From a virus, in IMG/VR virus record IMGVR_UViG_3300014720_004613, positions 1 to 22,987 of that record: a stretch of DNA of 22,987 nt. One strand, 5' to 3'. Below the pieces are notes generated by a model that saw only the letters and a program-made list of their open reading frames with translations, was not told the DNA's origin and did no database searches. The translations under genes and the position numbers were made by a program. This document shows positions 1 to 22,987 of the stretch, piece after piece (the stretch's first letter is position 1; each line of letters begins with the position of its first letter).

Positions 1-23
1 CGAACCGACGATGTCTTTCGACG

Positions 24-40
24 GGAGGTTGGAAACCTCC
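24..40. repeat. Short hairpin at left edge
   Basis: GGAGGTT (24-30) and AACCTCC (34-40) form a perfect 7-bp stem with a 3-nt loop. It lies downstream of the thioredoxin stop on the minus strand but has no T-tract on either side, so a terminator role is unproven. The rest of 1-75 shows no supportable gene. Confidence 0.4.
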
Positions 41-75
41 TACCATACCACTAGGTGATGGCCGCAATTTGTGCC

Positions 76-390
76 TCACTCTACCAAGGCACGAAGCTTG
101 TCCTTCGAGGTGAGACCGACCACCGTTCCAGTCTTCTCACCGGACTTGAAGGCGATCACCGTGGGAACTCCCCTCACTCCCATCTTCTGGGCCGAGAGAG
201 GTGCATCATCGATGTCCACCTTGCACACCTGCGCCTTGCCAACGAGCTCCGTTGCGAGGCCTTCCACGATGGGTGTGAGCATCTTGCAGGGACCGCACCA
301 CGAGGCTGAGAAGTCTACAAGGACAGGAACATCGGAACTCCTTAGAAACTCTTCAAAGTTCTGATCGTTAAGATGGATTAAGTCGGACAT
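76..390 (-). CDS. trxA: Thioredoxin
   Basis: 104-aa protein of the usual thioredoxin length. The redox motif WCGPC is at about residues 32-36, and the conserved cis-proline region reads GVRGVPTVIAF. Thioredoxins reduce protein disulfides in the cytoplasm; phages use them as reductant for ribonucleotide reductase or, in T7, as a host-supplied polymerase processivity factor. Which applies here cannot be told. No signal peptide is visible, so it should be cytoplasmic. It is transcribed divergently from the gene at 447. On the minus strand TACAAT lies exactly 6 nt before the ATG with no Shine-Dalgarno, suggesting a leaderless mRNA. A perfect inverted repeat overlaps this promoter. Confidence 0.95.
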   Translation of the reverse strand: MSDLIHLNDQNFEEFLRSSDVPVLVDFSASWCGPCKMLTPIVEGLATELVGKAQVCKVDIDDAPLSAQKMGVRGVPTVIAFKSGEKTGTVVGLTSKDKLRALVE

Positions 391-391
391 G

Positions 392-417
392 TGTAGATTG
401 TAACCACTGAATCTACA
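392..417. promoter_or_regulatory. Inverted repeat (operator candidate) between divergent genes
   Basis: TGTAGATT (392-399) and AATCTACA (410-417) are perfect 8-bp inverted arms separated by 10 nt. The repeat overlaps the minus-strand -10 (TACAAT) of the thioredoxin gene and lies 17 nt from the -10-like octamer of the gene at 447, so a bound dimer could affect both. Confidence 0.5.
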
Positions 418-433
418 GTGTATAAAGTTCTCG

Positions 434-441
434 CATACTTA
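434..441 (+). promoter_or_regulatory. Class A -10 octamer CATACTTA
   Basis: The octamer CATACTTA ends exactly 5 nt before the ATG at 447. There is no Shine-Dalgarno and no recognisable -35. It matches the motif and spacing before the genes at 1015, 4799 and 8563. Confidence 0.6.
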
Positions 442-446
442 TCGAC

Positions 447-704
447 ATGATGAAAGAAGAAGGTCTTGTGAGAGAATTCGTTGTTGAGGCACTCAAGAGC
501 GGTAAGGTGAGTGCATCGGAGACCTACATGAAGAAAGAGATCGTACGCGAGAAGCTTCAAGCACTTGTTGTGGAAGCCGTCGCATCAGGCGAAGTCCAGA
601 GCCAGAAAGAACTGGATGAGTGGTGGAAGACCGTCGAGATGGCCACGAAGGCCTTGAAGATGGTTCCGGTCATGGCGTGGCAGTCCTCTAATAAGAAGAC
701 GTGA
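447..704 (+). CDS. Small hypothetical protein, possibly helical
   Basis: 85 aa, charged and probably alpha-helical. Two internal segments look related: VVEALKSGKVS near residue 12 and VVEAVASGEVQS near residue 41, suggesting an internal duplication. The C-terminal part (DEWWKTVEMATKALKMVP) resembles short helices I recall from other phage hypotheticals, but I cannot name the family. ATG codons occur at 447 and 450; the first fits the 5-nt spacing after the -10 octamer. It is divergent from the thioredoxin gene. Function unknown. Confidence 0.75.
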   Translation: MMKEEGLVREFVVEALKSGKVSASETYMKKEIVREKLQALVVEAVASGEVQSQKELDEWWKTVEMATKALKMVPVMAWQSSNKKT

Positions 705-764
705 AACATGTAGGCAGATTTGTCGTACATTCTTCTGAGGCCCGAAAGGGAGAAAGAAGATAAT

Positions 765-959
765 ATGTCAGAGATTCAGGAACAACCTCAGGTCGATGTT
801 GAGAAGGTCGGCTGCAGGATTGTGGACGTCCACATTTGTTTGCAACGGGCTTTTGAGGAGTTCACAGAAAGCGGCGATAATACGCTCGAAGGTTTGGCGA
901 AGAAGATACAGGAGCAGCTAAGTTCGATGCCTGTTTTCTTGATCGGTGATCAAGCATGA
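765..959 (+). CDS. Hypothetical 64-aa acidic protein
   Basis: I choose the ATG at 765 over an upstream in-frame TTG at 720, because the sequence before 765 is purine-rich (GGGAG then AAGAAG) and could act as a ribosome-binding region while the TTG has none. The product is acidic with a helical centre (CLQRAFEEF...LEGLAKKIQEQL). No family recognised. The stop is followed within 7 nt by a clear intrinsic terminator, which supports a real transcription unit ending here. Confidence 0.6.
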   Translation: MSEIQEQPQVDVEKVGCRIVDVHICLQRAFEEFTESGDNTLEGLAKKIQEQLSSMPVFLIGDQA

Positions 960-965
960 TGAATT

Positions 966-993
966 AAGGCCACTTCGGTGGCCTTTCTTCTTT
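966..993 (+). terminator. Intrinsic terminator
   Basis: AAGGCCAC (966-973), loop TTCG, GTGGCCTT (978-985), then a pyrimidine/T-rich run. This is a classic 8-bp stem with a UUCG tetraloop, directly after the stop of the 765-959 gene. Confidence 0.9.
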
Positions 994-1001
994 CTGCGTG
1001 T

Positions 1002-1009
1002 TATACTTA
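1002..1009 (+). promoter_or_regulatory. Class A -10 octamer TATACTTA
   Basis: TATACTTA ends exactly 5 nt before the ATG at 1015, just downstream of a terminator. No Shine-Dalgarno is present, so a leaderless transcript is likely. Confidence 0.65.
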
Positions 1010-1014
1010 AATTT

Positions 1015-1365
1015 ATGCGGTCGATCTTCGTTCTAATGCTCTTTATGGTCGCGTGTAGCTCATCTCCTCCACTCGATGAGTTCGAGTCGAGCAGCCAATC
1101 TTACAGCGGGCCTCCTCCAAAACCTATTGTCTGTGAGTCTCCTCGAGTTTTATGTGGGACTTTATGTGTGGACATCTCACGAGACAACATGAACTGCGGT
1201 GACTGTGATAGCGTCTGCGAGGTCTCACAAGGAGAGTTCTGTCTAGGCTATTACTGCAGAAATGTGAGGGATTACGGTTTCTATTTCGGGCCTGTCGGTC
1301 CCGTGGAATACGACGCGAGGAGAGACCTACCTCGACCACCAAGAATCGGGGAGGAAGATCGATGA
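1015..1365 (+). CDS. Cysteine-rich lipoprotein
   Basis: 116 aa. The start at 1015 is set by the -10 octamer and gives a clean lipoprotein signal peptide (MRSIFVLMLFMVAC, with a lipobox-like FMVAC ending at Cys14). The mature part has a Ser/Pro-rich linker, then a Cys module with C-G-x-x-C ... NCGxC ... C ... C spacing, like the module in the larger lipoprotein at 10270-10980. Such modules are common in Myxococcota surface proteins and are presumably disulfide-bonded outside the cytoplasm. The tail is Pro/Arg-rich. Its stop overlaps the start of the next gene (ATGA). A role at the host surface is inference. Confidence 0.8.
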   Translation: MRSIFVLMLFMVACSSSPPLDEFESSSQSYSGPPPKPIVCESPRVLCGTLCVDISRDNMNCGDCDSVCEVSQGEFCLGYYCRNVRDYGFYFGPVGPVEYDARRDLPRPPRIGEEDR

Positions 1366-1631
1366 GTATATTTAATGAGTTGTGGAAGATTGCTTCAGGA
1401 GCCTGGGTGCAGATGGCCAGGTCGCTTACGTGCTTTTTCTTAAATGCCAGATTGTCGGTGATAAACACGCAGATAGATGGCGCGAAGGCGTATATCACTG
1501 CTGTGAATGATAATTCCACGAGTTTGACGAAGAGCATCGCCGGGTACTTAGAGAGGCAACTTCCCAACTGGACTGCAGAGCGTGAGAGCCTCGAGGCTCA
1601 GCTAGAGATCAACGGTTGCAAGGAGGATTGA
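1362..1631 (+). CDS. Hypothetical 89-aa protein, helical
   Basis: The ATG overlaps the stop of the preceding lipoprotein gene (ATGA), indicating translational coupling. The protein is 89 aa with an amphipathic N-terminal region (WKIASGAWVQMARSLTCFFLNARLSVI) and a C-terminal helical, possibly coiled-coil part (SLTKSIAGYLERQLPNWTAERESLEAQLE). It could associate with the membrane. I recognise no family. It is followed by a strong Shine-Dalgarno for the PAP2-like gene, so these three genes form an operon. Confidence 0.7.
   Translation: MSIFNELWKIASGAWVQMARSLTCFFLNARLSVINTQIDGAKAYITAVNDNSTSLTKSIAGYLERQLPNWTAERESLEAQLEINGCKED
1620..1626 (+). promoter_or_regulatory. Strong Shine-Dalgarno deciding a GTG start
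   Basis: AAGGAGG, 6 nt before the GTG at 1633. It is one of the few canonical ribosome-binding sites in the left part and sits at an operon-internal gene, in contrast with the SD-less promoter-proximal genes. Confidence 0.85.
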
Positions 1632-1632
1632 A

Positions 1633-2229
1633 GTGGATTGGAGCATCTTTACAAAATGGTATACACTTTTACCTGCGGCACTTTCCGTAGGGCCGGTTTT
1701 CTCAATATTAGGAATCGATGCATTCGTGCACGAGACAATATTGAACAACGGAGGTGGAAAGAGACTCATTGACAAGAGCGAGTTGACTCGTACTCTCGAC
1801 TCTGTCGTGGTCGGTTCTCCCTTCTGGATCGCAGTTTCATCGATCTTCCTGCAACCTTTCTGGGGAGGTGGATTTCCTGTCAAGTACGTGACGCTTCTTC
1901 TCACAGGTGGTCTCCTCAAACTTCTCTACGGAAGATCGTACATCTATGACACTGCAGTTGCCGACTCGTCTCGCTGGTGGAGCCCAATCTGGGAGAGAAA
2001 GCCGAGCAACCTGTGGGACGAGATCGGGCGAATGTTCACGAAGTTTGCCTATCCTTCGGTCCACACGCTCGCGGTCGCAGGCGCAGTCCTCTTCGGGGTG
2101 CACAGTCCTGCAGCTTGGATACTATTGGCTGTAGTTGCAATGTGGTTGATTCTTGCACATCATCACTGGTTAAGCGATGTCATCTCGGCCGGTGCTCTAG
2201 TTGCTGCTGCATTTGATCTGTTAAAGTAG
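1633..2229 (+). CDS. PAP2-superfamily-like membrane phosphatase
   Basis: 198 aa, GTG start set by AAGGAGG. Several hydrophobic segments indicate a multi-pass inner-membrane protein. Motifs resemble the PAP2 (phosphatidic acid phosphatase type 2) family: a K..GR region near 96-101 (motif 1), PSVH at 141-144 in place of the usual PSGH (motif 2), and HHHWLSD at 176-182, where H178 and D182 match the H-x3-D of motif 3. PAP2 enzymes remove phosphate from lipid or soluble phosphates through a histidine intermediate. The Gly-to-Val change in motif 2 is unusual, so activity is uncertain. It is the third gene of an operon starting at 1015. Confidence 0.75.
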   Translation: MDWSIFTKWYTLLPAALSVGPVFSILGIDAFVHETILNNGGGKRLIDKSELTRTLDSVVVGSPFWIAVSSIFLQPFWGGGFPVKYVTLLLTGGLLKLLYGRSYIYDTAVADSSRWWSPIWERKPSNLWDEIGRMFTKFAYPSVHTLAVAGAVLFGVHSPAAWILLAVVAMWLILAHHHWLSDVISAGALVAAAFDLLK

Positions 2230-2256
2230 CTCCTCTGGCTCTGAGTCTTTTGTGTT

Positions 2257-2273
2257 CTGAGAAAATATCTCAG
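2257..2273. promoter_or_regulatory. Inverted repeat upstream of collar-domain gene
   Basis: CTGAGA (2257-2262) and TCTCAG (2268-2273) are perfect 6-bp arms around 5 nt, adjacent to the -10-like sequence at 2275. It may be an operator or a weak hairpin ending the upstream operon; there is no T-tract. Confidence 0.4.
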
Positions 2274-2274
2274 A

Positions 2275-2282
2275 CATAGAGT
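2275..2282 (+). promoter_or_regulatory. Class A -10-like octamer CATAGAGT
   Basis: CATAGAGT ends exactly 5 nt before the ATG at 2288. It is a weaker match to the octamer but has the same spacing and no Shine-Dalgarno. Confidence 0.4.
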
Positions 2283-2287
2283 ATCTC

Positions 2288-2926
2288 ATGCGTCTTTTTC
2301 TCGCTCGACTGATAAGATCTTTCAGATCTCTTCTTGTGGCGGGAAGGTCTCCCGGGGACAACATAAACAATGGCGTGAATGTCAACATTAACGTCTCTTT
2401 CAACCAAGAGACGCCACGTAAATTCGAGAAAAAAGACATAGTTGGTACTATAAAAATATTTGCAGGAGATGTCTATCCTGATGGTTGGCTGCCCTGCGAT
2501 GGCAGATGTCTCAAGATAAGAGAGTACGCCGACCTCTACACCATCATAGGAACGACCTACGGAGGCAACGGACGAACCACGTTTGTGTTACCAGATCTCA
2601 GAGGCAGAGTTCCCGTCGGGTCTGGGGAGGGATTCAATTTGAGCGTGAGACAGATCGGTCAGATATTCGGTGACGAGAGGGTGTCTGTCAAGATAGACAA
2701 CATGCCAATAAAAACCACCGACAACGTAGGTCAGCCTACATCCGGAAGTTTTGAACTTGTCAGAGACCCTGACGATCAAGAATACAACAGACTTGTTGTC
2801 TCGTCTGCGAAAGGGAGAAAAATGAAGTCTATGGGAGAAGGTAGACCCATAGAACTAGTTCAACCATCTTTGTGCTTAAATTATATCATCTGCTGCAGAG
2901 GAATTTACCCGGACAATGTCGACTAA
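2288..2926 (+). CDS. Phage tail collar domain protein (microcystin-dependent protein-like)
   Basis: 212 aa. Residues about 50-125 carry the collar signature: GTIKIFAGDVYPDGWLPCDG, then IGTTYGGNGRTTFVLPDLRGR and VPVGSG. The end (QPSLCLNYIICCRG) is the usual C-terminus of this family, found in short tail fibres and in proteins labelled microcystin-dependent. The N-terminal 45 residues are basic then Asn/Val-rich (NNGVNVNINVSF) and lack a clear signal peptide. A paralogue without this N-terminus lies at 8816. Probably a virion fibre or adhesin component; no other tail genes are nearby, so placement in the virion is inference. Confidence 0.9.
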   Translation: MRLFLARLIRSFRSLLVAGRSPGDNINNGVNVNINVSFNQETPRKFEKKDIVGTIKIFAGDVYPDGWLPCDGRCLKIREYADLYTIIGTTYGGNGRTTFVLPDLRGRVPVGSGEGFNLSVRQIGQIFGDERVSVKIDNMPIKTTDNVGQPTSGSFELVRDPDDQEYNRLVVSSAKGRKMKSMGEGRPIELVQPSLCLNYIICCRGIYPDNVD

Positions 2927-2937
2927 TTGTGAGTGCT

Positions 2938-2945
2938 GATAATTA
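2938..2945 (+). promoter_or_regulatory. Class A -10 octamer GATAATTA
   Basis: GATAATTA ends exactly 5 nt before the ATG at 2951. This spacing favours that ATG over the in-frame GTG at 2933, which precedes the octamer. Confidence 0.55.
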
Positions 2946-2950
2946 GTGTG

Positions 2951-3127
2951 ATGAGAGAAGCAGACGCCAGGGACCTGAGGATAAAGCTTTTGAAAATATC
3001 TGACGAGATACAGAGTCTCTCTGTAGAGTTCAGATCAAAAGAACTTCGTCACGAGCATGCTGTAGAGCTGAATCTCCTGCAGATAAAAGTCAGTGAACTT
3101 ATCGGCAAAATACGGAATGAAAAATGA
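2951..3127 (+). CDS. Small coiled-coil protein
   Basis: 58 aa from the ATG at 2951; a GTG at 2933 would add six residues but lies upstream of the predicted promoter. The whole protein is a charged helix with heptad-like hydrophobics (LRIKLLKISDEIQSLSVEFRSKEL ... LNLLQIKVSELIGKI), so a coiled coil is likely. Its stop overlaps the start of the next gene (ATGA). No family recognised. Confidence 0.65.
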   Translation: MREADARDLRIKLLKISDEIQSLSVEFRSKELRHEHAVELNLLQIKVSELIGKIRNEK

Positions 3128-3294
3128 GATGGGGTGAAGGACTTCACATCGGTGCGATGGTCGAGGTATGGAATTCAAACATTTCTGGCTGCATCATCGA
3201 AAGAGATCCTGAACATGTTCATCTGTGGAAGGTTTTCCACGAGAACGTGATCTACACAATCCACAGTTCAAAATTGAGAATACTTCAATCTTGA
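3124..3294 (+). CDS. 56-aa SH3/KOW-like small protein
   Basis: The ATG overlaps the previous stop (ATGA). The product begins MRWGEGLHIGAMVEV and ends VIYTIHSSKLRILQS: a G-x-h-V-x-V start, then W-K-V-x-H-E-N and a terminal S-x-L strand. This all-beta pattern recurs in several small genes on the right (19549, 19752, 20006, 20278, 20917) and resembles the tiny SH3-like barrels common in phages. It is one codon class below usual ORF cut-offs and would be easily missed. No function is known. Confidence 0.7.
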   Translation: MRWGEGLHIGAMVEVWNSNISGCIIERDPEHVHLWKVFHENVIYTIHSSKLRILQS

Positions 3295-3316
3295 TTCAAT
3301 TATTCTCACGATCATC

Positions 3317-3324
3317 CTTACTTA
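3317..3324 (+). promoter_or_regulatory. Class A -10 octamer CTTACTTA
   Basis: CTTACTTA ends 4 nt before the ATG at 3329. It shares the TACTTA core with other class A sites; no Shine-Dalgarno. Confidence 0.5.
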
Positions 3325-3328
3325 TTTC

Positions 3329-4321
3329 ATGCGCACTCTTCTCGCTCTCCTTGCAGCGGGATCGCTGGTCACTGGAACAGCGAGTGGAGCTACCTGCATC
3401 GGCAAGAACTGTGACCTGATTGACTTCGCTGCTCGAAGCGCAGGCCTCAGTCTCGACAGGATCCTGACAGAGATCGACAGGAATATTGTCGACCCGATCG
3501 TGGACAGCCAGAAAGGCATCGCGTCGTGGGAAGGGGGAATGCTTCAGTTCACGCCTCGCGGTTCTGAAGGCGGAGTGAAGGTGACTCTTTGGGGCGGTGG
3601 AGCCTGGAAGAGTGTGGACATCAACAGTACGATGTTCGGCGCCTCGGTCAACTTTGGATACTACACGGGAAACTCTTCTCTCGCTCTCGGTGTGGAACTA
3701 CCGATCGACAAGAAGACAGACCTCATCCTCAACGGCGCCTTCTGGTCGGGTGCCTCGGATTACGGAACGGGTCTCGCCCAAGAGAACATGAGAGAGACGA
3801 GCGGGCGCTTTGGAATCGGTCTCCGCCAAAAGTTCTACTCCGTTGGAATCGCAGACGCGTTCGTTCTTGGAGGTTTCGTGATCGGTCACCGTCAGTCCGA
3901 CATGACGCTCGGTGGAACAATGATCGCGATTAGATACCCAGGCGGACGGATCACTTGGATGGGCGAGGAGAAATATTCCGAGAAAGCCACCTATGTGTCA
4001 ACACCTGCGCTTTTGGGAGTGTCATTCAACGTACCCGGTGTGACACTGACGGTGTCTGGTGGAGGAAGTGTGATCTACCAACAAGGCCGGATCGACTTGA
4101 CCAAGTGGGGTCCCGTGGGTCCGTATGGTGGCTACTACAACGTGGGTGCCACTTCTGATCGTGATACATCAGGTTTCGCACTCGTTCCCATTGTCACTCT
4201 CGGCGCAGAGACAGGACTCGAGAGAGGCCCAAGTCTTTCGGTGAACTTTAGACCTGGGCTCAACAACTCTCCCATGGGTGGTTCGGTAGGGTTAGGATGG
4301 AAGTTTCTCGTTTCTAAGTGA
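3329..4321 (+). CDS. Outer-membrane beta-barrel-like protein with signal peptide
   Basis: 330 aa. A Sec signal peptide (MRTLLALLAAGSLVTGTASGA) is followed by a short domain with two Cys (TCIGKNCD) and then alternating Gly/aromatic strands (VKVTLWGGGAWKSVDINSTMFGASVNFGYYTG). The C-terminus GGSVGLGWKFLVSK resembles a last barrel strand, although the final aromatic is not terminal. This predicts an outer-membrane or surface barrel, so the host should be diderm. I cannot assign a named family. Expressing it during infection might alter the host surface, for example superinfection exclusion; this is speculation. Confidence 0.75.
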   Translation: MRTLLALLAAGSLVTGTASGATCIGKNCDLIDFAARSAGLSLDRILTEIDRNIVDPIVDSQKGIASWEGGMLQFTPRGSEGGVKVTLWGGGAWKSVDINSTMFGASVNFGYYTGNSSLALGVELPIDKKTDLILNGAFWSGASDYGTGLAQENMRETSGRFGIGLRQKFYSVGIADAFVLGGFVIGHRQSDMTLGGTMIAIRYPGGRITWMGEEKYSEKATYVSTPALLGVSFNVPGVTLTVSGGGSVIYQQGRIDLTKWGPVGPYGGYYNVGATSDRDTSGFALVPIVTLGAETGLERGPSLSVNFRPGLNNSPMGGSVGLGWKFLVSK

Positions 4322-4329
4322 GGTGTAAG

Positions 4330-4518
4330 ATGTTTGATGTCGGTTTAATGAAGGCATGGTTCGTTGCATTTGCTTTTGTCTCCACAGCGGGGGCTCTTCT
4401 TGGCATCCGGACGTGGTTTCGTCTTCGGACACTCGAGAAATCGGAACAGGCGAAGACACTCGACCTGTACGATCAAATCGATAAGCTGAAGATTAAAATA
4501 GACTCAATGTTCAACTGA
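4330..4518 (+). CDS. Small single-TM protein with coiled-coil tail
   Basis: 62 aa from the ATG at 4330, with AGGTG 4 nt upstream. An in-frame GTG at 4318 overlaps the previous stop (GTGA) and is an alternative start adding four residues. One hydrophobic segment (AWFVAFAFVSTAGALLGI) is followed by a charged helix (LRTLEKSEQAKTLDLYDQIDKLKIKIDSM), typical of small membrane-anchored coiled-coil proteins. Such a topology also occurs in lysis spanins, but there is no lysis context to support that. Confidence 0.65.
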   Translation: MFDVGLMKAWFVAFAFVSTAGALLGIRTWFRLRTLEKSEQAKTLDLYDQIDKLKIKIDSMFN

Positions 4519-4524
4519 GGCACA

Positions 4525-4785
4525 ATGGCACTCCTCTTCATCCTCACACTGTCCCTCGCGGTTGTCATGTTCCTTCCCTCGATACGTGACACCTTCCTGT
4601 ACCTCGTCCTGTGTGCGTTCAGTTTTCCGGTCCTCACCTTCACAGGCGGGACTCTCGGGTGGTTGGTCCTCAACTTCGTCACAGGTTTCTCTCACTGGAC
4701 GCCTGAGAGTTGGCTGAGTTCCTGTGCGTGGGTTGGGCTTCCGATCGCAGCTGCAGGTTCATGGTGGATAAGGAGATCACACTGA
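4525..4785 (+). CDS. Small multi-TM membrane protein
   Basis: 86 aa with two to three hydrophobic stretches (LLFILTLSLAVVMFLP, LYLVLCAFSFPVLTFTGGTLGWLVLNFV, WVGLPIAAAGSWWI) and a basic end (RRSH). GAGG lies 4 nt before the ATG. It starts 6 nt after the previous stop, so the two membrane genes are probably one operon. A holin-like role is possible but cannot be inferred from sequence alone. Confidence 0.65.
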   Translation: MALLFILTLSLAVVMFLPSIRDTFLYLVLCAFSFPVLTFTGGTLGWLVLNFVTGFSHWTPESWLSSCAWVGLPIAAAGSWWIRRSH

Positions 4786-4793
4786 GATACTTA
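4786..4793 (+). promoter_or_regulatory. Class A -10 octamer GATACTTA
   Basis: GATACTTA overlaps the end of the upstream stop codon and ends exactly 5 nt before the ATG at 4799. No Shine-Dalgarno. Confidence 0.65.
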
Positions 4794-4798
4794 ACGGA

Positions 4799-5641
4799 AT
4801 GAAGACACTCGCAATACTGCTCGCATCACTCCTCCTCTCGTCCCACGTCCCCGCAGGGGAATATGAGACACTCACAGGTCCAAAGGACACAGTTCGTGTG
4901 GGCACCTGGAATATCAAGCGCCTCGGTAACGGCAAGAAGAACTACGACCTCGTGGCTAAGTTGATCGAGTCGAAGTTCGATGTAGTCGCAGTCCAGGAGG
5001 TGATGACAGAGGAGGGCGTGAAAGAGATCGTCAAGAGGCTACCAGGTTGGTCCTACTCAGTGTCGGGACAGGTGGGAAAGAAGGGTTACTACGAGAGGTA
5101 CGGGATTCTCGTAAGGAACATCACGGGTCGGATCAAGAGCATGCACGTCGTACCAGATCCCACTGATGTGTGGACACGTGAGCCTGCTGTGGCATGTGTG
5201 GAGGCATCTAACGTGGACTTCTGCCTCGTCACAACCCACATCGTGTTCGGAAACAACGTAGGTCAAAGGGACAAAGAGATAGCATCGCTCGCAGGTCTCA
5301 TCGACAACCTCAGAAGGATGGACTCAGAGAAGGATTATATCCTTGTAGGTGACTTCAATCGCGCAGGAAACACACCAGGATTCGCATCCTTTCCGAAGTT
5401 TGGCTTTAAACTCATCGATGATGGAATTACCAACACTTCATTGGGTCCTACAGGATATGTTTCACCTTACGATCACGTCCTCCTCGATTCAAAGTACACA
5501 CGTGAATTGAAAGGAATCGCAGAGAGGATTGATATGGTAAAGGAGCTGTGTGGAGGTGACTTCAAGGTGTGCGCCGCGGCGGTTTCTGACCACGCACCGA
5601 TGAGATTCACTCTCGACAACAGGGGCGTCGACGACGACTGA
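4799..5641 (+). CDS. Secreted endonuclease/exonuclease/phosphatase (DNase I-like) family protein
   Basis: 280 aa with a Sec signal peptide (MKTLAILLASLLLSSHVPAG). The EEP-fold motifs occur in order: GTWNIKRLG with N38, VAVQEV with E67, TTHI with H147, VGDFNR with D185 and N187, YDHVL with D225-H226, and SDHAP with D264-H265. All expected metal and catalytic residues are present, so it should be an active Mg-dependent phosphodiesterase or phosphatase. Substrate cannot be told; extracellular or periplasmic nuclease is most likely. It could degrade external or host periplasmic DNA or recover phosphate. It converges on the barrel gene at 5642, with stops directly adjacent. Confidence 0.9.
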   Translation: MKTLAILLASLLLSSHVPAGEYETLTGPKDTVRVGTWNIKRLGNGKKNYDLVAKLIESKFDVVAVQEVMTEEGVKEIVKRLPGWSYSVSGQVGKKGYYERYGILVRNITGRIKSMHVVPDPTDVWTREPAVACVEASNVDFCLVTTHIVFGNNVGQRDKEIASLAGLIDNLRRMDSEKDYILVGDFNRAGNTPGFASFPKFGFKLIDDGITNTSLGPTGYVSPYDHVLLDSKYTRELKGIAERIDMVKELCGGDFKVCAAAVSDHAPMRFTLDNRGVDDD

Positions 5642-6205
5642 TTAGAAGCTGTACATCAACGCGAGGTTGGGCCACGGGCGGAACGAGTCGAACAAGATCC
5701 TGCTACCCTTCACCTCGAATACCATCGCGGCCGGAAGATCAATGGAGAACACGTAGTTCTCGAAGAAGTTAAACCGGAAACCCATCCCAGGTCCCGAAGC
5801 AAATCCCTTCGTCCAGGTCCTCACCTTTGTTGGATCTACGTTTGGCATGGGCAGTGGATTACCATTCTCATCCACCTTGCCTTCGATCACAGGCCAGATG
5901 TATTCTGTCGTCAGTCTGTGCCATCCCACCACACCGAATGAGAGGTAGACACTTCCATGCGCATTCCTGTCGAGCGTGTAGAGACCTGACACGCCTTCCA
6001 CCATGAATGCATTGTCCGCTGTGTAGTAAGGAAGAGCTGCAGCTTGCACACCGAATCCCGACTCCCAGTCATACCTTCCAACGAATCCTGCCCCAATAGT
6101 TGGACCAGCACCGAGTCCAATCGACCAATTGCGGAGAGGAACCTCAGCTGATGATGTTGATGAGACGAGAGACGAGAGGAGAAATACAGAGAGTGTCTTG
6201 CGCAT
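5642..6205 (-). CDS. Outer-membrane barrel-like protein with signal peptide
   Basis: 187 aa. Signal peptide MRKTLSVFLLSSLVSSTSSA is followed by strands rich in Gly and aromatics (WSIGLGAGPTIGAGFVGRYDW, GSVYLSFGVVGWHRL, GPGMGFRFNFFENYVFSIDL). It ends in LALMYSF; a C-terminal Phe is the standard outer-membrane barrel signal read by the BAM machinery. This supports a small 8-stranded barrel and a Gram-negative host. On the minus strand a TA-rich -10-like element lies 5-7 nt before the ATG with no Shine-Dalgarno. Stop codon abuts that of the EEP gene. Function unknown. Confidence 0.75.
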   Translation of the reverse strand: MRKTLSVFLLSSLVSSTSSAEVPLRNWSIGLGAGPTIGAGFVGRYDWESGFGVQAAALPYYTADNAFMVEGVSGLYTLDRNAHGSVYLSFGVVGWHRLTTEYIWPVIEGKVDENGNPLPMPNVDPTKVRTWTKGFASGPGMGFRFNFFENYVFSIDLPAAMVFEVKGSRILFDSFRPWPNLALMYSF

Positions 6206-6220
6206 GGAGAATATATTACC

Positions 6221-6373
6221 TCATTTGTCTTTGCTTATTCTACTTCTGTAAATTTCTTCTCCGTTCGAGGTGATCGACATGTAAGCAACAGTCCCGCTCA
6301 GACGTCTGAAGAAGAATTTGCTTATGAATATGACGGCGAATAGAAAAGTCCAAAAAATCATCATGAAGATCAT
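6221..6373 (-). CDS. 50-aa single-TM protein
   Basis: The minus strand reads MIFMMIFWTFLFAVIFISKF followed by FRRLSGTVAYMSITSNGEEIYRSRISKDK and a TGA at 6221-6223. One strong N-terminal membrane segment and a basic/polar tail suggest a real micro-protein. Starts at 6373, 6364 or 6361 are all possible; TATGAT lies 7 nt before the 6361 ATG, so a leaderless start there would fit. It sits between the barrel gene and the terminator of the gene at 6413, in what would otherwise be a 200-nt gap. No function known. Confidence 0.5.
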   Translation of the reverse strand: MIFMMIFWTFLFAVIFISKFFFRRLSGTVAYMSITSNGEEIYRSRISKDK

Positions 6374-6375
6374 AT

Positions 6376-6409
6376 AAAGAAGAGCGGATAAGTGTCTCCG
6401 CTCTTCTTT
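6376..6409. terminator. Long-stem intrinsic terminator, possibly bidirectional
   Basis: AAAGAAGAGCGGA (6376-6388) pairs perfectly with TCCGCTCTTCTTT (6397-6409), a 13-bp stem with an 8-nt loop. It starts 3 nt beyond the minus-strand stop of the gene at 6413-6985. The T-rich side of the stem provides U-rich ends in both directions. Confidence 0.8.
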
Positions 6410-6412
6410 CCT

Positions 6413-6985
6413 TTAGTGTAGGATGTTTCCGTTTAACGTCAATCCAATCTTCATAGTGTAGTTGATCAGTTCTTCTTTTGGAAGTTTTGGAAGAACAAGC
6501 TTGAAATAGATGCTAACTCCTCCCTTAAACTTCCCGGTCTCATCTTCTACAGCAAATCCGAACACTCTTTGATTCTCTCCTGGATTGAGCTTCATCTTGA
6601 GAGAGAACTTGTGCTCAAATTCAGGTGTGTCCGAAGGTGTCAATCGTTCGTAGGAATCTGAAGATGATCGAGAGACGTTGTGCACACTCGACTTGGAGCG
6701 AACACCGTTGGCGAAGAGTTCAGCGTTAATTCCAAGGTCAATTGGATCAAATCCAAGCGATTCGTTGGAAACATAGAGCTCCTTTAGTAGTCCGTTGCCA
6801 TCAAAGACCTCCTTAAAGGCCCATCCAGGCTGTAACTCTGAAGGTTTCAAATCCACCCAAGAAAGATTCGGTACATCGATTACCTGCCCTGAAAGAGATA
6901 CATCAATCTCAGGTGTGACTTCACCTGTTAAATTTGGTCCTGTTGTTTCTTTGTTCAATTCTAGATCACTCATTAGACTCTCCAT
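6413..6985 (-). CDS. Hypothetical 190-aa protein
   Basis: Soluble, no signal peptide, mostly beta-strand pattern (HKFSLKMKLNPGENQRVFGFAVEDETGKFKGGVSIYFKLVLPKL), with an acidic N-terminal linker. It does not match a family I recognise. ATG at 6985 has a TAATTA-type -10 4-5 nt upstream; a second in-frame ATG at 6973 has GGAGAG 4 nt upstream and is an alternative start (186 aa). It is a single-gene minus-strand unit ended by the strong hairpin at 6376. A structural or adhesin-like role is conceivable but unsupported. Confidence 0.75.
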   Translation of the reverse strand: MESLMSDLELNKETTGPNLTGEVTPEIDVSLSGQVIDVPNLSWVDLKPSELQPGWAFKEVFDGNGLLKELYVSNESLGFDPIDLGINAELFANGVRSKSSVHNVSRSSSDSYERLTPSDTPEFEHKFSLKMKLNPGENQRVFGFAVEDETGKFKGGVSIYFKLVLPKLPKEELINYTMKIGLTLNGNILH

Positions 6986-7018
6986 GGTCTAATTAGGGCA
7001 GAAATTCTAAAACCTGAG

Positions 7019-7026
7019 CATACGTA
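7019..7026 (+). promoter_or_regulatory. Class A -10-like octamer CATACGTA
   Basis: CATACGTA ends exactly 5 nt before the ATG at 7032. The same octamer occurs before the GTG at 20278. Confidence 0.5.
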
Positions 7027-7031
7027 ATTCT

Positions 7032-7289
7032 ATGCGAATGCTGATGGGAAGTTCCAAGAAGCATGTAGACGACACTCAAACGATGATTGTTGTGGGAGTC
7101 AACCGTCTTAAAGATGAATACGAACTCGGCAAGATCGATCAAATGCGAGATGAGCACTGGCGCAAGCAAGTGAGGATCATTGTGGCGGGAGTCGCGACGA
7201 GCCTCGGTCTTCTGGGTTCATTACTTGGAATAGAAGGATCTCCGTATGCCGCGCTGTTCGTCAACTTTCTAGTGCACGTAGTTCTATGA
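7032..7289 (+). CDS. Small membrane protein with charged N-terminal domain
   Basis: 85 aa. Residues 1-47 are charged and helical (HVDDTQTMIVVGVNRLKDEYELGKIDQMRDEHWRKQVR), followed by a hydrophobic C-terminal half (IIVAGVATSLGLLGSLLGI ... ALFVNFLVHVVL) with one or two membrane spans. The stop overlaps the next start (ATGA at 7286). A second ATG at 7038 is possible. No family recognised. Confidence 0.65.
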   Translation: MRMLMGSSKKHVDDTQTMIVVGVNRLKDEYELGKIDQMRDEHWRKQVRIIVAGVATSLGLLGSLLGIEGSPYAALFVNFLVHVVL

Positions 7290-7513
7290 GATACGTCCTC
7301 GCTGTCACTGTCTTCTCATTCATCGTGATCATCACGTCTCGCATGACTGACAAGGTGTGCTTCGATGAGACAGACGAGGAGATCTGTGAGTCGGTTCACT
7401 TAGAGTGCGGCGTGGCAGTCCACATAGAGGATGCATGCGGCAACAAGAGAAATGTGGAATGTGTGTGTCCACACGAGATGAGTTGCTCCTTAGAGACCCT
7501 GACCTGCGAGTGA
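7286..7513 (+). CDS. Small secreted cysteine-rich protein
   Basis: 75 aa, starting within the stop of the previous gene (ATGA). A signal peptide or N-terminal anchor (MRYVLAVTVFSFIVIITS) precedes an acidic domain with eight Cys (VCFDETDEEICESVHLECGVAV ... ACGNKRNVECVCPHEMSCSLETLTCE). The Cys spacing suggests disulfides outside the cytoplasm, similar in style to the two Cys-rich lipoproteins in the window. It has no lipobox. Function unknown. Confidence 0.7.
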   Translation: MRYVLAVTVFSFIVIITSRMTDKVCFDETDEEICESVHLECGVAVHIEDACGNKRNVECVCPHEMSCSLETLTCE

Positions 7514-7553
7514 GAAATTACAACAAATTCCCTCGTAAAATCATTAATGATCT

Positions 7554-7561
7554 TATATTTA
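7554..7561 (+). promoter_or_regulatory. Class A -10 octamer TATATTTA
   Basis: TATATTTA ends exactly 5 nt before the ATG at 7567. It decides the start of a gene whose open frame extends well upstream. Confidence 0.55.
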
Positions 7562-7566
7562 AGGTC

Positions 7567-7782
7567 ATGAACACCGTCATGATAGTATTCTTCTGGATCG
7601 TCACGTCGATCAGCGCAACTGTCGTGATGATGGCAGAACCGCAGAACAAGATCCAGCCTCCTCCCTCAAATTACAAGACTCCTGCAGACAAGAAGGTGTG
7701 CAGAGGAGACATCAACAAAGAAGGTGTCGTCTGTACATCTTGGGATGTTCAGCTTCCTGAAAACAACAAGAAGCCTTTCTAA
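7567..7782 (+). CDS. Small secreted or anchored protein
   Basis: 71 aa from the ATG at 7567; the frame is open further upstream, but that part overlaps the previous gene in another frame. N-terminal hydrophobic segment (MNTVMIVFFWIVTSISATVVMMA) looks like a signal peptide or anchor; the mature part is Pro/Lys-rich with two Cys (VCRGDINKEGVVCTSW). No recognised family. It continues the run of small secreted proteins in this region. Confidence 0.65.
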   Translation: MNTVMIVFFWIVTSISATVVMMAEPQNKIQPPPSNYKTPADKKVCRGDINKEGVVCTSWDVQLPENNKKPF

Positions 7783-7802
7783 ATTCTATATTACTTGTAA
7801 CA

Positions 7803-7810
7803 TATAATTA
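7803..7810 (+). promoter_or_regulatory. Class A -10 octamer TATAATTA
   Basis: TATAATTA ends exactly 5 nt before the ATG at 7816. This is the closest match to a consensus TATAAT among class A sites; no clear -35. Confidence 0.6.
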
Positions 7811-7815
7811 AGGGA

Positions 7816-8541
7816 ATGAACGAAAGGCTACTTCGTCAATACATCGCAAACGTCCTTACTGAGGCGCAGGCGGACGCATCGGATCCGTACGGGGAGTACC
7901 TCTTCGCTCCACAACGCAAGGACCTGAAGACGAAGAAGCGGGAGCCTAACACACCGGAAGAAGACGCGTTGTTGAAGGCCCTTGAGGACCACTACAACAA
8001 CGAGGAGTACACCCTCGGCGAATTCGCACCAGAGATCCTCGACCTGATATCTCAGGGCAAGTACTCGAAGCTGCTGTCTCCTCCCCCCGGTCCCTACTAC
8101 CGCCTCCTCGCCGAGTTGCCTGCTCCTGCCTTCGCCTCCTTCCTGGGAGTGCGACCCAAGTCCCTCGTTGTCGGAGAGCCGACTGGCGGAGGACCAGGCA
8201 CCATGACGCCGGGCGGAAGATACTCGGGATCCACCGGCATCCACTCCTGGACGACGAAGCTGGATCCCAAGTGGGTCAACAAGGACATCCTCACCCGTAA
8301 GTACATGAAGGCAGGAGAGGTCCTCGCAGTCGTCGTGGCTGACGAGAGTGGAGGAGACTTCATCGTCAATCCCAAGGGGATGGGCAACGTGTCGGGGATG
8401 CCGTCCTACGTGGCCACCCAGAATGAGGTCATCTCATACGGACCGGTGTCCTTCGACTCCTGCGTCTACTACGTTGCCACGGGAGCCAAGGGGGAGATGA
8501 CGTCCCACGAGGCCCTGAAGCAGTTGATGGGCATGCTGTGA
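7816..8541 (+). CDS. Candidate ADP-ribosyltransferase with N-terminal virion-targeting-like tag
   Basis: 241 aa. Residues 1-16 (MNERLLRQYIANVLTE) form an amphipathic helix ending in L14-T15-E16, the (L/I)-x-E type of site cut by T4-like prohead proteases. A Pro/Lys-rich linker follows. The C-terminal 150 residues fit the R-S-E ADP-ribosyltransferase pattern: R96 in YYRLLAE, S144-W-T-T in GIHSWTTKLD, and Q202-N-E204 in TQNEVISYGP, followed by a beta-strand (CVYYV). In T4, Alt is packaged with a similar removable tag and modifies host RNA polymerase after injection. Assignment is from motifs only; the arginine motif is weaker than the others, and target is unknown. Confidence 0.65.
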   Translation: MNERLLRQYIANVLTEAQADASDPYGEYLFAPQRKDLKTKKREPNTPEEDALLKALEDHYNNEEYTLGEFAPEILDLISQGKYSKLLSPPPGPYYRLLAELPAPAFASFLGVRPKSLVVGEPTGGGPGTMTPGGRYSGSTGIHSWTTKLDPKWVNKDILTRKYMKAGEVLAVVVADESGGDFIVNPKGMGNVSGMPSYVATQNEVISYGPVSFDSCVYYVATGAKGEMTSHEALKQLMGML

Positions 8542-8549
8542 ACCACGGC

Positions 8550-8557
8550 GATACTTA
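8550..8557 (+). promoter_or_regulatory. Class A -10 octamer GATACTTA
   Basis: GATACTTA ends exactly 5 nt before the ATG at 8563. Same octamer and spacing as at 4786. Confidence 0.65.
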
Positions 8558-8562
8558 GAGGC

Positions 8563-8793
8563 ATGACAGCACTCACAATCGCCATAGGCGCCGCCTCGGC
8601 GGCTTATCTCTTCGCCGGAATCGTATCATGGCTCGCCGCCGCCTTAGAAATGATGGGACAGACGAACAACCGCTACCTCACATGGTTGAGGGAAACCTCG
8701 AAGAGCAACGTGGTCGCCGAGGGCCTGTCGGTTGCCTACCTGACGTTACTGTGGCCTCTGCACCTGACGTTGAAGGCCACTTTCAAGAAGTGA
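8563..8793 (+). CDS. Small membrane protein
   Basis: 76 aa with two hydrophobic segments (ALTIAIGAASAAYLFAGIVSWLAAALEMM and VAYLTLLWPLHLTLKATF) separated by a polar loop (GQTNNRYLTWLRETSKSNVVAEGL). It starts 21 nt after the ADP-ribosyltransferase-like gene and has its own class A -10. No family recognised. Confidence 0.7.
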   Translation: MTALTIAIGAASAAYLFAGIVSWLAAALEMMGQTNNRYLTWLRETSKSNVVAEGLSVAYLTLLWPLHLTLKATFKK

Positions 8794-8815
8794 TCAAAAG
8801 AGAAAGAACGGAAAC

Positions 8816-9253
8816 ATGGAAGACTTCATAGCAACGATCAAGTTATTCGCAGGCAACTTCGCACCGGACGGATGGTTCTTCTGCTGGGGGCAGTCGCTCC
8901 CGATACAGCAGTACGCCGCGTTGTACTCCCTCCTGGGAACCACTTATGGGGGAGACGGTCATACAAACTTCAACCTGCCCGATCTCCGCGGCAGGGTCCC
9001 TGTTGGGGTGGGATCGTGTCCGACACTCGGAACCAACCATCAGTTGGGAGAGAGGTGGGGAGCAGAAACTGCGACGCTGACTCCGGCGCAGTTGCCGTTG
9101 AAGACGTCGACGGGTACGTGCATCGCCACCGTCCCACCGGCCACCGGATTCTCAACAGTGACGGGGACCGCCAATCCGGTGCCTCTCAGTCAACCTTCCC
9201 TAGGACTCAACTACATCATCTGTTGGAACGGCGCCTATCCGTCGAGGCCGTGA
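8816..9253 (+). CDS. Phage tail collar domain protein (microcystin-dependent protein-like)
   Basis: 145 aa, almost entirely the collar domain: TIKLFAGNFAPDGWFFCWGQSLPI, LLGTTYGGDGHTNFNLPDLRGRVPVGVG, then LTPAQLPLKTSTG and the terminal QPSLGLNYIICWNGAYP. It is a shorter paralogue of the protein at 2288 and lacks that protein's basic N-terminal extension. Family members are trimeric tips of short tail fibres or secreted homologues. The upstream region is purine-rich (GAAAGAACGGAAAC) without a good Shine-Dalgarno or class A octamer, so it may be read through from 8550. A clear terminator follows. Confidence 0.92.
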   Translation: MEDFIATIKLFAGNFAPDGWFFCWGQSLPIQQYAALYSLLGTTYGGDGHTNFNLPDLRGRVPVGVGSCPTLGTNHQLGERWGAETATLTPAQLPLKTSTGTCIATVPPATGFSTVTGTANPVPLSQPSLGLNYIICWNGAYPSRP

Positions 9254-9276
9254 TCTGAGGAACTTCGTGGAGAGGG

Positions 9277-9306
9277 GCAGGAGAAATCCTGCTTCTTTCT
9301 TCATTT
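9277..9306 (+). terminator. Intrinsic terminator
   Basis: GCAGGA (9277-9282), GAAA loop, TCCTGC (9287-9292), followed by TTCTTTCTTCATTTT. It ends the plus-strand unit and overlaps the stop of the convergent phosphatase gene. Confidence 0.85.
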
Positions 9307-10185
9307 TACAGGACACGTCTTCGTCATGGAGACAACGTCTCTCACGATCGGCTCTCTCACGAACCTGAATCCGACGTCCACTCGACCGGAAGACACCTCC
9401 ATCATCACGTAACCTGACTTGGAGGCGAAGAAGCGATTCCGTTCATCGACGGGGAAGCCGATGCCGTCGAGGTCGTCTGTGGTGTTGCCGACCGTCCAGT
9501 GCATCACACCGCGGTGCTCGAACCTCTCGGCCCAGTGAGCGTGTCCCGAGAAGACGCCGTCGATTCCGTAGTCTCTCCAGGGCCAGTCCATGTCGGGGAC
9601 GGGCTCGCAACCGATGCAGAAGTCGCTCTGGTCCACCTTGGTGGAGACGGCGGGGTGGTGGAAGAAGACGAACCTGAAGCAGTCGTCGGGTGAAGCAGCG
9701 ACCCTCTCTCGAAACCACTCAGCCTGTCGGGACGACCACGAGATTCCGTCAGGTTCACGGTCGTCGGAGTCGAGGAAGAAGAAGTGGACGTTGCCGAGGG
9801 TGACGTCGTAGTAGCGGGGGACGCCGAAGAACGACTCGAAGGGTTGAGACTCACGAGGTCCGTCCCAGTCGTGGTTGCCGATCGCGGGGAGGAAGTCGCG
9901 GGAGGCGAGCCAGCGTCCGAAGAACTCGCCCACGTGGGTGTCGTAGGTGGAGGTGTCGCGGGGGAAGGGATACACGTTGTCTCCCACCGTGGCGACGTGT
10001 GCCACACCGTTGAGCGCCATGTCGCGGGCCGCCCACCGCTCCACGCCGCTGCGGTTGCCAAAGTCACCGATGATGCCGACCCGGACGGCGGGGCCGGAGG
10101 AGAGGGAAGGGACTCGAGATGTCGGGATGGGGAGACAACATCCGGAGGCGACGAGGGTGGAGAGGAAGATCGCAAATAATCTCAT
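9301..10185 (-). CDS. Purple-acid-phosphatase-type metallophosphoesterase, lipoprotein
   Basis: 294 aa from the ATG at 10185, chosen over an ATG at 10206 because it gives a clean lipoprotein signal (MRLFAIFLSTLVASGC, lipobox LVASGC, Cys16). Metal-binding motifs occur in order: GDFG (D41), GDNVY (D69, N70, Y72), GNHDWD (N104, H105, D106), FFHHP (H176-H177) and SGHAHWAE (H215, H217). The GDxG start and Tyr after GDN are the purple acid phosphatase/ACP5 pattern, which uses a dinuclear metal centre to release phosphate from esters outside the cytoplasm. On the minus strand CTAGTT lies 6 nt before the ATG. Such an enzyme is unusual in a phage. Confidence 0.88.
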   Translation of the reverse strand: MRLFAIFLSTLVASGCCLPIPTSRVPSLSSGPAVRVGIIGDFGNRSGVERWAARDMALNGVAHVATVGDNVYPFPRDTSTYDTHVGEFFGRWLASRDFLPAIGNHDWDGPRESQPFESFFGVPRYYDVTLGNVHFFFLDSDDREPDGISWSSRQAEWFRERVAASPDDCFRFVFFHHPAVSTKVDQSDFCIGCEPVPDMDWPWRDYGIDGVFSGHAHWAERFEHRGVMHWTVGNTTDDLDGIGFPVDERNRFFASKSGYVMMEVSSGRVDVGFRFVREPIVRDVVSMTKTCPVK

Positions 10186-10269
10186 GCCTCCAACTAGGGG
10201 AGTCACTGCGACGTTAGAGGCCCATCACACACATGTAACGAAGAGTTACCGCCACCGTCACAGAGAGAT

Positions 10270-10980
10270 TCAGCGTGACTTGCAGAGTCCGTCGACGCAT
10301 GCCGTTCCCTTGAGGCAAGTGGCCGTGGAGGGAGAGCAGTAGACGTTCGCAGTGCGACAGGGAGCGACCGCGTATGAAACCTGCGCGGAGGCGACCGCAG
10401 AGCACGGGTTGTAGTAGTTAATCCCATCGGCACCGCAGACGATCTGTTTCGGGAGGTCCCTGCATGAGTCTACCACCTTGAGGGGAGAAGGCTCGGGCTT
10501 GTTCTCGCATCCTACCTTGTCGACACAGACGTCGAGGGTCGCGGGATTGGAGTCGTCGCAGCTCCTCGTCCTCGTGGTGCAGAGACCTGCAGGAAGCTGA
10601 CAGAAGGCGACGACGCAGGTGGAGGGAGTCGGGCACTGGGAGTCGACGGAGCAGGGAGATCGAAGGACCTCGGCGACCGAACCTGGGCCGGCAGGAGGGG
10701 CGACGGCCGCATCGGAAGGGGCAGGCGCAGGCACGGGAGGGGACGAGGCGTCTCTCCGAGGCGCGCACCGACCTGCGACGCACTGGTGGGTGTCGGGACA
10801 GGCGACCCCGCAGGCTCCACAATTGGCGTTGTCGATCCCGAGGGCGGAGCACCATCCACCGCAGTCGGTGAGTCCGGATGGACACGCACCTTCGGGACGG
10901 GGCCGTCGAGGACCCGGGTCGCATGCGGAGGAGAGGACGAGGAGAGGGAGGAGGACGAGGAGAGGGATCGAGCATTTCAT
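10270..10980 (-). CDS. Cysteine-rich lipoprotein with Kazal-like domain
   Basis: 236 aa from the ATG at 10980. The signal MKCSIPLLVLLPLLVLSSAC has a lipobox-like LSSAC ending at Cys20. Then comes a Cys module (CGGWCSALGIDNANCGACG, VACPDTHQCVAGRC) of the type frequent in Myxococcota, an Ala/Pro linker, a second Cys-rich part, and near the C-terminus CRDLPKQIVCGADGINYYN followed by PCSAVASAQVSYAVAPC. The last part matches the Kazal pattern VCGxDGxxYxNxC ... A ... Y ... C of serine-protease inhibitors. An anchored protease inhibitor in a phage is odd; inhibiting host or competitor proteases is inference. TACCAT lies exactly 6 nt before the ATG. Confidence 0.8.
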   Translation of the reverse strand: MKCSIPLLVLLPLLVLSSACDPGPRRPRPEGACPSGLTDCGGWCSALGIDNANCGACGVACPDTHQCVAGRCAPRRDASSPPVPAPAPSDAAVAPPAGPGSVAEVLRSPCSVDSQCPTPSTCVVAFCQLPAGLCTTRTRSCDDSNPATLDVCVDKVGCENKPEPSPLKVVDSCRDLPKQIVCGADGINYYNPCSAVASAQVSYAVAPCRTANVYCSPSTATCLKGTACVDGLCKSR

Positions 10981-10986
10981 GCCACC

Positions 10987-10992
10987 ATGGTA
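10987..10992 (-). promoter_or_regulatory. Minus-strand -10 hexamer TACCAT
   Basis: Reads TACCAT on the minus strand, 6 nt before the ATG at 10980. It decides this start over an upstream in-frame ATG at 11025. Confidence 0.45.
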
Positions 10993-11316
10993 TCCCATGG
11001 GAGTCGTCTCGTATATTCCCGACAAATGGAACGACGGTTACACGGTCGCAATAAACTCCATTAACGTGGGAGGCGGAGACAGTTTCAGAAAATGAGGGAG
11101 GGACAGAGGGGGAGACGACCCGTAGGAGGGGAGACGCGCAGGGGGAGAGGGAGGGAGCCGCGGGGTCGTCAACTGTCACCCATCAGCATCCTTCCAGTCG
11201 TCCCAGGGAGATCCTGTCAAATGTCACTGCAGCGACTCGCCTGATGTGTACACGTGGATATAGGCAGACGACGAGGGGAGGTCCTGTGTTCCCCAGTGAC
11301 TCTCGGGAATCCACCG

Positions 11317-11340
11317 AGTGGCGGGAAGTGGCGGGAAGTG
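11317..11340. repeat. 10-bp tandem repeat, two copies plus partial
   Basis: AGTGGCGGGA occurs twice in tandem, followed by a partial AGTG. It lies inside the non-coding stretch. Confidence 0.75.
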
Positions 11341-11418
11341 CCTCAGAGTGGCACGGGGGAGTCGCAGGGTAGGAAGGGGAGGGGGAGAGGGGAGGCCCGG
11401 AGGGAGGGGAGACGGGGA

Positions 11419-11461
11419 ACAGTGGGTGTACAACAGCGGGTAACAGCGGGTAACAGCGGGT
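11419..11461. repeat. 10-bp tandem repeat, three copies plus a degenerate one
   Basis: AACAGCGGGT is repeated at 11432, 11442 and 11452, with a one-mismatch copy AACAGTGGGT at 11419. One helical turn of spacing and an AT-richer flank make it iteron-like. It ends 37 nt before a class B promoter. Confidence 0.8.
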
Positions 11462-11497
11462 CATGCCTTAGCCTAATAGCAAATGCATTAAATGCAG

Positions 11498-11526
11498 TGC
11501 AATGTTGCGCACCCCTTTGATATACT
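11498..11526 (+). promoter_or_regulatory. Class B promoter
   Basis: TGCAAT, 17 nt, TATACT, then 6 nt to the ATG at 11533. The -10 is the strongest of the class. Confidence 0.8.
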
Positions 11527-11532
11527 GAGAGC

Positions 11533-11748
11533 ATGGCAAACACCACGCCTCCACGCCGCGTCACCTACGCCCACCCGGACCTTCCCCTCTGCGGGACCAT
11601 GAGGGGCGTCGTCGCCGTCGATGAGTGGGGAGGCTGTGAGACCTTCTTCCCCGATCCTCCCCACCACGGAGACCTCCTCTCCCTCTACGGCTACGAGCCT
11701 GAGGCGGGACTCTTCCTCCACGGAGCAGTCGTGTCTCCCTCCCCCTGA
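11533..11748 (+). CDS. Small hypothetical protein, possible SH3-like
   Basis: 71 aa. The start is fixed by a class B promoter 6 nt upstream. The sequence (DLPLCGTMRGVVAVDEWGGCETFFPDPPHHGDLLSLYGYEP) has a strand-turn-strand GxVxxVD pattern like other small beta proteins here, with two Cys. A GC-rich hairpin with T4 follows the stop. Overlapping minus-strand open frames are taken as shadows. Confidence 0.65.
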   Translation: MANTTPPRRVTYAHPDLPLCGTMRGVVAVDEWGGCETFFPDPPHHGDLLSLYGYEPEAGLFLHGAVVSPSP

Positions 11749-11771
11749 CGGGATCATCCTCCCTACCCTCT

Positions 11772-11803
11772 GGCTCCTCCCCTCCCCGGGGAGAGAGCCT
11801 TTT
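11772..11803 (+). terminator. Probable terminator
   Basis: GGCTC (11772-11776) pairs with GAGCC (11795-11799) around an inner CTCCCC/GGGGAG, followed by TTTT. It lies 24 nt after the stop of the 11533 gene and separates it from the convergent gene at 11823. Confidence 0.6.
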
Positions 11804-11822
11804 CTGCATTTGTCTCCCGCGT

Positions 11823-12332
11823 TCAGGTGACTGCCCCCAGCAGGAGGGAGACGCCCGACGTTATGCTCTCCCCCTCCCCTCTGATGCTCTTCAGCTCTCC
11901 CTCCCCTAGAGGCAGCAGGGTCCTGTACTCGCTTCGCTTCCCTCCCCCTGTCACCCATCCCTTCCCCTCCAGCCAGTCGAACCACCGACCGTTCCAGTAG
12001 GGTTCGGTCACCGCCGCTGGATTGAGCTTGTGGGGGAGGGAGACGTCGTCGAGGGGCAGCAGCAACGCCAGTCGGAGGGTGGAGAGGAAGGGATTCCCAT
12101 TCTGTCTGCCGTTGGTCCACTTGAGGTAGGAGGCGAGTCGATGCTGCAGTCCCCTCCCCTCGTACTTCCCCACCTTGACGACCCACTCCCCAGGGGAGGC
12201 GATCACCTTCGGTTTCGTGTTGGCGTCCCAGATGGTGGCGCCGGTGTCGTTGCTGTGGAGGAACAGGTAGAGGCCGCGATCCGGACCCTCCCTCCCCTCC
12301 CGTACCAGTTGAGTCACTTCCTGTAGTTTCAC
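11823..12332 (-). CDS. Possible GIY-YIG/T5orf172-like protein
   Basis: 169 aa from a GTG at 12332 that overlaps the previous stop (GTGA), with GGAGG 7 nt upstream; an open frame continues to 12380 but would overlap the neighbour by 50 nt. The N-terminal half has a strand GLYLFLHSND and then EWVVKVGKYEGRGLQHRLASYLKW, which resembles the V-K-V/I-G-K ... R-L core of GIY-YIG and T5orf172/MUG113 domains. A Glu sits downstream in TEPYWNGRW. The match is partial (no clear GIY), so a nuclease role is a guess. It is the last gene of the minus-strand block led by the RadA-like gene. Confidence 0.6.
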   Translation of the reverse strand: MKLQEVTQLVREGREGPDRGLYLFLHSNDTGATIWDANTKPKVIASPGEWVVKVGKYEGRGLQHRLASYLKWTNGRQNGNPFLSTLRLALLLPLDDVSLPHKLNPAAVTEPYWNGRWFDWLEGKGWVTGGGKRSEYRTLLPLGEGELKSIRGEGESITSGVSLLLGAVT

Positions 12333-12535
12333 TTGCTTCCCTCCGCTCCCCTGACTTGGAATGCGTCGACGGTCACCCACCCCCAGGCGTCACGTGTGAC
12401 CACCCGTTGGAAGGTGTGCCACAGGTGGTGACGGAGTCCCGGGAGGGAGTAACCGACGTCTTCAGGACCGAACTCGCCGATGATGGTGTCGAGGTCGTCT
12501 CCGTACATGTGCGCCAACAGGAGGCGTGGCTTCAA
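12329..12535 (-). CDS. Hypothetical 68-aa protein
   Basis: The frame is open to 12619, but upstream of 12546 it overlaps another gene. AGGAGG at 12541-12546 (minus strand, within the previous stop region) is 5 nt from a TTG at 12535, giving MKPRLLLAHMYGDDLDTIIGEFGPEDVGYSLPGL and more. GTG at 12538 or ATG at 12508 are alternatives. The protein looks soluble (LRHHLWHTFQRVVTRDAWGWVTVDAFQV). No family recognised. It overlaps the next gene by 4 nt. Confidence 0.55.
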   Translation of the reverse strand: MKPRLLLAHMYGDDLDTIIGEFGPEDVGYSLPGLRHHLWHTFQRVVTRDAWGWVTVDAFQVRGAEGSK

Positions 12536-12545
12536 CACCACCTCC

Positions 12546-12713
12546 TCAGCGAGGACCACCGCTCCTCCGCAGGTCTTCCTCAGCCGCGAGTACGACCATG
12601 CCGTTGACGTCGACCTCATACGTGGCGCCTCCCGGCTCCATCCTCACCCGGAGGACGACGCCTGACACCATGTAGTTCTGTCGGTCACGCCACAACACCC
12701 TGTCACCTGGCAT
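12546..12713 (-). CDS. 55-aa SH3/KOW-like small protein
   Basis: The minus strand encodes MPGDRVLWRDRQNYMVSGVV, then LRVRMEPGGATYEVDVNGMV, then VLAAEEDLRRSGGPR, ending TGA at 12546. The G-D-x-V-x-W start, G-x-V strand and Y-x-V-x-V-N-G-x-V-V-x-x-E-D-L end are the recurring small barrel pattern of this window. It begins 8 nt after the AT-hook gene's stop and is followed by a Shine-Dalgarno overlapping its own stop, so it belongs to that operon. Too short for usual ORF cut-offs. Confidence 0.75.
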   Translation of the reverse strand: MPGDRVLWRDRQNYMVSGVVLRVRMEPGGATYEVDVNGMVVLAAEEDLRRSGGPR

Positions 12714-12721
12714 GTATCTGC

Positions 12722-13438
12722 TCATCGCTTCTTCACCACCTTCTTCTTGGTTGCAGTCTTCTTTGCCTTGGGAGCCGCCGCTGCCACCTTGGTGGCCTTC
12801 GTCGACGCCGCCTTGACGACCTTCTTGGTCGGCTTCTTCGCCACCTTCTTGGTGGGCTTCGGAGGAGCCGCCACCGTGACGACGGACACCTTCTTCTTGG
12901 TCGCCCGCTTCTTCGCCTTCTCCGCCCGCTTCACCTTCATGGCCGCCTTCTCGGCCGCGATGACCTCCTTGGGGCGGTTCTTGGCACCCGGCGGCCGACC
13001 ACGACCACGCTTCTCGCCCGTCGGGGTGGAGGGAGGCGGAGCGTCGACCACTTCCTTCTTGGGCCGGCCACGCTTCCGCTTGGTGGAGATGTCCACCTTT
13101 CCGACGGCGAGCTTGAAGACGGTACCGAAGCGGATGCCTTCCTTCCAGTTCATGATGGCGTTCTGGTCCAGCTGCTCGTCGAAGAGGTGCATGCGACCGG
13201 TGAACTCGTCGTGGCGAACGACGAGGTACGTCTTCGTGTCGAGGTAGGGCTTGCCTGCCAGGAACGTCGAGTAGCGCTCGATGACGAGCTTGTCGCCCTC
13301 CTTGAACTGAGCGACACCGCCGACGATGGCGTCGGGCAGCTTCGTGATGTCCGGCTTCGCCACCGCCTTGCGGGTGACGGCGTCGAGGGCTTCCTGGGTG
13401 ACGATGTCAGACGGGGACTCGAAGTCGATGTTGCTCAT
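12722..13438 (-). CDS. AT-hook / histone H1-like DNA-binding protein
   Basis: 238 aa from the ATG at 13438; an upstream in-frame ATG at 13447 overlaps the -10, so it is unlikely. Residues 45-115 look like a folded beta-rich domain (FKEGDKLVIERYSTF ... GTVFKLAV). Two AT-hooks follow: KRKRGRPKK at 120-128 and RGRGRPPG at 144-151. The last 80 residues are Lys/Ala-rich like eukaryotic H1 tails. AT-hooks bind the minor groove of AT tracts. The combination recalls HMGA-like myxobacterial CarD, but the N-terminal domain is not clearly CarD. Probably organises phage DNA or acts with the RadA-like protein encoded just upstream. Confidence 0.85.
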   Translation of the reverse strand: MSNIDFESPSDIVTQEALDAVTRKAVAKPDITKLPDAIVGGVAQFKEGDKLVIERYSTFLAGKPYLDTKTYLVVRHDEFTGRMHLFDEQLDQNAIMNWKEGIRFGTVFKLAVGKVDISTKRKRGRPKKEVVDAPPPSTPTGEKRGRGRPPGAKNRPKEVIAAEKAAMKVKRAEKAKKRATKKKVSVVTVAAPPKPTKKVAKKPTKKVVKAASTKATKVAAAAPKAKKTATKKKVVKKR

Positions 13439-13445
13439 GGTGATC

Positions 13446-13474
13446 ATCCTATCAAGAGGGGAGGGAACTTTGCA
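13446..13474 (-). promoter_or_regulatory. Class B promoter (minus strand)
   Basis: TGCAAA, 17 nt, TAGGAT, then 7 nt to the ATG at 13438. It lies between the RadA-like stop and the AT-hook start. Confidence 0.8.
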
Positions 13475-13480
13475 CTGGGC

Positions 13481-14233
13481 TCAGACGATCTCACCCTTTT
13501 CGTAGAGACCATCGCGGCGGATGCCGAGGATGTAGGCACGGCCGGAGCAGCCGAAGCGGTTCTTGGTGACCTCGAAGATGCGCTCCCCGTAGGTCTCCGA
13601 CTTCTTGGACTGGTCGATGTAGATGGAGCCGCGGACGTCGATGGCGTGGAGGATGCCGTTCTTGCCCTGGAATTCGCCGTCCTTGTTGACCTGGCCGATG
13701 AAGATGACGATGCCGTAGGTGGCCTTCGCCCAGTCGGTCAGCATCTCCGCGCAGCGCATCGGGGTGACGGAGTTGGTGGCCTCGCCCCACTTGCCGTCGT
13801 TGAGAGTCTGCAGGGAGTCCTGGAGGACGAAGACCTGCTTGCCGGGGTTGGCCTTGCGGAGCATGTCGGCGTGGGCCAACAGGTCCGTGACGTGGGTGTC
13901 CTGGCCGACGACGAAGCCCTCACGGAGGCCGAGACGCTCGACGACCATCTTCACCTGGTGGAGGGATTCCTCGCCGGTGTTGTAGAGGCAGATGTGCCCC
14001 GCCTTGGTGATGGCGTTGGCGAGCTGCAGGAGCATCGTCGTCTTGCCGGCACCGGGGGTACCGGTCAGCATCATGACGGACGACGGCACGAGGCCGTCAC
14101 CACCGAGGGCGTCGTCGAACCACGTGATGCCGACCTTCTTGCGGTCGCGCAGCTGCTTCGGCACCTCGATGTCGTTGATGTTGGTGCCGCGCTTGAGGCC
14201 CTTGATGCCGACGTTGAGAGTCATCTTCGCCAT
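13481..14233 (-). CDS. RadA/Sms-like RecA-family ATPase (core only)
   Basis: 250 aa. Walker A GTPGAGKTT at 58-66, NTGEES at 85-90 (RadA has SGEES), Walker B VFVLQDSLQ at 134-142 (RadA has IDSIQT), GQVNKDGE at 180-187 and the RadA hallmark KNRFG at 224-228. The N-terminal zinc finger and C-terminal Lon-like domain of bacterial RadA (about 450 aa) are absent. RadA is a hexameric motor that promotes branch migration; phage cores of this size act in recombination-dependent replication or as single-strand annealing helpers. It has a 68-nt leader with AAAGGA 9 nt before the ATG, unlike most neighbours. Confidence 0.9.
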   Translation of the reverse strand: MAKMTLNVGIKGLKRGTNINDIEVPKQLRDRKKVGITWFDDALGGDGLVPSSVMMLTGTPGAGKTTMLLQLANAITKAGHICLYNTGEESLHQVKMVVERLGLREGFVVGQDTHVTDLLAHADMLRKANPGKQVFVLQDSLQTLNDGKWGEATNSVTPMRCAEMLTDWAKATYGIVIFIGQVNKDGEFQGKNGILHAIDVRGSIYIDQSKKSETYGERIFEVTKNRFGCSGRAYILGIRRDGLYEKGEIV

Positions 14234-14307
14234 GTGCGGGAATCCTTTCGAGGGTTGGTGCCACCTTGGGTGCGGCGTCGTGGCGTGCCGCTATGAGGTA
14301 TGGTCTT

Positions 14308-14336
14308 AATCTATCAGGTCGGATTCGAACTTTGCA
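14308..14336 (-). promoter_or_regulatory. Class B promoter (minus strand) with 68-nt leader
   Basis: TGCAAA, 17 nt, TAGATT. ATA rather than ATG occupies the position 6 nt downstream, and translation begins about 68 nt later. It abuts the operator array at 14346. Confidence 0.75.
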
Positions 14337-14345
14337 CAAGTTTCT

Positions 14346-14366
14346 TGTTGAAAGACACTTTCAACA
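14346..14366. promoter_or_regulatory. Operator-like inverted repeat, copy 1
   Basis: TGTTGAAAG (14346-14354) and CTTTCAACA (14358-14366) are perfect 9-bp inverted arms with a 3-nt centre, 10 nt upstream of the -35 of the RadA-like promoter. Confidence 0.75.
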
Positions 14367-14376
14367 GGCAATTGCC
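14367..14376. promoter_or_regulatory. 10-bp palindrome between the two operator copies
   Basis: GGCAATTGCC is a perfect palindrome directly abutting copy 1. It could be a separate half of the regulatory array or chance. Confidence 0.4.
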
Positions 14377-14382
14377 ACGGTT

Positions 14383-14403
14383 TATTGAAAGTTACTTTCA
14401 ACA
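14383..14403. promoter_or_regulatory. Operator-like inverted repeat, copy 2
   Basis: TATTGAAAG (14383-14391) and CTTTCAACA (14395-14403): the same 21-bp element with one mismatch, 37 bp centre-to-centre from copy 1 and 9 nt upstream of the -35 at 14413. Confidence 0.75.
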
Positions 14404-14412
14404 GCAATCCAG

Positions 14413-14441
14413 TGCAAAGTCGCCTCCCCTTAGGATATAGT
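14413..14441 (+). promoter_or_regulatory. Class B promoter
   Basis: TGCAAA, 17 nt, TATAGT, then 6 nt to the ATG at 14448. It faces away from the RadA-like promoter across the operator array. Confidence 0.8.
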
Positions 14442-14447
14442 AATCAC

Positions 14448-14585
14448 ATGATCACGGAACGCAACTTCTACATCGCGACGCTCGTGGCCCTCATCCTCTA
14501 CGTCGTTGGCAGCGCCGCCGCCAACGTGACCGCTACGGGTGACGTCCGCTGCCTCTTCGTCAAGTGCGTCATCATTAAAAAGTGA
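14448..14585 (+). CDS. 45-aa single-TM protein
   Basis: MITERNFYIATLVALILYVVGSAAANVTATG followed by DVRCLFVKCVIIKK. One membrane helix, a small Cys-containing basic tail. The start is fixed by a class B promoter with 6-nt spacing; the longer open frame from 14385 runs through operator and promoter and is rejected. It is the first plus-strand gene right of the divergent operator region, so it is probably co-controlled with the RadA-like gene. Confidence 0.65.
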   Translation: MITERNFYIATLVALILYVVGSAAANVTATGDVRCLFVKCVIIKK

Positions 14586-14626
14586 CCGAGTGCAAAGTTC
14601 GTCGGCGAAAATAATTCGCAACCCAG

Positions 14627-14655
14627 TGTAAAGCCGCTGAGTGGCGGTGTAAGAT
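14627..14655 (+). promoter_or_regulatory. Class B promoter with about 45-nt leader
   Basis: TGTAAA, 17 nt, TAAGAT; the predicted start site is near 14662. A second TGCAAA at 14591 lacks a -10 at 17 nt and may be a relic or an activator half-site. Confidence 0.7.
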
Positions 14656-14706
14656 AAGCAAAGATCAACGAGCCACCCCCGAGGGGCTCACAACCGAGGA
14701 ATGACC

Positions 14707-15420
14707 ATGACCGAAACGAAGCTCTCCGCAATCGAAAAGGCTCTCGCCGCTGCCAAGGCCCGCAAGGCCGCCAAGGAGGCCGCCGGCCTCACCGAGGAAA
14801 CCCCTGCTCCCAAGGCCAAGAAGGAGCCGAAGCCCAAGGCGGAGAAGCCTGCCAAGTCCCCGAAGGCCGCCAAGGAGCCGAAGGCCAAGACCGTCGACCC
14901 GACGAAGGAGGCCGCCAAGGCCGAGCGTGCCGCAGCCAAGGCCGCCAAGATGGCGGAGCTCGAGGCTGCCCGTGCCGCCCGTAAGGTCGAGCGTGAGGCC
15001 AAGAAGGCCGAGCGTGAGGCGACCCGCGCTGCCGCCAAGTCGTCGCCGGGTTCGGCGCACATGAAGAAGGTCGAGAAGGCCCGTGCGAAGCTGCCGACCC
15101 TCTCCTCCGAGGCGGAGCTGCTCTACACCGAGATCGTCGGCAACTACGGCAGCCACATGGTGGCGACCATCGCGGAGCACCTGAAGCTGCACATCCGCAT
15201 GTCGGCCACGAAGCGTGCGGCCGAAGGCGCCGCCCTTCCCGTCGGCACGACGGTCCGCATCATCGGCGGCGACCCCAAGTTCGCCAACAAGGTCGGCACC
15301 GTCGTCAAGTCGCAGAAGCTGCGCTCCTTCGTCAAGGTGGAAGGTGTCCGCAAGGACGTCTACGTCTTCACCTCGGACCTCAAGGTCATCGCAGACGCCG
15401 ACCTCGCTGTGGCCGTCTGA
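14707..15420 (+). CDS. H1-like basic protein with C-terminal KOW-like domain
   Basis: 237 aa from the ATG at 14707, which has GAGGA 6 nt upstream; the in-frame ATG at 14701 touches the Shine-Dalgarno. Residues 1-115 are Ala/Lys/Glu-rich (AAKARKAAKEAAG, PKAKKEPKPKAEKPAK) like H1 tails or a long charged helix. The C-terminal part LPVGTTVRIIGGDPKFANKVG, TVVKSQKLRSFVKVEG fits a KOW/SH3-like barrel that typically binds RNA or protein, as in NusG or L24. Its leader and SD suggest high, regulated expression. Role in nucleoid organisation or transcription is inference. The tRNA cluster follows. Confidence 0.8.
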   Translation: MTETKLSAIEKALAAAKARKAAKEAAGLTEETPAPKAKKEPKPKAEKPAKSPKAAKEPKAKTVDPTKEAAKAERAAAKAAKMAELEAARAARKVEREAKKAEREATRAAAKSSPGSAHMKKVEKARAKLPTLSSEAELLYTEIVGNYGSHMVATIAEHLKLHIRMSATKRAAEGAALPVGTTVRIIGGDPKFANKVGTVVKSQKLRSFVKVEGVRKDVYVFTSDLKVIADADLAVAV

Positions 15421-15454
15421 TCATCATCGGGGTGTGACGAACGCCCCGCCACAC

Positions 15455-15528
15455 GTCCCCGTAGCTCAGCTGGATAGAGCATCGGCCTTCTAAGCCGTGG
15501 GTCGCACGTTCGAATCGTGCCGGGGACG
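15455..15528 (+). tRNA. tRNA-Arg (anticodon TCT)
   Basis: Acceptor GTCCCCG/CGGGGAC, D-stem GCTC/GAGC, anticodon loop CTTCTAA (TCT, reads AGA), T-arm GCACG-TTCGAAT-CGTGC, discriminator G. The bottom anticodon-stem pair is T-T. CCA is not encoded. AGA is frequent in the AT-richer left part of this window. Confidence 0.92.
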
Positions 15529-15620
15529 CAAAGGACGTGAGGCTCGCCGCGGGGTAAATCGTACGCACACCCCAACTCGCCAAATCGTCGCCGTTCGACT
15601 GAGGCGCTCATCGAACGGAA

Positions 15621-15687
15621 GTGCATCGAAGCTCTTGGAGAGCCCCCAGCGTATTGGGAGGCGCGGGTTCGAATCCCGCCGATGCAC
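15621..15687 (+). tRNA. tRNA-like sequence, anticodon arm not canonical
   Basis: GTGCATCG/CGATGCAC gives an 8-bp acceptor-like stem (extendable with one mismatch to 12), with a D-like stem GCTC/GAGC over a 5-nt loop and a perfect T-arm GCGGG-TTCGAAT-CCCGC. Only 20 nt separate D-stem and T-stem, and the hairpin there (CCCA/TGGG around GCGTAT) has no T33-type loop, so I cannot assign an anticodon. At 67 nt it is short for a tRNA. It may be a degenerate tRNA, an atypical one, or a tRNA-like decoy. Confidence 0.45.
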
Positions 15688-15732
15688 CTCCTCCTCCCAT
15701 CCCGGGCGGAGAGAACCAAGAAGAGAAACCGC

Positions 15733-16002
15733 ATGACCGACACTAACTTCCACTACTACACCGCCTACGTCGTCCGCTCCTGGAATGGCAAGTTCCTCAA
15801 CCAGCGCACCTACACGGGCCGCACCCCGAACATGTGGGGCAAGATCGGGGAGTCCTTCGTCTTCCGCTCCGCCAGGCGTGCCCAGTGCGCAGCCTCCAGC
15901 ATCAACAAGCGCCCGAAGGACCGCAGCAACGCTGATCCCCAGAACGCCACGGTGACGACCATCCTGCTGCCGCGTCGTAACCCACGCCGCCGCGCAGCCT
16001 GA
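15733..16002 (+). CDS. Small basic hypothetical protein in tRNA cluster
   Basis: 89 aa from the ATG at 15733, 45 nt after the tRNA-like element; the frame is open upstream through that element, which is rejected. The protein is basic (FRSARRAQCAASSINKRPKDRSN ... RRNPRRRAA) with an aromatic N-terminus (NFHYYTAYVVRSWNGKFLNQRTYTG). It looks like a small nucleic-acid-interacting protein, but no family is recognised. An AGAAGAG purine tract precedes the start. Probably co-transcribed with the tRNAs. Confidence 0.65.
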   Translation: MTDTNFHYYTAYVVRSWNGKFLNQRTYTGRTPNMWGKIGESFVFRSARRAQCAASSINKRPKDRSNADPQNATVTTILLPRRNPRRRAA

Positions 16003-16029
16003 CACCACCTCCCCTTCGGGGGAGCAGTC

Positions 16030-16115
16030 GCTCAGGTGTTGGAATCGGTAGACAACGGGGACTTAAAATCCCTTGCCCATAAAGCGTGCGGGTTCGAGTC
16101 CCGCCCTGAGCACCA
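16030..16115 (+). tRNA. tRNA-Leu (anticodon TAA)
   Basis: Acceptor GCTCAGG/CCTGAGC, D-loop with GG, anticodon loop CTTAAAA (TAA), long class II variable arm, T-arm GCGGG-TTCGAGT-CCCGC, A73 and an encoded CCA (16113-16115). It reads UUA, rare in GC-rich genomes. Confidence 0.95.
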
Positions 16116-16144
16116 CACCACATCAGACCAACGAAAGACACTGC

Positions 16145-16405
16145 ATGGGTTACTACGTCAACACCACAGGCAAGCTACTCATCGGCGCAGCCGTCGCGTC
16201 CCTCGGCGCGGCCCTCTTCAAGAAGCTGCAGGAGTCCGACTTCGACCCCGGAGACCTCGGCATCACCGGGGACCTGCACGAACGCCTGCAGATGGATGCC
16301 TCCGCCGACTTCCACGACTCCTTCGACCACAAGCTGCACCGAGCCGGAGTGGAGGACCCCGACGCCCGCAAGGCGCTGTGGAAGTACTACCGCTCCCGTC
16401 GTTGA
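16145..16405 (+). CDS. Small protein with N-terminal hydrophobic segment
   Basis: 86 aa from the ATG at 16145, between tRNA-Leu and tRNA-Arg. MGYYVNTTGKLLIGAAVASLGAALFKKL suggests a membrane-associated helix, followed by an acidic, His-rich helical part (DLHERLQMDASADFHDSFDHKLHRAG) and a basic end (WKYYRSRR). No family recognised. Upstream ribosome-binding signal is weak. Position between tRNA genes implies processing of a mixed mRNA-tRNA transcript. Confidence 0.65.
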   Translation: MGYYVNTTGKLLIGAAVASLGAALFKKLQESDFDPGDLGITGDLHERLQMDASADFHDSFDHKLHRAGVEDPDARKALWKYYRSRR

Positions 16406-16417
16406 GGCGGTGACCAC

Positions 16418-16491
<74 letters not shown>

Positions 16492-16534
16492 CAACAAGGG
16501 ACAGTCACGTCCCCATTTGAAAGAGAGAAACAGC

Positions 16535-16696
16535 ATGCTCGAATCCATCACGATCCACACTTTCTTCGAGGCGATCGGCATCAACGTCGTCGTCTGCCTC
16601 GTCCTCTATCCGATCCTCGCCACGATCTGGGACGTCTCCGCCGCCCGCTACCGCCGTGAGCTCGCCGCCAAGGTAACCGCCAAGGAGACCAAGTGA
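16535..16696 (+). CDS. 53-aa single-TM protein
   Basis: MLESITIHTFFEAIGINVVV followed by CLVLYPILATIWDVSAARYR and RELAAKVTAKETK. One membrane span then a basic amphipathic tail. A GAAAGAGAGAAA purine tract precedes the ATG. Its stop overlaps the next ATG (TGATG), starting a chain of three coupled micro-membrane genes directly after the tRNA cluster. Function unknown. Confidence 0.65.
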   Translation: MLESITIHTFFEAIGINVVVCLVLYPILATIWDVSAARYRRELAAKVTAKETK

Positions 16697-16800
16697 TGAC
16701 GCTCGGAGAGGCAGCGACCGTCCTCAACATCGCCGCCTGGCTCGTGGCGATCGGGTACGTCTTCGGTTGGTCTCAGCGGCCTCGAGCGCCCGGCAAATGA
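16696..16800 (+). CDS. 34-aa single-TM micro-protein
   Basis: MTLGEAATVLNIAAWLVAIG followed by YVFGWSQRPRAPGK. The ATG shares its A with the previous TGA (TGATG) and its own TGA overlaps the next ATG (ATGA). One membrane helix with an Arg/Pro tail. The overlap on both sides is the main support. Confidence 0.55.
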   Translation: MTLGEAATVLNIAAWLVAIGYVFGWSQRPRAPGK

Positions 16801-16901
16801 CAGACTCACAGGTACTGCAACAGGTGATAGGTGGCGTCGCCCTCGCCGTCCTGGGCGCCGCTGCCTTCGAGGCCCTGCTGCGGTGGAGCCGGTGGATGTG
16901 A
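16797..16901 (+). CDS. 34-aa single-TM micro-protein
   Basis: MTDSQVLQQVIGGVALAVLG followed by AAAFEALLRWSRWM. The ATG overlaps the preceding stop (ATGA). One membrane helix with two Trp at the C-terminal interface. It ends where the palindromic non-coding island begins. Confidence 0.55.
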   Translation: MTDSQVLQQVIGGVALAVLGAAAFEALLRWSRWM

Positions 16902-16909
16902 GGGGCGGC

Positions 16910-16952
16910 GGGGGGCCCGCAGGACGGCTGCTGTGGTGGCAGCGGGCCCCCC
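16910..16952. repeat. Inverted repeat, 11-bp arms
   Basis: GGGGGGCCCGC (16910-16920) and GCGGGCCCCCC (16942-16952) are perfect complements with a 21-nt loop that contains a CTGC/GCAG sub-hairpin. No T-tract follows directly. Confidence 0.85.
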
Positions 16953-17140
16953 TCTACGGGGGTCACAGGAGACCAGGGGGCGCCCCCTAAAAAAGGGCCC
17001 AAATAGGGGGCTACAAGGGCCCAGGGCCCCCCGGGGGGCAAACTGTGTAGAAGAAGCCTGCGCGCGCGGGCTAAGGCCCCGCCCAAAAAATTCCCGGGAG
17101 ACTCTCCGGCACCTGCCACCCCCTACCCACGAACGACTGC

Positions 17141-17160
17141 GACCCTTTCCGACCCTTTCC
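17141..17160. repeat. 10-bp tandem repeat, two copies
   Basis: GACCCTTTCC is repeated exactly twice in tandem inside the non-coding island. Confidence 0.85.
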
Positions 17161-17196
17161 GGCACCGAGAGATCACTTGGAAGGGCCGCTTCCCGG

Positions 17197-17217
17197 AAAA
17201 TTCCCCGGGAGAATTTT
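17197..17217. repeat. Near-palindrome AAAATTC...GAATTTT
   Basis: AAAATTC (17197-17203) and GAATTTT (17211-17217) flank CCCGGGA. A related half, AAAATTCCCGGGAG, occurs at 17087-17100, so the element appears as a degenerate direct repeat about 110 nt apart. Confidence 0.7.
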
Positions 17218-17229
17218 TTCCCAGGGAAT

Positions 17230-17258
17230 TGCAACCCCCCTCGTCGGGGTGATAGGAT
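17230..17258 (+). promoter_or_regulatory. Class B promoter
   Basis: TGCAAC, 17 nt, TAGGAT, then 6 nt to the ATG at 17265. The spacer contains a CCCC...GGGG hairpin. Confidence 0.75.
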
Positions 17259-17264
17259 GAAACC

Positions 17265-17489
17265 ATGAGCAACCTCGCCGACGCTGCCGCCGTGGACCCC
17301 CGACAGCTCCACCGAGCGGCCCCGACCCTCGCCAACCTCGTCGCCGCCCTCCACGAGTTGGAGGAGACCGGACGGTTCCTGTACGACGCGGAGGGGGTGA
17401 TCACCCCCTCCTCGACTCCTCGGCCCGAGACGCCGTGGCTGCCATGGAGGGCATCCCGGAGGTACGGACCTTCCTGGGAACGATGCTGA
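17265..17489 (+). CDS. Small hypothetical protein with apparent -1 frameshift
   Basis: The ATG at 17265 is fixed by a class B promoter. Residues 1-48 (MSNLADAAAVDPRQLHRAAP, TLANLVAALHELEETGRFLY, DAEGVITP) look like a helical soluble protein. In this frame the remainder is Pro/Trp/Arg-rich and looks like GC shadow. In the -1 frame, from about 17405 to a TAA at 17543, the sequence LLDSSARDAVAAMEGIPEVR and TFLGTMLIAREARLRRDRLG is protein-like. The switch coincides with a C5 run inside a perfect 20-bp palindrome. The product is therefore either about 93 aa through frameshifting, or the assembly has an indel. Confidence 0.55.
   Translation: MSNLADAAAVDPRQLHRAAPTLANLVAALHELEETGRFLYDAEGVITPSSTPRPETPWLPWRASRRYGPSWERC
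17391..17410. repeat. Perfect 20-bp palindrome
   Basis: GAGGGGGTGATCACCCCCTC is its own reverse complement. It lies inside the coding region at the apparent frame switch and would form a strong hairpin in RNA. Confidence 0.95.
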
Positions 17490-17545
17490 TCGCCAGGGAG
17501 GCCCGCCTACGGCGGGACCGGCTGGGACGTCCCCGACGGCGCTAA
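17405..17545 (+). other. Probable continuation of the 17265 gene in the -1 frame
   Basis: The frame runs (P)LLDSSARDAVAAMEGIPEV and on to a double stop TAATAA at 17543-17548. An internal ATG at 17444 could start a separate 33-aa product, but the residues before it are also protein-like, favouring a continuation of the upstream protein. Confidence 0.5.
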
Positions 17546-17572
17546 TAACGCCTGCGGTTTCCCGACCTCCCG

Positions 17573-17580
17573 CATACTTA
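17573..17580 (+). promoter_or_regulatory. Class A -10 octamer CATACTTA
   Basis: CATACTTA ends 7 nt before the ATG at 17588, slightly longer than the usual 5. It is an identical octamer to that at 434. Confidence 0.55.
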
Positions 17581-17587
17581 GGCATCG

Positions 17588-18112
17588 ATGCCTTACAGAG
17601 TCAGAAAGTCCAAGTGCCGTCGTTCCGACGGCCGCAGCGGCAGCTGGGTCCTCGCCTACAAGGACAAGTCCGGCAAGTCGCACAGCAACTGCCACACCTC
17701 CAAGTCGGGGGCCGAGGCCCAGATCGCTGCCATCGAGGGACCCAAGGAGTCGCAGGGCATCACAGGAGAAACGACAATGAAGCTGACATCGACCCAACTG
17801 CGTGCAATAATCGCAGAAGAAGTGGAAGCGGCGCTGACCCAGGCCCCACGCAAGAAGAAGGCGTCGCCGGACGACGCCTTCGCGGACCCGAAGAGTTGGG
17901 CGGAGTTCGAGGCCGGCTACGGCAAGCGCCTCGACGACCGCCGCTGGGCCTCCCTGTCGACCGTCTACCCGAAGCTGACGGGGAAGGTGGGCCGCGAGGC
18001 CTTCGACCGGGAGATGGAGTCCCGCAACCGCGGGACCGCCGGTGGCGGCGGCCGGCACGCCGGACCCGCCGCGGAGTTCGAGACCCTCCTCGACCTCCTG
18101 GAAGCCCTGTGA
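17588..18112 (+). CDS. Two-part phage protein: small H-x-C-H-type domain fused to a tagged domain
   Basis: 174 aa. Residues 1-51 (MPYRVRKSKCRRSDGRSGSW ... NCHTSKSGAEAQIAAIEG) match a widespread small phage domain ending in a CH-x-S/T-K-x-x-AEAQ-I-x-A-I pattern, of unknown function. From residue 64 the chain restarts as MKLTSTQLRAIIAEEVEAAL, an N-terminal tag nearly identical to that of the protein at 18205, and continues with a Lys-rich linker and a soluble acidic/basic domain. An internal ATG at 17777 has AGGAG 8 nt upstream, so a second, shorter product is likely. A terminator follows. Confidence 0.75.
   Translation: MPYRVRKSKCRRSDGRSGSWVLAYKDKSGKSHSNCHTSKSGAEAQIAAIEGPKESQGITGETTMKLTSTQLRAIIAEEVEAALTQAPRKKKASPDDAFADPKSWAEFEAGYGKRLDDRRWASLSTVYPKLTGKVGREAFDREMESRNRGTAGGGGRHAGPAAEFETLLDLLEAL
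17777..18112 (+). CDS. Alternative internal-start product with virion-tag-like N-terminus
   Basis: 111 aa starting MKLTSTQLRAIIAEEVEAAL. AGGAG lies 8 nt before the ATG. Q7-L8-R9 and I11-I12-A13-E14-E15-V16 are in the same register as in the 18205 protein; I12-A13-E14 is an (I/L)-x-E site. The tag would only be N-terminal in this short form. The rest (SPDDAFADPKSWAEFEAGYGKRLDDRRW ... EFETLLDLLEAL) is unrecognised. Confidence 0.55.
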   Translation: MKLTSTQLRAIIAEEVEAALTQAPRKKKASPDDAFADPKSWAEFEAGYGKRLDDRRWASLSTVYPKLTGKVGREAFDREMESRNRGTAGGGGRHAGPAAEFETLLDLLEAL

Positions 18113-18115
18113 GAA

Positions 18116-18142
18116 ACGGCCCTTCCGGGGCCGTTTTTCTTT
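18116..18142 (+). terminator. Intrinsic terminator
   Basis: ACGGCCC (18116-18122) pairs with GGGCCGT (18128-18134), followed by TTTTTCTTTT. It begins 3 nt after the stop at 18112. Confidence 0.92.
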
Positions 18143-18149
18143 TCCTGCC

Positions 18150-18172
18150 GTATACCTACTCGCCAGGTATAC
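18150..18172. promoter_or_regulatory. Inverted repeat upstream of 18205 gene
   Basis: GTATACC (18150-18156) and GGTATAC (18166-18172), 7-bp perfect arms with a 9-nt centre, between a terminator and the next gene. Either arm contains a TATAC -10-like core, so it may be an operator over a promoter. Confidence 0.5.
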
Positions 18173-18204
18173 CACCCTAACCATTTAACCGTACGGAGAG
18201 TCAC

Positions 18205-18750
18205 ATGAAGATCAGAATTTCACAGTTGCGCAGAATCATCGCAGAAGAAGTCCGCAGGGTCGTCGCCGACGGCGACGACTCCGCCGAGCTGGAGGCCTCC
18301 GCCGGCGACTGGGTGGAGGACAACTACGATGACATCCTCGCGAGACTGAAGTCCGACCCGAAGCTCACCGCTGCCATCCTCGCCGCCGCCGGCATCAACG
18401 AGTCCTACGTGGGCGGCCTCGCCCGAGGCGTCGCTGACTACTACAAAGGCGGCATCTCCGCCACGAAGAACGTCGCGGCCGTTACTGGCGGAGCCGGAGG
18501 CGTCCTCGCCGCGGGGATCATGGCGATGGTGAACGATCCGAGCCTCATCCCGTGGACGGAGCTCCGCTCCCTGCAGTTGGACGACAAGATCATCATGGAC
18601 GGATCCGCCTTCAAGGGAATGGTGGTCGGCGCCCTACTCGGGCACCTCGTCGACGTCGCGAAGCATGCGAAGGAGTTCGCCGACCACTCGGCGGCGAAGG
18701 CCGCTTCCACCGAGCGAGCCCGCGCGAAAATGGCGGCGCGCCGCCGCTGA
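18205..18750 (+). CDS. Hypothetical protein with virion-tag-like N-terminus and membrane-active centre
   Basis: 181 aa; GGAGAG 6 nt before the ATG at 18205. Residues 1-16 (MKIRISQLRRIIAEEV) share the tag with the 17777 product; I12-A13-E14 gives an (I/L)-x-E site. An acidic helical segment follows (SAELEASAGDWVEDNYDDILARL), then a Gly/Ala-rich hydrophobic centre (NVAAVTGGAGGVLAAGIMAMV, GMVVGALLGHLV) and an Ala/Arg-rich basic tail. It could be an internal virion protein released on maturation, possibly membrane-interacting after injection; this is inference. A terminator follows. Confidence 0.75.
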   Translation: MKIRISQLRRIIAEEVRRVVADGDDSAELEASAGDWVEDNYDDILARLKSDPKLTAAILAAAGINESYVGGLARGVADYYKGGISATKNVAAVTGGAGGVLAAGIMAMVNDPSLIPWTELRSLQLDDKIIMDGSAFKGMVVGALLGHLVDVAKHAKEFADHSAAKAASTERARAKMAARRR

Positions 18751-18771
18751 TAGTCATCGACCCTGAAAAAA

Positions 18772-18799
18772 GACGGCCCTTCGGGGCCGTCGTTCATTT
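18772..18799 (+). terminator. Intrinsic terminator
   Basis: GACGGCCC (18772-18779), TTCG loop, GGGCCGTC (18784-18791), then GTTCATTTT. An A6 run precedes the stem, so it may also work in reverse. Confidence 0.88.
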
Positions 18800-18806
18800 T
18801 GCGGAG

Positions 18807-18835
18807 TGCAAAGTCTCTCCGGGACGGTGTACCTT
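18807..18835 (+). promoter_or_regulatory. Class B promoter
   Basis: TGCAAA, 17 nt, TACCTT, then 6 nt to the ATG at 18842. Confidence 0.78.
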
Positions 18836-18841
18836 GGAGAC

Positions 18842-19066
18842 ATGAACGACACACCGTCCCAACTGGTGCAACCGCCGCCCCACGACCTGCCTGCCCCCAC
18901 GGGTGCCTACAACTCCTGGGCGATCACCGGCGTCATCCTCTACGTCGGGGCCTTCGCCGCCCTGGCCGGTGGCCTCGCCCTGTGGCACGAGGTCCGGTGC
19001 CTCCGGAGGTCCGCTGAGGCCCTCCTGGTCCGCCTGGGAGAATTACGACGTTCCATGGACAAGTGA
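18842..19066 (+). CDS. Small single-TM protein
   Basis: 74 aa. Pro-rich N-terminus (MNDTPSQLVQPPPHDLPAPTG), one membrane helix (WAITGVILYVGAFAALAGGLALW), then a basic/acidic helix (HEVRCLRRSAEALLVRLGELRRSMDK) likely in the cytoplasm. The start is fixed by a class B promoter; the upstream ATG-like codon at 18806 overlaps the -35. The stop overlaps a possible GTG start of the following frame (GTGA at 19063). Confidence 0.7.
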   Translation: MNDTPSQLVQPPPHDLPAPTGAYNSWAITGVILYVGAFAALAGGLALWHEVRCLRRSAEALLVRLGELRRSMDK

Positions 19067-19095
19067 AGCCGTCCCCTTTTACCGGAATATTCCTG

Positions 19096-19386
19096 ATGCC
19101 ACCCACCGACACCCGTTACACCTTCGCCGACCTCATCTTCAAGCCTCGATCCGGTGGCGGCGGCATCGCCGCCCGCCTCAACTTTCCCAACGGCTACACG
19201 GCCTCCGTCGTCCGAGGCGACTTCACCTACGGAGGGTCTGCGGGTCTCTACGAGATGGCCGTCCTCCTCGGAGACTCCATCGTCTACGACACTCCTGTGA
19301 CAGACGACGTCCTGGGGCACTTGACCGAAGGCGACGTCACGGAGTACCTCAACGAAGTGGCGAGACTGCCGCCTCGAAGTCCTTGA
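19096..19386 (+). CDS. Conserved small phage protein (NGY..SVV...YDTP-type)
   Basis: 96 aa from the ATG at 19096; an in-frame GTG at 19063 overlapping the previous stop is an alternative (107 aa). The signature FPNGYTASVVRGDFTYGG, GLYEMAVLLG and YDTPVTDDVLGHLTEGDV matches a small family of unknown function that I recall from many phages and prophages (NGYxxSVVxxxxxYG ... GLYExAVL ... YDTPITDDVxGxL). It has no known activity. An AATATT -10-like element is close to the ATG, and no Shine-Dalgarno is seen. Confidence 0.78.
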   Translation: MPPTDTRYTFADLIFKPRSGGGGIAARLNFPNGYTASVVRGDFTYGGSAGLYEMAVLLGDSIVYDTPVTDDVLGHLTEGDVTEYLNEVARLPPRSP

Positions 19387-19411
19387 GTGGAGGCATGTGG
19401 TCAGGTTGGAC

Positions 19412-19442
19412 GCCGGTCGACCGGCCTCTGTGGTCGACCGGC
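19412..19442. repeat. 11-bp inverted repeat (stem-loop)
   Basis: GCCGGTCGACC (19412-19422) and GGTCGACCGGC (19432-19442) are perfect complements with a 9-nt loop; the first arm is also part of a 14-bp palindrome (19412-19425). It lies 26 nt after a stop and has no T-tract, so terminator or operator roles remain open. The rest of 19387-19535 shows no gene. Confidence 0.8.
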
Positions 19443-19535
19443 GGGAAACCGACCGTCACACCCTCCTCAACGGGGGTCGAAAAAGTAACTTGCGTCCGGC
19501 CCGCGGGCGGGCAATGACAAATTCGCCGGCGATCG

Positions 19536-19543
19536 CATACATT
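19536..19543 (+). promoter_or_regulatory. Class A -10-like octamer CATACATT
   Basis: CATACATT ends exactly 5 nt before the ATG at 19549; no Shine-Dalgarno. Confidence 0.45.
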
Positions 19544-19548
19544 ATTAC

Positions 19549-19755
19549 ATGCGCGCCGGTGACCTCGTCGTCAACATCGTGGGATGGCAGGACTCCGCCG
19601 CCGGGGAACTGGGGATGCTGCTGGAGGACTCCGACGGAGACAGCGACGTCTACACGAAGGTGAGGGTCCTCTTTTCCTCCGGCGTCCGGGACGTCTACCG
19701 CTGGGAGGTGGAGCCCGTCGACGACTTCGGCCTCCTGCTGGGGATGAGTCGATGA
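19549..19755 (+). CDS. SH3/KOW-like small protein
   Basis: 68 aa: MRAGDLVVNIVGWQDSAAGE, then LGMLLEDSDGDSDVYTKVRV and LFSSGVRDVYRWEVEPVDD. The pattern G-D-L-V-x-N ... G-x-L-x-E-D ... V-x-V-L-F-x-x-G-V ... W-x-V-E-P-V fits a five-stranded SH3-like barrel of a type common in phages, of unknown function. First of four tandem paralogues (19549, 19752, 20006, 20278). The stop overlaps the next ATG (ATGA). Confidence 0.78.
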   Translation: MRAGDLVVNIVGWQDSAAGELGMLLEDSDGDSDVYTKVRVLFSSGVRDVYRWEVEPVDDFGLLLGMSR

Positions 19756-20006
19756 AGCTGTCCCCAGGAGACTTCGTCGTCCTCGAGCGGATGGCCGTCC
19801 AGCTGTTGTGCGAGTCCTTCCAGCTGTCCGAGGGTCCCTCCCCCAACTACGTGTCCCGGGTCGTCGGCACCTTCTCAGCAGGACAGGTGGGTTTCGTCGT
19901 CGACGTGATCCGAGAGGGCCAACCATCCGAGGAGGAGTTCGCCAGGATCCTCACACCCGACGGTCTCGGGTGGCTCAACGTCTACTACCTGGAGAAGGCC
20001 GACTGA
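19752..20006 (+). CDS. SH3/KOW-like small protein
   Basis: 84 aa, starting in the stop of the previous gene (ATGA). MKLSPGDFVVLERMAVQLLC, later VGFVVDVIREGQPSEEEFAR and ILTPDGLGWLNVYYLEKAD. It shares the G-D-x-V start, G-x-V-x-D-V strand and G-W-x-N-x-x-x-L-E end with its neighbours. The insert LCESFQLSEGPSPNYVSRVVG is specific to this copy and the next. Its stop overlaps the next start (TGATG). Confidence 0.75.
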   Translation: MKLSPGDFVVLERMAVQLLCESFQLSEGPSPNYVSRVVGTFSAGQVGFVVDVIREGQPSEEEFARILTPDGLGWLNVYYLEKAD

Positions 20007-20248
20007 TGCAGGTGGGGTCGCTGGTGACGCTGCATCCTCGAGGAGTGGGGGAGGGGAAGTTGCTCTACACGGAGCCTGCCGTCCACAGGGCCGAGGTGGT
20101 CGGTCGTTTCTCCTCCGAGGAGGTGGGACTCGTCCTGGAGGTGCGGCCTCACGCCGGAGGTCTCGTCGGTTTCGCCCGCCTCTTCTGTCCTCGAGGCACC
20201 GGGTGGATCAACACCGTCTTCCTCGCTGAGGTGGCACCGCCGTATTAA
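20006..20248 (+). CDS. SH3/KOW-like small protein
   Basis: 80 aa, translationally coupled (TGATG). MQVGSLVTLHPRGVGEGKLL, then RAEVVGRFSSEEVGLVLEVR and FARLFCPRGTGWINTVFLAEV. Close paralogue of the 19752 product: both have a R(V)VG-F-S ... G-x-V strand and a terminal GTGWINxVFL or GLGWLNVYYL. Tandem duplication followed by divergence is the simplest explanation. Confidence 0.75.
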   Translation: MQVGSLVTLHPRGVGEGKLLYTEPAVHRAEVVGRFSSEEVGLVLEVRPHAGGLVGFARLFCPRGTGWINTVFLAEVAPPY

Positions 20249-20262
20249 AAGACGACGATCTA

Positions 20263-20270
20263 CATACGTA
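20263..20270 (+). promoter_or_regulatory. Class A -10-like octamer CATACGTA
   Basis: CATACGTA ends 7 nt before the GTG at 20278. Same octamer as at 7019. Confidence 0.4.
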
Positions 20271-20277
20271 TTTCGTC

Positions 20278-20568
20278 GTGCCAAACTTCCTGAAGCCTCT
20301 TCTGAAGACTCGACGCCCGGAGACAGGCGACCTCGTCGTCGTCAACTCCGCCAACGAATTCATCAACGTCTACACGGCGTCACCCCACTTCTCCTTCGCC
20401 AATGTGGCCTTCACGGCCATCAACGGGGAGATGGGGGTCGTCCTGGGACTCGGCGCCGACGACCCCGGTGCCATACTCCATCACTACGTCCGCGTCCTCT
20501 TCCAGCGAGGCATGGTGGGGATGGCTCACTTCGGCCTCCTCCTGGTGCTTGACGACGACGAAGTGTAG
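20278..20568 (+). CDS. SH3/KOW-like small protein
   Basis: 96 aa with a GTG start. TGDLVVVNSANEFINVYTAS, then GEMGVVLGLGADDPGAILHH and YVRVLFQRGMVGMAHFGLLL. It is the longest of the four tandem paralogues; Y-V-R-V-L-F-x-x-G matches V-R-V-L-F-S-S-G of the 19549 product. The stop codon TAG is the first part of a repeated intergenic cassette also found at 22697. Confidence 0.75.
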   Translation: MPNFLKPLLKTRRPETGDLVVVNSANEFINVYTASPHFSFANVAFTAINGEMGVVLGLGADDPGAILHHYVRVLFQRGMVGMAHFGLLLVLDDDEV

Positions 20569-20636
20569 GAAATCTCCTCACGAAAAAATTCGTGAGAAAA
20601 GTGCAAAGTTCGTCACCGAAGTGATAAGGTAAGACC
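20566..20636 (+). repeat. Intergenic cassette, copy 1 (stop codon to promoter)
   Basis: Starts with the TAG stop, then GAAATCTCCTCACGAAAAAA, a hairpin CTCACGAA/TTCGTGAG (20577-20596), then a class B promoter. It is repeated with small differences at 22697-22768. The hairpin may be a terminator placed just before the promoter, though it lacks a plus-strand T-run. Confidence 0.8.
20602..20630 (+). promoter_or_regulatory. Class B promoter
   Basis: TGCAAA, 17 nt, TAAGGT, then 6 nt to the ATG at 20637. Confidence 0.85.
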
Positions 20637-20867
20637 ATGGACAACAAGCGCATTCACGTCATCCTCGAGGGCGTCCGCTACGACGGCTACTCCATCCGCG
20701 GCATCTACCTCTCCGAGGAGGCGGCCGAAGCCGCCGCCGAGGCACACGTGGCGGCTCGGAACGCCGACGACTGCTCCTATGAGCGGATGGGCGATGACGT
20801 CCTCATCTGGTCGGACGGCGACAGCTACGTAGAGGTGGTGGAATACCCTCTCGGCAAGCTGTTCTGA
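20637..20867 (+). CDS. Small acidic hypothetical protein
   Basis: 76 aa: MDNKRIHVILEGVRYDGYSI, RGIYLSEEAAEAAAEAHVAA, then RNADDCSYERMGDDVLIWSD and VEVVEYPLGKLF. A beta-hairpin, an Ala/Glu helix and a strand pair at the end suggest a compact alpha/beta fold, reminiscent of small phage proteins with a xYxVYxxGxYDGYxIxGVFxSxxxA layout. Function unknown. Leaderless from a class B promoter. Confidence 0.78.
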   Translation: MDNKRIHVILEGVRYDGYSIRGIYLSEEAAEAAAEAHVAARNADDCSYERMGDDVLIWSDGDSYVEVVEYPLGKLF

Positions 20868-20881
20868 GGCGGTGCAGGCGG

Positions 20882-20910
20882 TGCAAACTTCAACTCCAAA
20901 GTGGTAAGGT
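20882..20910 (+). promoter_or_regulatory. Class B promoter
   Basis: TGCAAA, 17 nt, TAAGGT, then 6 nt to the ATG at 20917. Confidence 0.85.
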
Positions 20911-20916
20911 AAGATC

Positions 20917-21096
20917 ATGAAGAACATCAAGTCCGGCGACATCGTCGAGTATCAGGGCCGTTGTTGGGTCGTCACGGGCAAGGAGCAGTCCTTCTTCGGA
21001 GGTGCGCCCGTGTACCGCCTCGTGCCGCCCGGCGATCCCAATCGCGTTCACCTCGTGCCACGCGTGGCTTTTTCCAGGGTCGGACCGTGGCGCTGA
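20917..21096 (+). CDS. 59-aa SH3/KOW-like small protein
   Basis: MKNIKSGDIVEYQGRCWVVT, GKEQSFFGGAPVYRLVPPGD, then PNRVHLVPRVAFSRVGPWR. The G-D-I-V-x-Y-x-G-x-x-W-x-V start and V-x-L-V-P end are typical of small SH3-like barrels in this window. It falls just below common ORF cut-offs but has a perfect class B promoter with 6-nt spacing, leaving little doubt that it is expressed. Confidence 0.8.
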   Translation: MKNIKSGDIVEYQGRCWVVTGKEQSFFGGAPVYRLVPPGDPNRVHLVPRVAFSRVGPWR

Positions 21097-21102
21097 ACGA
21101 AG

Positions 21103-21131
21103 TGAAAAGTTCCCTCCTGAAGTGATAGGGT
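21103..21131 (+). promoter_or_regulatory. Class B promoter
   Basis: TGAAAA, 17 nt, TAGGGT, then 6 nt to the ATG at 21138. The -35 is a one-base variant. Confidence 0.8.
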
Positions 21132-21137
21132 AACATC

Positions 21138-21455
21138 ATGGTTACGAACAACGAAAAGAAGTCGACCAAGATCATCGCCGTCCTCAACAAGGACTGGCAC
21201 TACGAGGCCCACAACGGCCACAACGTCGTAAAGAAGGGCACCCGCTTCGAGCGCACGCGAGACCACTACATCAACAAGAAGGGTGATCTCATTCTCGACC
21301 ACTGGGTCCAGTACGGCGACGCGTCGCTCATCCCCGCCGCGGACATCGACATCTTCCTCGAGGAGACGGTCACGGTGACCACGAAGACGGTGACGAAGAA
21401 GCTCGCCAAGGTCGAAGGGAAGTACATCGTCCCCGTGGACGAAGCGGCGGAATAA
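21138..21455 (+). CDS. Hypothetical 105-aa protein
   Basis: Soluble, basic N-terminus, beta-rich: KKSTKIIAVLNKDWHYEAHN, VVKKGTRFERTRDHYINKKG, DLILDHWVQYGDASLIPAAD, then a Thr/Val strand (EETVTVTTKTVTKKLAKVEG). W-H-Y-E-A-H-N-G ... G-D-A-S-L-I-P-A may again be a barrel-like fold with an extension. No recognised family. Leaderless from a class B promoter. Confidence 0.75.
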   Translation: MVTNNEKKSTKIIAVLNKDWHYEAHNGHNVVKKGTRFERTRDHYINKKGDLILDHWVQYGDASLIPAADIDIFLEETVTVTTKTVTKKLAKVEGKYIVPVDEAAE

Positions 21456-21467
21456 TTCTCCCTCTCG

Positions 21468-21496
21468 TGCAAACTTCAACTCCGAAGTGATAGGAT
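21468..21496 (+). promoter_or_regulatory. Class B promoter
   Basis: TGCAAA, 17 nt, TAGGAT, then 6 nt to the ATG at 21503. The spacer CTTCAACTCC is shared with the promoter at 20882. Confidence 0.85.
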
Positions 21497-21502
21497 CTCA
21501 TC

Positions 21503-21727
21503 ATGCCTAACATGTCCTACTGTCGTTTCGAGAACACATACAATGACCTCGTCGATTGCCTGTCCGCCCTCAAGGAGGAGGGCACCGATGCCATCGGCTC
21601 CAAGCGGGAGGAGCACGCGGCCGAGGACCTCATGAAGGTGGCCCTCCGCTACGTGGAGGTGTACAAGGCCGCCAAGGACCGTGCCGCGATGGCGGCAATG
21701 GGCCTCGACATCGAGGAGGACGAATGA
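21503..21727 (+). CDS. Conserved MSYCRFxNT-type phage protein
   Basis: 74 aa beginning MPNMSYCRFENTYNDLVDCLSALKEEG. The MSYCRF-x-NT-x-x-DL-x-DC start is the hallmark of a small family of unknown function found in many phages. The rest is a charged helical pair (AAEDLMKVALRYVEVYKAAKDRAAMAAMG). In this family the ATG of MSYCRF is sometimes the start; here the promoter spacing picks the ATG at 21503. The stop overlaps the next ATG (ATGA). Confidence 0.85.
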   Translation: MPNMSYCRFENTYNDLVDCLSALKEEGTDAIGSKREEHAAEDLMKVALRYVEVYKAAKDRAAMAAMGLDIEEDE

Positions 21728-21831
21728 AGTCCGTCCGCCTCTCCGAGCTCCTGTACCGCCCCGCCCTCACCATCATGGGTCTGTCGATCGTCCTGCAGGT
21801 CTTCTGCATCATCGTCAAACTCTTCGGTTGA
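21724..21831 (+). CDS. 35-aa single-TM micro-protein
   Basis: MKSVRLSELLYRPALTIMGL followed by SIVLQVFCIIVKLFG, starting within the previous stop (ATGA). One membrane helix preceded by a basic segment. The overlap and the adjacent downstream promoter support it as a real second cistron. Confidence 0.6.
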   Translation: MKSVRLSELLYRPALTIMGLSIVLQVFCIIVKLFG

Positions 21832-21832
21832 G

Positions 21833-21861
21833 TGCAAAGTCCCCTCCTGGCGTGGTAAGGT
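21833..21861 (+). promoter_or_regulatory. Class B promoter
   Basis: TGCAAA, 17 nt, TAAGGT, then 6 nt to the ATG at 21868. Confidence 0.85.
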
Positions 21862-21867
21862 AGACAC

Positions 21868-22272
21868 ATGATCGACGCCTCCCTCCTCTCGTCCCTTCGT
21901 CACAGCAACGTCACCGACCTCTCTGTCGGCAAGATCAGCAACCACGATGCGGCCCTGCTCATCATCGCGTCGAGCCCCGCAGCGATCGCCAAATCCTCGC
22001 AGGTGGCCGCTGGGCTGCGTGCATGGCGAGGCTCCAACCATCTTCACTTCACCTACCTGTGGAACACGTCAGGCTACGGAGGCTACGGTTTCGTGGGTCG
22101 CAACTTCGGCTCGAGCTCGAACCGCGTCAGCCACCACGCCCCGCGGGGCCGACCTGACTGTGTCACCCAACGTCGGACCTACTGGTATCGCCTGAAGCCG
22201 GGTGCCTACACCCTCACCCTCGAAGGCATCCGTCGCCTCGCCGAGCTGACGACCCAACTGTCACACCCCTGA
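21868..22272 (+). CDS. Hypothetical 134-aa protein, possible winged-helix-like C-terminus
   Basis: N-terminal helices (HDAALLIIASSPAAIAKSSQVAAGLRAW), then a Gly/Ser/aromatic-rich middle (LWNTSGYGGYGFVGRNFGSSSNRV) that looks like a flexible loop, then RTYWYRLKPGAYTLTLEGIRRLAEL. The last part resembles the wing and final helix of small wHTH proteins (xYxLTxEGxxRL). DNA binding is possible but unproven. Leaderless from a class B promoter; the next gene starts 7 nt after its stop. Confidence 0.7.
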   Translation: MIDASLLSSLRHSNVTDLSVGKISNHDAALLIIASSPAAIAKSSQVAAGLRAWRGSNHLHFTYLWNTSGYGGYGFVGRNFGSSSNRVSHHAPRGRPDCVTQRRTYWYRLKPGAYTLTLEGIRRLAELTTQLSHP

Positions 22273-22279
22273 GGAAGTC

Positions 22280-22699
22280 ATGACCCGAGAAGAACACTAC
22301 GTCGAGTGCATGCAATTCGTCACCTTCTGCAACCTCGAGAACCGCCTCGATGAGTCGCCGCTGGCCCCCAGCCTCCTCCGTGAGTACGCCCTCGGTCACA
22401 CCGAGGTGGGCGACCCGGACGCCTTCGTGGCCGACATCCGCTCGTGGCGGCGTCGACAGATTCCTGTGGAGTCACCTCGGACCTTCTACGCGAAGAAGGT
22501 GGCGGTGATCGCTGCGCTTCTCGACAAGTACCGTGAGGCTGGTGTCCTGTGGCAAAAGCTCGTAGACCTCGAGGCCTCCGCCGAGGATCAGGACGAAGAG
22601 TTGCTGACGGCCGTCTCGAAATCCGAGGACGACATCGTCACGACCGTGCTGTGGTTGCTGGATGAGCAGGCCGGAGTTGCAACCCTCGCTGGAACCTAG
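22280..22699 (+). CDS. Hypothetical 139-aa acidic helical protein
   Basis: All-alpha, acidic: REEHYVECMQFVTFCNLENRL, AFVADIRSWRRRQIPVESPR, KKVAVIAALLDKYREAGVLW and EDDIVTTVLWLLDEQAGVAT. GAGGA lies 4 nt before the ATG, so it uses conventional initiation as second gene of an operon with the 21868 gene. No family recognised. Its TAG stop begins the second copy of the intergenic cassette. Confidence 0.72.
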   Translation: MTREEHYVECMQFVTFCNLENRLDESPLAPSLLREYALGHTEVGDPDAFVADIRSWRRRQIPVESPRTFYAKKVAVIAALLDKYREAGVLWQKLVDLEASAEDQDEELLTAVSKSEDDIVTTVLWLLDEQAGVATLAGT

Positions 22700-22768
22700 G
22701 AAATCTCCTCACGAAAAAATTCTTGAAAAGTAGTGCAAAGTTCGTGGCGGAAGTGGTAAGATGATTTC
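22697..22768 (+). repeat. Intergenic cassette, copy 2 (stop codon to promoter)
   Basis: TAG stop followed by GAAATCTCCTCACGAAAAAA, as at 20566, but the right hairpin arm is degraded (TTCTTGA), and then a class B promoter with the same TGCAAAGTTCGT start. Confidence 0.8.
22734..22762 (+). promoter_or_regulatory. Class B promoter
   Basis: TGCAAA, 17 nt, TAAGAT, then 6 nt to the ATG at 22769. Confidence 0.83.
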
Positions 22769-22987
22769 ATGATCAACGCCGTGCCCACCAAGGCCCTCCG
22801 CATGACCTCCACCTTCTCCTACACGGACCGCTTCGGTTGCGTGTGGGAATATCGTCCGGGTGATCTGCTCGTCCTCGGCAAGAAGCGGGGTGCGTGGGAG
22901 CTCCTCAAGTCCGGCCTCCGCATCAAGAACGGGCAGGGCAAGGGGAAGCACGTCCTCATCCCCAGCCACGTCTTCGTGGTGGAAGCC
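22769..22987 (+). CDS. Partial gene at right edge, beta-rich small protein
   Basis: At least 73 residues, cut by the window end: MINAVPTKALRMTSTFSYTD, then CVWEYRPGDLLVLGKKRGAW and GKHVLIPSHVFVVEA. It has the PGD-L-L-V-L-x-x ... W-x-L ... V-L-I-P-x-x-x-F-V-V-E pattern of the SH3-like set. The start is fixed by a class B promoter. Confidence 0.75.
   Translation, partial: MINAVPTKALRMTSTFSYTDRFGCVWEYRPGDLLVLGKKRGAWELLKSGLRIKNGQGKGKHVLIPSHVFVVEA

What the first reader, a model, noticed from the sequence alone, without database searches (positions are those of the whole stretch)
7816..8541. Possible injected ADP-ribosyltransferase (T4 Alt analogue)
The protein pairs an N-terminal amphipathic tag ending in L-T-E with a C-terminal domain showing R96, S144-W-T-T and Q202-x-E204, the R-S-E pattern of arginine-type ADP-ribosyltransferases. 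T4 Alt is packaged by an N-terminal capsid-targeting peptide cut at (I/L)-x-E and modifies host proteins on entry. The combination suggests an independent Alt-like effector in an unrelated phage.
Basis: partly seen in the sequence, partly recalled or inferred. Interest (0 to 1): 0.8.

Follow-up and report, generated by a model that had tools for sequence, protein, structure and literature searches.

The report
Phage enzyme tagged for virion packaging
A large environmental phage encodes a small enzyme predicted to attach ADP-ribose to host molecules, carrying an N-terminal address tag like those that load proteins into phage heads; relatives and head genes found elsewhere support reading it as a new counterpart of phage T4's injected Alt enzyme, but packaging and activity are not yet shown.

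Summary
Alone the motif is weak (about 4% of shuffles). I found 11 relatives in other viral contigs, several from jumbo phages, none among 50,697 phage records. Over all 12 members R96, W145 and E204 are invariant; most have textbook VYRG...SWS...ExE. AlphaFold models (pLDDT 83 and 88) align almost only to ADP-ribosyltransferases (best: Vis, Z 4.9 and 7.4). The tag holds up too: all 10 members with a complete N-terminus carry a hydrophobic leader ending [L/I/F]xE; in a 260-kb relative the same leader (MKLYxILFE) starts 18 ORFs, mostly unrelated, and none of 1,107 internal methionines; leader-bearing proteins sit beside a gp21-type protease in two jumbo phages, one (298 kb) a close relative of the window. 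Corrections: this member has QxE, so arginine specificity is not supported; it lacks T4 Alt's family signature (PF03496); relatives have T4-type head genes, so 'unrelated phage' is too strong. Packaging, cleavage, NAD transfer and target are untested. Verdict: a new ART family that probably works like Alt but is not Alt.

The parts
7816..8541 (+). gene for the 241-aa ART-like protein (P0001)
   Evidence: 11 relatives
7816..7863 (+). N-terminal leader, residues 1-16 (MNERLLRQYIANVLTE), putative capsid-targeting peptide, possible cleavage after E16
   Evidence: predicted helix 3-14 at low confidence (pLDDT 57-59), outside the folded domain; leader type found in all complete members; conserved domain begins about residue 23
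8101..8103 (+). R96 codon, catalytic Arg candidate in the first ART strand (E94-102)
   Evidence: 12/12 conserved, strand assignment
8245..8256 (+). S144-W145-T146-T147, STS-like motif in strand E142-146
   Evidence: S 10/12, W 12/12, strand
8404..8427 (+). ARTT-loop-like segment S197-E204 with Q202-N203-E204
   Evidence: E204 12/12; position 202 E in 9, Q in 3; loop definition PMC7827354
17777..18112 (+). second leader-bearing protein (MKLTSTQLRAIIAEEVEAAL...), unknown function, possible co-packaged cargo
   Evidence: no meaningful Pfam or PHROG match
18205..18750 (+). third leader-bearing protein (MKIRISQLRRIIAEEVRRVV...), unknown function, possible co-packaged cargo
   Evidence: strict leader pattern; no significant family match
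13481..14233 (-). RecA/KaiC-like ATPase used to place the window among jumbo phages (76-82% identity to four contigs, one of 298 kb)

Best explanation
The gene encodes a virion-delivered mono-ADP-ribosyltransferase. Inferred pathway: the first ~16 residues dock the protein onto the prohead core; the phage's gp21-type protease cuts after E16 (V-L-T-E|A) during head maturation; the mature ~225-aa ART domain stays inside the head, is ejected with the DNA at the next infection and transfers ADP-ribose from NAD to a host molecule before phage genes are expressed. Shown: conserved R / SW / E residues across a 12-member family, an ART-like predicted fold with those residues in the expected strands, a leader of the right form, the same leader style on unrelated proteins of the same phages, and gp21-type protease plus gp23-type capsid protein in a close relative of the window. 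Inferred: packaging, cleavage site, injection, catalysis, and the target (Q202 suggests an Asn-type or other non-arginine acceptor).
For: Family: R96, W145, E204 12/12, S144 10/12; canonical VYRG...SWST...EKE in most; aromatic residue at the third position of the ARTT loop in 7 of 12 (read against PMC7827354). Fold: window model pLDDT 83, pTM 0.80, the 31 listed entries with Z>=2 are ART-superfamily or the ART-like CC0527 (Vis 4.9 over residues 12-238); relative P0002 pLDDT 88, Vis Z 7.4 over 143 residues, the 50 listed rows again ARTs, Tpt1/KptA or CC0527. Leader: 10/10 complete members; G001 strict leader at 18 of 333 ORFs versus 0 of 1,107 internal Met; MK[IL]..QL[KR].[IL][IV]-type leader at 9 of 381 ORFs in G008 and 0 of 1,246 internal Met. 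Link to head: leader-bearing small protein next to the protease in G001 and G008, homologous at E 1.5e-15. Protease: PF03420 E 2.7e-29 and 9.9e-26, phrog_207 'head maturation protease'; capsid Gp23. G008 shares the window's recombinase at 76% and has an ART homologue. T4 precedent: the IPIII leader of 10 residues suffices for packaging, Alt loses a short propeptide (PMC9026906); T4 IPII, IPIII, Alt and gp24 are picked up by the same leader criterion.
Against: No virion or biochemical data. Structural Z-scores are below 8 and Foldseek E-values are poor (0.34 and 0.035). Two paralogues have Gly in place of the STS serine, so some members may be inactive. The window contig is a 23-kb fragment without head genes; the protease is known only from relatives. 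The ART homologue of the closest large relative (G008) has its leader in another frame just upstream, so it is broken or misassembled there. T4-like late promoters (TATAAATA) are not enriched upstream of tagged genes in G001. The leader criterion misses T4 IPI, gp22 and gp67.
Confidence: 0.7

Rival explanations
1. An ART made and used inside the infected cell, like T4 ModA/ModB; the leader is only an amphipathic N-terminal helix without packaging function.
For: ModA and ModB are intracellular ARTs of T4 made from early genes (PMC10468400); no T4-type late promoter signal at tagged genes; homologues in L013/L014 lie among replication-type genes (RecA/UvsX-like, SSB-like, dUTPase-like, named by eye).
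Against: Leader present in every complete member although its sequence changes from phage to phage in step with leaders on unrelated proteins of the same genome; leader-bearing proteins beside the prohead protease.
Confidence: 0.17
2. An ART-fold protein without transferase activity, packaged as a binding or inhibitory internal protein (as T4 IPI is).
For: Position 202 is Q and two paralogues lack the STS serine; packaged internal proteins can be inhibitors (IPI, PMC9026906).
Against: R, W and E invariant in 12/12 and S kept in the window protein; Q at the first ExE position is compatible with activity in C3 enzymes (PMC7827354).
Confidence: 0.08
3. Packaged ART that modifies nucleic acid or a small molecule rather than a protein.
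For: Structural neighbours include the guanine-specific ART 5zj4 and DarT and Tpt1/KptA and Arr.
Against: Closest neighbour is Vis, listed also in complex with agmatine, an arginine analogue; the match list does not predict substrate.
Confidence: 0.04

Closest known systems
T4 Alt (gpAlt, ADPrib_exo_Tox PF03496, Alt/VIP2 clade)
   Same: ART with an R-S-E type active site and a short N-terminal leader (MELITELFDE) with [IL]xE-type sites; Alt is head-packaged and injected, which is predicted here
   Different: 682 aa versus 241 aa; PF03496 hits Alt at 5.8e-36 and none of our members; profile comparison not significant; QxE in the window protein
T4 internal proteins IPII/IPIII and their capsid-targeting sequence (MKTYQEFIAE)
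   Same: short N-terminal leader shared by otherwise unrelated proteins, hydrophobic, ending in [LI]xE; the G001 leader MKLYxILFE is very similar
   Different: cargo here is an enzyme domain; many more leader-bearing proteins per genome; function of the leader not tested here
Head-packaged phage ARTs of MuF-fusion or polyvalent-protein type (PMC5512222, PMC9503650)
   Same: ARTs predicted to be loaded into phage heads and injected
   Different: those were recognised by fusion to or neighbourhood of head genes; this one is stand-alone with a short leader
Vis toxin of Vibrio splendidus (4xzj) as structural neighbour
   Same: best structural match of both models (Z 4.9 and 7.4)
   Different: about 10-15% identity; a secreted toxin, not a phage protein

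Membership tests
ADP-ribosyltransferase superfamily, R-S-E class | ART fold | tested here: met
   listed structural matches are ARTs or ART-like; Z moderate (4.9 window, 7.4 relative), so the assignment rests also on motif placement
ADP-ribosyltransferase superfamily, R-S-E class | Arg in the first strand, STS-like motif in the second, E/Q-x-E at the ARTT loop | tested here: met
   R96 in E94-102, S144 in E142-146, E204 at the start of E204-208; conserved 12/12, 10/12, 12/12
ADP-ribosyltransferase superfamily, R-S-E class | NAD-dependent transferase activity | not testable with these tools
   needs protein and assay
Arginine-specific R-S-E ARTs | E at the first position of ExE | tested here: not met
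   window protein has Q202; 9 of 12 members have E
T4 Alt / ADPrib_exo_Tox (PF03496) | match to PF03496 | tested here: not met
   no match for the members scanned, with T4 Alt as positive control at 5.8e-36
T4 Alt / ADPrib_exo_Tox (PF03496) | presence in virion and injection | not testable with these tools
   needs virion proteomics
T4-type capsid-targeting sequence | short N-terminal peptide (10-20 aa) ending in a prohead-protease type [LI]xE site | tested here: met
   residues 1-16 ending LTE; 10/10 complete members have a leader of this form
T4-type capsid-targeting sequence | same leader on other, unrelated proteins of the phage | tested here: inconclusive
   met in relatives: G001 MKLYxILFE set and G008 set; in the window itself two proteins carry a related but not identical leader
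T4-type capsid-targeting sequence | phage encodes a gp21-type prohead protease | tested here: inconclusive
   met in relatives G001 and G008; the window is a fragment without head genes
T4-type capsid-targeting sequence | leader is sufficient for packaging and is cleaved | not testable with these tools
   needs reporter fusion and mass spectrometry
MuF-fused or polyvalent ARTs | ART domain fused to MuF, portal or a multidomain injected protein | tested here: not met
   stand-alone 241-aa protein; no other Pfam domain

The most novel reading that the evidence does not exclude
Jumbo phages with T4-type heads use a genome-specific N-terminal address peptide to load dozens of different effectors into the head, so the injected repertoire of an uncultured phage can be read from sequence; this family is one cargo, with several ART paralogues per phage and a Q-x-E branch that modifies a non-arginine acceptor.
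Probability: 0.5. Interest if true: 0.78.

Novelty: new variant of a known kind. Interest (0 to 1): 0.62.

Why it matters
Head-packaged ARTs are thought to be common in contractile-tailed phages (PMC9503650), but they were recognised by fusion or gene neighbourhood; T4 Alt is the well-studied case with a short cleaved propeptide. This family pairs a different ART lineage with a leader that can be recognised genome-wide, and the leader also marks other candidate effectors (for example a NUDIX and a zeta-toxin-like protein in the 260-kb relative). If packaging is confirmed, it gives a sequence-based way to list injected proteins of uncultured phages and a set of first-minute host-takeover enzymes to test.

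Tried and rejected
Pfam, PHROGs, NCBIfam, PADLOC and PDB sequence searches of the protein and its family gave no meaningful match; ModA and ModB also give no Pfam match, so this is not evidence against an ART. tblastn against 50,697 phage records: none for four members. Foldseek against PDB and BFVD gave only weak hits. Late-promoter enrichment upstream of tagged genes: negative. Profile comparison with T4 Alt and ModB: not significant, although the YR segment falls in register. Text search for the leader strings: no paper, a weak test because sequences in figures are not held. Rejected: chance motif (12-member conservation); membership in Alt/PF03496; secretion signal peptide (charged residues spread through the leader and no long hydrophobic core; judged by eye). 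L011 is filed under a Rickettsiaceae MAG but carries the same DNA-polymerase-like and leader-bearing genes as viral contigs L013/L014, so I treat it as phage.

Full report
Observation. The spaced motif alone is weak evidence: 3.7% of shuffles and 22 of 372 comparable ORFs satisfy a loose form, 0.12% of shuffles a tight form.

Family. Sequence libraries know nothing like it and tblastn with four members finds nothing in 50,697 phage records. Scans of IMG/VR and GTDB contigs gave 11 relatives: four paralogues, two of them in tandem, in a 260-kb contig (G001), two in a 19-kb contig (G002), one each in L011, L013 and L014, and one each in a 74-kb (G006) and a 298-kb (G008) contig. In the 12-member alignment R96, W145 and E204 are invariant, S144 is kept in 10, and position 202 is E in 9 and Q in 3 including the window. 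Most members show the textbook VYRG...SWS/T...ExE. The ARTT loop of R-S-E enzymes is X-X-aromatic-X-X-E/Q-X-E (PMC7827354); the aromatic residue is in place in 7 of 12 (read by eye), and in the window it is shifted by one (Y198).

Fold. AlphaFold2 with the family alignment gave pLDDT 83.2 and pTM 0.80 for the window protein and 87.6 and 0.84 for relative P0002. R96, S144 and E204 lie in or at the start of strands E94-102, E142-146 and E204-208. Re-alignment of Foldseek's candidates (985 chains) gave Z>=2 almost only for ART-superfamily structures (Vis 4.9, pertussis S1, an ART toxin of a toxin/immunity pair, TreX, a guanine-specific ART, cholera and heat-labile toxins, DarT, Tpt1, Arr, PARP4); the remaining entry, CC0527, I regard as ART-like. 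For P0002, Vis reaches Z 7.4 over 143 residues and the 50 listed rows are of the same kind. Z below 8 would not suffice alone; with invariant catalytic residues in the right strands I take the fold as about 90% certain.

Leader. Residues 1-16 are modelled as a low-confidence helix outside the domain and conservation of the domain begins near residue 23. All 10 members with a complete N-terminus have a hydrophobic leader ending [L/I/F]xE at residues 9-16. The leader changes between phages while the domain is conserved: MKLDKFLYE and MKLTSLLYE in G001, MSNLTKLIQSILTE in G002, MSTANLKILLEYLFE in L013 (whose contig also has an unrelated protein starting MSENLRKLLEYLVQE). In G001 the strict form MKLYxILFE is at the start of 18 of 333 ORFs and at none of 1,107 internal methionines, on proteins that are mostly unrelated, including a NUDIX protein; a zeta-toxin-like protein there has a related leader. 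A second style (MKITxxQLKxLIREE), also on two window proteins in near form (17777, 18205), is at 9 of 381 ORFs in G008 and none of 1,246 internal methionines, and in 50 IMG/VR stretches with an exact pattern match. T4's own IPII, IPIII, Alt and gp24 meet the loose criterion; IPI, gp21, gp22 and gp67 do not.

Link to the head. G001 and G008 encode a gp21-type prohead protease (PF03420; phrog_207) and a gp23-type capsid protein. In both, a small protein with a leader of the second style lies next to the protease, and the two small proteins are homologous (E 1.5e-15). G008 shares the window's RecA/KaiC-like protein at 76% identity, so the window most likely comes from a jumbo phage of the same group. 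T4 precedent: the first 10 residues of IPIII are enough for packaging and are removed by gp21, and Alt loses a short N-terminal propeptide and is ejected into the host (PMC9026906).

Mechanism and membership. The best reading is a packaged, protease-trimmed, injected ART. It works like Alt but is not a member of Alt's family: PF03496 detects Alt (5.8e-36) and none of the members, and profile comparison is not significant. The arginine-type label does not fit the window protein (Q202); C3-type QxE enzymes modify asparagine (PMC7827354). Head-packaged ARTs as a strategy are already proposed for many myoviruses through MuF fusions, polyvalent proteins or gene neighbourhood (PMC5512222, PMC9503650); the stand-alone, leader-tagged form in this family is a new variant.

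Limits. The window has no head genes; nothing shows the protein in virions or any activity; leader criteria were set after seeing part of the data; head genes of G002 and the smaller contigs are unknown; the G008 homologue has its leader in another frame; a T4-type late promoter signal was looked for and not found.

Noticed in passing
G001 (IMGVR_UViG_3300042453_005404) about 133905-144282: A run of about a dozen genes, mostly unrelated, starting with MKLYxILFE-type leaders; includes NUDIX and zeta-toxin-like proteins: candidate packaged-effector island.
   Followed up: partly
G001:190466-190990 and G008:255867-256283: Homologous small proteins with a leader-like N-terminus beside the prohead protease: candidate prohead core component.
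   Followed up: partly
L039 (G002, 19 kb): Several further ART-like ORFs with YHGT motifs in the same contig, one with weak ART-PolyVal (E 5.5e-4, below cut-off) and GNAT matches, some with leaders of type SKRFKELAGLLTE.
   Followed up: partly
L101:1456-2100 (G008 ART): The leader MKIRLSELRSLIREEIVH lies just upstream of the ART ORF in another frame; decay or assembly error.
   Followed up: partly
window 7800-8000: GC content steps from about 0.45 to about 0.60 at the start of the ART gene and stays high to the end of the contig.
   Followed up: no
window 946-1365 and 10270-10989: Two Cys-rich lipoprotein-like ORFs with weak Stig1-like matches below cut-off, plus signal-peptide-like proteins including an endonuclease/phosphatase-family protein (4799-5641) and a calcineurin-like phosphoesterase (9301-10206); unusual for a phage.
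   Followed up: partly
window 2288-2926 and 8816-9253: Two tail-collar-like proteins (phrog_9116, E 3e-23 and 1.6e-22) in one 23-kb stretch.
   Followed up: no
window 12722-13447 (-): Lys/Ala-rich protein with an AT-hook match and a histone-like tail.
   Followed up: no
window 15455-16492: tRNA-Arg(tct), tRNA-Leu(taa), tRNA-Arg(cct) and one tRNA of unclear identity.
   Followed up: no
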